A stretch of 64,000 bases of DNA from Candidatus Nanohalarchaeota archaeon. Lineage in GTDB: Archaea > Nanohalarchaeota > Nanosalinia > Nanosalinales > JAFCCC01. This document shows, piece by piece, positions 1 to 64,000 of this stretch. Every line of letters starts with the position of its first letter. Position 1 is the stretch's first letter. The stretch lies in NCBI GenBank assembly GCA_017610385.1, contig JAFCCC010000002.1, positions 62,001 to 126,000 of the forward strand. Reading direction: 5' to 3'. Both the position numbers and the translations under genes were made by a program. Below the pieces are notes generated by a model. The model was not told the origin of the DNA and made no database searches. It saw only the letters and a program-made list of their open reading frames with translations.

Positions 1-103
1 CTCTATTCCAAGAATATGGTTTGCCGGTTATAACAATAAGTACACCATTTCTCTCATCTTCTATTAAATTAGAGTATGCTTTCATAAATTCTGTCTTTGC
101 CAT
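1..103 (-). CDS. Partial CDS, N-terminus of an unidentified protein
   Basis: An open frame begins at ATG 103 and runs off the left edge, giving 34 residues that start MAKTEFMKAYSNLIEDERNG. The segment LIVITGKPYSW ends the visible part. I do not recognise the family. Upstream on the minus strand, around 150-160, there is an AT-rich TTATTTAA box at a plausible promoter distance. The call rests only on an open frame with normal-looking composition, so it could be spurious; the neighbouring window would decide. Confidence 0.4.
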   Translation of the reverse strand, partial: MAKTEFMKAYSNLIEDERNGVLIVITGKPYSWNR

Positions 104-388
104 AACGCTTCGCAACCACGATCTAATTATGTATTATTTGTACGAAACTTAAATAAGTATATTGAACTTAGAATTTTTCTCTGCTTAAATGCCTGAAACA
201 CAGAAGATTTTTGCAAAATGTAAACTTTAATTATGCATTTTCGTTTTAGTTTATTCCTTAATTATGTTTCTCCGGGAACAGTTCTAGTAAGAATTAGTTT
301 CCTGTAGGAAAGTTATCTAAAAAGTACCACCAGGATAAGAATAGTTTAATCTCTGTCAAATGAGTCTATTCTAAACTGAATCCTCTTA
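104..388. other. Gene-free stretch with a small palindrome
   Basis: No open frame of useful length is seen. The stretch is AT-rich and holds one short perfect palindrome near 299-312 (TTTCCT-GT-AGGAAA) and a looser AGAATAG/CTATTCT pair near 337-374. The latter lies just beyond the 3' end of the large surface-protein gene and could act as its 3' end signal. Nothing else is supported. Confidence 0.4.
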
Positions 389-2866
389 TTACTTTTTCCC
401 GACAAAAAAGTAACCAAAACCTGCAATTCCTAAGAATAAAGAGACCAAAATAATAGGACTCATTACAGGAACTTCTAATGGATCTCCACCACCAAACGGA
501 GGATCTGCTAAATCGTCTAAAGTCGGTGTTGTTGTGGCTGTAACTGTAATAGTTATGCTTCCGTCTCCATTTAAAACTTGGTTAGAACATAGACCCCAAG
601 ATTCAGTACCTTTATTCCACCAGTACATTTTACTTCCACCAGGATTCTGGAAAGTTATGTCTAGGCTAGTAATGCCTGGATCAACATATGGACCTGGTTC
701 ATATTTTACATCAAAGAAGTTACTTGCACCAGAGAAAACTGCGCTATCTGTCCAAGGTCTATTTTGATAAGTTATTAAGTCAAGGTATCCGGTTCCTGCG
801 CCAAAAGCTTCAACGGTAATTGAACCATCACCACTTGTTTCCGGAGTTCCTACCTCGATAAGCATTCTCTCTGGACCAAAACTGCCTTGCACTACTGCCG
901 CACCCAACCAAGGTTCATAATCTACATTCGTGCTTACTGCATTGCCAGTACCCGAACCTTCTCCAGAGGGACCTGTATCAGAACCCCACCAATTGTTTTC
1001 TGCATTAACAAGTGGTCCGGTACTGGAAATTCCATAAACATCATTTCCGATAACATTATTGTACTTTGCAACAACAACGCTTGTATCTGTGGTACTATAA
1101 CCAACAGCAATTCCGGTAGTTGAATCTGAGATGGTGTCACCAATAATTGTAGCCTTTGTATTAGAACCCCAAGCGGTTGTAACCAATATCCCAGCGGAAG
1201 TTGAACCATCAACACTTGCTACGCCTTTACAATTAGTTATTGTACAACCCTCAACTTTTATATCTCCCTCATTTCCTACTTCAAATCCGTAATCAAGGAA
1301 ATCACCGATACCTTTTCCTGTGTAAGTACAATCTTTGATTAATGTTCGTGCATCTGGATTAAATGTAAAAACGCCGATTCTTTGTATATTTTCAAACGTA
1401 CAACCGAGTATTTCAACGTATTGACCATAATTATTGATTGCGCGACCGTGATATTGACTAGTATGTTTAATATTTCTAAAATCACAGTTTTCCACTTTGC
1501 CTCCAGTACTATCTACATGATAATGAATGGCTGTGCGGACATTTTTCCCGGTTCCGTCAAATATTAGATTCTGGAAAATTACGTTTGCTCCAGTTACTTG
1601 GAACCAGCCTCGACCATTTACACCAATTTCATTATTTAAACCAGTGTTTTCTGTTGGGGTGATTAGTGGTTTATTTGAAGAATCTCCCAGAATTGTTAAG
1701 TCTTTGTCAATTATACTAATTCCTTCGTTATACGTCCCTGCTGCAACATTAATCGTGTCATCATTAATTGCTTGCTCTATTGCATTCTGAATATACGTGT
1801 AATGATCATTTGTAACAGGCCATTCAACAGGTAAATACCAAATGTTTCCAGTTATTTCTGTATTAGGATCATTTGGATTTCTTTCAGAGGTATAAAACAA
1901 ATATGGACTTCCTAATGCATCTGTAAATCCTGTTGGCCACATATCAATCCAAACATTTGAACCATAACTGGCGCTAGTAATGTCAACCTCTGTGCCAGAA
2001 GACAATAACGTATTCAAAGAGGTGCCAGTTTTTGCTTTGATCCATTGTTTTGGACTCACCCAAGGAGCATAAGCTGCAACATACTTTGTGCCAATTTTGT
2101 AAATGGTTGGATCATAAGGTCCAGATTCTGTAGCAGAATCTATTTGATTCCACACGGCGCCACCCCACTGATAAATATCTTGGTCTCCGCTGTCTGCCCG
2201 AATAAAATAAAGATTGCTTCCTTCGCAGTAAAATTTGGCTGTCCCGTAATTATTGGTTATGTCATACTCAGAACTCCAACTAGTAGTATAATATTTTGAT
2301 TTCCAATTATTGCCTAATTGGTATGCAAACCACAGTTTATTATCACAATTAATTGCAGCAAAATGTGCTGCGCCATCTGCCAGCCCTAATTCAATTATAC
2401 TTTCGCTCCAAGTTACGCCACCATCATTACTAGACCATTGATATAAAGTCGCATCAGCACCTACATCTACAGAAGCATAAACCCTAACATATCCATTAAA
2501 ATATGCAGAATCTGTTTCTCCTTGATAAATATTTGCATTGTGCGGTACATCTATTCTCGTGGGGGTTGCTGTAGCCAAATTTGAAATTGTCGATGCTTTT
2601 TTATAATACAGTTCATAATCGTGCGTATCTGGATCAGTGGGATTAGGATTCCCATAATTTCCAGTTACAGTAGCAGAACGTCCATAAAATAGCCAATAAT
2701 TAGAACCATCATAAATTATAGATTGTCCTCGTTCATAATGTTCATTATTGGTAAGTTGAATAGGTTGACTTACGTCAATAGTCGCCGCATTTACTGTAGC
2801 AACCATGATTAGAAAAGAAAATAAAAAGAATACTGAAATTAGTTTTTTAGCTACCATTACCCCCAT
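389..2866 (-). CDS. Large secreted surface protein: beta-propeller-like plus right-handed beta-helix
   Basis: About 825 residues. An N-terminal signal peptide (VAKKLISVFFLFSFLIMVA, about residues 4-25) directs export. Residues about 35-345 contain repeated Trp/Gly/Tyr-rich blades such as WSSNDGGVTWSES, resembling BNR/sialidase-type propellers. Residues about 355-660 look like a right-handed parallel beta-helix of the pectate-lyase/NosD type, including the typical NNWWGSDTGPSG turn. The C-terminus is hydrophobic (SPIILVSLFLGIAGFGYFF) followed by GKK, so the protein is probably anchored in the membrane and faces outward. ATG 2866 is preferred to an upstream TTG; ATG 2857 is an alternative. A role in polysaccharide binding or adhesion is inference. 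Confidence 0.75.
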   Translation of the reverse strand: MGVMVAKKLISVFFLFSFLIMVATVNAATIDVSQPIQLTNNEHYERGQSIIYDGSNYWLFYGRSATVTGNYGNPNPTDPDTHDYELYYKKASTISNLATATPTRIDVPHNANIYQGETDSAYFNGYVRVYASVDVGADATLYQWSSNDGGVTWSESIIELGLADGAAHFAAINCDNKLWFAYQLGNNWKSKYYTTSWSSEYDITNNYGTAKFYCEGSNLYFIRADSGDQDIYQWGGAVWNQIDSATESGPYDPTIYKIGTKYVAAYAPWVSPKQWIKAKTGTSLNTLLSSGTEVDITSASYGSNVWIDMWPTGFTDALGSPYLFYTSERNPNDPNTEITGNIWYLPVEWPVTNDHYTYIQNAIEQAINDDTINVAAGTYNEGISIIDKDLTILGDSSNKPLITPTENTGLNNEIGVNGRGWFQVTGANVIFQNLIFDGTGKNVRTAIHYHVDSTGGKVENCDFRNIKHTSQYHGRAINNYGQYVEILGCTFENIQRIGVFTFNPDARTLIKDCTYTGKGIGDFLDYGFEVGNEGDIKVEGCTITNCKGVASVDGSTSAGILVTTAWGSNTKATIIGDTISDSTTGIAVGYSTTDTSVVVAKYNNVIGNDVYGISSTGPLVNAENNWWGSDTGPSGEGSGTGNAVSTNVDYEPWLGAAVVQGSFGPERMLIEVGTPETSGDGSITVEAFGAGTGYLDLITYQNRPWTDSAVFSGASNFFDVKYEPGPYVDPGITSLDITFQNPGGSKMYWWNKGTESWGLCSNQVLNGDGSITITVTATTTPTLDDLADPPFGGGDPLEVPVMSPIILVSLFLGIAGFGYFFVGKK

Positions 2867-2991
2867 CAAATAAGTGTATTGTTTTTAGTGTTTAAAACTC
2901 TGTGTAAAGGATTCGTAGTGCGCGTAAGTTCTGCCTATATTATATATATAAGAACTTTTTGGTTCTAAATGAAATGAAGCTTCTCATAAAG

Positions 2992-3000
2992 TTTATATAC
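2992..3000 (+). promoter_or_regulatory. Archaeal TATA box for the 3030 gene
   Basis: TTTATATAC lies 30 nt before the ATG, so transcription should start near 3020-3024. The first transcribed bases would include the GTGAT at 3020-3024, which can pair with the archaeal 16S 3' end. The same TTTATATACTG core recurs before other genes in the window. Confidence 0.65.
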
Positions 3001-3029
3001 TGGGCAAGGCAGAAGTAATGTGATCAAAA

Positions 3030-3818
3030 ATGAATAGGAAATACATACCCTTATTTTTAGTTGTTTCATTATTGTGCGCAAGTTTTGTGGCCGCGGAAAA
3101 TACTAATGGAATGAATAATGTTGCTAATATGTCTAACACGACTACAAATGTAACTTCAGGAAATTCTGGGGCAAATGTAACTTCTGCTGTACCTCCTACT
3201 GCGATTGTAAATGCTACTGCTGTTTTAAATAGCACTAAAAAGCAAGTCAATACAAAAAATCAGACTCGTGAAAGAAACGAAAGTGCAATTAAAGCAATCA
3301 ATATTTCCAATATAAGAATAAAGGCGAAAACAGTAAGAGAGTATAGACAAATAATTCAAGAAAGAAAGCAAGTTATGAATCAAACTTTGATTGGGATAAG
3401 TGCCAGAAAAATAAAAATTTACAAAAATCAGAATCAGGTTAGGGAAGCTGTTCATAATCTGTTGGCTTTAGAAGATCTTGCAGGAGGAATAGGCAAGAAT
3501 ATCTCTAAAATTGCACGCGAATTTAATAATTCTGTTCAAAAAACCATAAACGCTGAAGAAAAAATTCAAAATAGAGCACCGTTATTGAGATTTTTTGCAG
3601 GTGGAAATAAAAAAGCAACTGAAGAACTGGAAGCAGAATTAACTCAAAACAGAATAAGAATGGAGAAATTAGTTCAATATCGGGAAAGACTTCAGCCAGA
3701 ATTAAAAGGGCTCTTAAATGAACAAATAACTCAGATTCAACAAGAACAAACTCGGTTAACTGAATTGGCACAAAAAGAGAAAAAGAGCAAGGGGATATTC
3801 GGTTGGCTCTGGAAGTAG
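3030..3818 (+). CDS. Secreted or membrane-tethered coiled-coil protein, unknown function
   Basis: A 262-residue protein with a clear signal sequence (MNRKYIPLFLVVSLLCASFVAA). Residues 24-75 are Asn/Thr-rich with many NxT/NxS sequons (NMSNTT, NVTSG), suggesting a glycosylated stalk. From about residue 80 to 250 it is highly charged and helical, with long coiled-coil runs rich in Lys, Arg, Glu and Gln. It ends GIFGWLWK, a short amphipathic tail. The ATG follows GTGATCAAAA, the Shine-Dalgarno style seen repeatedly here. I do not recognise the family. It lies between divergent surface and sRNP genes with no obvious operon partner. Confidence 0.7.
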   Translation: MNRKYIPLFLVVSLLCASFVAAENTNGMNNVANMSNTTTNVTSGNSGANVTSAVPPTAIVNATAVLNSTKKQVNTKNQTRERNESAIKAINISNIRIKAKTVREYRQIIQERKQVMNQTLIGISARKIKIYKNQNQVREAVHNLLALEDLAGGIGKNISKIAREFNNSVQKTINAEEKIQNRAPLLRFFAGGNKKATEELEAELTQNRIRMEKLVQYRERLQPELKGLLNEQITQIQQEQTRLTELAQKEKKSKGIFGWLWK

Positions 3819-3975
3819 ATTCAGCTCAATTTTTATTTCTTTAAGTTTTTATATTCTTTTAGTTAGTAGCCCATTGAGAATTAGTTCAATGCAATCATTT
3901 TCAAAAAGGTCTAAGTTTGTTAAGTATATTTAACATATGTAAAAGAGACTTTACACTCGTTTAAACAAGTTTGGG

Positions 3976-4830
3976 CTATTTTTTTAAACTTGTATATTTT
4001 TCTTCGATTTGTTTCTTGATCTGATCAGCCATGAATTCGCCACCGTAGAAATCAACCTTGGACAAAATAGTTAATTTATTTGCAACAAAACGAGCCATTG
4101 CACCTCTTTTTTCTTTTCTGATGCCATTTATTTTTGGATAAAGAAATAAAATGCCGTGTTTTGGTGCTTTTCCTTGTTCTTTTAGGTATCTAAAAAGGGC
4201 TTTTTCTGCACCCAAAACCTGAATAGTTGAAGAAGGCATTCTCGCTAATTTTTGCATAGACCCCGCCAGACTAAGTAAGTGGGCAGCTAAATTTTCGCCT
4301 AAAATATATGATACATTGGGCATAAGTTCTTTAGCAAGTTCTGAAACCTGTTTTTCTACTTCGTCATGAAGTTCTTTTAACTCTTTAATTTTGAATTCAA
4401 ATTTTCTTCCTACATAAGATGTTTCTTTAACATTTTTTAGAGCAAGTAATCTTTCTTTTAATGGGTTAATTGAATTGTCTAAAGCTTGTTGAAGTTTAAT
4501 CAACTCAATTAAATATAAATCTTCAGGTAATGACTCGTTAATTTTCAGAGAAGTATAATTTTGCGCTATTTTTTGTAGTTTATGATAATAATCTTTTTCA
4601 TTTTTCACTATGTTTTCCTGCAATGCAAAGGCTCTAAAATCGAAATCGCTATGATCAAGTTCTCTTATATTCGGATATTTTTTCACAAGGTCTTTCACAA
4701 AGTTGCTCTTTTTTAATAGAATTTTAGCTGCTTGTTCTGGTTCTTTCGGAAGTGGTTTGAATTCGTGAACTTTTCCCTTCTCATTAAAAACAAACGTACC
4801 AAGAAAATTTGTGAAGGATTTAAATTTCAT
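3976..4830 (-). CDS. nop5: Nop5 (Nop56/58-like) C/D-box sRNP core protein
   Basis: A 284-residue protein. The C-terminal half is a NOP domain: PNVSYILGENLAAHLLSLAGS, then LARMPSSTIQVLGAEKALFRYL, PKHGILFLYP and RGAMARFVANKLTILSKVDFYG. In archaea Nop5 bridges fibrillarin and L7Ae on box C/D guide RNAs that direct 2'-O-methylation of rRNA and tRNA. The N-terminal fibrillarin-binding part (residues 1-90) is more divergent, followed by a coiled coil (about 105-165). Length is slightly below typical archaeal Nop5 because the lysine-rich tail is short. Fibrillarin, often adjacent, is not in this window. Confidence 0.92.
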   Translation of the reverse strand: MKFKSFTNFLGTFVFNEKGKVHEFKPLPKEPEQAAKILLKKSNFVKDLVKKYPNIRELDHSDFDFRAFALQENIVKNEKDYYHKLQKIAQNYTSLKINESLPEDLYLIELIKLQQALDNSINPLKERLLALKNVKETSYVGRKFEFKIKELKELHDEVEKQVSELAKELMPNVSYILGENLAAHLLSLAGSMQKLARMPSSTIQVLGAEKALFRYLKEQGKAPKHGILFLYPKINGIRKEKRGAMARFVANKLTILSKVDFYGGEFMADQIKKQIEEKYTSLKK

Positions 4831-5005
4831 AAAAATAAATAAGATTAGAATTGTTTTAAATGCGTTTGTTCAAATGATAAATTATCTGAGTTTTGATGAA
4901 GTGAAAAATTCTCAGAAAAACTTTTCATAAAACTAAATTATATTGATTTTTTATATTTTTTAGTCTTTTGTAACTTTTTTATAATAGTCTCACCATAATA
5001 CTTTT

Positions 5006-5209
5006 ATGAATACTCTGAGCAGAATTATCACTGGAACTTTTATGATTATTTTAGGAATGTTTTTAATTGCGCTCGGTTTTTCTGAATGGAGTATATTGCT
5101 GTACGGAATTCCAAGTTTTGTTCTTGGAATTTTCATTCTTTTTCATAAAAATGAAGATTATATTGAAAAAATAAAAACTAAACCATATGGAGGTAAAAAA
5201 ATAAAATGA
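5006..5209 (+). CDS. Small two-helix membrane protein
   Basis: A 67-residue protein with two hydrophobic helices (about residues 6-24 and 28-46) and a lysine-rich C-terminal tail that probably faces the cytoplasm. Its stop overlaps the next start in an ATGA arrangement, so it is very likely translationally coupled to the YbjQ-family gene. Family not recognised. Confidence 0.6.
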   Translation: MNTLSRIITGTFMIILGMFLIALGFSEWSILLYGIPSFVLGIFILFHKNEDYIEKIKTKPYGGKKIK

Positions 5210-5529
5210 CAGATATACTAGTTACAACAGGAAATGAAGCTCCTGGAAAGAAAATCATTAAGATCCTTGGCATCGTCAAAGGAAGTACAGTAAGAGCAAG
5301 AAATATTGGTAGAGATATTGGTGCAGGATTTAAAAGTCTCGTCGGAGGAGAAGTAAAAACATATACCGGTATGACTAAAAATGCAAGAGATGAAGCATAT
5401 AATAGAATGGTTAATGAAGCAATAGATATGAATGCTGATGCAATTATTGGTGTTCGATTTGCAACTTCGATGGTAATGCAGGGCGCTTCTGAAATGCTTG
5501 CATACGGAACTGCAGTTAAACTTAATTAG
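5206..5529 (+). CDS. YbjQ/UPF0145 family protein
   Basis: A 107-residue protein matching the YbjQ/UPF0145 (DUF74) family along its whole length: opening with DILVTTGNEAPGKKIIKILG, then a VRARNIGRDIGAGF segment, RDEAYNRMVNEA and the conserved NADAIIGVRFATS. These proteins form small pentameric rings and have been described as heavy-metal-binding, but the biological role is unknown. The 4-nt overlap with the preceding small membrane protein suggests the two act together. Confidence 0.85.
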   Translation: MTDILVTTGNEAPGKKIIKILGIVKGSTVRARNIGRDIGAGFKSLVGGEVKTYTGMTKNARDEAYNRMVNEAIDMNADAIIGVRFATSMVMQGASEMLAYGTAVKLN

Positions 5530-5540
5530 AAATAAGGAGA

Positions 5541-5561
5541 TTCAAGAACTCTATTCTTGAA
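5541..5561. terminator. Inverted repeat between convergent genes
   Basis: TTCAAGAA-CTCTA-TTCTTGAA is a perfect 8-bp inverted repeat in the gap between the YbjQ-family gene and the convergent nuclease gene. An alternative wider pairing (GAACTCT with AGAGTTC) overlaps it. Placement suggests a transcript-end signal; archaeal termination does not require a hairpin, so function is uncertain. Confidence 0.4.
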
Positions 5562-5599
5562 ACGAGGAGTTTTCGATAAGAGTTCCATAATAATAAAAA

Positions 5600-6502
5600 T
5601 TATTCATTAGAATATTCGTAATTCAAAACCAAATCTCCTTGATTATTTCTTATAAAAATAGTATCTTTTGCGTTATTCCAGACAGCATTGCACTGTCTTC
5701 CACTGCTGCACCAGTAAAGGCTTTTCTGTGCGTCTATACCACAGCCAGTATACAGAGTTACTTCTGAGTTGCTTTCGAGAACAAAATTTGGGAATACATA
5801 GGGATCTCTTGAAGTTTCATCTGTAACTCTCCAACCAGTTATATCATATGAAAAGCCACAACTATTTTTTAAAGTAATATATTCATCATTTAAATTGTTA
5901 CAGTCGTTTCCTTCTGCATTGGCGTGTATGTAGAAAATTCCAATACAAGTATCTGGTGAAGCGCCTTCCCAAATACATCCTTGTTGTTTTTGCGCTGTGT
6001 TCTCTGCTTCTTCTAATTCTTTTTCATATTTTGTATTAGGAGAAATTATGAATACTGTGGCTAGGCCTTCTTCCACAAGTTTAATGTTGATATTCTTGTT
6101 ATTTAAGAAAATGTAGCGTAAAAGTCTTCCATATTGATCTTTCGTATTCTCATCTGTTTCTAATCGTACTTCTTTGTTTTTTATTAACTCTTCCAATCTT
6201 TTTTTGGCTTCGTTATAACATTTTTGCCCTCTTTCAGGAGTATTTATCCCTAAAAGTCTTATTCTTTCTCCTGTTTCAATTTCTATTGTATCTCCATCTA
6301 TTATTCTTATCACAAAGGCTTTTTCAGCAGGGATCGTTTCAGAAAAATTGTTCTTAGCTATTATGTACCCTTTAGGACCATTCTGACCTTCGTTTGGAGT
6401 AGACCCCTTAATCAAAAAACCAATCAAAATTCCAATTAAAAGCATTAATAAGAAAGAGGCTGTTAAAATGCTTGTTTGTTTTCTGAATAACTTTTTCTTC
6501 AT
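5600..6502 (-). CDS. Membrane-anchored thermonuclease (SNase) with lamin-tail domain
   Basis: A 300-residue protein. One N-terminal transmembrane helix (about residues 13-31) places the rest outside. Residues about 60-180 are a staphylococcal-nuclease domain: IIDGDTIEIETGERIRLLGI with NTPERG gives the catalytic Asp, Arg and Glu positions, and YGRLLRYIF the second Arg. Residues about 185-300 resemble a lamin-tail domain (DEYITLKNSCGFSYDITGW, then YVFPNFVLESNSEVTLYTG), with several cysteines. It should cut DNA or RNA at the cell surface. A second, shorter anchored SNase lies at 9541-10014; together they suggest extracellular nucleic-acid scavenging or defence. Confidence 0.88.
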   Translation of the reverse strand: MKKKLFRKQTSILTASFLLMLLIGILIGFLIKGSTPNEGQNGPKGYIIAKNNFSETIPAEKAFVIRIIDGDTIEIETGERIRLLGINTPERGQKCYNEAKKRLEELIKNKEVRLETDENTKDQYGRLLRYIFLNNKNINIKLVEEGLATVFIISPNTKYEKELEEAENTAQKQQGCIWEGASPDTCIGIFYIHANAEGNDCNNLNDEYITLKNSCGFSYDITGWRVTDETSRDPYVFPNFVLESNSEVTLYTGCGIDAQKSLYWCSSGRQCNAVWNNAKDTIFIRNNQGDLVLNYEYSNE

Positions 6503-6832
6503 TGTGTATTATTTTATTACTTTTGTTATTCATACGTGTTTTGGTAGAAAGTAAAAATTTAAAATCCTGTATTTGCTATAGGTCTTGCTAGCGTTTGCGA
6601 TCTTTGCATGACTACTCAAGCAATTGAAAATCATCCTAAAACTCGTTTTAAATAATGAATAAAATCGGCTTTGCCCATTAAGTCCTAAAAACGATTGACT
6701 TTTTGTGCAGGATGGATTTTTGCATAAAAAGTCATAGATTTCTATCGGAACGCCTCAGATACCTCTCAACTTGCATTTGAGTTAGAAACTGTTTGAACTA
6801 GGAATCTATCCAGAATTTTAAATATCTTTTAA
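6503..6832. other. Gene-free region with a strong hairpin upstream of a transposase relic
   Basis: No intact gene is visible. The most prominent structure is the long hairpin at 6696-6734 listed separately. The sequence leads directly into the C-terminal fragment of a transposase at 6833, so part of this stretch is probably decayed insertion-sequence DNA, but no readable transposase segments were found in it. Confidence 0.4.
6696..6734. repeat. 14-bp-stem hairpin
   Basis: The arms TGACTTTTTGTGCA (6696-6709) and TGCATAAAAAGTCA (6721-6734) pair over 14 positions with one G-T wobble, enclosing an 11-nt loop. It lies about 100 nt before the transposase remnant. It could be part of an insertion-sequence end, a transcript terminator or a small structured RNA. 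A shorter TTTTTGTGCAG echo occurs at about 9196-9206. Confidence 0.45.
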
Positions 6833-7051
6833 GTGGATTTAAGGTATATGGAAGAAGAATTCTTAGAGCATTATCACAAACGAAGTAACGTAGAATCAAT
6901 AATGTACAGGATTAAATCTAAGTTTGGAGATGGGTTGTTGAGTAAAACTAAAACTGCACAGAGTAATGAGCTTTTGGCTAAAGTTCTGTGTCATAATATT
7001 TGTGTAGTTATCCCGGAGTTGTTTGAGTTGGGTATAAAACCCAACCTTTAG
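6833..7051 (+). pseudogene. C-terminal remnant of a DDE transposase
   Basis: A 72-codon open stretch whose translation, with HKRSNVESIMYRIKSKFGDG followed by SKTKTAQSNELLAKVLCHNI, matches the end of DDE_Tnp_1-type (IS4/IS5-like) transposases. The glutamate in RSNVE corresponds to the final acidic residue of the DDE triad. A stop codon lies immediately upstream in frame and the N-terminal three quarters of a transposase are missing, so this is a relic. It marks past insertion-sequence activity beside the HEPN gene and another pseudogene. Confidence 0.75.
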
Positions 7052-7134
7052 GATTTTTTATCGAGACGCACATAAACCTACCGCGTAAATCATTTACATC
7101 AGCTTTTTATCATTTTATACCGCTATATTAATTA

Positions 7135-8490
7135 ATGAAGATTGAGTTAAAACAAAAATTTGACTGTAAAAAAATAATTAAAGAATTAGATTGCTTGGTG
7201 AAATGTGCAGTTTCTCTTTTTGATGATTTTTCTTCTTGTCGCATCAATTCGATTCGCAATTCAAAGAAACTACAAAAACTTGAAACTATACTTCTTATAC
7301 ATTTTCTAGAAAAAACGAACTTTGAAAGCGTATTTGACAATATGAAAGCCAGTTATATCTATACGGATATTGTGGGTCACAATATATTTCATCACTTACT
7401 TTGTAATTTAGGTAAAAAGCAAATGGAACCTACCTTATCTAATTTACTTTTAGTTTGTGAAGAGAGTTTTAAGCAAATACGTCGCAAGCGCCCAAAAAAG
7501 TACAGTTATTATTTACCAACCAGAATTGAACTCGAGTTATCCAAAGGAAAAAAGAGCTACTTAAAAAAAATATTGAAAAATAAAATAGGCATAGAGATTA
7601 GTAGACCCTCTAAAAAACTTTTAGAAAGTATGCACCGCCCAAACCTCAAGGAATTATTTGATACTCGGCAAACAATTTTAAAATTAGAGGTACGAGCAAG
7701 AGATTACGCGTACGTTAATAAAATTTTGGATAGAAAAGTTTTAGCATTAATTGGTGCACTCGCCTTTACTATTAGTTACCAGAATAATCCGCTCATAGGG
7801 TTTCACGCGCCTAATAAATCTGAAATTCTAACTACCCCATTAGAAGATTATATTGTTATTGTAGAAGATGATGAAACTGTTGTTTATCCCGCGTCATCGA
7901 TACATTCCGTATTGCGGCGGGTGGTGGATAAAGATATTAGATCGGTTGGTAAATCCTTTTGGATAATTCACGACAGAGAGACTGGCAATTATAAATTTTT
8001 TAAGAAAATTTTAAACCTCTTAGCCAACCAGACACCAAAAATAAGATCAATAACTGAGAGTAAATTGAAACTTTATTTAGATGCAGTCACTGAAAAACAA
8101 CTAGAAATATCTTTTTTGAAATTTTGGGTAATTATAGAAAGCACAATAAAACTAAAAAATAAGAAACGCGGCGCAGTTGTGGTATCCTCCCTTAAAAAAT
8201 TACTTGCTGAAAAAGAATTAGAACCCTTGATAGATTCTTTATATGCAAAACGAAATTTACTAGTTCATGAATTTGAGGCAGATTATATTTCTCAACAAGA
8301 TAGGAGTTTAGTAAAGATTTTTGTAGATAAAATCATGTTATTTTTAATTGACCAACCCATAAAACTGCGGAATCCACAAGAATTAAAAATGTGGATAGAT
8401 AACGCATTTTTTTCAGATGAGGAGCTTATTAAAAGAAAAGATATTATAACTAAACTCCTTAAAAAAAGATTAAGTTCTAAAAATGGTTAA
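7135..8490 (+). CDS. Large protein with a C-terminal Apea-like HEPN domain
   Basis: A 451-residue cytosolic protein. The last 130 residues look like an Apea-like HEPN helical domain: FLKFWVIIESTIKLKNKKRG, a helical linker, and YAKRNLLVHEFEAD, which contains the R-x4-H motif (about residues 373-378) used for RNA cleavage in many HEPN toxins and defence proteins. The N-terminal 320 residues are Lys-rich and unrecognised. A TATA-like TTTATACCGCTATATTA lies just before the ATG. Its surroundings (transposase remnant upstream, pseudogene downstream) are typical of an accessory locus. An RNase or abortive-infection role is inference from the motif. Confidence 0.7.
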   Translation: MKIELKQKFDCKKIIKELDCLVKCAVSLFDDFSSCRINSIRNSKKLQKLETILLIHFLEKTNFESVFDNMKASYIYTDIVGHNIFHHLLCNLGKKQMEPTLSNLLLVCEESFKQIRRKRPKKYSYYLPTRIELELSKGKKSYLKKILKNKIGIEISRPSKKLLESMHRPNLKELFDTRQTILKLEVRARDYAYVNKILDRKVLALIGALAFTISYQNNPLIGFHAPNKSEILTTPLEDYIVIVEDDETVVYPASSIHSVLRRVVDKDIRSVGKSFWIIHDRETGNYKFFKKILNLLANQTPKIRSITESKLKLYLDAVTEKQLEISFLKFWVIIESTIKLKNKKRGAVVVSSLKKLLAEKELEPLIDSLYAKRNLLVHEFEADYISQQDRSLVKIFVDKIMLFLIDQPIKLRNPQELKMWIDNAFFSDEELIKRKDIITKLLKKRLSSKNG

Positions 8491-8545
8491 CTTCTTGTAT
8501 AAATCCAGTCATTAGGTTTTTATAATTTTGCAACAAACTATTACT

Positions 8546-8659
8546 ATGATAAATATTATATCATTTATACTGGGTGGGTTTTCTATTTATTGTCTGTCTA
8601 TACTTACAGTGTGGGTTATAAGACAAATAGGGGATATCTCACCAAAAGATAGATTCTGA
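8546..8659 (+). CDS. Possible 37-residue single-helix membrane protein
   Basis: A short open frame encodes MINIISFILGGFSIYCLSIL followed by TVWVIRQIGDISPKDRF: one transmembrane helix and a charged tail. A TTTTTATAATTT box about 25 nt before the ATG would give a leaderless transcript. The stop is followed by CCTAA-TTAGG-TTTTT, which resembles a terminator. Conservation is unknown, so the call is tentative. Confidence 0.35.
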   Translation: MINIISFILGGFSIYCLSILTVWVIRQIGDISPKDRF

Positions 8660-8694
8660 ACCTAACTTTAATATTAGGTCTTTTTGAAGGGGTT

Positions 8695-9190
8695 ATGTTG
8701 AAAATAGATGTCGTTGCCAAGACGAATGATGGAACTCTTTATTCTATTATGGGTATCAGTTTCTCAAAAAAAGGAGATTTATACGTTTTTGATAAGGCGA
8801 AGGGGGGCGGCAAAGAAGTTTCATTATTCAATTCATCCTAGTGGTAAAATACACCTCAAACTAAATTGTAGAGATGTTGTTTTAAGATGAATTAGCAAGA
8901 TACCAATTCAACAGTTTAAAATACCCTGGACTTTAGGAAGTAAGCTTCTTGACATAAATGAGATTTCAGAGAAATATAAGGTATATAATTCTAGAAAAAA
9001 TAGAGATAGTTTTTTGGTGGACTTAACAAAATATCCTTATAAGAGGGTGTTGATGCAAATAACTCTTTTGACACGAAAAGTTCTGTTAGACTTTCAAAAA
9101 CAATATAAATATTATGAAAAGTCACAAGTTTATACTTTTGAAAATCAGCACATACATGTTGCACTATCTGTAAAAACCTACCCTAAATAA
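8695..9190 (+). pseudogene. Frameshifted and stop-interrupted gene, unknown family
   Basis: Reading from ATG 8695, the frame is coherent (IDVVAKTNDGTLYSIMGISF) up to a run of six G at 8802-8807. It continues sensibly only in the +1 frame (AKKFHYSIHPSGKIHLKLN) until an in-frame TGA at 8888-8890, after which the same frame stays open for 99 more codons to TAA at 9188-9190. Removing one G and the TGA yields a single protein of about 164 residues. TGA is a normal stop elsewhere in the window, so decay is more likely than recoding. The G-run change alone might be a sequencing error. Confidence 0.65.
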
Positions 9191-9242
9191 ATACTTTTTG
9201 TGCAGAAGGCACTTTATGTGCAACGCCAATAAAATCAAAACC

Positions 9243-9250
9243 TTTATATG
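9243..9250 (+). promoter_or_regulatory. TATA box for rps17e
   Basis: CCTTTATATGC places a TATA element about 30 nt before the S17e start, giving a very short leader. It matches the TTTATAT core used elsewhere in the window. Confidence 0.6.
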
Positions 9251-9279
9251 CTTAAAGCACTCAGTTCTTTCAGATTAAT

Positions 9280-9477
9280 ATGGGAAATGTAAGACCAAAT
9301 TTCATTAAGAGAATTGCAGAAGAAATGATTAAAGAGAATAAAGACGTTTTTACAGGAGATTTTGAGAAAAACAAAAAGATTCTTAATGAATTGGACGTTT
9401 TAGACTCAAAAGGATTACGAAACAGAATTGCTGGTCAAATTGTCAGAGATGTTTTGAATAAGAAATATCAAAACTAG
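9280..9477 (+). CDS. rps17e: 30S ribosomal protein S17e
   Basis: A 65-residue protein that aligns with archaeal S17e throughout: it opens MGNVRPNFIKRIAEEMI, has the TGDFEKNK middle and ends with the conserved GLRNRIAGQIVRDVL helix. S17e is a small-subunit protein shared by archaea and eukaryotes and absent from bacteria, so it supports the archaeal assignment. It is a single-gene unit with its own TATA box and a T-rich tract after the stop. Confidence 0.93.
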   Translation: MGNVRPNFIKRIAEEMIKENKDVFTGDFEKNKKILNELDVLDSKGLRNRIAGQIVRDVLNKKYQN

Positions 9478-9540
9478 TTTTCCTTTTTTTTAAATCTAAA
9501 TTTTCTTTAAAAGTCAAATTTTTCTTTAGAATTCAAATAA

Positions 9541-10014
9541 TTAACACCCGTATTTCCGTGCCCATTCTGAATCTCCAAAATCGCTTCGTTCACAATAATA
9601 AGTTAATATTTCTGCAAGCCCTTTTTTAAGTAACTGTTCGTTCAAGTTGATGCCTTTACAATAAATAACACCAATTCTTCGATCATAAGACATTTCTTGC
9701 TGTTTATCAATTAAAACTGTTGCAATACCTCCTATATTGCAAAGATCATGAGCTAATTTCGTTCCAGCCGCTTTAATTTCACCTTTTTCTGGAGTATTAA
9801 CTAAAGATAATCTTATTGGTATTTCGCAAACTTCTAAAGTATCTCCATCTCTAATTTGTGTAACGGGCCCCTTAATGTACTCTTCCGTAACAACACAATC
9901 TTGATTTTTTAGTGAACTAGTAAAAACAAATGCCACAACAAAAATCATAAACCCAAGAAATATTATCAATAATATTTTTACTGTTTCTTTCCATGGTATT
10001 TTTTGGAATTTCAT
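9541..10014 (-). CDS. Membrane-anchored thermonuclease (SNase) domain protein
   Basis: A 157-residue protein with one N-terminal transmembrane helix (about residues 12-31) and an outward SNase domain. The motif IRDGDTLEVCEIPIRLSLVN followed by TPEKGE carries the catalytic Asp/Arg/Glu set, and YDRRIGVIYC supplies the later Arg. It is shorter than the SNase at 5600-6502 and lacks the lamin-tail domain. Cysteines in the C-terminal part (CERSDFGDSEWARKYGC) may form disulfides outside the cell. A role in extracellular nucleic-acid breakdown is inferred from topology. Confidence 0.85.
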   Translation of the reverse strand: MKFQKIPWKETVKILLIIFLGFMIFVVAFVFTSSLKNQDCVVTEEYIKGPVTQIRDGDTLEVCEIPIRLSLVNTPEKGEIKAAGTKLAHDLCNIGGIATVLIDKQQEMSYDRRIGVIYCKGINLNEQLLKKGLAEILTYYCERSDFGDSEWARKYGC

Positions 10015-10209
10015 AATAAGTTCTCTTGTGACTGTTTTTTATACCAATATAAGAAAATTGGTGAGTTGGGTTTAAATTTTTGTAGTTTTTTAAGAACGCA
10101 ACAACCAACCGAATTTCGGTCGCACCTCCCGCAGACGCAATATAACCTCTAGAAAAGCGATATCCTTATATTCTTTTGGCTATATACTTACCCTTATCAA
10201 GTGATTAAA

Positions 10210-10725
10210 ATGGTGCAAGATGGGTATGATACTGAAGAAATTGGATTAAATGAAGAATCAGGAAAAAATTTAAGTTATGCAGTTAGTATTCGTGATTATT
10301 TATTAACTAATGGAACTGCACTTCGACAATTACAGGTGGGAACCGCATTAGCGGTACTTGAGAGTTTCTTAGAAGAAATAGCACCTTATGGGGCTCCAGA
10401 ATTAGGTGAGATTACCTATGAATGTATGAACGGTAAACGTTTACGAGATCAAACCCCACATACAGAAAGATTCAGTGATCCAGAACAAGTTTACAGCTAT
10501 GCAGGAAAAAACAATCATAGATTTAATCGGTTTACTGCCCCAGTTTATTTAAACAAAATCCCTATTTTTGTGGCTGATTTTGATAATCATGGAAAATTAA
10601 CAATAACAGCAAATAATCCAACAGATAATCCTTTATGCGAAGCAGACTTGGATCATATTTGGTCAGAAATATGTTCTGAAGAGGTTTTAGGTAACATTTC
10701 AGCAAGTTTTATGCAAAAAGATTAA
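10210..10725 (+). CDS. Hypothetical soluble acidic protein
   Basis: Encodes about 171 residues from ATG 10210; the in-frame GTG at 10201 belongs to a GTGAT Shine-Dalgarno-like element rather than being the start. The protein is acidic and soluble, with a helical first half and a probable beta-rich second half (RFTAPVYLNKIPIFVADFDN). No signal peptide, membrane segment or known motif is visible. A TATA-like CTATATACTT lies near 10180. It is followed by another unknown gene on the same strand with its own short spacer. Confidence 0.6.
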   Translation: MVQDGYDTEEIGLNEESGKNLSYAVSIRDYLLTNGTALRQLQVGTALAVLESFLEEIAPYGAPELGEITYECMNGKRLRDQTPHTERFSDPEQVYSYAGKNNHRFNRFTAPVYLNKIPIFVADFDNHGKLTITANNPTDNPLCEADLDHIWSEICSEEVLGNISASFMQKD

Positions 10726-10783
10726 AAAGAAAGAAGAAATGGACATTACATAAAAATATAAATTATGTTGCGAAACAACAATT

Positions 10784-11227
10784 ATGTCTGAAACTGTAGG
10801 TATACAACCCGGATTCATACCAAAAATTCCAGTTGAAGCGTATAAAAGAGATAATTGTGTGAATGCTATACGTAGTGTTCTTGACGGAGGACGAGTTACA
10901 GAATATAGATTGGCTCAAATCCGACAGCTGTTAGATACAATAAATAATTCTTTTGAAGTACATGATGCTTATAAAACGTTAAGTATAGATAACACCCCAA
11001 AAGAAGCGATAAAACAATATTTGGTTACGTTAACTTGGTATACTAAACTTTGCAAAAGAGAACCTGTCATTGAATCCACCGTAGAAAAATATGTGGCTGC
11101 TTTAGGGAATCTTCAACAAACTCTCACGGCCCTATTAAAAAAAGAAAAAATTACAACAGAAGCTGCAGAGATACTTGAATCATATATGAAGGAATATGTA
11201 TGTGAACCTTTGAGTTCACCAATATGA
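10784..11227 (+). CDS. Hypothetical helical protein
   Basis: A 147-residue soluble, mostly alpha-helical protein of unknown family. Notable segments are VNAIRSVLDGGRVTEYRLAQ and ALGNLQQTLTALLKKEKITT. The start ATG follows a short AT-rich spacer after the preceding unknown gene (58 nt), so the two may be co-transcribed. No catalytic motif is seen. Confidence 0.6.
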   Translation: MSETVGIQPGFIPKIPVEAYKRDNCVNAIRSVLDGGRVTEYRLAQIRQLLDTINNSFEVHDAYKTLSIDNTPKEAIKQYLVTLTWYTKLCKREPVIESTVEKYVAALGNLQQTLTALLKKEKITTEAAEILESYMKEYVCEPLSSPI

Positions 11228-11273
11228 AAATAAATTATTTCTAACGAGAAAAAGGAAAAAAGAAAGAATTGGT

Positions 11274-11477
11274 TTATCTTATTGCCAATTCAATATCCTC
11301 TCTTTTAATAGTTCTTCTTTTTGCATGCCGTGATGCCCTTAGTGCTTCATCAGCTACTGCTTGTGCCATGTCTTCTATAATTTCTCTTACTGCGGCAACA
11401 GCATCTTCAGAAACTCTTTCGGCTCCTGCATTTCTCATTAATCTTTCAAGAGGTGCTAATGGTAAAATTTTCTTCAT
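11274..11477 (-). CDS. Archaeal histone
   Basis: A 67-residue single histone-fold protein: LPLAPLERLMRNAGAERVSE, then AVAAVREIIEDMAQAVADEA and the C-terminal RHAKRRTIKREDIELAIR. These match the HMf/HTa-type core (alpha1-L1-alpha2-L2-alpha3) with the L2 RTI/KR residues that contact DNA. It packages chromosomal DNA as dimers and longer polymers. The start is preceded by TAGGTGACTTAAA, a good match to the archaeal anti-Shine-Dalgarno. It diverges from the TFB gene. Confidence 0.95.
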   Translation of the reverse strand: MKKILPLAPLERLMRNAGAERVSEDAVAAVREIIEDMAQAVADEALRASRHAKRRTIKREDIELAIR

Positions 11478-11642
11478 TTTAAGTCACCTATTCCTTTTAT
11501 ATTTAATTCGAAGACATGGTTTATATAGTTTATTGTAATATGGTTCCAATTAGACCTTTAAATAAGATATTTCCTTGAATTTGGCGTTTTATTTTGTACT
11601 TTGAAAAGGATAACGGCAGTGGAAGTGACAGCTACCGAAACC

Positions 11643-11650
11643 TTTATATA
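11643..11650 (+). promoter_or_regulatory. Upstream TATA box before tfb
   Basis: CCTTTATATACTGGAC has the same core as the promoter at 2992. It lies about 130 nt before the TFB start, so a transcript from here would have a leader of about 100 nt. It may be an alternative TFB promoter, used together with the nearer box at 11721. Confidence 0.45.
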
Positions 11651-11720
11651 CTGGACAAAGATAGTATAAAACTACTCTTAGGGACGGATTTAGTCTATCA
11701 TATATTCTCCAGAAGATAAA

Positions 11721-11728
11721 TTTATATA
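11721..11728 (+). promoter_or_regulatory. Proximal TATA box for tfb
   Basis: TTTATATAAGG lies about 50 nt before ATG 11773. The expected start of transcription near 11750 leaves a short leader containing the GGGGGAA element before the ATG. Two TATA boxes before a general transcription factor gene suggest tuned or autoregulated expression. Confidence 0.55.
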
Positions 11729-11772
11729 AGGTTAGCTGGAACTATATATGTACTACTTTGGGGGAAATACAA

Positions 11773-12771
11773 ATGGGTCAAGAATTTGAAATCGCAGGTG
11801 AAGAAGAAATCATGGAAGATACCACTCCTCGTTCTGAAGAACCTAAAAAATCAGCATCTAAACTAAAATGTCCTGATTGTGGTTGTACTGAATTTAAAGA
11901 AGATCGAGTTAAAGGTGAAGTAGTTTGTACTCGTTGTGGTTTAGTTTTAGAAGATAATATTATTGATGAAGCACCAGAATGGCGAGCTTTTGATGCAGAA
12001 CAAAGAAATCAAAAAGCAAGAGCTGGAGCTCCATTAACGTATACAAAACATGATATGGGTGTTTCGACTGAAATTGGTATGGGTCTTGGAGAACTTTACA
12101 AAGTTTCTGGAAAGAAAAGGGCCCAATATTATAGATTAAGAAAATGGCACAAGAGACTTACTAAATCCAAAGATAGGAATTTGGGTTTTGCTTTGTCTGA
12201 ATTAAATAGATTAATTTCTCATATGAGCTTACCAAAAACAGTTCACGAAGAAGTAGCTCGTTTGTATGAAAAAGCAGTTGATAAAGGATTAGTTAGAGGA
12301 AGATCAATGGAAAGTGTTATCACGGCTTTAATATATATTGTAGCAAGAAAACAAGGTACTCCAAGAACTTTAGACGAAATTAGTGAAGCATCTGACATTG
12401 AAAAAAGAGAAATAGGAAGAGCTTATAGATATGTTGCAAGAGAACTTGGATTAAGAATTTTACCTGCTAAGGCTCAAGACTATCTACCTAGATTTTCAGC
12501 TAAACTTCAACTTTCAGGAGAGGTTCAAGCAAGAGCCAGAAAAATCATCCAAGCTGCGAAACTAAAGGATCTTTTATCGGGTAAAGGACCAACTGGTGTT
12601 GCCGCGGCCGCTTTGTATATTGCAGCAGTACTAGAAGGAGAAAAGAGAACTCAAAGAGAAGTTGCAGACATTGTTGGCGTGACTGAAGTTACAATTAGAA
12701 ATAGATACAAAGAATTAGTCGATAAGTTGGGTTTAGAGGAAGAAGTCGAAAAGCGAAACGAGGAAGCTTAA
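11773..12771 (+). CDS. tfb: Transcription initiation factor TFB
   Basis: About 332 residues from ATG 11773 (an upstream TTG at 11758 is less likely). Near residue 30 is a zinc ribbon (CPDCGCTEF, then VVCTRCGLVLED), followed by the B-finger region (APEWRAFDAEQ) and two cyclin-like repeats, the second ending with the helix-turn-helix REVADIVGVTEVTIRNRYKE that binds the BRE. TFB bridges TBP-bound DNA and RNA polymerase. Its TAA overlaps by 4 nt the stop of a convergent HEPN gene, and the final 24 bases of the gene are repeated after that toxin-antitoxin pair. Confidence 0.96.
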   Translation: MGQEFEIAGEEEIMEDTTPRSEEPKKSASKLKCPDCGCTEFKEDRVKGEVVCTRCGLVLEDNIIDEAPEWRAFDAEQRNQKARAGAPLTYTKHDMGVSTEIGMGLGELYKVSGKKRAQYYRLRKWHKRLTKSKDRNLGFALSELNRLISHMSLPKTVHEEVARLYEKAVDKGLVRGRSMESVITALIYIVARKQGTPRTLDEISEASDIEKREIGRAYRYVARELGLRILPAKAQDYLPRFSAKLQLSGEVQARARKIIQAAKLKDLLSGKGPTGVAAAALYIAAVLEGEKRTQREVADIVGVTEVTIRNRYKELVDKLGLEEEVEKRNEEA

Positions 12772-12772
12772 A
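12749..12772 (+). repeat. Direct repeat, copy 1 (TFB 3' end)
   Basis: The 24 bases that encode the end of TFB (KRNEEA-stop) match positions 13748-13771 at 22 of 24 sites, exactly 999 bp apart. The MNT/HEPN pair lies between the copies. Both mismatches are third- or first-position changes that keep Arg and Asn. Confidence 0.7.
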
Positions 12773-13184
12773 TCTCAGTTAAATATTTTTCTTTTAGGTT
12801 TTTTCTCATTGCAAAAATTTTGAGTAAAAGCAATTTACCTTGTTCAAGATCTAGTTTTGTTCCATAATAGTTTATGCCATTTCGAATATATCTAAATTTG
12901 TCAAAATCTTTGAAATTAAAATTTTCTAAAATAGCATTTAGTAATTCACCAACACACACATGAGATAAAACCTTATAGCCATTTAAAACGCATAACGCAT
13001 CTAAAATCTCTCTCAAAGAATCGTACGCCAATGAAACATACGCTGAAACAGAAATCTCAGTTATTTTTGCCAACTTGATCGTTTGTTCTTTTGAATTCGA
13101 CATTTCAGTCAGAGATTTTACAAGTTCTAGATTTACTCTAGTTTTTTTTATTACACCTTTCCGAAAACACTCGTCTAAATCCAT
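12768..13184 (-). CDS. HEPN-domain protein of an MNT/HEPN toxin-antitoxin pair
   Basis: A 138-residue helical protein. The C-terminal part has FRYIRNGINYYGTKL, which places an R-x4-Y motif where HEPN toxins carry their R-x4-6-H/Y catalytic pair. The start overlaps the end of the MNT gene by 10 nt, so the two are translationally coupled. In known systems the nucleotidyltransferase partner AMPylates the HEPN RNase near its active site. Its stop overlaps the TFB stop by 4 nt, indicating a recent, compact insertion. Confidence 0.78.
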   Translation of the reverse strand: MDLDECFRKGVIKKTRVNLELVKSLTEMSNSKEQTIKLAKITEISVSAYVSLAYDSLREILDALCVLNGYKVLSHVCVGELLNAILENFNFKDFDKFRYIRNGINYYGTKLDLEQGKLLLLKIFAMRKNLKEKYLTEI

Positions 13185-13699
13185 TTTATCGCTCCTTGCA
13201 AAACTAGCCCATTAAGAATGTTATTTATCAGATGTTTGTTTTTTATTTCTTTTAAATCGGTCACTGCAAAAATTTGAAGTTTTCGTCCCAATAATTGCTC
13301 AAATTTTTTCAGTTTTGGAAATTCTTTTGTGGTTTCTGAAATAATCACAAAATCAAAATCACTTGTTTCTGTATCTAAACCGTCTGCAGTAGAACCAAAT
13401 AATATAATCGTAGGTTTTAAATATGTTTTATTTAATTCTGCAATCAGTCCACACGTTTTTATCTTTCTTATACTATAATATACTTTTAAATCTCGATAGG
13501 AATCACTTTCAATATTCGCCTTGTAAAGTTTGAGAGTTCTTTCTTGTCTTGTTTGTAAAATGTGAAGTTCATTTAATTTTTTCAAATTTTTACTGGCGGT
13601 AGCAGGCGCTATTTTTGAAATCCTGGCAACCTCTCTTACATTAAATTCGCAATTTGGTTCTTCAAAAAATAATCTTAATATGTTTAATATTTTGAACAT
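13175..13699 (-). CDS. HTH-linked MNT nucleotidyltransferase (antitoxin of HEPN pair)
   Basis: A 174-residue protein. Residues 1-60 form a winged-helix domain (VREVARISKIAPATASKNLK) that could bind its own promoter. Residues about 85-174 are a minimal nucleotidyltransferase: TIILFGSTADGLDTETSDFD contains the GS-x-G and D-x-D motif of the pol-beta superfamily. It is first in the two-gene operon, overlapping the HEPN gene. In studied MntA/HepT pairs this enzyme neutralises the toxin by adding AMP; the fused HTH would add transcriptional control. Confidence 0.85.
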   Translation of the reverse strand: MFKILNILRLFFEEPNCEFNVREVARISKIAPATASKNLKKLNELHILQTRQERTLKLYKANIESDSYRDLKVYYSIRKIKTCGLIAELNKTYLKPTIILFGSTADGLDTETSDFDFVIISETTKEFPKLKKFEQLLGRKLQIFAVTDLKEIKNKHLINNILNGLVLQGAIKWI

Positions 13700-13747
13700 A
13701 TGTTCATTTTTATAAACACTTATTTAAATAGATTTGTCTTTTGATTA

Positions 13748-13771
13748 AAAAGAGAAATGAGGAAGCTTAAA
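13748..13771 (+). repeat. Direct repeat, copy 2 (displaced TFB 3' end)
   Basis: This copy reads K-R-N-E-E-A-stop in the TFB frame like copy 1, with AGA for CGA and AAT for AAC. No TFB coding lies upstream of it, so it looks like a displaced or imported gene end at the far boundary of the toxin-antitoxin insert. Confidence 0.7.
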
Positions 13772-13800
13772 ATTCTTCAATTTAATTTACATATTTGAGT

Positions 13801-14028
13801 ATGGACTTTAAAAAAATTCGGAGAATTTTAGATAGAGTAGATTCTATTGTAGAGCCACGTGAAACTTTGATTTATGGCGCGATTAATGTATTTAGTGGTG
13901 GTGTTGTATTTTATGGCCTTTCTTTTGGTTCACCAGAGGAATCTCAAGCTTTGATTAATCTCGTAATACTAATTGGCGCTGCAAGTTACGGTGCAAGCTA
14001 TGGTAAACTAATCTCTAAAAAATACTAA
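13801..14028 (+). CDS. Small membrane protein
   Basis: A 75-residue protein from ATG 13801. Two hydrophobic segments (about residues 26-44 and 51-69, the latter rich in Gly/Ala/Ser) follow a charged N-terminus (MDFKKIRRILDRVDSIVEPR). Family not recognised. It begins 30 nt after the second TFB-end repeat, so it may have been the original neighbour of tfb before the toxin-antitoxin insertion. Confidence 0.55.
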   Translation: MDFKKIRRILDRVDSIVEPRETLIYGAINVFSGGVVFYGLSFGSPEESQALINLVILIGAASYGASYGKLISKKY

Positions 14029-14059
14029 TTTTAAATAGAATCTGCTTCTTACAGTTCTT

Positions 14060-14572
14060 ATGCCACAATTTATTCGTTACCCGCAAAAAAGACCTAAGAA
14101 AAAGAAAACATGGGTACAAAAAATGAATTCATACAAAGATTTGCCTAAAATTCAAGAGATGAGTGGAAAATTAAAAGAGATTCATGGTTCAGGAAGAATT
14201 TTGCTTCCTGCCCCGTCAGATATTTATGAAATAATGAAAAGTATTCCAGAAGGAACTATAATTACAATTGATCAAATTGGTGAAATCTTGAAAGAACATT
14301 ATAAAGTGGATGTTGTGGATTTAGTTCGTTTAGGTTTATTTGCTAAAATATGTGCTCATGCGTCCCAAGAAAAGCGAAAATTAGATCATAGTGTATTTTT
14401 TCCATTTTGGAGAACCCTGAAAAGAGATGGAAGTTTAAATCCAAATTATCCCGGCGGAATAGCTATTCAGAAAAGACTATTAGAAAGAGAAGGTCATTTA
14501 GTGGTTAAAAGAGCCACTAAATTTATTGTTAAAGACTATCAAAAAACAATGTTTGAATCTGGAGAACACTAA
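14060..14572 (+). CDS. MGMT-family protein without the active-site cysteine
   Basis: A 170-residue protein. Residues about 50-155 match the DNA-binding domain of O6-alkylguanine transferases and alkyltransferase-like proteins: SIPEGTIITIDQIGEILKEH, LGLFAKICAH and PFWRTLKRDGSLNPNYPGG, then QKRLLEREGH. The PCHR motif with the methyl-accepting Cys is replaced by PFWR, so it should not act as a suicide methyltransferase. It probably recognises alkylated bases or flags them for other repair. The Lys-rich N-terminus (KKRPKKKKTW-like) adds nucleic-acid affinity. Confidence 0.75.
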   Translation: MPQFIRYPQKRPKKKKTWVQKMNSYKDLPKIQEMSGKLKEIHGSGRILLPAPSDIYEIMKSIPEGTIITIDQIGEILKEHYKVDVVDLVRLGLFAKICAHASQEKRKLDHSVFFPFWRTLKRDGSLNPNYPGGIAIQKRLLEREGHLVVKRATKFIVKDYQKTMFESGEH

Positions 14573-14606
14573 TGATTTGTCTTAGACTTTCTTTTTAGTT
14601 AATTCA

Positions 14607-14897
14607 TTAAAGTGCGTCTTTGACTGTGCCTGTTTTTTCTTTAAAGTTAATTCCATAAGAACTCATTGCACTTTCCATATTTGGACCAAATGCGCCTGCA
14701 ATAACTAACTCTACTTTTTTGTCCTTAAGTACTTTAGCTACTCCAAAACCTGCACCGCCACCCCCCATTCGAAACGGATTTTTTATTGTTTCTACTAAGG
14801 TTCCATTCTCGAAAATTAAGTAGAATGGAGATCTACCTGCCTGTTGACTTATTTCAGAGTCCTCTTGATCGGATAATGCTGCTATAGCTATTTTCAT
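14607..14897 (-). CDS. NifX/NifB-type dinitrogenase cofactor-like domain protein
   Basis: A 96-residue protein of the dinitrogenase iron-molybdenum cofactor-binding family: MKIAIAALSDQEDSEISQQA, then GRSPFYLIFENG, a Gly-rich MGGGGAGFGVAKVL and VELVIAGAFGPNMESAM. In nif systems such proteins carry metal-sulfur clusters; stand-alone archaeal versions have unknown clients. It is the last gene of a three-gene operon with two permease-like proteins, each joined by a 4-nt overlap, so it may bind a metal or metalloid moved by the membrane pair. Confidence 0.82.
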   Translation of the reverse strand: MKIAIAALSDQEDSEISQQAGRSPFYLIFENGTLVETIKNPFRMGGGGAGFGVAKVLKDKKVELVIAGAFGPNMESAMSSYGINFKEKTGTVKDAL

Positions 14898-15418
14898 TTT
14901 TTCACCCCCACAAACTTTTCTAAAAGATATCCATTAATTATTGAAAAGATAATTGTATATATTGCTAAAATGAATGTAAATGTCCAACCAAAATAAAGAA
15001 CCAACACAGGTAGTAAGGGAATTTTAATTGAGCGATTATACAAAAATGTGGATATTAATGCTAAACGCATTCCTTTTTCTTTAAGTTCACTTAGTAGTGG
15101 ATACCATAGGTAAATTGGACCAGTAGATAATATCCCACCAATAATTGCTATAACCCAGCCTTTGATTTTTGATTTTTGCCCGAGAAAATTCTTAATTTGC
15201 TTTGGTTTTATGAATAAACTAGTTAGGAAAAGTAAAACAATAACTCCTGCGAACGTTGGAAGTATTTTTAAAAATAACCCGCCCGAATAGATAAAAGCGC
15301 GATAAACCAAGTTGGGAGATAAAATAAAAAGGACTAAATAAAGCAAAGAGATTCCAAATACAAAAAGCATTGTACCGGTTATTCTTTCTTTTAATTTCCT
15401 TAATTTATTTAATTTCAT
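14894..15418 (-). CDS. Permease half-protein, DUF318-like
   Basis: A 174-residue integral membrane protein with about five hydrophobic helices. Conserved-looking elements are GGILSTGPIYLWYPLLSEL and a middle cytoplasmic loop. It overlaps the preceding half-permease by 4 nt and the NifX-like gene by 4 nt. The pair of half-length proteins resembles the two halves of DUF318/UPF0718 permeases, which are fused in many organisms. The substrate is unknown; a metal or thiol compound is guessed only from the NifX-like partner. Confidence 0.65.
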   Translation of the reverse strand: MKLNKLRKLKERITGTMLFVFGISLLYLVLFILSPNLVYRAFIYSGGLFLKILPTFAGVIVLLFLTSLFIKPKQIKNFLGQKSKIKGWVIAIIGGILSTGPIYLWYPLLSELKEKGMRLALISTFLYNRSIKIPLLPVLVLYFGWTFTFILAIYTIIFSIINGYLLEKFVGVKK

Positions 15419-15843
15419 AGTAACCCCAACGTAAAACTCATTAATATTGCAATTACAATAGCTGCAACAAAACTAATTAAATTTCTAAATATCGCAAATT
15501 TCCGTCCTAACATTAAACTTTCAGCAGGGAATTGAACAAACCCAACAGTCACCCATGCAAGAATAAAAGCAAGTACTGCAAGCAAACTGATTCCATTGTT
15601 CAATAACTCACCACCAACAATGTAAGAAGTAATTGGATTGCCTGCGGCTACACTACCTATTGACGCACCAATTATAGGATCTAGAATTATGTTTTTGGTA
15701 AAAATTTTGGAATAAAATTCTTTTGGAACTGCCACAAAAACTATAGAAACTAATAGAACCATTGCAATTAAAATTGGAATTGTTTTTTTTAGGTTATTCC
15801 AAGTTTTTATACCAGCATCTTTAAAATCTAAAGTCATAATCAT
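15415..15843 (-). CDS. Permease half-protein, DUF318-like
   Basis: A 142-residue membrane protein, first gene of the operon. Its core GSVAAGNPITSYIVGGELL followed by AFILAWVTVGFVQFPAESL is typical of the DUF318 permease family. A TTTAAATA box 20-25 nt before ATG 15843 implies a leaderless message. Together with the next gene it should make one functional transporter. Confidence 0.72.
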   Translation of the reverse strand: MIMTLDFKDAGIKTWNNLKKTIPILIAMVLLVSIVFVAVPKEFYSKIFTKNIILDPIIGASIGSVAAGNPITSYIVGGELLNNGISLLAVLAFILAWVTVGFVQFPAESLMLGRKFAIFRNLISFVAAIVIAILMSFTLGLL

Positions 15844-15922
15844 AATGAATACTTATTCATATTTAAAGCTATTGGAACCTGAATCGAATGCAATCTCGCA
15901 ATTCAATACTTACACCTAAAAC

Positions 15923-17026
15923 TTAGAATTGCTTTAAAATAAAGTCTATTGGCGCATTGGTTTTAAAGGCCGTTGGACTGAAATGCGTTTTTGATGTTTC
16001 ATATCCTTGTTTTTGAAGTTTGGATATCAAACCTTCTAATTTTGGGCAATCCTTATTTGAAATTCTAGCTAGCTCGTGGGATTCATAGAAAGGTACTTTG
16101 ATTTCGCTCTCTTCTTCAATCATTTTTGTGAATTTAGCAGCTTTTTCATAACCTCTTTTTTCAAGATCAGATGCAACTTTTGAAACAAATCTTTGATCGC
16201 TTGTCTGGTCTATCCAAAGTGGTCCAGCATAACTTAGTTTTTCTCTGCAATTTGGGCATTTAATAATCTTTTCAACTCCGAGCGCTCGGAAATTACATTT
16301 ACTACAATGAGAAAGATAACCAAATTTTTTTATCGAACGATTTGCGTGTTTAGCGGATTCTTTTACTTTTCCAAATAATCTGTAATAGTGCCGTTCATAA
16401 AAACCTAACAAAGGTTCAAAAGCCAAATCATGTTTTGAAAGGGTTTCAATCACAGCTTTAATAAAAATTCTTACACCAATTTCGTGACAATATTCTGTTT
16501 TTAGGGGTTTTGAATGATATCTCCTTTTACAGGTTTCTTTGTAAGCTCCAGCTAAAACAGCCAAATCCGTTGCAGTTAAACCAATAAATCCGCCGTTTTT
16601 GATTGAACGTGCGGCCATATCTAAGTAATAAATAGGGGAACCAAAGGGGTCTATATCAACAAAATTAAATGTTTTGTAATTTTCAACTAAAATCAGATTT
16701 GCATCTTTATTAAAAACGTCAATTTTTTTAGATTTATTCAATTTCAGATTTTTTTTAATATTTTTAACTGCTTGGGGATTCAGATCAGAAACAATTAGTT
16801 TTTCTATTCCATTTACTTCTTTTTCATATCTTAAACTTCTAATTCCACTTCCAGCCAATGGTTCACAAATTACAAAATCTTTTTCAGATTGTTCTTGTGC
16901 GACTTGCAAACAAGACACAGAAATATCGCGATTCATTTGCATTTTAGAATTGTAAAAAACTTCTGAACTTTTATTTGGATTCTTTTCCACTTTTAAGTTT
17001 AATTTAATTCCTCTTTCTTCTAGCAT
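15923..17026 (-). CDS. trm1: tRNA (guanine26-N2)-dimethyltransferase Trm1
   Basis: About 367 residues from ATG 17026; an upstream in-frame ATG at 17098 would add a hydrophobic stretch foreign to the family. The SAM-binding region includes FVICEPLAGSGIRSLRYEKE, followed by FNFVDIDPFGSPIYYLDMAA, GFIGLTATDLAVLAG and HEIGVRIFIKAVIE. A zinc motif follows (HCSKCNFRALG, then CPNC). It dimethylates G26 of tRNAs, preventing misfolding. It shares a bidirectional TATA element with the divergent toxin-antitoxin operon. Confidence 0.95.
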   Translation of the reverse strand: MLEERGIKLNLKVEKNPNKSSEVFYNSKMQMNRDISVSCLQVAQEQSEKDFVICEPLAGSGIRSLRYEKEVNGIEKLIVSDLNPQAVKNIKKNLKLNKSKKIDVFNKDANLILVENYKTFNFVDIDPFGSPIYYLDMAARSIKNGGFIGLTATDLAVLAGAYKETCKRRYHSKPLKTEYCHEIGVRIFIKAVIETLSKHDLAFEPLLGFYERHYYRLFGKVKESAKHANRSIKKFGYLSHCSKCNFRALGVEKIIKCPNCREKLSYAGPLWIDQTSDQRFVSKVASDLEKRGYEKAAKFTKMIEEESEIKVPFYESHELARISNKDCPKLEGLISKLQKQGYETSKTHFSPTAFKTNAPIDFILKQF

Positions 17027-17066
17027 TTTAATTAATAAGAAACAGAAAGAATTTAAAATAGAAACG

Positions 17067-17074
17067 TATATAAA
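17067..17074. promoter_or_regulatory. Bidirectional TATA element
   Basis: The near-palindromic ACGTATATAAATCGT gives a TATA box in both directions. On the plus strand it lies 23-30 nt before the antitoxin ATG (leaderless). On the minus strand it lies about 45 nt before the preferred Trm1 start. No other box is seen between the divergent genes. Confidence 0.5.
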
Positions 17075-17096
17075 TCGTGATACAAAGTGTAACTTC

Positions 17097-17306
17097 ATGG
17101 AAACAAAAGTTTTGCATGTTAAGGTTCCTGAAGATCAACTGGAATTTTTAGAGGATATTGTAGAAGAAAACCAATACGTGTCCAAATCAGAAATGATTAG
17201 AGAAATGATTCGTAAATTCATTAATGAATATGTAAGTCAAGAGTATAAACGATTCGAAAATGAAAAAAAGGACTTTATTTCTTGGAAAGAATATAAGGGA
17301 AATTAA
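17097..17306 (+). CDS. Ribbon-helix-helix antitoxin
   Basis: A 69-residue protein. The first 45 residues fit a CopG/Arc-type ribbon-helix-helix domain: beta strand METKVLHVKVPEDQLEFLE, then YVSKSEMIREMIRKFI. The charged C-terminal tail would wrap the toxin. It is followed 2 nt later by a RelE-family gene, forming a standard type II pair, and likely represses the shared promoter. Confidence 0.82.
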   Translation: METKVLHVKVPEDQLEFLEDIVEENQYVSKSEMIREMIRKFINEYVSQEYKRFENEKKDFISWKEYKGN

Positions 17307-17308
17307 AT

Positions 17309-17575
17309 ATGATATTTGAAATTCAAATTCATCCTCGAGTTATAAAATATCTTGATCGACTTTCAAAAATTGAGAAAAATCAATGTGATAAAAATATAGA
17401 AAAACTTTCAGAGGATCCATTTCATACTCATTCTAGTCGCGACATTAAAAAATTACATGGGGACAAAAAAGATCTTTATCGATTAAGAGTGGGAAATAAT
17501 AGAATAGAGTATTTTATAGAAAATAATTCGGTTTGGTTAACAAAAACATTTAAAAGAGAAAGAGGATATAAATAG
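17309..17575 (+). CDS. RelE/ParE-family toxin
   Basis: An 88-residue basic protein with the RelE fold signature: IHPRVIKYLDRLSKIEKNQC, then DIKKLHGDKKDLYRLRVGNN and RIEYFIENNSVWLTKTFKRE. RelE toxins cleave mRNA in the ribosomal A site; ParE relatives hit gyrase. The basic Arg/Lys near YRLRVGNNRI favour the RelE type. Its TAG abuts the stop of the convergent phosphoribosyltransferase gene with no spacer. Confidence 0.85.
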   Translation: MIFEIQIHPRVIKYLDRLSKIEKNQCDKNIEKLSEDPFHTHSSRDIKKLHGDKKDLYRLRVGNNRIEYFIENNSVWLTKTFKRERGYK

Positions 17576-18145
17576 CTAATTTTGTACAGATTTTACATCC
17601 CAAACATCAGGGAGATTTCTAAAGTTTTCAGCTACGTCTATTCCATAACCAACTAAAAATCGATCTTCCGCTATTCTTTCTCCAACAAAATCTAAAGGAA
17701 TGGTCTCTTTTCGTCCAGCAGATTTATCTATTAAACAACAAGTCCGAATAGACGCGGGATTTTTACTCTTAACTAAATCTAAAACTTTGTGAAATGTTGA
17801 ACCGCTGTCTACGACCGTGTCTGTGATTAAAACATGCTTCCCAGTTATATCTAATTTTAAATCTCCTAACTTAACGTCTCCGGCAGTAGTACCGTTTACA
17901 CCATAACTAGATGCAGAGATTGTTCCATACTTAATTGAAATCTTTTGCCCCTCTGGAGAAATTGCTCGTACTAAATCTGCGCTGAAAAAAACACACCCTT
18001 CTGGAATTCCAATAACATATAATGACTCATTGGATCCATTCAAAACACTAGAATAATAATTGCGTATTTTTTCACCTAACTCTTTGACGAGTTCAGAAAT
18101 CTTATTTCTTCCCAGCACCTTTTCGTTTAAAATATATCTTGGCAC
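17576..18145 (-). CDS. Hypoxanthine/guanine-type phosphoribosyltransferase
   Basis: A 189-residue type I PRTase. The PRPP loop is HVLITDTVVDSGSTFHKVLD, preceded by a flexible hood and followed by RTCCLIDKSAGRKETIPLDF and VGYGIDVAENFRNLPDVWDV, the purine-specificity end seen in HGPRT enzymes. It salvages hypoxanthine or guanine with PRPP. This fits an organism that scavenges nucleic acids. Substrate choice (hypoxanthine versus xanthine/guanine) cannot be settled from sequence here. Confidence 0.82.
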   Translation of the reverse strand: MPRYILNEKVLGRNKISELVKELGEKIRNYYSSVLNGSNESLYVIGIPEGCVFFSADLVRAISPEGQKISIKYGTISASSYGVNGTTAGDVKLGDLKLDITGKHVLITDTVVDSGSTFHKVLDLVKSKNPASIRTCCLIDKSAGRKETIPLDFVGERIAEDRFLVGYGIDVAENFRNLPDVWDVKSVQN

Positions 18146-18211
18146 TCAACGAAGTTTAGTTAAACTGATATTAATAAGTATGTATCATAGAAATCTTATC
18201 TAATTTTTCTT

Positions 18212-19387
18212 TTATTTCAACTTTCTGACAGCGGCCTCAATTTGATCCATGGCCTGTTCAATTTTAGAATATTCTGTAGCATAACTAAATCGTAAAAATC
18301 CTTCACCATATACTCCGAATTCTGATCCTGGAACTGCGGCTACTTTTGCATTTTTAAGTAACCATTCAGAAAAATCTAAGGATTTCATTTTAAAATCAAA
18401 TTTAGGAAATAAATAAAAGGCCCCGAATGGTTCATGTGCATAGAATCCGGAAATTTCATTGGTTCTTTTATAAATTAGTTTTCTTCGTTTATTATAGGAA
18501 TCTCTCATGCGTTTAATTTCCTTTTTAGCTTGTTTCCAGTTTTTTAAAGCGTCTCTAACAGCGGTTTGAGATGTTGTGGGTGCTGAGAGAGTAGTAAATA
18601 TATGTAATTTATTCATCGCCTTGATTATTTGAGATGGACCAGCAGCATAACCTATCCTAAATCCCGCCATTGCCAAAGTTTTTGAAAAAGTTTGTAGTGT
18701 TAGGGTGTAGTCTTTCATCCCGTTTAAAGAGGCAAAGGAAATGTGCTTTCTTCGTTCGTAAGTTAGGTATTCATAAGCTTCATCTGAAATAACAATAATA
18801 TTATTTTCAACCACGACGTCTGCGAGTTCTTCTAATGCTTTCTTATTCATTACTGTTCCAGTTGGATTTCCAGGGGTATTTAAAATTAAAGCTTTAACTT
18901 TTTTAGGATCTTTTATGGCGTTTTGAAGAGACTCTTTTGTTAAATTAAACTCATTTTCTTGAGTTAACGGAACTGAAACCGGGTATCCATTTAACATTTG
19001 AACCATTGGTCTATACGCCAAAAAACTTGGATCTGGAACTAATACCTCCTCTCCAGGATCAATTAACGCTAACAAAGCAAGAACAAGTGCTTCATTACTT
19101 CCACACGTTACTGAAATGTCATTAGAATTATATGTAATTTTGTTTTCTCTCTTTAATTTTTTTACAATCTCACGCTTTAAATCAGAACGTCCAGAAACAG
19201 GAGAATAATGTGTTTCTTTTTTATCTAGAGATTTTTTAGCGGCTTCTCGCACAAAATCTGGAGAGTAAAAGTCCGGTTCACCAGGACCTAAGGAAATAAT
19301 ATCTTTTCGTTCCTCTGCGATTTTTAATAATTCGCCTATTTTGAATTTTGGTAGTTGAATTATTCTTTTAGATAAATTGTATTTCAT
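18212..19387 (-). CDS. Class I/II PLP-dependent aminotransferase (aspartate/aromatic type)
   Basis: A 391-residue fold-type I aminotransferase. GPGEPDFYSPDFVREAAKK is near the start, NTPGNPTGTVMNKKALEELA gives the PLP-ring Asn, SDEAYEYLTYE the Asp, and TFSKTLAMAGFRIGYAAG the Schiff-base Lys (about residue 238). FLRFSYATEYSKIEQAM holds the substrate-carboxylate Arg. It converts an amino acid and 2-oxoglutarate to the keto acid and glutamate. With IorAB in the same window it could start amino-acid fermentation, but the specificity is not readable. Confidence 0.9.
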   Translation of the reverse strand: MKYNLSKRIIQLPKFKIGELLKIAEERKDIISLGPGEPDFYSPDFVREAAKKSLDKKETHYSPVSGRSDLKREIVKKLKRENKITYNSNDISVTCGSNEALVLALLALIDPGEEVLVPDPSFLAYRPMVQMLNGYPVSVPLTQENEFNLTKESLQNAIKDPKKVKALILNTPGNPTGTVMNKKALEELADVVVENNIIVISDEAYEYLTYERRKHISFASLNGMKDYTLTLQTFSKTLAMAGFRIGYAAGPSQIIKAMNKLHIFTTLSAPTTSQTAVRDALKNWKQAKKEIKRMRDSYNKRRKLIYKRTNEISGFYAHEPFGAFYLFPKFDFKMKSLDFSEWLLKNAKVAAVPGSEFGVYGEGFLRFSYATEYSKIEQAMDQIEAAVRKLK

Positions 19388-19438
19388 TACGCAATATTAT
19401 TGAATTTTTCAGTTTAAAAAGAATGTGCTTATAAACAA

Positions 19439-22400
19439 TTACTTATCTTTTTTTAAGTGCAGTTTTAATTTGGAAAATTTCTGGCCTAATTTTTGTCGTA
19501 CTTGCTCTCCCTTTAGTTTTCTTAATGATTTTTCTTGCTCTTTTTCTAGTCTTTTTTCCTCTTGAATTTCCTCTTTTAATGTGCTCATTTTTTTATCTGC
19601 TAAGAAATTATATTCTTTTTTGACTTCTTTTTCTTCGTTTTTTTCTTTATTAAGACTTTTTCTTAACTTTTTAATTCTGCTGGGAATCGGCTCGTTAATT
19701 TGTTTTTCTTTTTTCTTAATTTTGAGCATTTTGATTTTGGGCAAAGATACACCCAATTTCTTAATTAATCTTTTATCTTCTGGGACTAAAGAAAAATATA
19801 AAACAAAAGCTACAATTAAAAGAATAATAATTGGTATAACGATATATATCCAAATTGAAACTTTTTTATTTCCAATAATAGTTTCTAAGGTAGCTTTAGC
19901 AGTTGTTAATCTATTATTAATTTCTTTTTGCAATTGAACCACTTGGGCATAATCTTCACTATTCAAGGAATTATTGGCTTGCTGTATTAGAGACTCTACC
20001 TCAGATAACAAAACAACAATTCCTTCTAAGCTCGTTTGGTTCTCAACTGTTTTATTGGCTTTTTCTAATAATTCTTTAACTTTTCCATATTCTATAATGC
20101 AGTCTGCGATAGTTTTGACATATTGTGTTGAATCATTTATAGCCGGTTGTATCTTCACTTTCAAAGTTGCCGTTGCTGTCGCTTCACTCCCTTGGGCTTT
20201 TAAAGTATAATCATAAACACCAACAGAATCATTTTTAGTGGTATTTAATGTTATTTTAATCAATCTGGTTGCACCAGAACTGATTATAGATATTTCGCTT
20301 GGATCTATAGTATTTAATAGAATTCCTGTTAGTGAAATAGTGGTATTCGCGATATTTTGATTTCCTGTATTTTTTAATTGTATTTCAAAACTGGTTGAGT
20401 TTCCTTGAAAAACATTTATAGCTGTTGGTAAGTTCTGCCAAGCTAAAGAATAAGTGTCTGTAGTAGTTGTTTCATTTGTAGTTGAACTTGAGCTGGAGCT
20501 TGAACCATCAGTGGTAGTAGAACCTGTGGTGGTTAAAAAACTCCAGACTTCATTATCTGAATGACCTACTTTATCATAAACGGTGATATTCATATAATAG
20601 GTTGTGCCTTCGTCTAAACTACGGATGTATATTACACCAACACTACTACAATCATCATAAGATAGAGTAGTATATGTAGACTGAGAAGCTCGTCTCCAGG
20701 ACATTATGCAACTACTTGTATCGATTCCAGATTCTCCATCTGAAAAATTTATTTTTAGAACTGCGTTTGTAACCGCTACACCACTGCCTCTTGGTGATCT
20801 AGAATTATAGTCAATAACTGGTGCTGAATTATCAACAGGGATAACCTGTAGGGTACTATTAATGTTGCCGGCTTGATCCTTACATTGAAATAAATATGTG
20901 TAATTTCCATTGGTGTCTATTGTAAAATTACTAGAATTCGTCCAGTCATTAGAATAACTAGTTTCGTTAACAGTATAAACTGATGCACCAGATATGGCAT
21001 CAGAACACGTAACTACCCAAACAACAGAGTTATTATACCACCCACCAGCGCCAGAATACGGTGCAGTTAGATTAGCAACAGAAATGGATGTGGGCGCATC
21101 AAAATCTGTGGAAATATTATAAGAAATTGTAGTGTTTTGATTTAATGTATCATTTGCATAAAGCACCACAGAATAATTATTATTGTTTTCTAAGTTAGTA
21201 ACACTAAAATTAATTTGATAAAGTGTCTGATTTTGAGATTGTGGCCATATATTAAAAGAAGGATAAGTGCCATTAAAGGTTACATTAATTGAATTATTAT
21301 TAATTCCAGACACATCGGTAATGTTAAGCCATATTGTTAAATTAGTATAATTTGTCCAATGTGTGGGATATTTAATTTCTGTGCCGTTTACGTATCTAGA
21401 AAGTTCTGGTGCAGAGAGATCTATTGTAGCATTTAGTGTGCCTGTTTTTGCAGTATTATTGGCTGCGTCATACGCAGTTAAATTAAATTCATATTGATAA
21501 TCATCAATTAGATTTTCAACTAAATAGTTTGTGCTTGTATTTAGTATACTAGAATTTAGATTGTACCAAGAAGTCCAAGAACCAAAACTTCCGGTTTGTT
21601 GAGATAATGAACGATTTCTTGCTAATAAAACATACTGAGAAATATATGTTTCAGAATCTGTAGCCGCGGTCCAATTAAGTGTTAAATTGTTTCTATTATA
21701 AGTATCATTAGAAGTGGGTGTTTGATCTGCGGTATGATTTATTATAAAATTTGTTGCGGCAGTTGGTGCACTAGCGTCTACATGAAAACTCCAGTATCCA
21801 GAAGATAAATTAAGCTCTTTTCCCCAAGTATCATTTGCACTAACATTTACGAAATAGATTGTATCATCATCTAAATTTGTTACAAAATATGTCAATCTTT
21901 TTCCATGAGTTATTGTAACTGAAGAATCTGGGGTTACTTCTGAATTATTAAAATAAAAACTTATTGTTGAAGAGTTTAAGAATCTATCTAAAACGTCTAC
22001 AGTTAGAGTAACATTCTGATCACTGGTGTAGACGGAAGGAGAATAATTAGCTAAGACGGGTGCACGACTATCTATAACAAAGGTATCTGCAATTGTGCCA
22101 TTTGATTGAATTAGGGTGGTATTTGTCTGAGAATTACCCGCCCAATCCGTTAAAGTAATATTAATTATGAACTCTATTTCGGTTGTTGAAAAAGTATACG
22201 AAAGATTACTTTTGTTTTCATCTGGATAATTCGTCATTAAACTAAAATCAATCAACGTTCCATTAGAATATTCAAAAGAAAGATTCGCGTATCTTACTGA
22301 AAAATCTGCATAATTGCATGTAATTGTATTTGTAGACTGATTTGTTGGAGATGTATTATTTATTGTTGTATTAATGAAAGATGGGGCGGTTCTATCAAAG

Positions 22401-22759
22401 GTTATGGCCCTTGAATCTGAAACATTCCAATTTCCAGTAGTGTTTTGTGACCAAACAGAATAAGTATAATTTGTTTCTAATAAAGAGGTATTTGAAGTTG
22501 TAAGATTTACATACGCATGAGTCAAGGAAGTGTTTGTTAGAGAGAAATTAAAAGATCCTGTTGAATTGCTCCAGGTGATTAAAGACTGATTTAAATCTTC
22601 ATTAGAGGTGACGTTAAGATAAAAATAAGTGAGAGTAGAATTTGCAGCGTTTTCTGGTGTAGACGGAAACTGAATTGTTGCGGCATTTGTTTTAACTGCA
22701 TAACAGAAAACCATTACGAACAGAATCGCGAGTAAGGCAGGTTTATAAGTTTTATTCAT
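19439..22759 (-). CDS. Giant surface-anchored protein with Ig/fibronectin-like repeats
   Basis: About 1106 residues from ATG 22759, which follows a strong Shine-Dalgarno (AAAGGAGATATA); a further 24 in-frame codons upstream are unlikely. A signal peptide (residues 1-25) is followed by many Ser/Thr/Asn-rich beta-sandwich repeats, each with phrases like DRTAPSFINTTINNTSP or DASAPTAATNF and numerous NxS/T sequons. A Ser/Thr linker precedes a final domain and a transmembrane helix (IWIYIVIPIIILLIVAFVLY, near residue 975). An unusual cytoplasmic tail of about 115 residues is dense in Lys and Glu. Probably an adhesin or S-layer component linked to the cell interior. Confidence 0.78.
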   Translation of the reverse strand: MNKTYKPALLAILFVMVFCYAVKTNAATIQFPSTPENAANSTLTYFYLNVTSNEDLNQSLITWSNSTGSFNFSLTNTSLTHAYVNLTTSNTSLLETNYTYSVWSQNTTGNWNVSDSRAITFDRTAPSFINTTINNTSPTNQSTNTITCNYADFSVRYANLSFEYSNGTLIDFSLMTNYPDENKSNLSYTFSTTEIEFIINITLTDWAGNSQTNTTLIQSNGTIADTFVIDSRAPVLANYSPSVYTSDQNVTLTVDVLDRFLNSSTISFYFNNSEVTPDSSVTITHGKRLTYFVTNLDDDTIYFVNVSANDTWGKELNLSSGYWSFHVDASAPTAATNFIINHTADQTPTSNDTYNRNNLTLNWTAATDSETYISQYVLLARNRSLSQQTGSFGSWTSWYNLNSSILNTSTNYLVENLIDDYQYEFNLTAYDAANNTAKTGTLNATIDLSAPELSRYVNGTEIKYPTHWTNYTNLTIWLNITDVSGINNNSINVTFNGTYPSFNIWPQSQNQTLYQINFSVTNLENNNNYSVVLYANDTLNQNTTISYNISTDFDAPTSISVANLTAPYSGAGGWYNNSVVWVVTCSDAISGASVYTVNETSYSNDWTNSSNFTIDTNGNYTYLFQCKDQAGNINSTLQVIPVDNSAPVIDYNSRSPRGSGVAVTNAVLKINFSDGESGIDTSSCIMSWRRASQSTYTTLSYDDCSSVGVIYIRSLDEGTTYYMNITVYDKVGHSDNEVWSFLTTTGSTTTDGSSSSSSSTTNETTTTDTYSLAWQNLPTAINVFQGNSTSFEIQLKNTGNQNIANTTISLTGILLNTIDPSEISIISSGATRLIKITLNTTKNDSVGVYDYTLKAQGSEATATATLKVKIQPAINDSTQYVKTIADCIIEYGKVKELLEKANKTVENQTSLEGIVVLLSEVESLIQQANNSLNSEDYAQVVQLQKEINNRLTTAKATLETIIGNKKVSIWIYIVIPIIILLIVAFVLYFSLVPEDKRLIKKLGVSLPKIKMLKIKKKEKQINEPIPSRIKKLRKSLNKEKNEEKEVKKEYNFLADKKMSTLKEEIQEEKRLEKEQEKSLRKLKGEQVRQKLGQKFSKLKLHLKKDK

Positions 22760-22863
22760 TATATCTCCTTTACTAACTATATTTTGACAATCGTTTTTAT
22801 AGCTTTTTCCTTTTAAATTTATATACTTCAAAAAATCAAAGTTATGGACAAGTGTGATTTAAA

Positions 22864-23502
22864 ATGAAAATTTTGGCTTTGGTTTCTGGCGGAATTGACT
22901 CCCCAGTAGCTATGCATTGTTTTTTAAAAAAAGGTTATGATGTAGAATGTGTTATTTTTGAAAGTACTCCATTTACTAAAAAAGAAGAAGTGATGACTGC
23001 TAAAGAAACCATAAAAAAGCTAAGTCAAAAATATGGAAAAAAGTTTAAAACGTATATTGTACCTCACGGAAAAACCCAAGAAACTTTTTTTAATTTAGTT
23101 AAAGAATCAGATTTAAAGTATAGTTGTATATTCTCTCGAAGAATGATGTTGCGAATTTCTGAAAAAATTGCAAATGAAAATGGATGCTCTTTTCTATTAA
23201 CTGGTGATTGTTTGGGCCAGGTTGCATCTCAAACCTTAGATAATCTAATTTTAATTGGGAACGTGAGTAAAATTCCTGTCTTACGACCGATTATTGGTCT
23301 AGATAAACTAGAAATAATTAAAATCGCTCAAGAAATAGGCACTTATGAAGTTTCTATTAAAGGCGGAATTTCCTGCGCAGTTAATGCAGATTACCCAGAA
23401 ACCCATGGAAAACAAACTGAAATGGAAAGAATTGAAAGCTCTTTAGGAACTGAAAAATTAATGAATGCCGCAGTAAGAAATATGATAATTGAAAAAATCT
23501 GA
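22864..23502 (+). CDS. ThiI-like PP-loop sulfur-transfer protein lacking THUMP
   Basis: A 212-residue protein containing only the ATP-pyrophosphatase part of ThiI: the PP-loop ALVSGGIDSPVAMHCFLKKG at the N-terminus, CIFSRRMMLRISEKIA, the conserved LLTGDCLGQVASQTLDNLIL and PVLRPIIGLDKLEIIKIAQE. ThiI adenylates U8 of tRNA for 4-thiouridine formation, normally with a THUMP domain that binds tRNA. Here no THUMP or rhodanese domain is fused, so tRNA binding must come from another protein or the substrate differs. The ATG follows GTGAT, and a TTTATATAC box lies about 40 nt upstream. Confidence 0.85.
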   Translation: MKILALVSGGIDSPVAMHCFLKKGYDVECVIFESTPFTKKEEVMTAKETIKKLSQKYGKKFKTYIVPHGKTQETFFNLVKESDLKYSCIFSRRMMLRISEKIANENGCSFLLTGDCLGQVASQTLDNLILIGNVSKIPVLRPIIGLDKLEIIKIAQEIGTYEVSIKGGISCAVNADYPETHGKQTEMERIESSLGTEKLMNAAVRNMIIEKI

Positions 23503-23562
23503 TTGGTTTGAGATTATTTTAATTTTGGATTGTTCCTCTTTGGATACATTTAAAAAATTTAA

Positions 23563-23802
23563 TTATTGTAAAAGTGATTTTAAAATCGATTCTGCTTCTT
23601 CCTTCGTACAATTTCGGAGAATTAGTCCTGTAGGGGTCAGGGAAATATTCTTTTTGAGGAATTCAAAAATTAGAAGATGTTTGGTATTCATAGAAACTAT
23701 TGCTTTTAGCAAAATCTTTGTCCGAATTGATTCAAACTCAGTTGCTCTGATATCCACTCTATAGCCTTTTTTGGTAGCACATTTTCGTAATCTGTCTATC
23801 AT
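23563..23802 (-). CDS. Hypothetical small protein
   Basis: A 79-residue protein, convergent with the ThiI-like gene. An N-terminal basic stretch (RLRKCATKKGYRVDIRA) is followed by helices and TPTGLILRNCTKEEAESILK. A TTAGGAG element lies 12-18 nt before the ATG. An open frame on the opposite strand covers the same DNA but is Phe/Ser-rich and lacks an initiation context. Family unknown. Confidence 0.5.
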   Translation of the reverse strand: MIDRLRKCATKKGYRVDIRATEFESIRTKILLKAIVSMNTKHLLIFEFLKKNISLTPTGLILRNCTKEEAESILKSLLQ

Positions 23803-23912
23803 AATCTATTCTATTTCTCCTAATCTATCTCAACATATTTCAATTTATACTTATATTTTTGTATTAAAATTCTTGTGTTAGAAATTTAAATTTGCAAATT
23901 CTATTATATAGT

Positions 23913-24362
23913 ATGCAGTGTGAAATTTGCGGGAAAGAGGCCAAATTGATTAAAGCGGAAATTGAAGGTGCTGTAATGAATGTTTGTTCTGATTGTGCAA
24001 CTCTTGGAAGAAACTTGGAAATTCATACAACCTACGGGACTTTAACGGGAAATTCCAGTGTAAATTCTGCTTCAGAATTAGTTGAAAATTTTGGGGAAGT
24101 AATTAAAACTGCTAGGAATTCTTTGAATTTAAGCTTGGAAGATTTTGCCAATAAGATAAATGAAAAAAGTTCTGTTTTAAAAAGGGTTGAGAATGGTTCT
24201 TTAAGTCCTTATGAAAAATTAGCTAAAAAAATTGAAAAAGAACTGAATATTTCATTATATGGCATACCACCCAATGCTTTTCAAGTAAAAAAACAGAATT
24301 TTAAAAAAGAAACAACGCTTGGAGATGTTGTACGGATTAAGACCAAACATCAGAGTTCTTGA
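23913..24362 (+). CDS. mbf1: Archaeal multiprotein bridging factor aMBF1
   Basis: About 149 residues from ATG 23913. An N-terminal zinc ribbon (MQCEICGKEAKLI, then VCSDCATLG) is followed by a linker and a cro/C1-type helix-turn-helix (IKTARNSLNLSLEDFANKI, VLKRVENGSLSPYEKLAKKI). This is the archaeal MBF1 arrangement. The protein associates with the 30S subunit and the transcription machinery in studied archaea. Its 3' end overlaps by 13 nt the end of the convergent membrane hydrolase gene. Confidence 0.92.
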   Translation: MQCEICGKEAKLIKAEIEGAVMNVCSDCATLGRNLEIHTTYGTLTGNSSVNSASELVENFGEVIKTARNSLNLSLEDFANKINEKSSVLKRVENGSLSPYEKLAKKIEKELNISLYGIPPNAFQVKKQNFKKETTLGDVVRIKTKHQSS

Positions 24363-24820
24363 ACAAGTTTGTCTAAAATGATGTGTGAATTATAGGCCAA
24401 AAAGCTAAATAAAGCAGGAATTAACGTGTGAAACGTAAATAGAGTTATGATCCCAATAAAAATAGAGAAAATGATAGAAAATTTGAACGTATGTGTAATT
24501 CCTCTGTGTTTTGGCTTAAACCACGTTAACAAAATGTATAAAAACATTCCAGAACCGAAAGAAGCGATAAATGCAATTTTAAGATTGGGGTAACAAATAA
24601 CGCCAATAACAATTATTGCAATGATTATTATAATGGATTTTACCCAGCGATGAATCTTGGAATTTTGATGATCTACATCAGGAAAGAGTGCTGCAAATCC
24701 GATTAATAAAAGAGAAATTGCAGTAGATTTGATATCTAATAAAATCAATTGACGGAATACATAATATAGTATTGCACAAAAAACAAATCCAAAAATGAGA
24801 TGAACTTTATAATCTGGCAT
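24350..24820 (-). CDS. Membrane metal-dependent hydrolase, YdjM/DUF457-like
   Basis: A 156-residue protein with four to five transmembrane helices. The metal-ligand motifs of the YdjM family are present: an N-terminal HLIFGF, ALFPDVDHQNSKIHRW, KHRGITHTF and YNSHIILDKL. These proteins are predicted membrane-embedded zinc hydrolases, related in pattern to phospholipase-C-like and LexA-regulated proteins, but the substrate is unknown. The 23-bp tandem repeats lie 57-145 nt upstream of its start and could carry its promoter. Confidence 0.8.
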   Translation of the reverse strand: MPDYKVHLIFGFVFCAILYYVFRQLILLDIKSTAISLLLIGFAALFPDVDHQNSKIHRWVKSIIIIIAIIVIGVICYPNLKIAFIASFGSGMFLYILLTWFKPKHRGITHTFKFSIIFSIFIGIITLFTFHTLIPALFSFLAYNSHIILDKLVQEL

Positions 24821-24876
24821 ATTATTAATTTATTTTCTTGAGTATATTATTAACTTTCTTTATCGTGACTTTAGGC

Positions 24877-24965
24877 GAATTTAATAGAAATCTAATGATG
24901 AATTTAATATAAATCTAATGATGAATTTAATATAAATCTAATGATGAATTTAATATAAATCTAAT
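24877..24965. repeat. Tandem array of a 23-bp AT-rich repeat (3.9 copies)
   Basis: Four successive units start at 24877, 24900, 24923 and 24946; the unit is GAATTTAATATAAATCTAAT plus GAT. Copies two to four are identical over their shared length, and the first has TAG for TAT. The last copy is cut at 20 bases and includes the stop codon of the DJ-1-like gene. Read on the minus strand each unit carries AGATTTATATTAAATT, which resembles a TATA box for the hydrolase gene. Confidence 0.8.
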
Positions 24966-25410
24966 CAAGAGTTAATTCTAATAATTTTTCTGTGATGTGA
25001 TTTGAAAAAAGTTCTATATCATCTGATTTTGCAAGCAAGATATTCTCAGAAAGAGGTTCTTTTAACAAGTTCGCTTCTTTTAAAAGATCTTTAGAATTGC
25101 CAATAGAACAAATAAGTTTCTTTTCTGTGTTAAATTCCATTAAGATTGTTTTTAACTCCTCTTTTTTTCGTATTTTGTGTCTATAATTCACCAAAATTAT
25201 TGCGTCATAGTCTTTAACCGCAATTTCTTCAAAAGAATAATCTGGTATTATCGGAATTCTATTGACAACTGTTTCTTGTGTTTCAGCCGCTAAAGTTATA
25301 TTTACGCCACGATTTTCTATTATTCTCATAACCTGAAATAATTGAGGTTCATTGAATCCAGGAGCAATAATAAAAAGAACTGAAGCATTCTCCAAATCTA
25401 AATCTGGCAT
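24961..25410 (-). CDS. DJ-1/PfpI-like protein
   Basis: A 149-residue protein with the class I glutamine-amidotransferase-like fold: SVLFIIAPGFNEPQLFQVM at the start, a middle strand YDAIILVNYRHKI, and KKLICSIGNSKDLLKEANLL, whose Cys lies where the nucleophile elbow of DJ-1/PfpI proteins is found. Relatives act as chaperone, glyoxalase or peptidase. The usual acidic partner (GFNEP) is present. It ends within a tandem-repeat unit. Confidence 0.75.
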   Translation of the reverse strand: MPDLDLENASVLFIIAPGFNEPQLFQVMRIIENRGVNITLAAETQETVVNRIPIIPDYSFEEIAVKDYDAIILVNYRHKIRKKEELKTILMEFNTEKKLICSIGNSKDLLKEANLLKEPLSENILLAKSDDIELFSNHITEKLLELTLD

Positions 25411-25526
25411 GTTAGTATTAAGAAGTTAAAGCGTTATATTTTTGAGTATATTTCTAAGGCGTATTATGTGTTTTTTGTGGTGTGGATGAGCATAACAATT
25501 TTAAGTATGTGCCCTATTTTTAGATT

Positions 25527-27254
25527 ATGAAACATTTAGCAGTTATTGATCCAAAGAAATGTAACCCAAATAAATGTCATCACGAGTGTATGAAGGCTTG
25601 TCCTATTAACAGACAAGACAAACAATGCATTCACCTAAATGAAAAAGGAGATTTGGCGAGAATTGATGAAGATTTATGTATTGGTTGCAAATTATGTATT
25701 AAAGCATGTCCTTTTGGAGCGATTCATATTGTTAATCTTGCTGAAGAAAAAGGCCAATTAGTTCATCAATTTGGAAAAAACACTTTTAGATTGTATAATC
25801 TGCCGGCACCAAAAGAAGGGTTTGTTGTGGGCTTGCTTGGACAGAACAGTGTCGGAAAGACAACTGCTTTAAGAATTTTATTTGGAGATATTAAACTAAA
25901 TCTAGGGGATTTTGAAAATGTTCCGAAGTTAAAAGAAGTTATTTCTAAATTTAGAGGAACTGAACTTCAGAATTTTTTTGAAAAATTTGAAAATAAAGAA
26001 ATTAAGGTTGCATACAAATCCCAACAAGTTGATAAAATTCCTATGTTGTTCAAAGGAAAGGTTTCTGACTTCTTGAAAAATAAAAGAAAAGAAGTTGAAG
26101 AAATTTGGAATCGTAAACTAAAGGAGTTAAGTGGGGGGGAACTGCAGAAAATAGCAATTTTTGCTACAATAGAAAGGGATGCTGATCTTTATCTTTTTGA
26201 CGAACCCTCGTCTTATTTAGATGTTAAACAAAGATTAGAATTAGCTAAGGACATTAGAAAATTAGCTGAAACTAAAAAGGTTGTAGTTGTTGAACATGAT
26301 TTGGCAACTCTTGATTTTCTTTCAGATATAATTTATATTTTCTATGGAGATGCAGGAGTTTTTGGGGTTGTGTCTCAAAATAAATCAGTTCGAGATGGCA
26401 TTAATCAATTTTTAGATGGATTTTTGATCCAAGAAAACATTAAAATAAGACCAGAAGAGATCAGCTTTCTGGTTAGACGAAATAAATTTGCTCTAGAAGA
26501 AAGTATTTTGGAGTTTCCAGAAATATATCATAAATTTAAAAACTTTGATTTAAAAATTGAAAAAGGTGAGATTCTAAAAGGAGAGGTATTAGGCATTTTT
26601 GGGGAAAACGCCTTGGGAAAAACTACATTTGCGAGAATTTTAGCTGGCGAATTAAAACCAAAGAAGGGTTCTTTTAATAAAATCAGAATTTCACATAAAC
26701 CACAATACCTAAGTTCTGATTTCAAGGGAACTGTAAGAGAAGTATTAAGCTTGAAAAATGATATTTATTCTACTGAATTTAGAACAAAATTCATTCAACC
26801 ATATGATTTAGAGAAATTAATGGAGAAAAAAGTAGATGAACTAAGTGGGGGGGAATTGCAGAAAATAGCAATTGTTTTGTGTTTGGCGCAAAAAGCTGAT
26901 GTTTATCTTTTGGATGAGCCTTCTGCATATTTGGATGTTGAAACTCGAATAAAACTAGCCAAAGATTTGAGAACTTTTGTTGAGAAAAATAATACGTCAG
27001 TTCTAATTATTGACCATGATTTATTGCTTTTAGATTATGTTTGCGACCGAACTATTGTTTTTGAAGGAATTCCAGGAATAAGCGGACATGCAAGAAGTCC
27101 GGTTCCATTGAGAGAAGGCATAAATGAATTTTTAAAAAATCTAAATATCACCTTTAGAGTAGATCCAAGAACTGGCCGACCAAGAGCAAACAAAATTGGA
27201 TCCCAGAAAGACAAGGAACAAAAGAAGAAGAAGGATTTTTACTGCGCCGCCTAA
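25527..27254 (+). CDS. rli: ABCE1/RLI ribosome-recycling ATPase
   Basis: A 575-residue protein with the full ABCE1 layout. Two [4Fe-4S] motifs open it (CNPNKCHHECMKACP and CIGCKLCIKACPFGAI). NBD1 has Walker A LGQNSVGKTTALRI, signature LSGGELQK and Walker B DLYLFDEPSSYLD. NBD2 has GENALGKTTFARIL, a second LSGGELQK and VYLLDEPSAYLD, then the hinge-like VDPRTGRPRANK. With Pelota/aRF1 it splits terminated 70S ribosomes. Its stop is 1 nt from the stop of the convergent ThyX-like gene. Confidence 0.96.
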   Translation: MKHLAVIDPKKCNPNKCHHECMKACPINRQDKQCIHLNEKGDLARIDEDLCIGCKLCIKACPFGAIHIVNLAEEKGQLVHQFGKNTFRLYNLPAPKEGFVVGLLGQNSVGKTTALRILFGDIKLNLGDFENVPKLKEVISKFRGTELQNFFEKFENKEIKVAYKSQQVDKIPMLFKGKVSDFLKNKRKEVEEIWNRKLKELSGGELQKIAIFATIERDADLYLFDEPSSYLDVKQRLELAKDIRKLAETKKVVVVEHDLATLDFLSDIIYIFYGDAGVFGVVSQNKSVRDGINQFLDGFLIQENIKIRPEEISFLVRRNKFALEESILEFPEIYHKFKNFDLKIEKGEILKGEVLGIFGENALGKTTFARILAGELKPKKGSFNKIRISHKPQYLSSDFKGTVREVLSLKNDIYSTEFRTKFIQPYDLEKLMEKKVDELSGGELQKIAIVLCLAQKADVYLLDEPSAYLDVETRIKLAKDLRTFVEKNNTSVLIIDHDLLLLDYVCDRTIVFEGIPGISGHARSPVPLREGINEFLKNLNITFRVDPRTGRPRANKIGSQKDKEQKKKKDFYCAA

Positions 27255-27255
27255 A

Positions 27256-28605
27256 TTACTCAGCCATTAACTGATCTAGGCTTTCTTTAAAAGAGGGATT
27301 TTTTAGTGAAATGTCTTGTGCAATAGCTCGCGCAATGTCTCTAATTTCCCATTGTGCGGCTGGTTTTAATCTATCACCCATAAATCCAGAAACAATATTC
27401 CATGCATTTAATTTTATCAAACTGCAGATTTCTGTTGCATGTGGTATAACGCCTATTGCTTCGCTTTTTGGGATTCCCGAACCCACCATTGCTTCATAAA
27501 GATCAAAAGATCTATTACACGTATCCTGAAATGCAGTAAAATATGAAGAGTTTCTTATTGTTTCTGGGACTACAATTTCACCTCTTTGAGCCGCTGAATA
27601 AATTGATTCATAAATCTGAGGAATAGTATCATGCCGTTCCAATTGATGTAGTGCATTTAAAGACATTTTTGCTACATAACCGGTTATATTCCCTACAGAA
27701 TTTGATAAACTTAACATAGCCTTTTTTGCTAAATCTTTACCTCTTGCAAATTCGATCATTTCAGAAGTTAAAGGAATACTGACTAAAATGGGTTTAGAAA
27801 GCGAAAGATTACTTAAATATTTGCTTAATTTATCATCTTCGGAAATAAATATATGCGCCATTCCTGGGAATTTTCCTTGCGCAATAAATGCTTCAACATT
27901 TTTGGGAGCATATAACGTTTCATATCTTTTTTCTAATTGCGTAAACGTTAGTTTTAAAGTTCGGGTTAATAATTCAGGAATCCAAGTATTGTCTTCTGGA
28001 TCATAAGCCGCTTTTAGACCTGTAAATGATGCAAAATTTCCGTGTCCGTGAAGATATTTAGCAGCGACTAGTAAAGGATGAATAAATCTAGCGTCCTCTC
28101 GTGGAATTTGGTTTGCTGAATGTGGCTCTGTCATTTGCATATATATCCCAAACGAATCTTGGAATAATTGCAAAACTTGATCTTCAAATTCTGTGCCACT
28201 AATTGCGGCAGGCATAAAATATTCTCCTGATCGATTCTCTTCACCAGATCGTGTATATCTTAGAGAAGTTTGTAAAAATTTAGTAAAATCATCAGCACAC
28301 AAACCTAAAGTAACTAATCTTGGAGCTACGACTTCAATTCCGTGTGGTGCTTGATAAAAAACAGAAGTATGTCCTCCTTCTGCGCATGCAAAGAACAATT
28401 TTTCAAGTACGGCTTTTCTTTCTTCACTAGAAATTCCTTTTAATTCTTTTTCATAAATTTCGTAAGGACCTAATTGAGAGCGGCTATATGCTGTACGTGC
28501 TGTACCAAATGTAATCTCTTCAACACCATAGTCGGGATTCTCTTGGTTTTGAGCGCCCCATCGTAAATTTGCTTCTGGTTCCCGAATTATAATTTCTCTT
28601 CCCAC
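27256..28605 (-). CDS. ThyX-like (FAD-dependent thymidylate synthase family), double-length
   Basis: A 449-residue protein about twice the usual ThyX length. Both halves show ThyX-like elements: FLQTSLRYTRSGEENRSGEY in the first, and ALHQLERHDTIPQIYESIYS in the second, the latter close to the RHR-x7-S flavin/dUMP motif. Ends such as LKPAAQWEIRDIARAIAQDI correspond to the substrate-binding C-terminus. ThyX makes dTMP from dUMP with methylene-THF and FAD. The motifs are degenerate, so a different uridine-modifying reaction is possible. Confidence 0.7.
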   Translation of the reverse strand: MGREIIIREPEANLRWGAQNQENPDYGVEEITFGTARTAYSRSQLGPYEIYEKELKGISSEERKAVLEKLFFACAEGGHTSVFYQAPHGIEVVAPRLVTLGLCADDFTKFLQTSLRYTRSGEENRSGEYFMPAAISGTEFEDQVLQLFQDSFGIYMQMTEPHSANQIPREDARFIHPLLVAAKYLHGHGNFASFTGLKAAYDPEDNTWIPELLTRTLKLTFTQLEKRYETLYAPKNVEAFIAQGKFPGMAHIFISEDDKLSKYLSNLSLSKPILVSIPLTSEMIEFARGKDLAKKAMLSLSNSVGNITGYVAKMSLNALHQLERHDTIPQIYESIYSAAQRGEIVVPETIRNSSYFTAFQDTCNRSFDLYEAMVGSGIPKSEAIGVIPHATEICSLIKLNAWNIVSGFMGDRLKPAAQWEIRDIARAIAQDISLKNPSFKESLDQLMAE

Positions 28606-28784
28606 AACTCAAAATATTAGAATTTTGAATTAAAATAGCTTTGTAATGTGAACGTAATGTGCAACACATAAGGAATAGAAACTTCTAAAAAAATACAAGA
28701 TTTAGTTAAATTTGAGAAATGTTAATTTTGCTAATGTGAAATACAAATCCAAATCCATAAAAATCTTCGTGTTAAATCAAAACT

Positions 28785-29336
28785 ATGAAAGAAAATATTG
28801 TTTTTAGTAAGATAGGTGCGGAAATTGCCAGGCAACTTCGTACATTGCACCAGGTTAAAGAAGAAAGTAGATATACTACCGCAATACTTTTTCCAGACGA
28901 CGAAAGACAATTGCATGACGTAGTTCCTTATGGAACTTCTGCCCTTCAATCTTGGTTGCGTGATGGGGGAACAAAATTTCACACTGAAAAACGCGAAAAA
29001 ACAGTGATTGTGGAAGATTATGAACGTACTAAACAAAACAGAGATGCACTTAATGCGTTCTGTTACCAGCACACACCCCAAAGCGTCATGTTTTTTAGAC
29101 AAATCTATGAGGCATTTGAACAAGAAACACCTTTGCCAGAATTCATATATAAAACCGTAAAAGACACTGTTGGGGTGCTCGAACACCTCGCATCAAATGA
29201 AATTCCTGAAGCATATACTCTTTTAGAACAATATGCAATACCAGACAGCGACAGAGCAGATCCACTAAATCAGCTTTCTTTAGAGATTTCTTATGCATTG
29301 GACAGACTTACTGAACTCAGTTCTACTAATCAATAA
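28785..29336 (+). CDS. Hypothetical soluble protein
   Basis: A 183-residue, mostly helical cytosolic protein. Segments such as IGAEIARQLRTLHQVKEE, LQSWLRDGGTKFHTEKREKT and DTVGVLEHLASNEIPEAYTL show normal protein composition but no known motif. It starts about 30 nt after an AT-rich box and stands alone between divergent and convergent neighbours. A long open frame on the opposite strand is judged a shadow. Confidence 0.6.
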   Translation: MKENIVFSKIGAEIARQLRTLHQVKEESRYTTAILFPDDERQLHDVVPYGTSALQSWLRDGGTKFHTEKREKTVIVEDYERTKQNRDALNAFCYQHTPQSVMFFRQIYEAFEQETPLPEFIYKTVKDTVGVLEHLASNEIPEAYTLLEQYAIPDSDRADPLNQLSLEISYALDRLTELSSTNQ

Positions 29337-29394
29337 ATTTAAATGCGGCATAATTTAAATATGATGCAGAAGTTCATAGGAGGGCAGTATAAGC

Positions 29395-29658
29395 CTAATA
29401 GATTGATTCTCCGCATGAAACGCCTTCTATACCACTTAAAGAACTTTTCATCTTCTTTAATTTAGTCCTAATCCGGTCAATATCTAAATCCATACCACGA
29501 AGATCCATTTTAGTCTCTTCAACACCTCTAAAGTCACTTAGAATTTTAAGAGTTATCGCATCAACACCTTTGATTTTAGAGAGTTCTTTTACAAAACTTA
29601 TTGAATCTATATCTGTTGGTTTAAAAATGCCCAAAGTTAATTTGTTGATTTTTGTCAT
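29395..29658 (-). CDS. DUF211 family protein
   Basis: An 87-residue ferredoxin-like-fold protein matching archaeal DUF211: INKLTLGIFKPTDIDSISFV, IKGVDAITLKILSDFRGVEE, MDLDIDRIRTKLKKM and SLSGIEGVSCGE. Structures of relatives show ring-forming small proteins with ACT-like topology; function is unknown. It converges with the preceding unknown gene. Confidence 0.75.
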   Translation of the reverse strand: MTKINKLTLGIFKPTDIDSISFVKELSKIKGVDAITLKILSDFRGVEETKMDLRGMDLDIDRIRTKLKKMKSSLSGIEGVSCGESIY

Positions 29659-29752
29659 AAAGTATTATTTGCTTTGTGGTTTTATAAAATTTAGTTAGAA
29701 CAACACAATCATTTTTATATCTTTTTACTACTATAATAAGACAAGCGATTTT

Positions 29753-30472
29753 ATGTCAAATTCACCATATTCTATAGCTATGAAAAATGGAAGAGTAAGT
29801 TATTGGGCTACTGGAATAACAAATGACGGATTTCCGCGGGGCGGAACTCTTGAGGTAAAACACATAAATCATGGTAATTCTTTTGCAGTGGTCTTTGGGT
29901 GTTATGATTCTGAAAAAGACGTATCAGTTTATTGTACACCAGACACTCAAGAAATTAGAATAACTGGTTCTTGCGCACCAGAAGCAATAAAAGCTATTTT
30001 AGGCGCTACAAGAGACTTAGATCAACTATCTATAAGAAAATCAAATCATAATTCGGGAAACAGAACCATAATCCCCCTAGAATTGTGGAAAATAATAGAT
30101 CAAATAGAAGATCCAAAATTGACACCATATTTTCCTAGACGTGAAATAACTTGTTTTCCATATGCAGAAGATCATGATAGTGGAAAAGATCTGGGTTTCC
30201 TTAAGTTAGTAGCAAAAGAACTTGATGTTTTAGATGATGCAGCAAAAGAGGGTTTTGGAATTATTGGTAGAGATTCTAGAGTAAAAAAAGTACGTGGTTT
30301 TGATATTGCACGGACGGTAGCCAAAGGACTTAAATTATTCTTGTCTTCTGACGGACGAGATGAATTTCATGGGATCCGTTGTTATTCAGATAGTGGTGAT
30401 GGCGTTATTGAACTAGATGCGCCTGCACAAGAAAGACTTCAACAATTTTTAGAAAGCGAATATTTTCTTTAG
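29753..30472 (+). CDS. Hypothetical soluble protein
   Basis: A 239-residue cytosolic protein. The N-terminal 75 residues look beta-rich (GGTLEVKHINHGNSFAVVFG) and the rest mixed (LGFLKLVAKELDVLDDAAKE). An ATTTTTATATC box lies about 40 nt before the ATG. No motif is recognised. It stands between DUF211 and the coiled-coil trio without overlap. Confidence 0.6.
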   Translation: MSNSPYSIAMKNGRVSYWATGITNDGFPRGGTLEVKHINHGNSFAVVFGCYDSEKDVSVYCTPDTQEIRITGSCAPEAIKAILGATRDLDQLSIRKSNHNSGNRTIIPLELWKIIDQIEDPKLTPYFPRREITCFPYAEDHDSGKDLGFLKLVAKELDVLDDAAKEGFGIIGRDSRVKKVRGFDIARTVAKGLKLFLSSDGRDEFHGIRCYSDSGDGVIELDAPAQERLQQFLESEYFL

Positions 30473-30550
30473 AAAGTGCGTATTTATTTGATTAAAAAGC
30501 GAGAATCCAATTTAAATCAGAAGAAATATATTTTAATCATAAAACTTCGC

Positions 30551-31069
30551 CTATAAGAATCGTCGCTCAGAACTCGGAGATGAAGAAAAATCAGGTGAAA
30601 ATGGATTTATTCGTTCTGGTTCTTTTTCAGGCGGCGCTTTAAAAGAATTATCAGTGGAAACCTCTGCTGAATTCTTATTAGATTCTTTCATTTCTCTTAA
30701 TAAACTAATCATTTCTATATTTTGGTCTCGGATTTCCTTTAGAATTTCAACAATAGGATCATTTAATTTTGATTTTGGTGGTTCTGGTTTTGGTTGTATG
30801 GGTCTTTCAAATAAGGGTTTTTCAGAATCAGACAAATCTCTTATTTCTGGTTCAGGCTCTTTTTCCTTCTTAATCGGAGATTGTTGTGAACTGTATTTTT
30901 GTGCCTGTTGTTTAAGAAAATCAAGAGAAGTCGACGTTTTTGGTTCAATGTTTTCTGGGTTCTTTTTTTTATCTAACAAAGGATTTATTTTAGGATCCAT
31001 TTTAGGAATCACAGAATTATTCTCATGTTCTTTTCTAATTTCGTCTTTAATTGTGTCAAAAAATGTCAT
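30551..31069 (-). CDS. Coiled-coil/low-complexity protein, third of a paralogous trio
   Basis: About 172 residues from ATG 31069, which follows TTGGTGAAT. Most of the chain is Pro/Ser/Lys/Glu-rich and likely disordered. One short helix, VEILKEIRDQNIEMISLLRE, matches a helix in each of the two upstream genes. The protein ends SSERRFL, echoing EERRLW in the middle gene. It is the last gene of a tightly packed operon (2-nt gap). It is cytosolic with no enzymatic motif; an adaptor or scaffold role is a guess. Confidence 0.65.
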   Translation of the reverse strand: MTFFDTIKDEIRKEHENNSVIPKMDPKINPLLDKKKNPENIEPKTSTSLDFLKQQAQKYSSQQSPIKKEKEPEPEIRDLSDSEKPLFERPIQPKPEPPKSKLNDPIVEILKEIRDQNIEMISLLREMKESNKNSAEVSTDNSFKAPPEKEPERINPFSPDFSSSPSSERRFL

Positions 31070-31071
31070 AT

Positions 31072-31419
31072 TCACCAAAGTCTCCTTTCTTCAAAAGGTT
31101 TATCATAATACTGTGAACTTGATTTAGATTCCACTGAAGATGAAATCGGATTTTGTTTTTCTAAATCTCTCTTTTTTACTATTTCTTCAAGTAATCTTAT
31201 AATTCTTTCGTTTTGATCTAACATTCGATCAATTTTCGAAATTATAGAATATTGAGATTCAGAAGAATGAGGCTCCATTCCAGGCAAATTAAATAAAGTA
31301 TTCATTTTCTCAGAAGTATCTTGAATTTCAACTTCTTCGTTTGTATCTGAATCACTATAATGTTGAACTCCAGTAGGTTTAAGTTCAATCTCTGTTGGCT
31401 CTTGCTTTTTTCTAAACAT
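31072..31419 (-). CDS. Coiled-coil protein, second of a paralogous trio
   Basis: A 115-residue acidic, low-complexity protein. The shared helix is SKIDRMLDQNERIIRLLEEI, followed by a Ser-rich tail that ends EERRLW. Its ATG comes 1 nt after the stop of the first gene and its stop lies 2 nt before the start of the third, so the three are one operon. No homologue is recognised. Confidence 0.65.
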   Translation of the reverse strand: MFRKKQEPTEIELKPTGVQHYSDSDTNEEVEIQDTSEKMNTLFNLPGMEPHSSESQYSIISKIDRMLDQNERIIRLLEEIVKKRDLEKQNPISSSVESKSSSQYYDKPFEERRLW

Positions 31420-31420
31420 A

Positions 31421-31855
31421 CTATCGCCTCATTTTGTAATTTAAATTCATATTAATTTCTCTTAAAAGTTCGATTATTGTTTGATTTTGGGTTGTCATTA
31501 CATCTAGTTTAGCTGTTAAACGATCATTTTGTGAAACTTCAGGGGTTGTTGATCTCTCATATAATGATCTTGTCCTTTCACGATATTGCGGGTTTTCTTT
31601 TGCATATGAACTAAGTGCAGAAGGGGTGGATTGCATAGTCGACCTGCTTTGTAATATCTGAGAAGCATTCTTTTGCTCTCTTTGTGGTGAATTTTGAATA
31701 GTATTTGAATAATTTCTTTCTGGATATTTCAGAGTTTCTGAACTTGGTTGATTTATCTGGGATTTTTGTGAAAGATAATTTGACGAGGAATATTTTTGAG
31801 TGGTTTTTGTATTTTCTCCTTTCAAGAATTTTTTAAATTTACTAAAAAGCCCCAT
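31421..31855 (-). CDS. Coiled-coil protein, first of a paralogous trio
   Basis: About 144 residues from ATG 31855. An amphipathic basic N-terminus (MGLFSKFKKFLKGE) may contact membrane or another protein. A long Ser/Gln/Asn-rich middle follows, and then the shared helix KLDVMTTQNQTIIELLREIN near the end. The gene diverges from the large unknown gene at 32010, and a TATTTATAATAAAT box in the shared intergenic region is the likely promoter. Function unknown. Confidence 0.65.
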   Translation of the reverse strand: MGLFSKFKKFLKGENTKTTQKYSSSNYLSQKSQINQPSSETLKYPERNYSNTIQNSPQREQKNASQILQSRSTMQSTPSALSSYAKENPQYRERTRSLYERSTTPEVSQNDRLTAKLDVMTTQNQTIIELLREINMNLNYKMRR

Positions 31856-31939
31856 CACCACAACCTCTTATTTACTATAAACACAATATTTATTATAAAT
31901 ACCGTTTGTTATAAATACAAATAGTATATTGCTCCTATA

Positions 31940-32007
31940 GTATTTATGTAATGTGGCTATTGAAGTGAGAAATGTATTTATATAATATAGCTATTGAGGT
32001 GAGAAAT
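31940..32007 (+). promoter_or_regulatory. Tandemly duplicated 34-bp promoter/ribosome-binding unit
   Basis: Two adjacent 34-bp copies (31940-31973 and 31974-32007) differ at only four positions, all A/G changes. Each holds a TATTTATRTAAT box and a GARGTGAG Shine-Dalgarno. Transcription from the first box would start near 31975, giving a leader with the second GAGGTGAG placed 7-14 nt before the GTG start. Transcription from the second box would start almost at the GTG, leaderless. Confidence 0.7.
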
Positions 32008-32009
32008 TA

Positions 32010-33539
32010 GTGAAGGATTATTGTATGCATGGCTGTTATCCGGTTGATAGTACTTTTTTTGAAGGTTCTGGAATTGATGCTGAAAAATTTATTAAAAGCC
32101 TAAAGCTGGCTGAAGACATAAATAAAAAAGTTCTTGAAACCCTAAAGGAGCTTAAAATAACGCATATAGACGGTCTGTATTCTTATCGTGTTCTTATTAC
32201 TTTATTATCAGATGTGGTTGGCTCAGATGTTGGTGAAAGGATTTTAGATGAAATGGGAAGCACATTACACTATAAATCTGGCCTAGGAGAACCATATGTT
32301 GCAAAAGGAGATAGAACATTAGTTATTGGTGCTAAAAAACAAGGTAAGCCGATGGGCGCATATAGAACATTAGGTTCTCTGTTAGGTTTTCAATATGGAT
32401 ATCAAAGGCATAAAGTTAATGAATGGTTAAATGTAAGTCCAAGATCTCAATTTTACAATGAAATGATGGGTCGGAGAGGGGAGGCAGAACAACAAGTTAA
32501 TCGAGTTTTAGCAACGCTAAGTGATCTTTATCAACAGAAACACTTGTTAGAACATGATATTAGAAAATTAAATGAAAGGATTTCAAGTTTCAAAATATAT
32601 GACGAAAGTAAAGGGGAACGAGAAGAGGCGCTTAAAGCAGATTTTATTGATTTGGTGGATATTCAAACAGGAAGACATAGTTTGTTAACTATGCAGAGCG
32701 AAAATATTTTTCCAACTATTACTGCTGATTTTTATAGAATGAAAAAACCAGAGGATTTAAAAACTGGTGCTCCGATGGGAAATTTGCCTGAATCTGAAAA
32801 AGCCATGTTAAGAAAAAAATGGTATTTGTATGACAAATGGAAAAGTGAATACCAACAGGTGGTTGCTGGTAAAGTTAAGGATCTTGATATGCGATTAAAT
32901 TCAATTTTAACATCCATTAAACAGAATGAGGAAGGAATTAGACCATATGTCAGAACATTAGTAGAATTACGTGGTACATCTACGGAAGAGTTAGATCGTA
33001 TGACAGATCTTCAGATGATGCAAGGATATTCTTCAAGCTGGAGAGGTATGAAATTAGTATGCTACAAGGCCGTGCGTGAAAATCCGGGTGGAGGAGATTC
33101 TCATTATGATGTTTTGGTTGTTAATATAGATCATCTTACGCTTGCCAATACTGAACAGCCTGCAGCTCCTGGAGCTGGTGGTGCAGCATTGATTTTAAAA
33201 TTTAAAGAATATTTGGTTTGTAAACATGTTTTTGATTTAGCTTTTAAGCCACAAATTGATAATAAAAAGGGTGAAGTTGAAAAATTCATGGATTTATATA
33301 CGGGAAAATCACCATGGATAGATACAATTAAAAAATTAGAGCCACATTTAAAAACAGTTAAAGAATTTAAGAAATCTGCGAAACCCAGTAAATGGGCCTA
33401 CGCAATGGGAAAAGCAGATGGATTCTATGTTCGTTTAGAAGAATTAGATGATTTAAGAACGAAACTGGTTGGGCCACCACATATATCTCCTCTTTATCTA
33501 GATTTGAAATATGCAATAGGAATGTTTGTAACAAGCTAA
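32010..33539 (+). CDS. Large hypothetical cytosolic protein
   Basis: A 509-residue protein of unknown family. GTG is taken as the start because GAGGTGAG is ideally spaced before it. The N-terminal third includes VLITLLSDVVGSDVGERILD and a Gly-rich GAYRTLGSLLGFQYGYQRHK. The middle (about residues 150-320) is a long coiled coil with RRGEAEQQVNRVLATLSDLY. The C-terminal part is mixed alpha/beta (HYDVLVVNIDHLTLAN). No signal peptide. It is followed by two further large genes on the same strand with spacers of 93 and 63 nt, forming a probable functional set. Confidence 0.65.
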   Translation: MKDYCMHGCYPVDSTFFEGSGIDAEKFIKSLKLAEDINKKVLETLKELKITHIDGLYSYRVLITLLSDVVGSDVGERILDEMGSTLHYKSGLGEPYVAKGDRTLVIGAKKQGKPMGAYRTLGSLLGFQYGYQRHKVNEWLNVSPRSQFYNEMMGRRGEAEQQVNRVLATLSDLYQQKHLLEHDIRKLNERISSFKIYDESKGEREEALKADFIDLVDIQTGRHSLLTMQSENIFPTITADFYRMKKPEDLKTGAPMGNLPESEKAMLRKKWYLYDKWKSEYQQVVAGKVKDLDMRLNSILTSIKQNEEGIRPYVRTLVELRGTSTEELDRMTDLQMMQGYSSSWRGMKLVCYKAVRENPGGGDSHYDVLVVNIDHLTLANTEQPAAPGAGGAALILKFKEYLVCKHVFDLAFKPQIDNKKGEVEKFMDLYTGKSPWIDTIKKLEPHLKTVKEFKKSAKPSKWAYAMGKADGFYVRLEELDDLRTKLVGPPHISPLYLDLKYAIGMFVTS

Positions 33540-33632
33540 ATTGCAAATATAATGGGGGATTTTTTATGAGTTTGATTGAAATCATTTGATATTTCAGTTG
33601 CTTTTATAATTCACGGATGACAAGAATATTTT

Positions 33633-35669
33633 ATGGGCTCGGTTTTGGAACAATTTCGAGAATTTCTTAGAGGAGAGCATAAATCAAAGAGACTGTATCA
33701 TTATTTGGGTTGCTCATCTGGAGCTCCAGTTTCTGATAAGATACCTGTTTTATTGGGCAGACGAGCGGGGTGGGCCACGCGGCAAGGAGCCAATTTTATA
33801 GAATTGTTTACAGGACCGCCTTCTGAGTTGATTATGGAAAAAGAAGAATTAATTAATACTGCGGCCAGATTAGGCCTTAATTATTCTATTCATCCCTCTG
33901 AGCAATTGGGCTTAGATAGTTCTTATGTCATGGCGAGAAATGGATATTTAATTGCTCAAGAATATTTACGAAAAATCATAATTTATGCGGGATTATTAAA
34001 ATTGGGGTTAATCGAGCGATTTAAAAAAGAAAGATTAAATACAGATGAAGTTCTTACTTCAATTAATATTCACATTTCAAACAAGCCAATTCCACCTTTT
34101 GCTGAAAAATTGGCGGGGGATGTTTCTCTGGATCCATTTGGAAATGATATTAGAAAAGTACGATTGAAAAATGAAAAAGGAAAAGAGATTCCTCATCCGA
34201 TTTTCTCAAATAAGTTATTCAGAGAACGACTTTGGAAACACTATATTTTACCGAATGAGGATAAACTGATATTAGTAAGATTATTGGCTGAAAAAATAGC
34301 TAGAAAGCCCTTTGAAAAAATTTTTGAGAGCTATTTTAATAATCTTTTACAAAATCAACAATTTTCAGAAGACGAAGAAAAAAATAAAGAGATTATAAAA
34401 AAAGAAATGGCATTCCCATTTGATATACGATTTAAACGCCATACAAATTTACAAACGCCCGCAGTTGAACATACCATACAAGACAAAAACATGTTTAAGG
34501 CGGTGGAGAAATCGTTTATAGAAAAAATTGATGGGATAGAAATTTTATGGGGAGGTCGTGTTGAATGTTTGAATCCAGATAAAATTCTTCAAGAATCTTT
34601 TTTGTTTAGGGAACTTTTGCCGAGATGGATGCCACACGCAAAAGAAAAACCAATTAGAGATATTTGGGAAGGAATTGTTGGTAAAAAATATAATGGTTCT
34701 GAAAAGGATGTCACTCAAGCTGAAAAAAAGCTTATAAAACTTCGTGCAGCTGTCAGAGGAGAACAAAAAATTATAGCAGCTTCAGCAGGCGCATATACTT
34801 GGGGACATCTTACTCAATACACGGATTGGGCTCCGGGAGTTCCAGAGTATGATGGAAGCAATAAAAAAAAGCCTAAAAAGGCCACATTAGCTGAGCTTTT
34901 GGCACATTTTAAAATTCAAATTACCCTAGAGTGTCATATGTCGGGGGGGTTAGGAGAAACTATACGAATTTTTGCTCCAGAGGATGTTCTAGTTATTGCA
35001 AAAGCCGTAAATGAAACTAAAAGTCCATTAACAAAAAAAACATATGATATTGCAAGAATAACCATTGACATGGAACAGATTTCAACAATGGGTGTAGATC
35101 CTATTTGGATGATGAAAGGAGATAAAGCACAAGGATTCAAAGGATTATCCATTAAAAAACAAGATGGAAAATTCATTAGAGTGGTGCACGTCACACACCC
35201 CTATATTATGATGGGTGGTTCTGGACACCAACACGGACCAATAAGAAGAGGGGATACGCAGGTATTCAAATATCTTTACCTGATGAATGAAAGAGGAATG
35301 GGAAGTCGCGAAAATGAAAAAACAATTATAATGTATGAAATTGGAACTGAAAAAGCAGAATCTGTTTTTATGATAAGATTGATGATTGAAATGATTGAAG
35401 CAGGAATAACTCCAAAAGATTTAAAAGTTGAGAACATTCAAGAGTTAATGGATAAAGAACCACGAGATTTAAAGGAGAAACTGATTCAAGAATTCTTTGG
35501 ATTGAGTGAAGCTGAAATGAGACAAGAATGGGCACAAATTCAAGAGCATACTACAGACCCGTTAAAGGGGATGTTAGGATCTACAAAACCAGATCATACT
35601 TGGACTGGAAAAGCGGCACTAGATCGAAGAAATGCTCCAGAAGAATATAAAGGAGAACAATATAAGTAA
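33633..35669 (+). CDS. Large protein with AP-endonuclease-2-like TIM-barrel features
   Basis: A 678-residue cytosolic protein without a recognised full-length family. Several segments fit a xylose-isomerase/AP-endonuclease-2-type barrel in order: NFIELFTGPPSELI, LGLNYSIHPSEQLGLDS, ITLECHMSGGLGE, ARITIDMEQISTMGVDP, VVHVTHPYIMMGGSGHQHGP and IIMYEIGTEKAESVFMIRLM. The spaced Glu, Asp, His-x-His and final Glu could be metal ligands. Relatives include Nfo-type AP endonucleases and sugar isomerases. The first 80 and last 60 residues are unassigned. Family membership is inference from motif order. Confidence 0.6.
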   Translation: MGSVLEQFREFLRGEHKSKRLYHYLGCSSGAPVSDKIPVLLGRRAGWATRQGANFIELFTGPPSELIMEKEELINTAARLGLNYSIHPSEQLGLDSSYVMARNGYLIAQEYLRKIIIYAGLLKLGLIERFKKERLNTDEVLTSINIHISNKPIPPFAEKLAGDVSLDPFGNDIRKVRLKNEKGKEIPHPIFSNKLFRERLWKHYILPNEDKLILVRLLAEKIARKPFEKIFESYFNNLLQNQQFSEDEEKNKEIIKKEMAFPFDIRFKRHTNLQTPAVEHTIQDKNMFKAVEKSFIEKIDGIEILWGGRVECLNPDKILQESFLFRELLPRWMPHAKEKPIRDIWEGIVGKKYNGSEKDVTQAEKKLIKLRAAVRGEQKIIAASAGAYTWGHLTQYTDWAPGVPEYDGSNKKKPKKATLAELLAHFKIQITLECHMSGGLGETIRIFAPEDVLVIAKAVNETKSPLTKKTYDIARITIDMEQISTMGVDPIWMMKGDKAQGFKGLSIKKQDGKFIRVVHVTHPYIMMGGSGHQHGPIRRGDTQVFKYLYLMNERGMGSRENEKTIIMYEIGTEKAESVFMIRLMIEMIEAGITPKDLKVENIQELMDKEPRDLKEKLIQEFFGLSEAEMRQEWAQIQEHTTDPLKGMLGSTKPDHTWTGKAALDRRNAPEEYKGEQYK

Positions 35670-35732
35670 GATTGTTACTATGAAGTAGAAAACTATATAT
35701 ATCGTAAGAAACAATACACAGGTAGTGGAGAA

Positions 35733-36995
35733 ATGTCATCAAAAAAAACAACTAAAGCTAAAAAACCTGAAACACTTTCCTCAAAAACTGTTTTAAAAAA
35801 TGGTAAAATTGATTTTACAAAACTAGATAATTCTAAAGAAGCAAGACTTGCAAGTGTTGATAAATTTGCAAAAGAATTAGTCAAAAAGTTAGGTGATAAA
35901 GTAAAATGTGTTGTTGTATGGGGTTCTGTAATTCGAGGAGAACATACCCCGGAAAGTGATATTGATACGTTTGTTTTATTAGATGATACAAAATTAGCCG
36001 AAGATGTTCCTTTGGATGTCAAAGAAAAAATACGGTGGAAGGTTGCAGATTTAGCAAAAGAAATTGATCCTAGGATTACTTTACAATATTTTACGTTTTT
36101 AACAGAGTTTTGGGATGACATGCGACACGGAGAACCATTGGTTATTGATGTTCTAAGATGGGGTCATATTATTTATGATGTTGGAATTTTCGCTCCAGCT
36201 AAAAAATTATTAGAAAGAGGAAAGATTTCTTCTAGTAGAGAAGCTATTATGAGAAGATTGAGTATAGCCTCTTCTGGCTTTAAGCAATGCGATTATAGAT
36301 TAAAAAAATCTATTCCATTTCAATTAGAACAAATTATGGCAAATGCCGGTCAAGCACCAATAATGATTTTAGGAAGTATCCCTCCTGGAAAAGAAGCTAT
36401 TGGCAAAACATTAGATGAACTTTTTGTAAAAAGCAAAATGTTAGAAAAAGAATATGTGGATCTTGCTAATGATATTCATGAATTCGCGAACAAGGCAGAA
36501 AAAGGAAAAGTCAAAGTTACAGGAATGCTGCTTGAAGAATATATGAACAAAACAGATAAATTTATCAAGAGAATGTATGCGCTTGTTAGTCAATTAGGGA
36601 ATAGAAGGAAAGCACAAGATTTAATTGAAACTTACAAATTATTTTTGAAAATTAATGTTGCGGCGTTAAAATCAAAGGGAATTGATCCGCCAAAAAACAA
36701 AGAGGATTTACCTAAAATTATAAGAAACAATCTACAATTTAAGGAGTCTTATTTGAATTTATTTGGTCGCTGGGATGATTTAATGGAGAAAATAAAAGAG
36801 AAGAAACTGAAAGAAATTGATGGTAAAACTATTTATGAATTAAAGGGGGATACAAGAGCATTTATTTCTGAAATTGGCAAAGATTTACGGAAAGCTGGAG
36901 TGGGTGCATTTAAAAAGAGTGATACCAATTCAAATAAATTATCTGGTAAGGCAAAATCAACTAAAAAGAAGTTAAAGCCAGCGAAATCAAAATGA
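35733..36995 (+). CDS. Pol-beta-superfamily nucleotidyltransferase with helical C-terminus
   Basis: A 420-residue protein. After a Lys-rich N-terminus, residues about 65-160 form a nucleotidyltransferase domain: CVVVWGSVIRGEHTPESDID carries the GS motif and D-x-D pair, and RITLQYFTFLTEFWDD the strand with a third acidic position. The remaining 250 residues are helical, ending in a Lys/Ser-rich tail (KLSGKAKSTKKKLKPAKSK) likely to bind nucleic acid. Its position after the TIM-barrel-like gene (63-nt gap, with GGTAGTGGAGAA before the ATG) suggests joint action. Confidence 0.75.
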   Translation: MSSKKTTKAKKPETLSSKTVLKNGKIDFTKLDNSKEARLASVDKFAKELVKKLGDKVKCVVVWGSVIRGEHTPESDIDTFVLLDDTKLAEDVPLDVKEKIRWKVADLAKEIDPRITLQYFTFLTEFWDDMRHGEPLVIDVLRWGHIIYDVGIFAPAKKLLERGKISSSREAIMRRLSIASSGFKQCDYRLKKSIPFQLEQIMANAGQAPIMILGSIPPGKEAIGKTLDELFVKSKMLEKEYVDLANDIHEFANKAEKGKVKVTGMLLEEYMNKTDKFIKRMYALVSQLGNRRKAQDLIETYKLFLKINVAALKSKGIDPPKNKEDLPKIIRNNLQFKESYLNLFGRWDDLMEKIKEKKLKEIDGKTIYELKGDTRAFISEIGKDLRKAGVGAFKKSDTNSNKLSGKAKSTKKKLKPAKSK

Positions 36996-37030
36996 AATTT
37001 GAAATATATTTATTAGATTAAGTCTAATTT

Positions 37031-37618
37031 ATGTCTATGAGGATTATTCGTCATATAACGATTAATTTTATGAAGAAATTCAATTTTAAAAATAAATCTC
37101 TTCAAATTAGTTCATTTCTTGCAGGACTTGCAGTTATTGCGTTGATTATAGTTTTATTGTACTCATCAACACAAACTGAGGATGTATCGAAATTAATTCT
37201 TTCTAAAAATATAGAACCTTTTGAATTAGTGGATAATTCTACATTAAATACGGCTCTTTCTTCTAATATCATATCACAAGGTATTGAAGAAATTGGAACA
37301 GGTGTTTACAATGTTAATAATGCTTTCGCAGCATATTTACAAATAACTAAATTTAATAGTCAAGAAAATGCTAAGAAATATTTTTCTGAAAAGGTAACTT
37401 TTTGGAAAGAAAAGAGTCAGAAATATGAGCAAATGAGTTTTTCTCAGGTTAAAATGACCAATAAATTAGTTTTACAAGGAATCACGAAAGGAACAAAAAC
37501 ATCAACCTATGACTACGTTTGGAGAGATAGAATTTTTATTTACGAGGTATCTGGTAAAAAATTAGACGTAAATTATCCCTTAAAACTAAGTAAATTGCTT
37601 TGGGGTGATTTTCAATGA
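37031..37618 (+). CDS. Membrane-anchored protein, unknown function
   Basis: A 195-residue protein with one transmembrane helix (ISSFLAGLAVIALIIVLLY, about residues 33-51) and an outward domain of about 140 residues containing NAFAAYLQITKFNSQENAKK. An AATATATTTATTAG box about 25 nt before ATG 37031 supports a leaderless start; ATG 37070 is an alternative. It overlaps the VWA gene by 4 nt (ATGA), so the two are coupled. Confidence 0.65.
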   Translation: MSMRIIRHITINFMKKFNFKNKSLQISSFLAGLAVIALIIVLLYSSTQTEDVSKLILSKNIEPFELVDNSTLNTALSSNIISQGIEEIGTGVYNVNNAFAAYLQITKFNSQENAKKYFSEKVTFWKEKSQKYEQMSFSQVKMTNKLVLQGITKGTKTSTYDYVWRDRIFIYEVSGKKLDVNYPLKLSKLLWGDFQ

Positions 37619-39741
37619 AAGTATCAGCTTTAATGAACTTTTCAGCTTTGCTTTTACTTTGCCTTCTTGCAATTGTAAGTCTAAATCTTATTGAAAATGT
37701 ATTTGGTGCAGAGAGCTATATTACTCCCAATGGAAAATGGTTTAGTATGGACAATGTCGAATTTAAAATTGATATGGGCGGTTTGGACCCTGAAGATTAT
37801 GTTAATTATAGTTGTAACTATGAAATCATTGAAAATTCAGATGTTTGTCCTGAAAGTGAAACACAATTTATAGAATCATTGGGCAGCTCTGGAAATATAA
37901 CTTGTGACCCTGGTGCCCTATGCAATAAGGTAGTATGTTATTATTGTAAAGTTAATCGAACTAATAGAACCCGAATTCATGATCCAGAAAGCAATAAGCC
38001 GTGGAAATTCATCTGGTTTGTTGAAAATTGGACTGAAATCTACGGAATAAACAGAAGTGACCCTTTTATAATTAATATACCAAATGGCAGTATTGAGGTA
38101 ACTGTAAATAAAACATTAGAAGGAGAATTAATTCTTGGTGCGCCAGTTAATATTATTTTAACTGGGACTGTTAATTTTTTAACTCAAACGATTCCTGTCG
38201 ATGTTATGCTAATAATGGATAGGTCTGGTAGTATGTCCGGAGATAAAATAACACAATCAAAGACAGCAGCAATTATTTTTACCAATCAAATATTATCTAA
38301 AGATAGAATAGGACTAACTTCTTTTGCAAGTACTGCAACCCTAGAAGCAGGACTGACTACAAATAAAGATTTGGTAAAAACTAAAATTAATTCCTTGGTT
38401 GCTTCTGGTATGACTGCAATGGGTGATGGAATGTATGTCTCACTCAAGGAACTAGAAAATAATGCTCGTTCTGACGTACTAAAATTTGCTGTTCTATTAA
38501 CAGATGGGCATCATAATTCCGGCAGTAAAACACCTTTAGAAGAAGCACAATGGGCCAAAAATCTTAATATTTCTATATATACAATTGGATTAGGCGCGGG
38601 AGCAGATGAAAACCTATTGATTAAGATTGCTAGCGAAACCAATGGAAAATATTTCTTTTCTCCGACCGAAGAAGAATTAGGTAATATTTACCAGCAAGTT
38701 GCTCAAGATATTTATGCAAGAGCAAGTAACAATAAAATTTATGATTTTCTACCTCTTTCTGCTGAAGTAATAGATTCAGATGGCGGCACAGTTAATCAAA
38801 TTACCTTAAATGAAGAAACATATCGCATAATTGCTTGGAATCATGGTTTAATAACTCCCTTAACTCCTTTGCTTATTAATTATACTGTGGCTTTCCATGA
38901 GTTTGGAGAACAACAAATTTGCTTTGAAAATAAATCTGTTATTTCATACGCCGATGTTGATGGATCAAAACAATTCAAATATTTTCCATTGATTAATGGT
39001 TCTAAGACTGTACAAATACCATATATTGATCTTGCATTTTTAGACTTGGATGGCATAGTTAAAAAAGATTTAAGTTCTAATTTAAACTCTGTTATTTTAA
39101 ATAATGGAACTATTACGTCTATACCAACCAAAATTGCGTTTTATAATAAAAGTGCTTTGGGAAATAAGTTTGGAACAGTAGAAGTTTCTTCTTTGGTAGT
39201 AAATGCTTCAGATGAATTTACTTTTATCTGGAACATTCCAGACAATAATACCTTAAAATATGAAATTTATGGTGTTGTTGATCCTTATAATGAAATAGAA
39301 GAACCTAATGAAGATAATAACATACGAGAATTCATATTGTGGAATGATTGGACTCCACCACAAGTATTCTGTGATCAAGCATATGAACAAGAAGATGTTA
39401 ATTTGATTTTCTCTCCAAAAATCAAAGATGTGGGTGCTGGTGTTGGGCGTGTACGACTTTGTAAAGATGCTTATTGTAAAGAAGTGTTTTGCGAATATGA
39501 TGGAAATGAAACCAGTTCGTGTGTATATGCTGTTGATGAATGTACATTTGAGAATGTTGGATTTTGGATATTTGCATCAGATAAAGCATTAAATACTAAT
39601 TTAACGTATTGCGGGGATATTGAAGTTAAAAAATCACTTAATTGTGTGTGTTCTTACTCTACTGAATGTGATTCTGGTCTTTGTGAGGGGGGGCCAACAC
39701 TTTGTACAGAAAATCCCATACCACAACTATACTTTATATAA
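37615..39741 (+). CDS. Secreted VWA-domain protein with Cys-rich C-terminal module
   Basis: A 708-residue exported protein (signal peptide residues 1-30). Residues about 195-375 form a von Willebrand factor A domain with an intact metal site: DVMLIMDRSGSMSG (DxSxS), a conserved Thr in ASGMTAMGDGMY and FAVLLTDGHHNSG. Beta-sandwich regions with VDPYNEIEEPNEDNNIREF follow. The last 120 residues form a Cys-rich module ending with CTENPIPQLYFI, shared with the protein at 41531-43579. VWA domains bind protein ligands through Mg, so this is a candidate surface adhesion or assembly factor. Confidence 0.82.
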   Translation: MKVSALMNFSALLLLCLLAIVSLNLIENVFGAESYITPNGKWFSMDNVEFKIDMGGLDPEDYVNYSCNYEIIENSDVCPESETQFIESLGSSGNITCDPGALCNKVVCYYCKVNRTNRTRIHDPESNKPWKFIWFVENWTEIYGINRSDPFIINIPNGSIEVTVNKTLEGELILGAPVNIILTGTVNFLTQTIPVDVMLIMDRSGSMSGDKITQSKTAAIIFTNQILSKDRIGLTSFASTATLEAGLTTNKDLVKTKINSLVASGMTAMGDGMYVSLKELENNARSDVLKFAVLLTDGHHNSGSKTPLEEAQWAKNLNISIYTIGLGAGADENLLIKIASETNGKYFFSPTEEELGNIYQQVAQDIYARASNNKIYDFLPLSAEVIDSDGGTVNQITLNEETYRIIAWNHGLITPLTPLLINYTVAFHEFGEQQICFENKSVISYADVDGSKQFKYFPLINGSKTVQIPYIDLAFLDLDGIVKKDLSSNLNSVILNNGTITSIPTKIAFYNKSALGNKFGTVEVSSLVVNASDEFTFIWNIPDNNTLKYEIYGVVDPYNEIEEPNEDNNIREFILWNDWTPPQVFCDQAYEQEDVNLIFSPKIKDVGAGVGRVRLCKDAYCKEVFCEYDGNETSSCVYAVDECTFENVGFWIFASDKALNTNLTYCGDIEVKKSLNCVCSYSTECDSGLCEGGPTLCTENPIPQLYFI

Positions 39742-39926
39742 AAAATAGAATATTTAACTCATTTAACTCATTTTAGAAGACAATATTTCTTTTAGAATAT
39801 AATGTGGGCTTGTGGTTACTGTAAACATAATTATTTGATAGTATGTCTATCTTATTTGATAATACATCTCTCTTTTTTCAAAACAGAGTAGTAAACTATA
39901 TTTATCAACAAAATCTAAATTAGGTT

Positions 39927-41534
39927 ATGAGAGAACATTTAATACTTTTATTAGTATTTTTTCTAATTGTTGGTGGAACTGTTTCTGCAGAGGAGAATAT
40001 ATTTTATAACGGAGGAATGAAAATCGAAACACAAAAAATACATTATCTTCCGGGAGAGTCTTTTGAGGGGAGTGCAATCCTATTTAATGAAGAAAATTTT
40101 CCATTAATTAGTGCATATTTGATAGTAGTTCTTCAGGAAGGATGTGAAAAACCCACTTATCCTACACAATTCTCAGATTGCGATAATATTTTTTTAGAAG
40201 ATAAAATTGAAAATATAAATTTGGGTGCAAATTCACAAAAAAGAATTGATTTTTCTTACAAATTGCCAGAAAATCTCAAACAAGGAGTTTATCGGGCGGA
40301 TTTCTATTTTAAAACAAATAGAACGCCAATAGTAGGTCTTCCATTTATTTTAAGTGGAAGCAATTATGTGAGCTTTACAATAGATGGATCCGCGCAATTC
40401 CCTTCTGTAAAAATACTAAGAACCAAAACGTATTTTAAAGGAGTAGAACGTGAATTGGGCGTTTGGAAGAATGATTCGGAATACCCTAAGTGGCCCTGGA
40501 GTGCAGGACCAGTTGGAATTCCAGTAGAATCACAAATTATTGGAAATGTTAGTATTCAAAATGAGATTTCAACCGCAACAGACAACTTAGAGCTTCTTGT
40601 TTCTGTTTATGGGTGGGATGACACCTCGTCTGAGTTAATCTCTTCAAAAAAATATAACTTTTCACTTAATCCCTCAGAACAAAAAATCATCCCAGTAGAA
40701 TTAAATGCTCCAGAAAAAGCAGGAGCATATACCATTAGATTAGAAGTTCTGCAAGACAATCAGAAACTTTCTGTTTATAAAACAAGGGTAATTGTTATTG
40801 GAGAAACTGCGAGAATAAGAAAACTTTATGTGAATAAACCTTATTTTAAGGAAAATGATGCGCTTCAAATTAATATGCTAGTTGGTACTTCGCCAGATCA
40901 TTATACAAAACCTACAATGAAGGATTTAACTGCTTCTGTAGAAGTAATAGATTTATCTACTGGTGCTCTGGTTCTTCGGAGCTCTAAAAAAATCAGTGAA
41001 CTATCTTCGGAAAACAAATTAATTTTGGTAAATTTCACAAAGAAACTCAAAAAACAATTAAGCAATTTTAAGGTTACTGGAAAAATCGTTTCTTCAAAAA
41101 AGGAAGTTTATGATGTGTATGAAATCGTAGTGAATTCTGAAAATTTCGTTTCAGGTGTGGATAATATAACAGTCGCTTTGGAAAATTATGACTCTGAAAC
41201 CAGAAATTTAACTATAAAAATCTGTACTTTTAACAAAGATCAAATACCGGTAAGTACAGAGATTCAAGCAATTTTGCGGGATGACTTGAATATCATAAAG
41301 AATCAAAAACTAAGCTGTTCTCCTTGTACATATCTAAATTTCATTGCAGAAAAACAGAATTACACATTATTTGTAAGTGCAAATAAACAACAATTTAATT
41401 TTCCAATTAGTGTACCAGAGAACTCAATTTCAACAAATGATAAAGAATCTTCAAGTTTGATTTGGGGATTAATTGGTGGGGCGGCAATTATTGTTTTAAT
41501 AAGTTTGTTCTTGCTTTGGAGAGGGAAAAAATGA
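39927..41534 (+). CDS. Surface protein with beta-sandwich domains and C-terminal anchor
   Basis: A 535-residue protein with a signal peptide (residues 1-21), several Ig-like or CARDB-type beta-sandwich segments (YLPGESFEGSAILFNEENFP; AGAYTIRLEVLQDNQKL) and a C-terminal helix (IWGLIGGAAIIVLISLFLLW) followed by RGKK. It should display its bulk outside the cell. The stop overlaps the next start in an ATGA, coupling it to the Cys-rich protein. A TATATTTATC box lies about 30 nt before the ATG. Confidence 0.72.
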   Translation: MREHLILLLVFFLIVGGTVSAEENIFYNGGMKIETQKIHYLPGESFEGSAILFNEENFPLISAYLIVVLQEGCEKPTYPTQFSDCDNIFLEDKIENINLGANSQKRIDFSYKLPENLKQGVYRADFYFKTNRTPIVGLPFILSGSNYVSFTIDGSAQFPSVKILRTKTYFKGVERELGVWKNDSEYPKWPWSAGPVGIPVESQIIGNVSIQNEISTATDNLELLVSVYGWDDTSSELISSKKYNFSLNPSEQKIIPVELNAPEKAGAYTIRLEVLQDNQKLSVYKTRVIVIGETARIRKLYVNKPYFKENDALQINMLVGTSPDHYTKPTMKDLTASVEVIDLSTGALVLRSSKKISELSSENKLILVNFTKKLKKQLSNFKVTGKIVSSKKEVYDVYEIVVNSENFVSGVDNITVALENYDSETRNLTIKICTFNKDQIPVSTEIQAILRDDLNIIKNQKLSCSPCTYLNFIAEKQNYTLFVSANKQQFNFPISVPENSISTNDKESSSLIWGLIGGAAIIVLISLFLLWRGKK

Positions 41535-43579
41535 AAACGTATGTGAACAGTAGGTTGTTGGTTTTTTTAATAATACTAGTTGCTATCTTCGTTGTAAAAA
41601 CTCCTTTTTCAGTTGCTAATGCTTGCGCTCCAGAACATGATTATAAAGCGTGTTCTTCTGGTGATCTCTATTGGTATGATGCATGCGGGATCAGAAATGA
41701 TCTCGCGGAATCTTGTGGTAGTGATTCGTGTGGTTCTTGGGGTTCAAATTATTGTAAATACGGAGATGTTTATCACAAAAGAACTTGTTATGATCGCGGA
41801 TGTAGTAGTGGATCCTGCTATAGTAATTCTTACACGGACGAAGATTTGGTAGAAGAATGTTATTCGAGTGAAGCTTGCATAGATGGAAAGTGTTATGTTG
41901 GGTCTGAATTCAGTTTTGTAGTAACTGTTGACGAATCTTACCCGAATTCAGCCATTCCAATTAAAGTGGCGAGCAATGTTTGGTTGGGTTCCTCTGTTGA
42001 CTTTGATTTTACATTAAATGATATTGATATTTCGAATAGAGTAGATGATGGCATTTGTACTGTTGAGGGGGATGAAGGGTGGTATATTTTAAATGTGGGA
42101 GATACGTGTGAAACCCGTGTTCCAGACAACATAGTGCCAGGAACCTATGTTTTAAAAGCAGAATGGGATTTCTTAGGTCATCATGAAAAAATATTAGATT
42201 CTGCTTTTGAGATTAAAGCAGGATATATTTGGTCTACAACAGAAAGCACTCACGGAGGTTATATAGATGGTAGCGTACTCTACAACAAAGGATTCAGTCA
42301 AAATTATGTTTTAGAAGATAATAAATATTTTACTTGCCCAGGAAATTCATTAAATATTCAATTAACAGGGACCGTCGTGACAGAATGTTCTAATGGTGCT
42401 ACATCGTCTTCAATTCCTGCATCAATAGCGTGGGTATATGAAGGAGCAACAAAAATAGGGACAAAAAATAATAATATGTTTAACGGGTGCTGTAAGATTC
42501 ATGAGGGAATAACTCGATCTGAAATCTTATTAACTCCAAAAGGATATAGACCAGAAGATTCTGGCTGCTCTTGTGATCTGGGATGGACTTTTGGTGGTTC
42601 AAGTTCTTGGCAAGCCGCCACATTTAACAATAAAGGAAATTATGCGGTTTATTTAGATTATATTGGCGCGATGTCAGACGCACCAGCAGATTTTATTTGT
42701 CCAAAGGGCGGGGCGTATTGTACTACCAACTGGGGACATAAACCTTCAGAATATTATAATTTGGCAAATTTGGAAGTTTTAGATGTTTCTGTAATTGATT
42801 TAGCAGCAGAGTTAACTGAGAATGTTCTTAACGCCGAATGGAATGGCAGTTTATGGAAATTAAACGCGAATTTTGTGGGAGATTCAATTGAGAATACATT
42901 TTTAATTGAATATTCTGTTAAAAATGTCGGTATAGGTTCTATAGAACTTACCGGAGGCAATGCACTATGTTCTGAAGAAATGAATTGTTCTGTGATTACG
43001 CCATTACCTTTAGTTGTAAAAGAAGGGGCATCTGCTACAATTTTAGTTAGTACAGATATGCCTATTAAAATTGGATTAAAAGAATTAAATTTTACAACGG
43101 AATATCAAAACGCGTATGGATTTAGTTGTGAGGTTGGAAAACACATTTCAAAGAACATCCAATTTGAATGGAAAGATGATATTCCACCGGTAATTAATTG
43201 TGAAACAGAAGATAAAAAGGGGATAACAAGCATTTTATTTAATCCAGACGTATATGATCCAGATCCGTCTTTTGGGTTTTTAGGCATTGATGTGTGTTTG
43301 GATGGAATATGCAAACAGATCGGGTGTTCAAATACCTCTACTATATGTGAAACACCTATTTCTGACTTGGAACTTGGTTGCATTTATTTGAATAAAGAAT
43401 ACTGGATTAGAGCAACGGACATTATGGGAAATTCAGACATTAAAAAGTGTGGAAATATTGAAATGAAAAAAGATTTGGATTGTATTTGTTCATACGATTC
43501 TGAATGCAATTCAGGATTGTGCGATGGAATTCCGCAAGTGTGTATGGAAAATCCAAAACCAGAAATGTACTTTATCTAA
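41531..43579 (+). CDS. Secreted Cys-rich protein sharing its C-terminal module with the VWA protein
   Basis: About 682 residues from ATG 41531 (overlapping the preceding TGA). A signal peptide (LLVFLIILVAIFVVKTPFSV) precedes a very Cys-rich N-terminal region (about residues 35-130, with SCGSDSCGSWGSNYCKYGD) that should be disulfide-bonded. Beta-rich domains follow. The C-terminal 120 residues parallel the VWA protein: an opening PPxxxC, a CICSYDSECNSGLCDG motif and a terminal CMENPKPEMYFI. No transmembrane anchor follows, so retention probably depends on the anchored partner. Confidence 0.75.
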   Translation: MKTYVNSRLLVFLIILVAIFVVKTPFSVANACAPEHDYKACSSGDLYWYDACGIRNDLAESCGSDSCGSWGSNYCKYGDVYHKRTCYDRGCSSGSCYSNSYTDEDLVEECYSSEACIDGKCYVGSEFSFVVTVDESYPNSAIPIKVASNVWLGSSVDFDFTLNDIDISNRVDDGICTVEGDEGWYILNVGDTCETRVPDNIVPGTYVLKAEWDFLGHHEKILDSAFEIKAGYIWSTTESTHGGYIDGSVLYNKGFSQNYVLEDNKYFTCPGNSLNIQLTGTVVTECSNGATSSSIPASIAWVYEGATKIGTKNNNMFNGCCKIHEGITRSEILLTPKGYRPEDSGCSCDLGWTFGGSSSWQAATFNNKGNYAVYLDYIGAMSDAPADFICPKGGAYCTTNWGHKPSEYYNLANLEVLDVSVIDLAAELTENVLNAEWNGSLWKLNANFVGDSIENTFLIEYSVKNVGIGSIELTGGNALCSEEMNCSVITPLPLVVKEGASATILVSTDMPIKIGLKELNFTTEYQNAYGFSCEVGKHISKNIQFEWKDDIPPVINCETEDKKGITSILFNPDVYDPDPSFGFLGIDVCLDGICKQIGCSNTSTICETPISDLELGCIYLNKEYWIRATDIMGNSDIKKCGNIEMKKDLDCICSYDSECNSGLCDGIPQVCMENPKPEMYFI

Positions 43580-43698
43580 CGGAGCGTTAAAGTTAGTTTT
43601 ATAAACTAATAGGGTAATTTAAATTCAGCTCCTTCTAATTAGAGTTTAACTGCTCTTAAATTAAATTTGATAAATTAAGTAAATTAAATGTGATAAAA

Positions 43699-45498
43699 AT
43701 GAATATTAAAAAAATAGTGCCAGATACAAGCTGCATTATTAATGGAAAATTAAGTCAGTTGATCTGTGATGGAAAATTAAAAAGTGTTGAAATTATTATT
43801 CCGGAATTTGTTTTTAATGAGCTGGAAAATCAGGCAAATCATGGAAGAGAAACTGGCGATACAGGATTAGCTGAAATTAAAGAATTAAGGGAATTGGTGG
43901 AAAAAAAGAAAAATATTACAATTAGATATAAAGGACGACTTCCAACCATGGAAGAAATTAATTTGGCAAGATCTGGTAGAATCGACGCCCTAATAAGAAA
44001 AATTGCAGAAGAAGAAAAAGCTATTTTATATACTTCTGATAAAGTTCAATTTTTGGTTGCAGAAGCAAAGGGAATTGAATGTCAATATTTTCAACCAGAA
44101 CACGAAATTAAGTTTTCTCTAGAAAAATATTTTGATGAAGAAACTATGAGTATTCATTTAAAAACTGATTGTATTCCAGTTGCCAAGAAAGGCAAACCAG
44201 GCAAAATGAACTTAACGAAGATTAGTAAATCAGAATTAGACAAAGAGTATATAGAGGCATTAATCAAAGAAACAATTGAAAAGGCAAAAAGTTCTGATCA
44301 CGGACATATTGAAATGAATAAGAGAGGAGTAACTGTTTTACAAATTGAGGATTTAAGAATTGTTATTACCAAACCACCATTTTCAGATGCATCAGAAATA
44401 ACTGCTGTTCGCCCAGTTAAAAGATTTGATTTAAATTATTATCAGTTATCAGAAAAGCTAATGAGCCGTTTGGACAAAACAGCAGAGGGAATTTTAATAG
44501 CGGGATCGCCAGGACACGGAAAAAGCACATTTGCGCAGGCTTTGGCTGAACATTATCTGAAAAAGAAGAAAATCGTAAAAACAATGGAGCAGCCCAGAGA
44601 TTTGCAGGTAAGCAAAGAAATTACACAATATAGTGCCTTGGATAATTATTTTTCTAATACTGCGGACCTTTTGCTTTTGGTTAGACCAGATTATACTGTT
44701 TTTGATGAATTAAGAAAAACAAAGGATTTTGAAGTTTATGCGGATCTGCGTTTATCAGGAGTAGGTATGATTGGTGTAGTACATGCTTCGCGGGCATTAG
44801 ATGCAATTCAAAGGCTAATTGGGCGCTTAGAGTTGGGAGTTATTCCACAAGTGGTTGATACGGTTATTTTTATTGAGAATGGTGAAATAAAAAAAGTATT
44901 CAAAATGTCATTAACAGTCAAGGTTCCAGAAGGAATGACTCAAGCAGATTTGGCTCGTCCAGTTATACTTGTCAAGGACTTTGAAACTGAGAAAGTAGAG
45001 TATGAAATTTATACTTTTGGGGAAGAAACTATGGTTATTCCTGTTTCTGAAACCAAGAAATCAGGAAGAGATCGATTTGCAATAGACTATTTAGAAGATT
45101 ACCTATCTAAATACGTGAGAGATCCAGAAGTTGAATTTCTTTCGGAAAATCATGTGAAAGTTTTGGCAGAAGAAAGTGAAATTCCATATATTATTGGAAA
45201 GGGTGGAGCTAAAATTAATAGAATAGAAAAAAAACTTGGTTTACGTATTTCTATTGAACCAAAGTCAAATACATTAAAAAAGAAAAAGGCCTACATTTTA
45301 GAAGAAGTTGGGAATTCTTTGGTTTTGATTGTTGGCCAAGAACATTCTGGTAAGGTTGCTGATGTGTACAATGATAAAGACTTTTTATTTTCAGCTACAA
45401 TTGGAAAGAATGGCCAGATTAGAATAACAAAGGATTTTGAGCTTTCAAGAAGGGTTTTAGGGGCGTATTCAGCTCAGAGATTGAATATTTATTTCTAA
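43699..45498 (+). CDS. PIN-ATPase-KH protein (PINA-like)
   Basis: About 599 residues from ATG 43699; the in-frame GTG at 43690 is part of a GTGAT ribosome-binding site. Residues 1-125 are a PIN nuclease domain (IVPDTSCIINGKLS; SGRIDALIRKIAEEE; LYTSDKVQFL) with conserved Asp. Residues about 230-440 are a VirB11/PilT-like ATPase (ILIAGSPGHGKSTFAQALAE; DYTVFDELRKTKDFEVYADL). A KH domain follows (YIIGKGGAKINRIEKKLGL, GxxG). Archaeal PINA proteins are hexameric nucleic-acid ATPases linked to DNA repair or RNA handling. Confidence 0.9.
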   Translation: MNIKKIVPDTSCIINGKLSQLICDGKLKSVEIIIPEFVFNELENQANHGRETGDTGLAEIKELRELVEKKKNITIRYKGRLPTMEEINLARSGRIDALIRKIAEEEKAILYTSDKVQFLVAEAKGIECQYFQPEHEIKFSLEKYFDEETMSIHLKTDCIPVAKKGKPGKMNLTKISKSELDKEYIEALIKETIEKAKSSDHGHIEMNKRGVTVLQIEDLRIVITKPPFSDASEITAVRPVKRFDLNYYQLSEKLMSRLDKTAEGILIAGSPGHGKSTFAQALAEHYLKKKKIVKTMEQPRDLQVSKEITQYSALDNYFSNTADLLLLVRPDYTVFDELRKTKDFEVYADLRLSGVGMIGVVHASRALDAIQRLIGRLELGVIPQVVDTVIFIENGEIKKVFKMSLTVKVPEGMTQADLARPVILVKDFETEKVEYEIYTFGEETMVIPVSETKKSGRDRFAIDYLEDYLSKYVRDPEVEFLSENHVKVLAEESEIPYIIGKGGAKINRIEKKLGLRISIEPKSNTLKKKKAYILEEVGNSLVLIVGQEHSGKVADVYNDKDFLFSATIGKNGQIRITKDFELSRRVLGAYSAQRLNIYF

Positions 45499-46106
45499 AT
45501 GTTTCGCGCTTGAAATTCACAATATTCATCGCCTTTGGCCGAGCATTTTGTTTCTATTACATTCCAATATGTGTTTGTATAATCTTCTAAAATTCCTTGA
45601 AAAAAACCACTCATGAAGTAACAAATAGTTCTATTTTGCCTTATGTTTTTTGAAAAAATATTGTCTATAAGCACAAAATCTATGGAAGACTGATCAAACT
45701 TCTTGATTCGTATTTTTCCTGCGTTCCATTTTTCAATCAGATTATTAATCTCTAAAATATACCTTCTAAAATCTATTTCTTGAACGGTCTTTCCTATTTG
45801 TAATCCCAAATTTTTTCCAGCACTATGCAGAACAGTTTTGCCTGCAAATGTATCTAAAACATCTAAATTTAATTTAGAAAGTGCCTTTGAGTTGACTAAC
45901 AACTCTTTGTTTTTTTCTAAATCAAAGGTCATTTGATCAATCAAAACAGAGCGCATTTTGTTAAAAACTTCTTTTTTAATTGGAAATGTGTGATCTGAAA
46001 GAGATGTTGTGTTATAAACATATTGAGCAAATTTTTTTGGTGCTATTTCTAAAATAGAATATTCAAAGGCCTGTCTGAAAAGCAAATTTACGTCAGTCAT
46101 TTCCAT
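45495..46106 (-). CDS. V4R-domain protein
   Basis: A 203-residue protein. The C-terminal half is a 4-vinyl-reductase (V4R) domain: GKTVLHSAGKNLGLQIGKTV, CYFMSGFFQGILEDYTNTYW and ETKCSAKGDEYCEFQARNI. V4R domains bind small hydrophobic ligands in sensors, TRAPP subunits and bacteriochlorophyll enzymes. The conserved Cys and His positions are present. The stop overlaps the PIN-ATPase stop by 4 nt. Ligand and output are unknown. Confidence 0.8.
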   Translation of the reverse strand: MEMTDVNLLFRQAFEYSILEIAPKKFAQYVYNTTSLSDHTFPIKKEVFNKMRSVLIDQMTFDLEKNKELLVNSKALSKLNLDVLDTFAGKTVLHSAGKNLGLQIGKTVQEIDFRRYILEINNLIEKWNAGKIRIKKFDQSSIDFVLIDNIFSKNIRQNRTICYFMSGFFQGILEDYTNTYWNVIETKCSAKGDEYCEFQARNI

Positions 46107-46137
46107 TTAAAGTTGAATTTGATAGAATAAAAGGTTG

Positions 46138-46713
46138 TTATTCTGCTTCGGGGATTCTCTGAATGTATTGGTAAATTTGATACCAAGAGGTTGCTACAGT
46201 AATTCCATCTGGAGCTTCCATAGTTTGAAGGGGAAACCTGCATAACCAAATTAATTCATGGGTTGTTAGAGTTTCAAGTTTTCTTAATTCATCATCAATA
46301 TAAACATCTAGTTGAGCGCAAGCCTCTTGTTTTGGTCTGCCCTTACCAACGCCAATAATTGGAATATCTAATCCCTTTTGTTTAAGCCATTCCTCTGCAA
46401 GAGGTATGGATTTTTCCCAATGAGAAGTAATGATACTTAAGTCATGGCCATCTTCTTGTAACTTTCTTACTACATCTAATGCACCGGCTACAGGATTCAT
46501 ACGATCTGTTCCAAAGGTTTTTGTATTATATACTAAAGCCAAAATCATCTCATACTGTTCTGCACTTAGTACCGTCTCTCGAAGAACATATTCTCTATGA
46601 AAGTAAATGGGATCAACAGTAATCTTAAATCCACTTGAAGCGATTGCAGATTTTAAGCTAACACTATCTGCAAGTGTATCCCCATAATCTATACCAATAC
46701 GTAATTTAGGCAT
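46138..46713 (-). CDS. HAD-superfamily hydrolase, nucleotidase-like
   Basis: A 191-residue HAD protein: motif I IGIDYGDTLADS (the second Asp is replaced by Gly, DYGDT), motif II DLSIITSHW, and motif III/IV PKQEACAQLDVYIDDELRKL. It resembles small 5'-nucleotidases that use a minimal cap. The altered motif I is worth checking because the general acid Asp is normally two residues after the nucleophile. The gene stands alone, 31 nt downstream of the V4R gene start. Confidence 0.72.
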   Translation of the reverse strand: MPKLRIGIDYGDTLADSVSLKSAIASSGFKITVDPIYFHREYVLRETVLSAEQYEMILALVYNTKTFGTDRMNPVAGALDVVRKLQEDGHDLSIITSHWEKSIPLAEEWLKQKGLDIPIIGVGKGRPKQEACAQLDVYIDDELRKLETLTTHELIWLCRFPLQTMEAPDGITVATSWYQIYQYIQRIPEAE

Positions 46714-46813
46714 AAAACAAACTTGTTTAAAAATTATTTAAGAAGCTGTGTTGGGTTTGTAGTGCATCATCACGAGAGATAGATTTAAATATTATAACCT
46801 GCTATAGACCGCT

Positions 46814-47032
46814 ATGGCAACTACAATTCAGATTAGTGAAGAATTGAAAAAGGAATTGAAGGACAGAAAAATGTATGATAAGGAGTGTTATGAGGACATA
46901 ATTTGGGATTTGATAGAAGATACGATGGAATTATCTGAAGAAACTTTAAGAAACATTAAAATTGCAAAAAAGGAGATTAAAGACGGAAAAATTCATACAC
47001 AGGAGCAAGTAAAGAAAGAGTTGGGCTTGTAA
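46814..47032 (+). CDS. Antitoxin of a RelBE-type pair
   Basis: A 72-residue protein: MATTIQISEELKKELKDRKM, then YEDIIWDLIEDTMELSEETL and a Lys-rich tail. It fits the archaeal VapB/RelB-like antitoxin pattern (short strand plus helices for DNA binding). It overlaps the toxin gene by one base (TAATG). A GATTTAAATATTA box about 30 nt upstream is the probable autoregulated promoter. Confidence 0.78.
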   Translation: MATTIQISEELKKELKDRKMYDKECYEDIIWDLIEDTMELSEETLRNIKIAKKEIKDGKIHTQEQVKKELGL

Positions 47033-47286
47033 TGCATGTTCTTATTTATTCTGATTTAGTTCTGAAACAGTTAAAAAAACTAGATGGAGAAAACAAGAAA
47101 AGAATTATTTCTGTTCTAGAGCGAACACGAATTCGACCGCATTTACATATTAAAAAACTAATAGGAAATCCCTATTTTAGTCTGAGGGCCGGCAAGTACC
47201 GAATTATTCTTGATGTACAAAAAGATAACCTTGTAATTTACGTTATTGGACTGGGACTTAGAAAGAAATTTATAAAAAGTAACTGA
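47032..47286 (+). CDS. RelE-family toxin
   Basis: An 84-residue basic RelE protein: DLVLKQLKKLDGENKKRIIS, then PYFSLRAGKYRIILDVQKDN and VIGLGLRKKFIKSN. The Arg/Lys/Tyr in SLRAGKYRII occupies the active-site region of mRNA-cleaving RelE. It overlaps its antitoxin by one base. This is the second of three RelE-like pairs in the window. Confidence 0.86.
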   Translation: MHVLIYSDLVLKQLKKLDGENKKRIISVLERTRIRPHLHIKKLIGNPYFSLRAGKYRIILDVQKDNLVIYVIGLGLRKKFIKSN

Positions 47287-47350
47287 GCGGAACAGAACTA
47301 TGCATAGATTTAAAAACTTTTGAAAGGTTTAATTAATTTAGGTTATTAAA

Positions 47351-47593
47351 ATGGTAACGTTCGAAACTGTAAAGAGCGAAGAATTAAAGTTTGGGAACAA
47401 TAACTTCATCGAAGTTGCTTTGAAGAAAGCAGTCACAGAGGAAGGCGAAAATCAATTTATCTCCTTGACAAGAGGTTTCTTTACACCTAATGGAAATAAA
47501 AGGTTTAAGAGGAATTTTTCCTTGCCAATAGAAAAAGAAGTTCTTGATTTTATTGTCAAACAAATTCCCAAAATGGTCAAAGCAAAGAAATGA
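47351..47593 (+). CDS. Hypothetical small basic protein
   Basis: An 80-residue protein with beta-rich sequence FGNNNFIEVALKKAVTEEGE and FISLTRGFFTPNGNKRFKRN, ending in a helix and KMVKAKK. The strand-turn-strand plus helix layout with basic and aromatic residues recalls PC4-type single-strand nucleic-acid binders, but this is only a resemblance. Small spacer after the RelE gene; own AT-rich leader. Confidence 0.55.
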   Translation: MVTFETVKSEELKFGNNNFIEVALKKAVTEEGENQFISLTRGFFTPNGNKRFKRNFSLPIEKEVLDFIVKQIPKMVKAKK

Positions 47594-47672
47594 GCTAAGG
47601 ACTAATTGAAATTTTTTTAATTTCCTTTTTTCTCTTATTTTTTCGGAAAGTACAGTTTCTAGTGGTTATATC

Positions 47673-47681
47673 TTTATATAC
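47673..47681 (+). promoter_or_regulatory. TATA box for the 47706 gene
   Basis: TTTATATAC followed by TGCTAC lies 25-33 nt before ATG 47706, giving a leaderless or nearly leaderless transcript. Same core as the boxes at 2992 and 11643. Confidence 0.6.
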
Positions 47682-47705
47682 TGCTACTACCTAATAGGAA
47701 TTACT

Positions 47706-48398
47706 ATGTTAAATTATAGGCGGAAACTTTCAATATCTGAAAAAACATTCTTAAAAAGCAGGGTAGACAAAATATTAGAGTTTTTACCGAAGGAATTGGG
47801 AGCTACAAGTTCTGCGTGGGATCGTTGGAGTAAGGTTTATGGAGAATCTGTTCGTAGTAGTTTAGAAGGATTACAGCCTATTACAGCACTTAATGGAGAG
47901 GATATTAAATTACTTGGTCCTGCATACGTTTTTGGCCAGACTGCGCCATACTATGGAACCACATTCCAAAGAGGCGGTGTTTTAGATGGTACAACTTTTA
48001 ATATATCAGAAAAAGATGAGATATTAAAGAGTATAACTCCTTCTACTACGTATTCTGCTATGCTAACACTAGTCAATCATTTATTAGGTGATTCGCAATA
48101 TTTGAAAGACGTCTTAGGATCAACAGAGTTTAATCCGAAGAGAGATTTACTTTTTGATCCAGAAACAGGTTTCGTACAAATTGACGGACAATTACCAATA
48201 CCAGACATATCCCTAGAAAACCTTACACAAGCATATGCAAAAGAAATAGTAGAATCAACTTATGATGCACTATTAACTGGTGCTGCACATATTGGAAGTA
48301 GAAGTGGTGCATTAGATGCTACATTTAATACAGGACTACCTGGGAAACTCATTGATAAAAAGGTAAAGGCTATGGAATCAAGGATTTTTAAATTTTAA
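47706..48398 (+). CDS. Hypothetical soluble protein
   Basis: A 230-residue cytosolic protein of unknown family. Features include LGPAYVFGQTAPYYGTTFQR in the middle and EIVESTYDALLTGAAHIGSR near the end. The TATA box at 47673 and the leaderless start support expression. Its stop overlaps by 4 nt the stop of the convergent HPF-like gene. Confidence 0.6.
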   Translation: MLNYRRKLSISEKTFLKSRVDKILEFLPKELGATSSAWDRWSKVYGESVRSSLEGLQPITALNGEDIKLLGPAYVFGQTAPYYGTTFQRGGVLDGTTFNISEKDEILKSITPSTTYSAMLTLVNHLLGDSQYLKDVLGSTEFNPKRDLLFDPETGFVQIDGQLPIPDISLENLTQAYAKEIVESTYDALLTGAAHIGSRSGALDATFNTGLPGKLIDKKVKAMESRIFKF

Positions 48399-48709
48399 TC
48401 TTCTATTTTACTTTTTTCTTTTCGAACAATTGCCTCTAATTTGTTAAGTCCTTCATCTATGGCGTCTAATAAATCCCATTTTTCTACTTTTATTGTGTTC
48501 ATACCGTATTCGCTCTCTAATTTAAATTCTAATTCGTATAAATGACGAATACCTTCTTTTTCATGTTTTTTATAGCGAACTTGTAATCTTTGGGGATTCT
48601 TTAAAATTCGTAGAGGGCCTCTTAAAGCCGTTGTAACTTTATCCCGAATCGATTCTTTTTCTTCGGGAGTTTTTACTCCAATTATATCAACTTGAAAAAT
48701 ATCTGTCAT
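48395..48709 (-). CDS. HPF/RaiA-like ribosome-associated protein (probable)
   Basis: A 104-residue protein. The later part QRLQVRYKKHEKEGIRHLYE, then LESEYGMNTIKVEKWDLLDAI and DEGLNKLEAIVRKEKSK, follows the pattern of sigma-54-modulation/HPF (S30AE) proteins, including a W/D-L-x-x-A-I/L-D helix. HPF proteins bind the 30S decoding region and silence ribosomes in stationary phase. The N-terminal strand is divergent, so the call is moderate. Confidence 0.55.
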   Translation of the reverse strand: MTDIFQVDIIGVKTPEEKESIRDKVTTALRGPLRILKNPQRLQVRYKKHEKEGIRHLYELEFKLESEYGMNTIKVEKWDLLDAIDEGLNKLEAIVRKEKSKIED

Positions 48710-48819
48710 TTTTGTTTATTGAATTTTTCGAATTATATACCTAAGTTATTGCAAAGATTTTTTGGTGGTATGAAGTAACTTAACCAAATGAATTTAAAAT
48801 TTAGTGAGAAGTTAAAATT

Positions 48820-49314
48820 ATGACCTTATATCCAGTTGCAGAAAAACCATCTTTAATAGATCGTTGTAGAGGATTAGTGGGTTTACATATATTTCAAGAG
48901 CGTATGCCAATTACAGACGCAGAAAAAGGGGAGTTTGTGCAGTATCAATCTTCGTTTATGCCTTATGTTAGTAAAATCTGGACTCCTGCAGGAGGACTCT
49001 TAGTGTGGGATTTGGGTGCAATTGACCCAGAACTGTCTTCTGAAACAGATCCTCGGGTTTATGGATTGATTTTAAATGGAATCTCTCATATCGTCGCAGA
49101 GTTACCTAGAAATTATTTTACTACATATACCGGGGCTGCTAATGCAAGAACTTTGTCTTTTGATGAGAGATTATTTGCTTTTGGAAATGAGAGAGCAGAA
49201 GATGTTTTAGAAAAGTTAGCTAAAAACCTTAAAATTCCCGAAATAGAATACTATCAAGAATTAATAAGACCCCACGTAAAAGGAGCAATATTAAAAGAAC
49301 TATTACACCTCTAA
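48820..49314 (+). CDS. Hypothetical soluble protein
   Basis: A 164-residue cytosolic protein with no recognised motif. Segments include PYVSKIWTPAGGLLVWDLGA and YGLILNGISHIVAELPRNYF, pointing to a mixed alpha/beta fold. GTGAG lies about 15 nt before the ATG. It is one of several unknown soluble genes of this composition in the window (10210, 28785, 29753, 47706). Confidence 0.6.
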   Translation: MTLYPVAEKPSLIDRCRGLVGLHIFQERMPITDAEKGEFVQYQSSFMPYVSKIWTPAGGLLVWDLGAIDPELSSETDPRVYGLILNGISHIVAELPRNYFTTYTGAANARTLSFDERLFAFGNERAEDVLEKLAKNLKIPEIEYYQELIRPHVKGAILKELLHL

Positions 49315-49319
49315 GAGAG

Positions 49320-49463
49320 TTACTGATCTTCTTGTAAATCCATTACTAGTCTTCGTGTTGCGTCTCTAATTATTTCACTTCGATTAGAATAGTAACCAGT
49401 ATTAATCAATGTATCTAGTCTTTCTAAGATGGATTTTGTTAATCTTACTTGAACCGGAATCAT
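49320..49463 (-). CDS. 47-residue ribbon-helix-helix protein
   Basis: A short gene on the minus strand encodes MIPVQVRLTKSILERLDTLI, then NTGYYSNRSEIIRDATRRLV and a final MDLQEDQ. This is a complete CopG/Arc-type ribbon-helix-helix DNA-binding domain (strand, helix, SNRSE turn, helix). A TTTAAAA box about 25 nt upstream implies a leaderless message. No toxin gene is adjacent, so it may be a stand-alone repressor, possibly acting on its own promoter or on the divergent iorA promoter. Confidence 0.75.
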   Translation of the reverse strand: MIPVQVRLTKSILERLDTLINTGYYSNRSEIIRDATRRLVMDLQEDQ

Positions 49464-49578
49464 AAGTTATTACTACACGGTAACTTTTTTAAAGTTATCA
49501 TTAAGAAGTAGTTGATAAATACTACAACTGATTGCCAACGGCGATATATTGGTAGTGTTTATGAAATTTTCCGAAGAT

Positions 49579-49587
49579 TATATATAC
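49579..49587 (+). promoter_or_regulatory. TATA box for iorAB
   Basis: ATTATATATACTGAAC lies 26-34 nt before the iorA ATG. It belongs to the same TATATACTG family as other strong-looking promoters in the window. Confidence 0.6.
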
Positions 49588-49612
49588 TGAACAAAGTTAA
49601 TTAATTTCTGAA

Positions 49613-51496
49613 ATGGAAAGTGAAGTTCTAGAAAAATCAGGGAAGACGGTTGTTTTGTTGGGTAATGAAGCAATTGCACGAGGAGCAATGGAAGCTGGAG
49701 TTGGTGTCGTTGCTGCATATCCTGGAACACCAAGTTCTGAAGTTCCTGTAACTATGGCAGGAATAGCCAAGAAAATAGGTTTTTATTTTGAATATTCTTC
49801 AAATGAAAAAGTTGCTTTTGAAACTGCTGCGGGAGCTGCGTGGTCTGGTGTAAGAGCATTGACTACAGTTAAACATTTTGGATTAAATGTGGCTGCTGAT
49901 TCTGTTTCGCCTGTCGCTTATGTAGGTGTTAAAGGTGGTTTTGTTATCATGGTAGCTGATGATCCAAATGGATGGAGTTCAGCACAATCAGAGCAAGATA
50001 CACGTTATTATGCGCGTATGTTTAAAATACCAATGTTTGAGCCAAGCAATCCCCAAGAATGTTTGGACTTTACTAAAAAATGTTTTGATATTTCTGAAGA
50101 ATTTGAGATGCCGGTTTTTTTAAGAACGACAACAAAAGTAAGTCATTCGATTGGTTCTGTAAAATTAGGAAAAATTAAGAGTCCGAACAGAAGAGGTCAT
50201 TTTGAGAAATCTGATCGTTATTATAATTTAAGGCCAAAACTTCAAGAAATGCATCAAGCAATTGATAAAAAATTAGATGGAATTTGCAAAAAATATTCTA
50301 AGGTTTTTAACACAATAGAAGCTGGTAAGGGAAATATTGGAATAATTGCTAGTGGTGTAAGTTATGGGTACGCTAAAGAATTAATGCATGTTTTAAATCT
50401 AAAGGTTCCTCTTGCAAAGGTTGGGTTGAGTTTCCCTCTTTCAACAGAGTTTATTTCTAAGTTTATTAAAGGAAAGAAAGAAGTTTTAATTTTGGAAGAA
50501 TTAGAATCTGTTTTGGAATCAGAAATTAATGCAATTGCCAAAAATGTTAATCCAAAAATAATTGTGCATGGAAAGGATATTTTGCCAAATTATGGAGAAT
50601 ATACTCTAGAGCTTCTTGCTCCTGCTTTTGAAAAGATTTTCAAAAAGAAATTAGGAATTAACTTTAAGAAACAGCAAAAAATGGTTAAAAAAGTAGATGA
50701 GAATTTGCCACCGAGAAAACCAGTTTTTTGTCCGGGTTGTCCTCATAGATCTACCTTTTATGCAGTTAAACAAGTTTATGGAGATAATGCGATTTATGCG
50801 GGAGATGTGGGTTGTTATGTTTTAGGAATATTTGAACCATATAAAACAATTGATTTTATGATTAGTATGGGTGCCAGTTTAGGTTTGGCGCATGGAATTT
50901 CTAGAGTAAGTGCGCAAGATATTGTTGCATTTATTGGTGATTCTACATTTTTCCACGCAGGATTACCTGCTTTAGCAAATTTGAAATTCAATGACGGAAC
51001 TTCTCCATTGATTGTTGTTTTAGATAATAGCGTAACTGCAATGACCGGTCATCAACCACATCCAGGAACAGGAAGAACTGGAATGGGGGACATAACAGAA
51101 AAGATCAAAATTGAAGACGTTGCAAAAGCTATGGGTGCTGAAGTTAGAGTTGCTAATGCATTCAATCAAAAACAACTAATTGAAACAATAAAAGAAATGA
51201 GAAAAATGAAGGGATTAAGGGTGTTGGTTAGTAGAGGAGAGTGCAGATTAGTTACAAAACGTAAATTTGAGAAACAAGGAATACCTTTACCAGTATTTGA
51301 AATAGATCCGGAAAAATGCGTCGACTGTGAAAAATATGCTAATACTTTTGCTTGCCCAGCAATAACTAAAGTTAAAGATACAAAAGGTGGTGAACCAAAA
51401 TATGAAATCGATCCTGATCTTTGTTTAGGTTGTGGTGTATGTATGCAAGTATATCCAAAAGGAGCAATACGTGTTAAAAAGGTGAATAAAAAATGA
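49613..51496 (+). CDS. iorA: Indolepyruvate:ferredoxin oxidoreductase, alpha subunit
   Basis: A 627-residue protein with IorA organisation: pyrimidine-binding domain (VVAAYPGTPSSEVPVTMAG), TPP domain (FCPGCPHRSTFYAVKQVYG; FIGDSTFFHAGLPALANL; DNSVTAMTGHQPHPG) and a C-terminal ferredoxin-like part. It oxidatively decarboxylates aryl-pyruvates to aryl-acetyl-CoA, reducing ferredoxin. Both cysteine motifs are altered: the first reads C-x2-C-x2-Y-x5-CP and the second C-x2-C-x2-C-x3-YP. The missing cysteines would both belong to cluster I, leaving cluster II intact. It overlaps iorB by 4 nt. Confidence 0.93.
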   Translation: MESEVLEKSGKTVVLLGNEAIARGAMEAGVGVVAAYPGTPSSEVPVTMAGIAKKIGFYFEYSSNEKVAFETAAGAAWSGVRALTTVKHFGLNVAADSVSPVAYVGVKGGFVIMVADDPNGWSSAQSEQDTRYYARMFKIPMFEPSNPQECLDFTKKCFDISEEFEMPVFLRTTTKVSHSIGSVKLGKIKSPNRRGHFEKSDRYYNLRPKLQEMHQAIDKKLDGICKKYSKVFNTIEAGKGNIGIIASGVSYGYAKELMHVLNLKVPLAKVGLSFPLSTEFISKFIKGKKEVLILEELESVLESEINAIAKNVNPKIIVHGKDILPNYGEYTLELLAPAFEKIFKKKLGINFKKQQKMVKKVDENLPPRKPVFCPGCPHRSTFYAVKQVYGDNAIYAGDVGCYVLGIFEPYKTIDFMISMGASLGLAHGISRVSAQDIVAFIGDSTFFHAGLPALANLKFNDGTSPLIVVLDNSVTAMTGHQPHPGTGRTGMGDITEKIKIEDVAKAMGAEVRVANAFNQKQLIETIKEMRKMKGLRVLVSRGECRLVTKRKFEKQGIPLPVFEIDPEKCVDCEKYANTFACPAITKVKDTKGGEPKYEIDPDLCLGCGVCMQVYPKGAIRVKKVNKK

Positions 51497-52110
51497 GTTT
51501 TAGTGTAATGTTAACTGGAGTTGGTGGAGAAGGAGTTCTAACTACGGGTGTTTTGCTTGCTAGAGCTGCCAACTTGGATAATTATTATGTTAGAGGTGTA
51601 CAACTTCATGGATTAGCACAAAGAGGAGGAACAATTCCGACGTTCGTAAGATTCGGAAAAGAAAACGAAGTATATTCTCCTGCTATCATGCAGACAGATG
51701 CCGACCTAATATTAGCATTTGAACCATTGGAAGCAATTCGAGCTACATATTATGCTAGTAAGAAAAAAACTACTTTTGTAATAAATGATTCACCATATAT
51801 GCCTATTTACGGAAATTTAATGAAGTTATCATATCCGACTAAAAAAGAAGTTTTAAAAAGAATAAGCCCATTTTCCAGAGATGTGTTTATGTTTAAGGCG
51901 TCGGAAATGGGAGAAAAACAATTTGGAAAGACACTTTTTGGAAATATTATTATACTTGGTTTTGCAGTAGGTCATGGTTTATTGCCTCTTTCTAAAGAAG
52001 CAATTAGAAAAGCAATCAAAGCCACAGTACCCAGATCTGTTGATCTTAATCTCAAGGCGTTTGAATCGGGCATAAAATATGGAAAAGGGATTGAAAAAAT
52101 AATAGATTGA
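51493..52110 (+). CDS. iorB: Indolepyruvate:ferredoxin oxidoreductase, beta subunit
   Basis: A 205-residue gamma-type 2-oxoacid oxidoreductase subunit: MLTGVGGEGVLTTGVLLARA at the start, then VQLHGLAQRGGTIPTFVRFG and DLILAFEPLEAIRATYYASK. It binds CoA and completes the IorAB dimer. The start codon overlaps the iorA stop, ensuring coupled synthesis. Length is normal for the family. Confidence 0.93.
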   Translation: MSFSVMLTGVGGEGVLTTGVLLARAANLDNYYVRGVQLHGLAQRGGTIPTFVRFGKENEVYSPAIMQTDADLILAFEPLEAIRATYYASKKKTTFVINDSPYMPIYGNLMKLSYPTKKEVLKRISPFSRDVFMFKASEMGEKQFGKTLFGNIIILGFAVGHGLLPLSKEAIRKAIKATVPRSVDLNLKAFESGIKYGKGIEKIID

Positions 52111-52160
52111 AAGTAAAAACAAAGGGTTTTTTAAATACGCAGTACCATTCTTAAAGTCTT

Positions 52161-52769
52161 ATGTCCATTAAATACATTATATTTGATTTTGCAGAAGTTT
52201 TTGCTAAAGGGCTTATTGGCATAGAAAAATCTATATTTGAAATTACCGGGATTCCTGAAAAATTAATTGAGAAACATTTGAGACACGAAGAACTTTATTT
52301 ATTTTTTAGAGGTAAATTAACAGAAGAGCAATACTGGAAAAAAGTTATTAATCGGGGTTTAAGTGGAATTTCAGTGGATGAACTTAAGAAAATTATAAGA
52401 TATAATTTTGACGAGATTCCGGGAACTAAGAGTCTTTTGGAAACTTTAAAAAAGGCAGGATATACAATAGGATTATTATCTGATATGCCAAAAGAATGGG
52501 CAGAACAACTTGTAGTTAAGTATAACACTTTATTTTCCCTTTTCGATATAATACAGTGGTCTTATGAAATTGGTGCGAGCAAAGAAGATGAAGACGCATT
52601 TGAAAAATTTTTGAGAAAAAGTGGTTTTATTCCTGAAGAAACATTATTTTTAGATGATCGGGAAATTAACTTAAAAATGGCGAAAAAGCAAGGAATAAAA
52701 TATACTATACAATTTAAAGACGCAAAAAGCGCTAAAAAAGAAATGTTGCTTTTGGGCATTAAACTATAG
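52161..52769 (+). CDS. HAD-IA family phosphatase-like hydrolase
   Basis: A 202-residue HAD protein: motif I IIFDFAEVFAKG, a helical cap (residues 15-75), motif II IGLLSDMPKEWAE, and motif IV ETLFLDDREINLKMAKKQGI. Note motif I: DFAEV has Ala-Glu in place of the usual D-x-D/G-T/V, as in some epoxide-hydrolase-like HADs (DFGGV). The substrate is unknown; it may belong to the iorAB transcription unit (50-nt gap) or stand alone. Confidence 0.8.
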   Translation: MSIKYIIFDFAEVFAKGLIGIEKSIFEITGIPEKLIEKHLRHEELYLFFRGKLTEEQYWKKVINRGLSGISVDELKKIIRYNFDEIPGTKSLLETLKKAGYTIGLLSDMPKEWAEQLVVKYNTLFSLFDIIQWSYEIGASKEDEDAFEKFLRKSGFIPEETLFLDDREINLKMAKKQGIKYTIQFKDAKSAKKEMLLLGIKL

Positions 52770-52887
52770 TAGTTTACAAAAAGGAGTTTATTTTTATGCT
52801 TTAATAGTATGATTTTATATAAAATAGGCGTAAAATTTAAAAATGTTAATCTAATTACATGTATTACAAAAAAATTATATTACTAAA

Positions 52888-53421
52888 ATGGTGAAAAAAA
52901 TCAGTCAAAAAGCATCTGAAAAACAATTGCAAGAAAAAATTAAAAAACTTCGAAAAGAGTTAGAAGAAAAAACAGATCTTGCCGAAGAGAGATTTACTCA
53001 ATTAAAATATTTGCAAGCAGATTTTGAGAATTACCGTAAAAAATTTGAAAAAGAAAGAGAAAATATAATAGAATTATCTAATGAGAAGCTAATAAAAGAA
53101 CTTTTGGTAATACTTGATGATTTTGAAAGAGCTTTACAATCAATAAAAGATGAAAAAAACAAAGAAGGTTTAAGATTACTTTACCAAAAGTTTTTTAAAA
53201 TATTAGAACAACAGGGATTAAAGAAAATTAAAACAGTGGATAAAAAATTTGATTCATATTATCATGATGTAATATCAAAAGAAAAATCAAAAAAAGATGA
53301 TGGCACTATTTTAAATGAAATTCAATCAGGATATATGCTAAAATCAAAAATCATAAGACATTCAAAAGTAAAAGTTGCAGATAATAAAACTAAAATTGAT
53401 GTAGGTAATAAAAATGAATGA
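52888..53421 (+). CDS. grpE: GrpE, nucleotide-exchange factor for DnaK
   Basis: A 177-residue protein: a long N-terminal coiled coil (about residues 5-70, including [20 protein letters not shown]), then [20 protein letters not shown], the dimer helix bundle, and the beta domain ([37 protein letters not shown]). It releases ADP from DnaK. Its stop overlaps the dnaK start by 8 nt (ATGAATGA). The operon order grpE-dnaK-dnaJ is the bacterial one, indicating past lateral transfer. Confidence 0.93.
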
Positions 53422-55318
53422 TAAACCAAAAAAAGAAAGAATAATTGGAATTGATTTGGGAACTTCAAATAGTCAAGCTGCAGTTCTGATGGGTGGGAAA
53501 CCTACTATTATACCGTCTGCAGAAGGCGTTACTCTTTACGGAAAATCATTTCCATCTGTTGTTGCATTTACAGAAAATGAGGAATTATTAGTCGGGGAAC
53601 CAGCAAGAAGGCAAGCCGTCTCAAATCCAGAGGGGACCATAACAGGAGCAAAAAGAAAAATGGGAACTTCCTTTAAATATAAAATTAGAGGTAAGGAATA
53701 CACACCTCAACAAATATCTGCTTTTATTTTACAAAAAATAAAAAGAGACGCAGAAGCTTTTCTTGGAGAAAAAATTGAAAAAGCAGTAATAACTGTTCCA
53801 GCATATTTCAATGATAATCAAAGAACAGCTACAAAGGATGCAGGAAAAATTGCAGGTATAAATGTTGTTAGATTGGTTAATGAACCTACTGCCGCGTCTA
53901 TGGCATATGGAATAGATAAAGATGGCGAGCATAAAATTTTGGTTTTTGATTTCGGCGGTGGAACTTTAGATGTTACAGTAATGGAATTAGGAGACGGAAT
54001 TTTTAGTGTTTTGTCAACCTCTGGGGATACTCATCTTGGTGGACGAGATATGGACGAAAGTCTAACAAAGTTCATAGTCGATGATTTCAAAAGCAGAGAA
54101 GGAGTAGATCTTACTAAGGATGATTCAGCGATGCAGAGAATAAACGAAGCTGCGGAAAAAGCGAAAATTGAATTATCAAACGTAGTAGAAACAGAAATTA
54201 ATTTGCCATATATAACTGCAACAGATAAAGGTCCGAAACATTTGGTAATGAAAATAACTAGAGCCAATTTAGAAAAATTAGTTAAACCAATAATTGAAAA
54301 ATGTGAACATCCACTACAACAAGCAATAAAAGATGCTAAATTATCAAAAGATAAAATAGATAAAATTATTTTAGTTGGTGGACCTACTCGAATGCCTATT
54401 GTTCAAAAATTTATTGAAGAAAAAATAGGGAAAAAAGCAGGAAGGGGTATTGATCCAATGGAGTGTGTCGCGCAGGGCGCAGCAATACAAGGAGCGGTTC
54501 TTTCCGGTGAAATAAAAGATTTGGTTCTTTTAGATGTTATACCCTTAACATTAGGAATAGAAACTTTAGGCGGTGTAAGGACGTCATTAATAGATAGAAA
54601 TACTACCATTCCAACCAAAAAGAGTCAAATATTCTCAACAGCGGCTGATAATCAAACTGCAGTCACAATTCATGTTTTACAAGGAGAAAGATCAATGGCG
54701 ACAGATAACACTAGTTTAGGACAATTTAATTTAGTCGGAATTCCTCCTGCACCACGTGGAATTCCTCAAATAGAAGTTACATTTGACATTGATGCGAATG
54801 GAATTCTAAATGTTTCTGCAAAAGATTTGGGAACTGGCAAAGAGCAAAAAATAACTATTGCTGCATCAACAAAATTATCTGACGAAGAAGTTGAGAAAAT
54901 GGTTAAAAATGCAGAAAAATATGAAGACGAAGATAAAAAAAAGAAAGAAGAAATCGAAGTTAGAAATAATGCAGATTCTCTAATATACACAACTGAAAAA
55001 ACACTTTCAGATTTGGGAGATAAATTAAGTAAAAAACAGAAGGATGAAATCTCAGCTGCTTTGAAAACGGCAAAAGAGGCATTAGAAGGAAAAGATATAG
55101 ATAAAATAAAGAAAGAAACAGAGAATTTACAAAAAATTATACAAGAAGCAGGAGCTTCAATATATCAGGAAGCCGCAAAAAAAGCTGCAGAAGAACAATC
55201 AAACCAAAAAACAGAAGCAGAAAGTGAAAATTCGGAAAATAAAACCTCAAAGGAAAAAAATAAAGATGAAAAAGTAGTAGATGCTGATTTTAAGGTTGAA
55301 AAAGACGAGAAAAAATAA
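53414..55318 (+). CDS. dnaK: DnaK (Hsp70) chaperone
   Basis: A 634-residue Hsp70. The ATPase domain has [36 protein letters not shown] and [20 protein letters not shown]. The substrate domain has [14 protein letters not shown] and [19 protein letters not shown], followed by a helical lid and a Glu/Lys/Asn-rich tail ending [13 protein letters not shown]. It folds and rescues proteins with DnaJ and Grp[11 protein letters not shown] replaces the usual LGTTNS, a small variation. Confidence 0.96.
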
Positions 55319-55400
55319 TTGTTCTCAAAAATGTAAATAAACCCGCATATACCATTATTGAAGATTAAAATTTATGAGTCTAAATATGAGTTGACGCTCT

Positions 55401-56513
55401 ATGACAAAAAAAGACTATTATAAAATTCTAGGCATAAGTAAAACAGCGTCACAAGAGGAAATTAAAAAAGCATTTAGGCATCTAGCTAGAAAATATCATC
55501 CAGATATTGCGGGAAAAGATTCTGAAGAAAAATTTAAAGAAATAAATGAAGCGTTTCAGGTTTTAAATGATCCACAAAAAAGGGCACAATATGATCAATT
55601 TGGTCATGCTGCATTTAAACCAGGAGATTTTAGTGGATTTAGATGGTCTAATTTTGAAGATTTATTTAGGGATTCTGGTTTTGGAGATATATTTGATATT
55701 TTTTCAGGGGCCAGAGGTAGAACAAGAAATAATCCAGAACAGGGAGAGGATTTAAAGTATGAGTTAGAAATAACATTGGAGGATGCTTTTTCTGGTTTAG
55801 ATAAAAAAATAAAGGTTCCTAAAGTTGTTCTTTGTGAAGAGTGCGGTGGTAGTGGTGCAAAACCAGGTTCTCTTAAAACCTGTCCAAAGTGTCAGGGCAG
55901 TGGTAGACTTAGAAGAGTCCAGAGATCCGCGTTTGCACAGCTTGTGAATGTTGTCACGTGTGATGAATGTGGTGGTTCTGGAAAAATAACAGAAACGCCC
56001 TGTAAACACTGCAATGGGACTGGAAGAATCAAAAAAACAAGCATAATAACTGTTAAAATACCCCGAGGAGTAGATAATGAGTCTTATTTGCGAGTTACAG
56101 GTCAAGGAAATGCAGGGTATAATGGTGGTCCTTCAGGCGATTTATATGTGGCTATTAATATAAAATCACATTCAATTTTTGATAGATATGAAAATGATTT
56201 ATTTTGCAAAACGACAATTTCTTTGGGACAGGCGATTTTCGGCACAGAAATAGAGATTCCAACCATAGATGGTAAAGCGAAATTAAAAATTCCTGTTGGA
56301 ACACAAAGTCACACCATTTTTAAACTAAAAAATCAAGGCATGCCTGACGTACACACTAAAAAAAGAGGTAATCAACTAGTAAAAGTTGTTGTAAAAATTC
56401 CTGACAAATTAAACAAAAACCAAAGAATCATTTTACAAAAATTTGTTGATCTGAACGAAGAAAAAATTAAAACAACAAAAGGATTTTTTGATAAGATAAA
56501 AAAACACATTTGA
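55401..56513 (+). CDS. dnaJ: DnaJ (Hsp40) co-chaperone
   Basis: A 370-residue type I DnaJ: J domain (DYYKILGISKTASQEEIKKA, with HPD in KYHPDIAGK), a Gly/Phe-rich region (FRWSNFEDLFRDSGFGDIF), four zinc motifs (CEECGGSG, CPKCQGSG, CDECGGSG, CKHCNGTG) and two C-terminal beta domains (QGNAGYNGGPSGDLYVAINI). It delivers clients to DnaK and stimulates ATP hydrolysis. It lies 82 nt after dnaK. Confidence 0.96.
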   Translation: MTKKDYYKILGISKTASQEEIKKAFRHLARKYHPDIAGKDSEEKFKEINEAFQVLNDPQKRAQYDQFGHAAFKPGDFSGFRWSNFEDLFRDSGFGDIFDIFSGARGRTRNNPEQGEDLKYELEITLEDAFSGLDKKIKVPKVVLCEECGGSGAKPGSLKTCPKCQGSGRLRRVQRSAFAQLVNVVTCDECGGSGKITETPCKHCNGTGRIKKTSIITVKIPRGVDNESYLRVTGQGNAGYNGGPSGDLYVAINIKSHSIFDRYENDLFCKTTISLGQAIFGTEIEIPTIDGKAKLKIPVGTQSHTIFKLKNQGMPDVHTKKRGNQLVKVVVKIPDKLNKNQRIILQKFVDLNEEKIKTTKGFFDKIKKHI

Positions 56514-56549
56514 ATTAATTTTTCAGGCGTAATTCCTTAGCTCTGTGTA

Positions 56550-57290
56550 TCACATATATTGTGCGAATAACTCATTCTGTTTAATAACCTTTATTAAATC
56601 TCGGGAGAATCCTGTTTCTATAAGTTCACTTGTGTTTCCTATTGCTTCTTCAAAGTCTTCATCAAAATGTATTGAACCTAAAAAAGCCACATCAAACATT
56701 TTCAGTTGATTTTTCACTAATGAAAGATTTGTAGTTTTCATATTTTCCAGAATGCCTAAAATAGGAATCTTTAGCTCTTTCAGCAGTTTTAACATTTTTT
56801 TGACAATTTCTAATGTCACTTTTGATTGTGTAGTTACTATCAGGAACTCGATTTTTTTTATCAGACGAATTACGTCCATGGTTGTATCCCCAATGCCAGG
56901 GGGCATATCTATGATTAAAAAATCTAATTTATCCCAAATAGTAATTGCTAATAATTCTATTAACGCATTTGAAATATCAATACCTCTTACAGGCAATGGT
57001 TTGTCGCTAGCATAATATATAATTGACATAAACTTAATGCCATGAATTTCCGGGGGAATAACTCCATTTTTTTCTTCTGGGAAAACATTACCAATATTTA
57101 ATATAGTATGATCTGATGGACCACAAAAATCTAAATCCATCAAACCAACCTTATGACCGGTTTTAGATAAATTTAGAGCCAAAACAGAAGCAACTGAACT
57201 TTTACCAATTCCTCCTTTGCCACCAGAGACTGCAATTATTCTTTTTATGTTTTTTAATCTTTCATCAATGATGTTTATCCTTGCGTCCAT
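56550..57290 (-). CDS. Mrp/MinD-type ATPase, probable HypB-equivalent partner of HypA
   Basis: A 246-residue deviant-Walker-A ATPase: AVSGGKGGIGKSSVASVLAL, LMDLDFCGPSDHTILNIG and LIIDMPPGIGDTTMDVIRLI. It begins 2 nt after the HypA stop. In Thermococcales an Mrp-type ATPase replaces classical HypB as the nickel-delivery partner of HypA; the operon structure here fits that role. Unlike general Mrp/NBP35 iron-sulfur carriers, no C-x-x-C is seen near the C-terminus, which favours the Hyp function. Confidence 0.82.
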   Translation of the reverse strand: MDARINIIDERLKNIKRIIAVSGGKGGIGKSSVASVLALNLSKTGHKVGLMDLDFCGPSDHTILNIGNVFPEEKNGVIPPEIHGIKFMSIIYYASDKPLPVRGIDISNALIELLAITIWDKLDFLIIDMPPGIGDTTMDVIRLIKKIEFLIVTTQSKVTLEIVKKMLKLLKELKIPILGILENMKTTNLSLVKNQLKMFDVAFLGSIHFDEDFEEAIGNTSELIETGFSRDLIKVIKQNELFAQYM

Positions 57291-57292
57291 AA

Positions 57293-57697
57293 TTAATTCA
57301 CTCCTTTAATAGAATCTACCCAGACTCCGCGTCCTTTTATTATTTCGAAATCTGGGCTTTTACACTTAGGACATTTGATATAAATATGAGAAACTTCAGG
57401 AACAAAATGAATAAGCTCTGCTTCATCGTCATTTAGACTTGCTAGAGCATCACGGAAATTCCAGACATGGTTACAAACTCTACATTTTAAAATGGCGTCT
57501 TCTATTTTGATTTTTATTTTTGCGTCTATTTTCTTGAATTGGGCGATTTCATGAAGAGCAAATTCAAAAATCTTCTGATCAATTTGCTGTAATTTACCAA
57601 GTTTAACACTAATTTCAGTTATTTTTTTGAGTTTATTTTCATTCTGATATTTAATTGCAGTATAAATTACTGCCTGTGCCAAGGACCATTCGTGCAT
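57293..57697 (-). CDS. hypA: HypA, nickel insertion protein for [NiFe]-hydrogenase
   Basis: A 134-residue protein with the required N-terminal MHEWSLAQAV (His2 binds nickel) and KKITEISVKLGKLQQIDQKI. The zinc domain has KCRVCNHVW and later IYIKCPKCKSPDFEIIKGRG, separated by an insert of about 40 residues typical of archaeal HypA. It hands Ni to the hydrogenase large subunit. Its ATPase partner is encoded next, and a hydrogenase small-subunit gene begins near the right end of the window. Confidence 0.93.
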   Translation of the reverse strand: MHEWSLAQAVIYTAIKYQNENKLKKITEISVKLGKLQQIDQKIFEFALHEIAQFKKIDAKIKIKIEDAILKCRVCNHVWNFRDALASLNDDEAELIHFVPEVSHIYIKCPKCKSPDFEIIKGRGVWVDSIKGVN

Positions 57698-57753
57698 AGT
57701 ATATTACTCCAATCTGATTTGTATTTTCATTAATGTAAAGGCATTTGACAAAA

Positions 57754-58029
57754 TTATTTTGGCCGCCAAGTGTATACGGCATCATGATGATCAAAATAGT
57801 AAACTTCTATAACCTTGCGATTATGATCTATGTGAAATATCAGAACAAAGTGCTTATCAATATGAACTCTATTGAACTTATTAAGTGGTTTTCTTAAGAC
57901 TTTGTAACCTGACGAATTTTTTCGAATTTCTTGTATTTTTTTATCAATAATTAGTAATTGTTTCGGATTCTTCTTTGCTAACTTTGAAAATATCTTATCA
58001 GCTTCGGGTTTGATTTCTAAATCATACAT
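57754..58029 (-). CDS. RelE-like toxin
   Basis: About 91 residues from ATG 58029. LEIKPEADKIFSKLAKKNPK, RKPLNKFNRVHIDKHFVLIF and VYYFDHHDAVYTWRPK fit the RelE/YoeB fold, with a His-rich C-terminus that recalls YafQ/YoeB-like active sites. It lies 20 nt downstream of the DUF2683 antitoxin gene. This is the third RelE-type pair of the window. Confidence 0.8.
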   Translation of the reverse strand: MYDLEIKPEADKIFSKLAKKNPKQLLIIDKKIQEIRKNSSGYKVLRKPLNKFNRVHIDKHFVLIFHIDHNRKVIEVYYFDHHDAVYTWRPK

Positions 58030-58049
58030 CAATTACCAGCTCTTTTTTA

Positions 58050-58286
58050 TCAACTTCTTAGTCCATATCGCTTTGCAAAATTAGTGACTTTTATACTTTT
58101 CTGCTTTTTAATTTCTTTTATTTTTAGAATAAATTCAGGTTTCAATTCCGGCTCGTTTTCAAAGTCAATATATTCAGAAACCACAAATTCAATAGCGGCT
58201 CCCTTATCGTTAAGTCCAAATTTTGCCTTAACAATATTTAATACACGATTTGTATTATCATTAATTTCAACAAGTGCTTGTACCAT
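58050..58286 (-). CDS. DUF2683 antitoxin-like protein
   Basis: A 78-residue protein: MVQALVEINDNTNRVLNIVK, AKFGLNDKGAAIEFVVSEYI and ELKPEFILKIKEI. This is the archaeal DUF2683 pattern, a ribbon-helix-helix-like antitoxin commonly paired with RelE. The start is preceded by TTAGGTGAACTAAG, a strong ribosome-binding site. Confidence 0.82.
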   Translation of the reverse strand: MVQALVEINDNTNRVLNIVKAKFGLNDKGAAIEFVVSEYIDFENEPELKPEFILKIKEIKKQKSIKVTNFAKRYGLRS

Positions 58287-58568
58287 CTTAGTTCACCTAA
58301 GTTCGTATAATCTTCGCTTAGTTATAAGCTTTTCTGTTAGGCCCTTTGTTTTATTTTGGTGGAAAGAATGTGGATATAACACATCATGCGTAAACGAGGT
58401 TATGGATGTATAGAGCAATTTTGGAGAGTGAAGTGCAACGAGCGAACCGGTTAATTGTTGTTATGGTCTCTGAACTAAGTGAAGGTCGAGAATTTTTCTA
58501 AAAGAAAATTCGGAGGAGCCTCAAGGCGGTGAGAAGTATTTAAAAGACTTCCATTTTATCTATGTAAT
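58287..58568. other. Gene-free stretch with a hairpin and nth promoter
   Basis: No coding sequence is evident. GAATTTTTCT (58490-58499) pairs with AGAAAATTC (58503-58511) with one bulge. A TATTTAAAAG box at about 58537-58546 sits 25-30 nt before the endonuclease III start. The purine-rich part between 58410 and 58480 is unlike the AT-rich spacers elsewhere and might be a non-coding RNA, but no family is recognised. Confidence 0.35.
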
Positions 58569-59255
58569 ATGTCAAAGCTCTATGATTTATTAAACAATTA
58601 TTATGGCTCAAAAGGAGCGTGGGTAGAAGTAGAGGCAGTTTTCAAAGAAGAAGGAATACAAATTAATATGAATGATATGTATAATCCATTCAAAAACCTT
58701 ATTATAGGTATTCTCTCACAAAATACAAGTGATAGAAATAGCACGCGAGCTTATATTGGTTTATCAAACCAATTCAAAATAACACCCACTGAACTATCTA
58801 ACGCATCAATTAATAAAATACGCGATTCAATTAAAGCAGGCGGATTATATAATATGAAAGCTAAACGAATCAAAGAGCTCGCACAAACTGTTTTGAAAAG
58901 ATTTCATGGTGACCTATCTACAATAACCAAATTGCCAAAAAATAAAGCGAGAGAAGCCCTGCTAAATCTAAAAGGAATTGGTGTGAAAACTGCTGATGTG
59001 TTTCTAGCTTATTGTATGAACCAAGATACATTACCAATAGATACAAATATTGAGCGCGTTGCTAAACGAATTGGGATCACTAAATGTGGGGTAAAATATG
59101 GGGAAATACAAAAAGCACTCGCTAAAGTTATTCCGCCCATGCGACGTGCCAGAGGACATGAACTTTTAATCAGATTGGGAAGAGATTTTTGTAAAGCACA
59201 AAAACCCCTGTGTAACAAATGTCCTGTAATTTCTATATGCAAGAAACAGCTTTGA
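58569..59255 (+). CDS. nth: Endonuclease III-like DNA glycosylase/AP lyase
   Basis: A 228-residue HhH-GPD protein. The helix-hairpin-helix is LLNLKGIGVKTADVFLAY with the catalytic Lys, and LPIDTNIERVAKRIG holds the catalytic Asp. The C-terminus has the C-x6-C-x2-C-x5-C [4Fe-4S] motif (CKAQKPLCNKCPVISIC). It removes oxidised pyrimidines or mismatched thymine and nicks the abasic site. A leaderless start is likely. An inverted-repeat region begins about 20 nt after the stop. Confidence 0.93.
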   Translation: MSKLYDLLNNYYGSKGAWVEVEAVFKEEGIQINMNDMYNPFKNLIIGILSQNTSDRNSTRAYIGLSNQFKITPTELSNASINKIRDSIKAGGLYNMKAKRIKELAQTVLKRFHGDLSTITKLPKNKAREALLNLKGIGVKTADVFLAYCMNQDTLPIDTNIERVAKRIGITKCGVKYGEIQKALAKVIPPMRRARGHELLIRLGRDFCKAQKPLCNKCPVISICKKQL

Positions 59256-59275
59256 CAGGGCTGCCGAGCAATTGC

Positions 59276-59424
59276 ATTTAACATCGGGATTATACGAAGT
59301 TCAAATCCCCTCGTAAGAAAAATCTCCCTCGACTTGTCAGAGTTGGAGATTTTTTGATACAGAGTTGGGATTTGAATTTGGGTCGAGAGCCTGCAAGGCT
59401 CGAGCCGTATAAGCCATGTTAAAT
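59276..59424. repeat. Long imperfect inverted repeat with tRNA-like pieces
   Basis: Four blocks match in mirrored order: ATTTAACAT (59276) with ATGTTAAAT (59416), TTATACG (59290) with CGTATAA (59406), TTCAAATCCC (59300) with GGGATTTGAA (59367), and AAAAATCTCC (59318) with GGAGATTTTT (59345). The right arm has about 26 extra bases that fold as GAGCC-TGCAA-GGCTC. TTCAAATCCC resembles a tRNA T-loop and stem, but no complete tRNA can be built. Confidence 0.55.
59318..59354. terminator. Hairpin with 10-bp stem and T tract
   Basis: AAAAATCTCC and GGAGATTTTT form a perfect 10-bp stem around a 17-nt loop and end in a T run on the plus strand. It lies 63 nt after the endonuclease III stop and forms the centre of the larger inverted repeat. 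Likely a transcript end for nth, though archaeal termination relies mainly on the T tract. Confidence 0.5.
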
Positions 59425-59440
59425 CCGCCTTAGTAGTGTT

Positions 59441-59857
59441 ATGACAGATGAAAAGTATATGAAAATAGCTATCGAAGAAGCAAAGAAAGGCGATTTTTCA
59501 TTTGGAGTGGTGATTGTTAAAGATAATGAAATTCTTGCCAAAACTCACAATACTGCATCATTAGATCCAACCGCCCATGCTGAAATAAATGCAATAAGAG
59601 AAGCATGTAAAAAATTAGGAAATATAGATTTGAGCGGTTGCACTTTGTATTCTACTTGTGAGCCTTGCCCGATGTGTTTTACAGCTTGCTGGTGGGCAAG
59701 AATTTCTAAAATAGTTTATGGGGCAGAAGGAGAGGATGTCCCAGAAGATGAATGGAAAATCGACGTTAAGTGTAGCTATTTGAATGAAAAATCTGGAAAT
59801 AAAATAGAAATTAAGGGCGGATTTCTAAGAGATGAATGCCTTAAATTGTTTAACTAA
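59441..59857 (+). CDS. CMP/dCMP-deaminase-fold nucleoside deaminase
   Basis: A 138-residue zinc deaminase: PTAHAEINAIREAC gives the HAE zinc ligand and catalytic Glu, and STCEPCPMCFTACWWARISK the two zinc cysteines (PCxxC). The C-terminus DVKCSYLNEKSGNKIEIKGG resembles guanine deaminase and tRNA adenosine deaminase relatives. Substrate cannot be fixed from sequence. It could serve purine salvage together with the phosphoribosyltransferase at 17576. Confidence 0.85.
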   Translation: MTDEKYMKIAIEEAKKGDFSFGVVIVKDNEILAKTHNTASLDPTAHAEINAIREACKKLGNIDLSGCTLYSTCEPCPMCFTACWWARISKIVYGAEGEDVPEDEWKIDVKCSYLNEKSGNKIEIKGGFLRDECLKLFN

Positions 59858-60008
59858 TTTTCGGAAACTCAAATTGGATATAACAATTTATATACGTAAT
59901 TTTATATCTAATTTAAGTGTATAAAACTATATGGGCGAACTTGAAACGTTGAATTTGGAATTCTTTTATCTATCTGATCTTTAGAATGCTGGGAGACGAG
60001 ATTCAAAC

Positions 60009-60080
60009 GCAACTGCGGTCAGTTGCATCAACACGTAAAACTCTTACGAGTTTTCCTAACTTGTGAACAAAATTCACAAG
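60009..60080. repeat. Array of three perfect hairpins
   Basis: GCAACTG-CGGT-CAGTTGC (60009-60026), AAAACTC-TTAC-GAGTTTT (60037-60054) and CTTGTGAA-CAAAA-TTCACAAG (60060-60080) are three different perfect stems of 7, 7 and 8 bp with short loops, separated by 10 and 5 nt. They lie just downstream of tRNA-Leu in its direction of transcription. Confidence 0.65.
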
Positions 60081-60118
60081 CACAGCGGATTACTGCGTAA
60101 CTTACTTCACTTTTCGCT

Positions 60119-60142
60119 TAAGCCTTTTGTTAAAAAGGCTTA
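60119..60142. repeat. Palindromic element, copy A, flanking tRNA-Leu
   Basis: TAAGCCTTTT-GTTA-AAAAGGCTTA is a perfect 10-bp stem preceded by TTTTCGC. It begins 4 nt from the tRNA 3' end. Copy B at 60302-60325 has the same frame with a compensating base-pair change. Confidence 0.7.
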
Positions 60143-60145
60143 TTT

Positions 60146-60228
60146 TGCGAGGGACGAGATTTGAACTCGCGGACTCCTACGAGACTAGGCCCTCAACCTA
60201 GCGCCTTTGACCACTTGGCTACCCCCGC
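60146..60228 (-). tRNA. tRNA-Leu (anticodon GAG)
   Basis: On the minus strand an 83-nt tRNA folds with acceptor GCGGGGG/CCCTCGC (one G-T), D-arm GCCAAGTGGTCAAAGGC, anticodon stem CTAGG/CCTAG with loop TTGAGGG (anticodon GAG at 60192-60194, reading CUC/CUU), a long variable arm (TCTCGTAGGAG) typical of Leu, and T-arm GCGAGTTCAAATCTCGT. There is no intron and CCA is not encoded. It is flanked on both sides by covarying palindromes. Confidence 0.95.
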
Positions 60229-60301
60229 AACTGAAACGCCAGCTGGTACCAACAGCGAATTATTAATATAACTCATTTTCATTTTCAGTTTAATTTTCGC
60301 T

Positions 60302-60325
60302 TAAACCTTTTACTGAAAAGGTTTA
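60302..60325. repeat. Palindromic element, copy B, flanking tRNA-Leu
   Basis: TAAACCTTTT-ACTG-AAAAGGTTTA is a perfect 10-bp stem preceded by TTTTCGC, as in copy A 183 bp away. The G-C pair of copy A is an A-T pair here, so the stem is conserved by compensation while the loop differs. Confidence 0.7.
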
Positions 60326-60411
60326 GAATAAGAAGGAATATTAATCTTTCTTTATTGCTTTTTTCGTGTTTTATACAAATTTATAATAACTCTATTAGCC
60401 AATTTTTGAGT

Positions 60412-61773
60412 ATGCCGTTTGAAGAAACTAAAAAGTTGGAAGGTCATGAAGAACAGGTTTTCATAAAAAGAATTTTAGTTTCATTATCTCTTGCAGTTGT
60501 TTCTTGGGTTTTAACTCCGGGTCTGATTTATGAACAAAGAATTGTTCTTTGTATAACTGTCTTAAGCGTATTATTGTGGGCGACTGCGGCTATTCCGTTA
60601 TATATCACATCTTTGCTTTTGCCGATCTGGTTAACGTTATTTGGACTTTATTTGCCAATTAAAATTTTGCCTTTGTTTTTTGATCCAGTAATTGTTCTTT
60701 TATTGGGTGGATTATTAATTGCAAGAGCGATGCATAATCTAAAATTAGATGAGAAAATTGCTATAACATTGGTTTCTTTGGCTACGAATACAAAAAATAT
60801 TGTGATATTTTTGATGATTACAACAGCTTTTCTTTCAATGTGGATGTCCAATACAGCTACAACCGCATTAATGCTTCCTATAGGAATAGTTCTTTTGAAG
60901 AAATTAAAATTGGAAACCAAAATTTATGCGAAAGTTGTGGTGTTGGGTATTGCGTTTGCAGCGAATATTGGAGGAATTGCTACCTTAGTTGGCTCTCCGC
61001 CGAACGCATTAACTGCTGGCTTTTTAAAAGAATTAACTGGGAATGTAATTACTTTTGGAGGGTGGATGATGTATGCCTTGCCTCTAACTATATTATTATT
61101 ACCTATTTGTTGGAATTTATTGTGGTATTGGTTTAAACCAGAATTTAAAGAAGTACAAATTAAAAAAGAAAAATTTAAAATAGGAGGGAAAGAAAGAATT
61201 TTTAGTTTAATTTTCTTCTTGACAATTGTGGCTTGGTTAACTACTCCACTTCATGGAGTTTCTAGTTCAATTATTGCTTTAGGATCTGCTATTATACTTT
61301 TACTTCTTAGATTCATTAAAAAAGAAGATTTAAGTAAGATTAGCTGGTCCACCTTGTTTTTGGTGGGTGGAGGGCTAATTCTTGGCCACGCCATTGTTGA
61401 ATCCGGATTATCAAAAAGTTTTATTCAGTTATTAGGTAATAGTTTACTTACTCAACCATTATGGATTATAGCTTATGGCTTAATTGCAGTTGCAATGTTC
61501 TGGGGGGTTTTTATTTCTAATACTGCTGCGGCTGCGTTAATTGTTCCTTTAATTATCCCACTATCTGCACTTTTGGGAGTTAATCCTATAATTTACGCTG
61601 TATCAGTAGGGATCGCTGTCTCATTAACTTTTATTTTTCCAATAGATACGCCTCCATTGGCCCTGGCTTATGCTACGGGGTATATAAAAATTAAAGATAT
61701 GCTGAAAGTTGGATTAGTTATGACTTTGATTTCTTTAATTTTGGTTGGGTTGTTTGCTTTATTTATTTGGTGA
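60412..61773 (+). CDS. DASS/SLC13-family anion transporter
   Basis: About 453 residues from ATG 60412; upstream codons are unlikely because a TTTATAATA box sits about 27 nt before this ATG. Eleven or so transmembrane helices contain the two hallmark SNT motifs in an inverted repeat: WMSNTATTALMLPIGIVL and FISNTAAAALIVPLIIPL, plus LVGSPPNALTAGFL. The family imports dicarboxylates, citrate or sulfate with sodium or exports in exchange. The substrate is not readable. Confidence 0.88.
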   Translation: MPFEETKKLEGHEEQVFIKRILVSLSLAVVSWVLTPGLIYEQRIVLCITVLSVLLWATAAIPLYITSLLLPIWLTLFGLYLPIKILPLFFDPVIVLLLGGLLIARAMHNLKLDEKIAITLVSLATNTKNIVIFLMITTAFLSMWMSNTATTALMLPIGIVLLKKLKLETKIYAKVVVLGIAFAANIGGIATLVGSPPNALTAGFLKELTGNVITFGGWMMYALPLTILLLPICWNLLWYWFKPEFKEVQIKKEKFKIGGKERIFSLIFFLTIVAWLTTPLHGVSSSIIALGSAIILLLLRFIKKEDLSKISWSTLFLVGGGLILGHAIVESGLSKSFIQLLGNSLLTQPLWIIAYGLIAVAMFWGVFISNTAAAALIVPLIIPLSALLGVNPIIYAVSVGIAVSLTFIFPIDTPPLALAYATGYIKIKDMLKVGLVMTLISLILVGLFALFIW

Positions 61774-61850
61774 GGTCCGAGTACTCGGATATCTTGATTT
61801 TATTGGCTTTTAGAAATATTTATAAGAATACTACCACTTATAAATAATAA

Positions 61851-62576
61851 ATGCCAGAAAATACGGTAGATGATGTATGGAATGCCTTTAAGGTTGATGA
61901 CGTATGGAATGCCTTTAAGGTTGATCTTTCTAGAAGAGATTGTCCAGTAGGTTTAACTCCGAAGAAATTCGAAGGTGGAGAATTAATCTATGGTCCAGAA
62001 GATGCAGATCAAATTCTATATCTTATTTCAGGGTATGCAAAAGGAATAAAATATGGTGGGAGGGTTCTTATCGTGGATATTTTTGGTCCTGCCACAATTA
62101 TCGGCGAATTAAGAATACCAGAAGCTCATGAAGAAATAGAATATCAGACATTAATCAGAGGAACATATGAATCTGCATCTTTAACAGATTTTAAAATATT
62201 TTTAGCAAATAATCCAGAATATGTTTTTCCATTATTGGTAAACAATTTAAGAAATTCTAATAACTTTATTAATAAAATATCTCATTTCGACATGGAGCAA
62301 ACTTCAAAAAGGATTTCTTACATTTTAGGTGAATTAATGGATTGTTTTGGAGAACAAACAGATAGAGGTACAATACTTCCGTTTCCAGTAACACATGAAG
62401 AAATAGGTCAATTAATAGGGCGTGCTAGAGAAAATGTTACTCTAGAATTAAATAGATTAACCGAATATGGAATTGTAGACATAAAGAGGAGAGATATTGC
62501 AGTTATAGACCTTGAAAAATTGAAAAGTTGGCCAAATTTGTCTAAATCAAAATTTAAAGAAACCTATCAATCCTAA
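61851..62576 (+). CDS. CRP/FNR-like transcriptional regulator
   Basis: A 241-residue protein with a cNMP-binding-type beta barrel (GGELIYGPEDADQILYLISG; FGPATIIGELRIPEAH), a long dimerisation helix and a C-terminal HTH_Crp domain (VTHEEIGQLIGRARENVTLE; LNRLTEYGIVDIKRRDIAV). No FNR-type cysteine cluster is visible at the N-terminus; Cys26-like and others are isolated. Residues 6-23 repeat VDDVWNAFK twice. CRP/FNR proteins are bacterial in origin and rare in archaea. Its proximity to the hydrogenase gene makes that a candidate target. A leaderless start follows a TATTTATAAG box. Confidence 0.88.
   Translation: MPENTVDDVWNAFKVDDVWNAFKVDLSRRDCPVGLTPKKFEGGELIYGPEDADQILYLISGYAKGIKYGGRVLIVDIFGPATIIGELRIPEAHEEIEYQTLIRGTYESASLTDFKIFLANNPEYVFPLLVNNLRNSNNFINKISHFDMEQTSKRISYILGELMDCFGEQTDRGTILPFPVTHEEIGQLIGRARENVTLELNRLTEYGIVDIKRRDIAVIDLEKLKSWPNLSKSKFKETYQS
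61866..61919 (+). repeat. 27-bp in-frame tandem duplication in the CRP-like gene
   Basis: Two adjacent 27-bp copies each encode VDDVWNAFK; they differ at two positions, both silent (GTA/GTT and GAT/GAC). The duplication lengthens the N-terminus by nine residues before the sensor barrel. Confidence 0.85.
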
Positions 62577-62717
62577 AATTAATGTAAGTAACCCTATTGC
62601 CAACAATAGATGACCAAGCCAATCATCTTTAACGTGTTTGTTTGTTAGAAGTGTATGTGCGTATTTTACTATTCCTAAAAAAATAGGTATTGCAGTCAAC
62701 AGAATTCTTGCATCCAT
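62547..62717 (-). CDS. 56-residue two-helix membrane protein
   Basis: A small gene overlapping the 3' end of the regulator gene by 30 nt encodes MDARILLTAIPIFLGIVKYA, a polar turn (HTLLTNKHVKDDW) and a second helix LGHLLLAIGLLTLILGLIGF. The composition is that of a real hairpin membrane protein. An ATTATTTAAA box about 25 nt upstream of ATG 62717 implies a leaderless start. Family unknown. Confidence 0.6.
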   Translation of the reverse strand: MDARILLTAIPIFLGIVKYAHTLLTNKHVKDDWLGHLLLAIGLLTLILGLIGFFKF

Positions 62718-62803
62718 GGTAAAAAGTTAACTTCTGTTGTTTAAATAATTTAATAAAATAAAAAAAGGAAAAGAGATGATTTGATTATTTTGTTCCTCTA
62801 ATC

Positions 62804-63001
62804 TTAATCTTTTGTTTCTATGATCTTAATTGCACCAACAGGACATGCTGCTTCAGCATCTTTGTTGCATCCAACAACATCTAGATTTATCTCTATTGGA
62901 TTTGACTTTCCTTCTGAGGTCATTTCCCAATTATTTGGACAAATTGCAGCACAAGAACCACAACCAATACATGCTACTTTGTCGTGTTTTATTACAAACA
63001 T
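62804..63001 (-). CDS. [4Fe-4S] ferredoxin
   Basis: A 65-residue ferredoxin of the Pyrococcus type: VACIGCGSCAAICPNNWEM supplies three cluster ligands, and AACPVGAIKII the fourth. Two further cysteines (ICP and VVGC) match the positions of the disulfide in such single-cluster ferredoxins. It is the probable electron carrier between IorAB and the hydrogenase. The start follows AAGGTGAAATT. Confidence 0.93.
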   Translation of the reverse strand: MFVIKHDKVACIGCGSCAAICPNNWEMTSEGKSNPIEINLDVVGCNKDAEAACPVGAIKIIETKD

Positions 63002-63036
63002 AATTTCACCTTCTTCTAGTATGGAGTTGCGCGCTA

Positions 63037-63309
63037 TTAATAGTTTGTGGGTCTGGGCAAATAATCAGAGTCTAATTTCATCATAAGTTCGTCGTATATT
63101 CCTTGTACGGGATTTCTGAACTTGGAACCGTGTTGCTCAAGAAATTGCGTGGCCAATACTCCACAAAGATATGGTTGCGCAAAACCAATAACACCTAAGG
63201 CTGCAGCAGAAAACAACATTGATTCAGAAGAAAGTACATGGGTTGTTATCTCAAACGAAGTATCTGAAACTGCACCCAGTACATTCTTAATAATATCTAA
63301 AACAACCAT
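63037..63309 (-). CDS. Hypothetical protein divergent from the hydrogenase gene
   Basis: A 90-residue protein from ATG 63309, chosen because TTTAGTGATTCAA, the recurring GTGAT motif, precedes it. It is moderately hydrophobic (MLFSAAALGVIGFAQPYLCG) and may form an amphipathic helical domain. No family is recognised. It shares the intergenic region and its TAGAAT boxes with the hydrogenase small-subunit gene, so co-regulation is possible. Confidence 0.6.
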   Translation of the reverse strand: MVVLDIIKNVLGAVSDTSFEITTHVLSSESMLFSAAALGVIGFAQPYLCGVLATQFLEQHGSKFRNPVQGIYDELMMKLDSDYLPRPTNY

Positions 63310-63341
63310 TTGAATCACTAAATTCCCCAGAACCAACCCAT

Positions 63342-63411
63342 TAGAATATAGTATTAGATAGAATATAAAGATTCTATAAAGAAATCCTAAGGTATAAAAA
63401 TTCTATAGAAT
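63342..63411. promoter_or_regulatory. Cluster of TAGAAT/ATTCTA boxes, candidate operators
   Basis: Five copies of the hexamer lie within 70 bp: TAGAAT at 63342 and 63359, ATTCTA at 63371 and 63400, and TAGAAT at 63406. Two pairs form inverted repeats: TAGAAT-6-ATTCTA (63359-63376) and the contiguous ATTCTATAGAAT (63400-63411). They occupy the space between divergent promoters. Confidence 0.5.
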
Positions 63412-63473
63412 AGTGCTGAAGCAACAGATTGACAGTAATAAAAGTAATATACTCAGAGATTTAATTTAGCTTT

Positions 63474-64000
63474 ATGCAAAAAAAACCGTCATTAGGCTTT
63501 TTCTCATTCACCGGTTGCTCTGGATGTGAATTTACTGTTTTGTTTATTGATGGCATATTAGATATTCTAGATAAATTTAATATAGAATATTTTCATTTGC
63601 TGAAAGAGAAAAATAGAGAAGCGCAATATGATTTGGCATTTGTTGAGGGTGCAATAACAACTAAAAGAGAGATTGAAAAACTAAAACGAATTAGAAAACA
63701 AAGCAAATTTTTAGTTGCAATGGGTGCCTGCGCTACTCACGGAGGAATTCCGATTCAACGAAATTTTATTGAAAAAAAAGAATTACAAAAATATGTTTAC
63801 AATCAAAAAATGTTGAAAGATTCTATTGATGTTGCGCCGATAGACAAATTCATCAAAGTGGATCATTATTTATATGGATGTCCAATCATTAAATCAGAAT
63901 TTATTGAGTTTATTGAGGCATATTTGAAAGGTAAGAAAAAAGAACAGTTTAAAGGGCCAGTTTGCATGGAATGTCCTAGAAGAGGTAAAGACTGTTTCTT
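63474..64000 (+). CDS. [NiFe]-hydrogenase small subunit (HydD/20-kDa type), 5' part
   Basis: The gene starts at ATG 63474 and runs off the right edge after 175 codons. SFTGCSGCEFTVLFIDGILD carries the CxxC proximal-cluster ligands, FLVAMGACATHGGIPIQ the third, and LYGCPIIKSEF the fourth; PVCMECPRRGKDCF begins an additional Cys-rich tail. This is the delta subunit of cytosolic sulfhydrogenase-type (group 3) hydrogenases, which couple with ferredoxin or NAD(P). HypA and an Mrp-type ATPase for nickel insertion lie 6 kb upstream. The large subunit would be expected next, outside the window. Confidence 0.9.
   Translation, partial: MQKKPSLGFFSFTGCSGCEFTVLFIDGILDILDKFNIEYFHLLKEKNREAQYDLAFVEGAITTKREIEKLKRIRKQSKFLVAMGACATHGGIPIQRNFIEKKELQKYVYNQKMLKDSIDVAPIDKFIKVDHYLYGCPIIKSEFIEFIEAYLKGKKKEQFKGPVCMECPRRGKDCF

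Follow-up and report, generated by a model that had tools for sequence, protein, structure and literature searches.

A conserved three-gene module of small-genome archaea coding for a predicted AP_endonuc_2-type barrel protein and a minimal nucleotidyltransferase

Locus organisation and conservation of the three genes

The window, by which we mean the whole 64,000-nucleotide stretch of DNA that was analysed, belongs to a 0.79 Mb genome of Nanohalarchaeota (DPANN) assembled in 18 contigs. Three open reading frames (ORFs), hereafter A, B and C, make up the locus:

32010..33539, plus strand: gene A, ORF of 509 aa with a GTG start
33633..35669, plus strand: gene B, ORF of 678 aa
35733..36995, plus strand: gene C, ORF of 420 aa

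All three were recovered in the co-directional arrangement described in an earlier note on this DNA, and homologues of each occur in the same order and on the same strand across the archaea, which is why they must be regarded as far more than chance ORFs. Pfam and NCBIfam searches with A, B and C recognised C alone.

The note had proposed to follow the co-occurrence of the three genes across genomes. Of 394 archaeal genomes sampled and searched with E limits of 1e-3 for A and B and 1e-20 for C, 94 had A, 63 had B and 93 had C, while 294 had none of the three. The joint presence was strong: A and C were found together in 87 genomes, A and B in 61, and B and C in 59. The association persisted outside the phylum of the window (Fisher P values from 8e-26 to 8e-58, which ignore shared ancestry).

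Within this phylum, A lies directly 5' of B at each locus with both genes on the contig, and C follows downstream of the A–B pair, at times with one or a few intervening genes. The flanking genes differ between families of the phylum, which means that the triad does not sit within an extended block of synteny. Outside the phylum (about 32 loci), A preceded B on the same strand, immediately or almost so, in 17 cases, and C was close downstream, likewise in 17. The two genes A and B are usually closely spaced, with a gap of 12 nt or less at 35 of 41 loci; the window, with 93 nt, is an exception. Some lineages carry a tandem pair of C genes, and in several genomes B or A stands apart from the rest (for example L102/L103, L175 and L193).

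The B-positive genomes were all 1.4 Mb or smaller. A few genomes positive for A or C exceed this size (2.1 and 3.8 Mb), so these two genes may extend beyond DPANN. A search of genome contigs for related loci with B alone returned none; loci were found with the alignment of C, and the named matches obtained in this way were nearly all Nanohalarchaeota, with one Aenigmatarchaeota record and records labelled "DPANN group archaeon" in addition. The order A>B>C could well represent an ancient operon, seen so far mainly in small-genome (DPANN-type) archaea; we hold this tentatively, jointly with the whole of the explanation developed below.

DPANN archaea have few genes and depend on hosts. Since B is present in 26 of the 28 genomes of the window's phylum (the two B-less ones being 75% and 78% complete), and since a second phylum has C in 138 of its 156 genomes (38 of the 39 of good quality), the A–B–C operon probably serves something basic.

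Fold and metal-ligand residues of the B protein

From ordered motifs, B had been likened to AP-endonuclease-2/xylose-isomerase barrels, with a structure prediction and a comparison with Nfo and xylose isomerase suggested as the check. The AlphaFold2 model of B, built from 23 sequences (mean pLDDT 74.4, pTM 0.76), is indeed a TIM barrel, with eight strands in barrel order at residues 23–28, 55–60, 83–88, 141–147, 429–433, 474–479, 515–520 and 564–569. Between strands 4 and 5 the barrel is interrupted by some 275 residues (approximately 150–425) that form a helical insertion of poor model quality. In VIA-align the model scored Z 20.4 with D-tagatose 3-epimerase, 19.5 with IolI, 18.9 with E. coli Endo IV (1qtw; 263 residues, 3.5 Å) and 17.7 with xylose isomerase, and L-ribulose 3-epimerase was also among the top fold matches. 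As far as the model goes, these values are too close to pick between an epimerase, Endo IV and xylose isomerase by fold.

Window B matched no Pfam model and had no useful match in the PDB by sequence or profile. Distant members of its family, L101, L190 and L183, exceeded the PF01261 cut-off of 31.1 bits, and E values of 9e-17, 1.3e-8 and 5.4e-8 were obtained on distant members. Moreover, hhalign of B with the insertion cut out against an archaeal Nfo profile gave an E value of 6e-6 with the ligand columns aligned. With the eight predicted strands, the range of Z from 17.7 to 20.4 and the PF01261 scores of the distant members, the assignment to AP-endonuclease-2/xylose-isomerase-like barrels holds.

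The Glu/Asp/His motifs suggested as potential metal ligands in the earlier note lie at the ends of predicted barrel strands and proved conserved: H87, H147, E433, D479, H519, H534 and E569 are invariant in 56–57 B proteins. Neither outcome that the note had named as refuting, a fold other than the TIM barrel or unconserved motif residues in homologues, was observed. The candidate residues are given below with their equivalents in the E. coli Endo IV numbering (H69, H109, E145, D179, H182, H216 and H231):

33891..33893, plus strand: codon of H87, end of strand 3; aligns with Endo IV H69; 56/56
34071..34073, plus strand: codon of H147, end of strand 4; aligns with Endo IV H109; 56/56
34806..34808, plus strand: codon of H392, in a family-specific G-H motif closing the insertion; 52/57, invariant in alignment A6
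34929..34931, plus strand: codon of E433, end of strand 5; corresponds to Endo IV E145; 57/57
35067..35078, plus strand: D479-M-E-Q482, end of strand 6; corresponds to Endo IV D179-x-x-H182; D in 57/57
35187..35189, plus strand: codon of H519, end of strand 7; corresponds to Endo IV H216; 57/57
35232..35234, plus strand: codon of H534, loop after strand 7; corresponds to Endo IV H231; 57/57
35337..35339, plus strand: codon of E569, end of strand 8; corresponds to Endo IV E261 by strand order; 57/57

The core superfamily ligands E-D-H-E on strands 5–8 (E433, D479, H519 and E569) are thus found in 57 of 57 B proteins. Position 482 is H in 54 of 57 proteins and Q in three, among them the window protein and its nearest relative; other relatives read D-x-E-H. 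Residue 532, at the position of Endo IV D229, is variable (H in 25, G in 14, T in 10 and P in 4 of 57). When further archaeal PF01261 proteins were aligned with Nfo as a control, they mostly had the same ligand letters, so this pattern by itself is not diagnostic of Endo IV among PF01261 proteins. Read as a sequence pattern, the candidate ligand set of B argues for the metal site of the superfamily, not for DNA repair.

The three-metal site of Endo IV has nine ligands in the order H, H, E, D, H, H, D, H, E, as described for a relative (PMC13113976). B resembles Endo IV in being a TIM barrel with the H69, H109, E145, D179, H216, H231 and E261 positions occupied, and with the H182 position kept in 54 of 57 proteins. 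At the family level this amounts to eight of the nine ligands, the D229 position being the variable one; window B also has Q in place of H182. Endo IV probes DNA with a minor-groove element, Tyr72-Leu73, located three residues after H69. B, in contrast, has no Tyr-Leu after H87, where the residues are PSEQLG, SDPNIG, FPVQTA and similar, not xxYL. It is also more than twice as long and has the insertion and a C-terminal extension, and the NCBIfam nfo model TIGR00587 did not match the window protein, L101 or L190 (control: canonical Nfo L203 scored 5e-81). Since B fails on the model, the ninth ligand, the Tyr-Leu element and the length, it was not filed as Endo IV. Proteins with PF01261 were encoded in 56 of 60 relatives, mostly at sites other than B, and the one that was typed is the canonical Nfo L203; the window genome, too, has another PF01261 protein (L267) besides B. 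By these sequence features, B is a new subfamily of AP_endonuc_2 (PF01261) and not Endo IV.

Other members of the superfamily were weighed in the same way. CbiR is an AP_endonuc_2 cobamide phosphodiesterase with a non-nucleic-acid substrate (PMC7733943), so the substrate range of the superfamily is not only DNA. One distant B had the CbiR model NF041277 as its top NCBIfam match (6e-9), but with 35.8 bits against a cut-off of 105 and with a different architecture, and no cobamide genes were noticed adjoining the A–B–C module. The ketose 3-epimerases and IolI, the top VIA-align folds (Z 19–20), have the E-D-H-E core in common with B; the latter differs from them by the extra invariant His residues at positions matching Endo IV ligands and by the large insertion.

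This bears on a reading in which the operon belongs to a small-molecule pathway, B being a sugar or sugar-phosphate isomerase/epimerase and C nucleotidylating a small molecule. We consider it improbable. The fold ranking, with D-tagatose 3-epimerases (Z 20.4) and L-ribulose 3-epimerase at the top and the former about 1.5 above Endo IV, would agree with it, as would the kanamycin nucleotidyltransferase (NTase) as the nearest solved relative of C, and the E-D-H-E core, common to the whole AP_endonuc_2 superfamily, would fit as well. However, H87, H147 and H534 are extra invariant residues of B equivalent to Endo IV ligands, a pathway enzyme would have no obvious need of 275 inserted helical residues and of a coiled-coil partner, and the neighbours common to several lineages are non-metabolic. 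As part of our overall explanation, which as a whole we put at somewhat below an even chance, B is tentatively predicted to be a metallo-phosphoesterase.

Several genomes with both A and C had no match to the B profile. Among 18 A-positive loci inspected, many encode a protein of 570–735 aa (B') between or beside A and C. The B' proteins L233, L250 and L242 matched PF01261 with E values of 1e-13, 1.8e-18 and 3.5e-17, above the 31.1-bit cut-off, and conserved residues of B' are H110, H157, E459, D513-x-x-H516, H566 and H577 (L233 numbering). Some lineages encode a further coiled-coil protein, charged and 187–242 aa long, between A and B'. In the genomes with A and C but without a B match, the predicted barrel has diverged to the point where it is detected solely by PF01261 or by weak profile scores.

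The nucleotidyltransferase C

The pol-beta-type GS...D-x-D motif that had been noticed in C is real and is kept in all aligned members:

35922..35966, plus strand: catalytic motif of C, G64-S65...S75-D76-I-D78

C exceeded the cut-off of Pfam NTP_transf_2 (PF01909) with 36.9 bits against 21 (E 4.9e-9), and NTP_transf_2 and Polbeta matched 24 of 24 members of the family. In the PDB, the best match of the C profile was the kanamycin NTase (E 3e-7), and weak matches were obtained with the minimal NTases PADLOC PDC-S09/M05A and NCBIfam MntA. The Lys-rich tail mentioned in the earlier note is present in the window genome but is peculiar to it and not a trait of the family, most relatives having an acidic one. 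By its sequence, C is a minimal (MNT)/kanamycin-type NTase with a putatively helical C-terminal part and a predicted catalytic motif that is intact. It shares with the kanamycin and minimal NTases of PF01909 the GS...DxD motif, the NTP_transf_2 score and the best PDB match; it differs in being longer, in a putatively helical C-terminal region not shared with them and in being tied to A and B in one operon, where it is sometimes duplicated.

The assignment of C to DNA polymerase family X was rejected: none of the models for this family (palm, thumb, HhH) was among the matches of C, one outlier member having an HhH match only, and C groups with the minimal/kanamycin-type NTases. This affects the suggestion in the earlier note of a base-excision repair unit, which was not borne out, given this grouping, the lack of a conserved D229, of Tyr72-Leu73 and of an nfo match in B, and the PF01261/Nfo proteins encoded elsewhere in relatives. 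For B taken alone, such a repair role would be conceivable in principle, and RNA-end processing, which the note had offered as the alternative, may still apply. A general unit of nucleic-acid end processing or repair, in which B would cleave abasic or 3'-blocked ends and C would add nucleotides, appears rather unlikely as well. Its attraction is that the B ligands equal those of Endo IV at eight of nine positions at the family level and that C carries a pol-beta fold motif. Nevertheless, the D229 position and the Tyr-Leu element after H87 fail it on the side of B, and the type of C, without family X matches, on the other; nearly all relatives have PF01261 proteins elsewhere, one of them confirmed as canonical Nfo.

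A DPANN-specific MNT-HEPN family, cls.004259, has been described as widely kept and found in a house-keeping context (Makarova et al., 2019; PMC6393860). By this description it is, like C, a DPANN-restricted and widely kept NTase and may be identical with C; the passages on this family that were consulted have no mention of the A–B–C operon or of a barrel partner. The existence of this family, possibly including C, and the weak matches of C to PADLOC PDC-S09/M05A and MntA would be compatible with C being an NTase of the toxin-antitoxin type, MNT(-HEPN), and the operon a defence or addiction module. Such a role is very improbable: unlike patchy defence genes, those of the module are near-universal within phyla, no match was found in phage records searched with C or in viral contigs searched with B, and none of the 25 families listed for C was a HEPN model.

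Gene A, the proposed function and the neighbouring small proteins

The description of A as unrecognised still holds in that no Pfam, NCBIfam or confident PDB match was obtained, yet A belongs to a strongly conserved family, in which D217, F241, L267, K270 and W277 are conserved in 46 of 46 proteins. Its AlphaFold2 model, of low confidence (mean pLDDT 64), consists of a beta-alpha-beta unit (99–142), a long coiled-coil hairpin (147–320) and a three-stranded sheet with a helix (343–431). Foldseek gave no confident structural match to A, the best E value being 0.075. A is presumed to be a coiled-coil scaffold.

Our preferred, still tentative explanation, given slightly less than an even chance, is that A, B and C form one functional unit in which C and B act on a common substrate, as writer and eraser or in successive steps, with A as the scaffold. 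The enzyme classes in this two-enzyme unit rest on sequence and structural evidence; we infer the number of metals, the substrate, the coupling and the role of A. B would bind two or three metal ions and hydrolyse a phosphodiester, C would transfer a nucleotidyl group to a hydroxyl, and A, as a coiled-coil protein, would scaffold both. On the shared substrate, which would be an RNA or DNA end or a protein of the A–B–C locus, C would add and B remove a phosphodiester-linked nucleotide.

A more far-reaching version, which we regard as doubtful, takes the triad as the core of a new essential machine characteristic of DPANN and unseen in other life, that is, a scaffolded cycle of nucleotidyl transfer and phosphodiester hydrolysis with accessory disordered and membrane proteins, possibly connected with the handling of nucleic acids from the host or with a protein modified by a nucleotide. 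On either version, the operon joins a new subfamily of predicted metalloenzymes, whose metal-ligand cluster is Endo IV-like, to a dedicated NTase. Part of the DPANN "dark matter" thereby becomes testable biochemistry, the question being which phosphodiester is made and broken. A literature search, covering mainly open-access main texts and so weak as negative evidence, did not find a description of the triad.

Small proteins are encoded next to the module in the window:

30551..31861, minus strand: three small ORFs in divergent orientation (175, 115 and 146 aa), each made up of a low-complexity linker followed by a coiled coil at the C-terminus, L..I..QN..II.LL.EI

By composition and motif, similar short low-complexity coiled-coil genes adjoin the module in many relatives and are usually divergent. 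The three ORFs are possible accessory proteins, judging by these sequence features. An identification of the small coiled-coil neighbours as FlaC or ArlX was rejected because it had below-cut-off scores alone to offer. Homology of A to a 170-aa paralogous pair, which has a similar predicted topology, was also rejected (hhalign E 0.2).

These neighbours could alternatively be parts of a structural or membrane-associated assembly, built of the disordered coiled-coil and small membrane proteins, with B and C as regulatory subunits. The many loci with short coiled-coil ORFs beside the module, and the distant lineages with the 170-aa pair and a DUF308-like membrane protein, lend themselves to this arrangement. 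It is nonetheless distinctly unlikely, as the parts are assigned from composition and position alone, the FlaC and ArlX scores stay below the cut-off, and A has no homology to the pair. In the distant lineages, the members of the pair are related proteins of 160–200 aa and, with the small DUF308-like membrane protein, recur beside A or B.

Variation within the module

The nucleotidyltransferase gene C is present as an adjacent pair in the module loci L173, L174, L182, L188, L191, L192 and L198 of other archaeal genomes, where a copy of about 263-301 aa is followed by one of 361-417 aa, and the GS...DxD motif is mostly retained in the shorter copy. L233-L242, L249 and L250 make up a second branch, in which the module has diverged very far; some of its genomes encode an additional charged coiled-coil protein of 187-242 aa between the coiled-coil gene A and the barrel gene.

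Neighbours of the module in distant lineages

Two kinds of small proteins accompany the module in distant lineages:

L190:4758-5780, L192:4557-5605, L182:4160-5207 and comparable positions: proteins of 160-200 aa, related to one another, family unassigned
L190:5906-6241, L175:6295-6627: membrane protein of small size (about 110 aa), directly 5' of A

The former are found in 23 of the distant loci, mostly as two tandem genes that diverge from A or adjoin the barrel gene B, and a Pfam search with them gave nothing above cut-off. The latter lies immediately upstream of A in several lineages, and the one member tested matched DUF308 above cut-off.

Neighbouring genes in the window

27256-28605 (-): ThyX-related protein, 449 aa, two Thy1 stretches
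30551-31861 (-): three neighbouring small ORFs, low-complexity linkers and a common C-terminal motif
37615-43579 (+): series of secreted-looking proteins, 3' of the module

The C-terminal motif of the small ORFs is L..I..QN..II.LL.EI, and in many relatives the module is adjoined by ORFs that appear, from their composition, to match these three. The ThyX-related protein is about twice as long as the thyX model and scores below its equivalog cut-off. Among the secreted-looking proteins, one has a VWA domain and two have in common a Cys-rich C-terminal segment, CxCSYxxECxSGLC.
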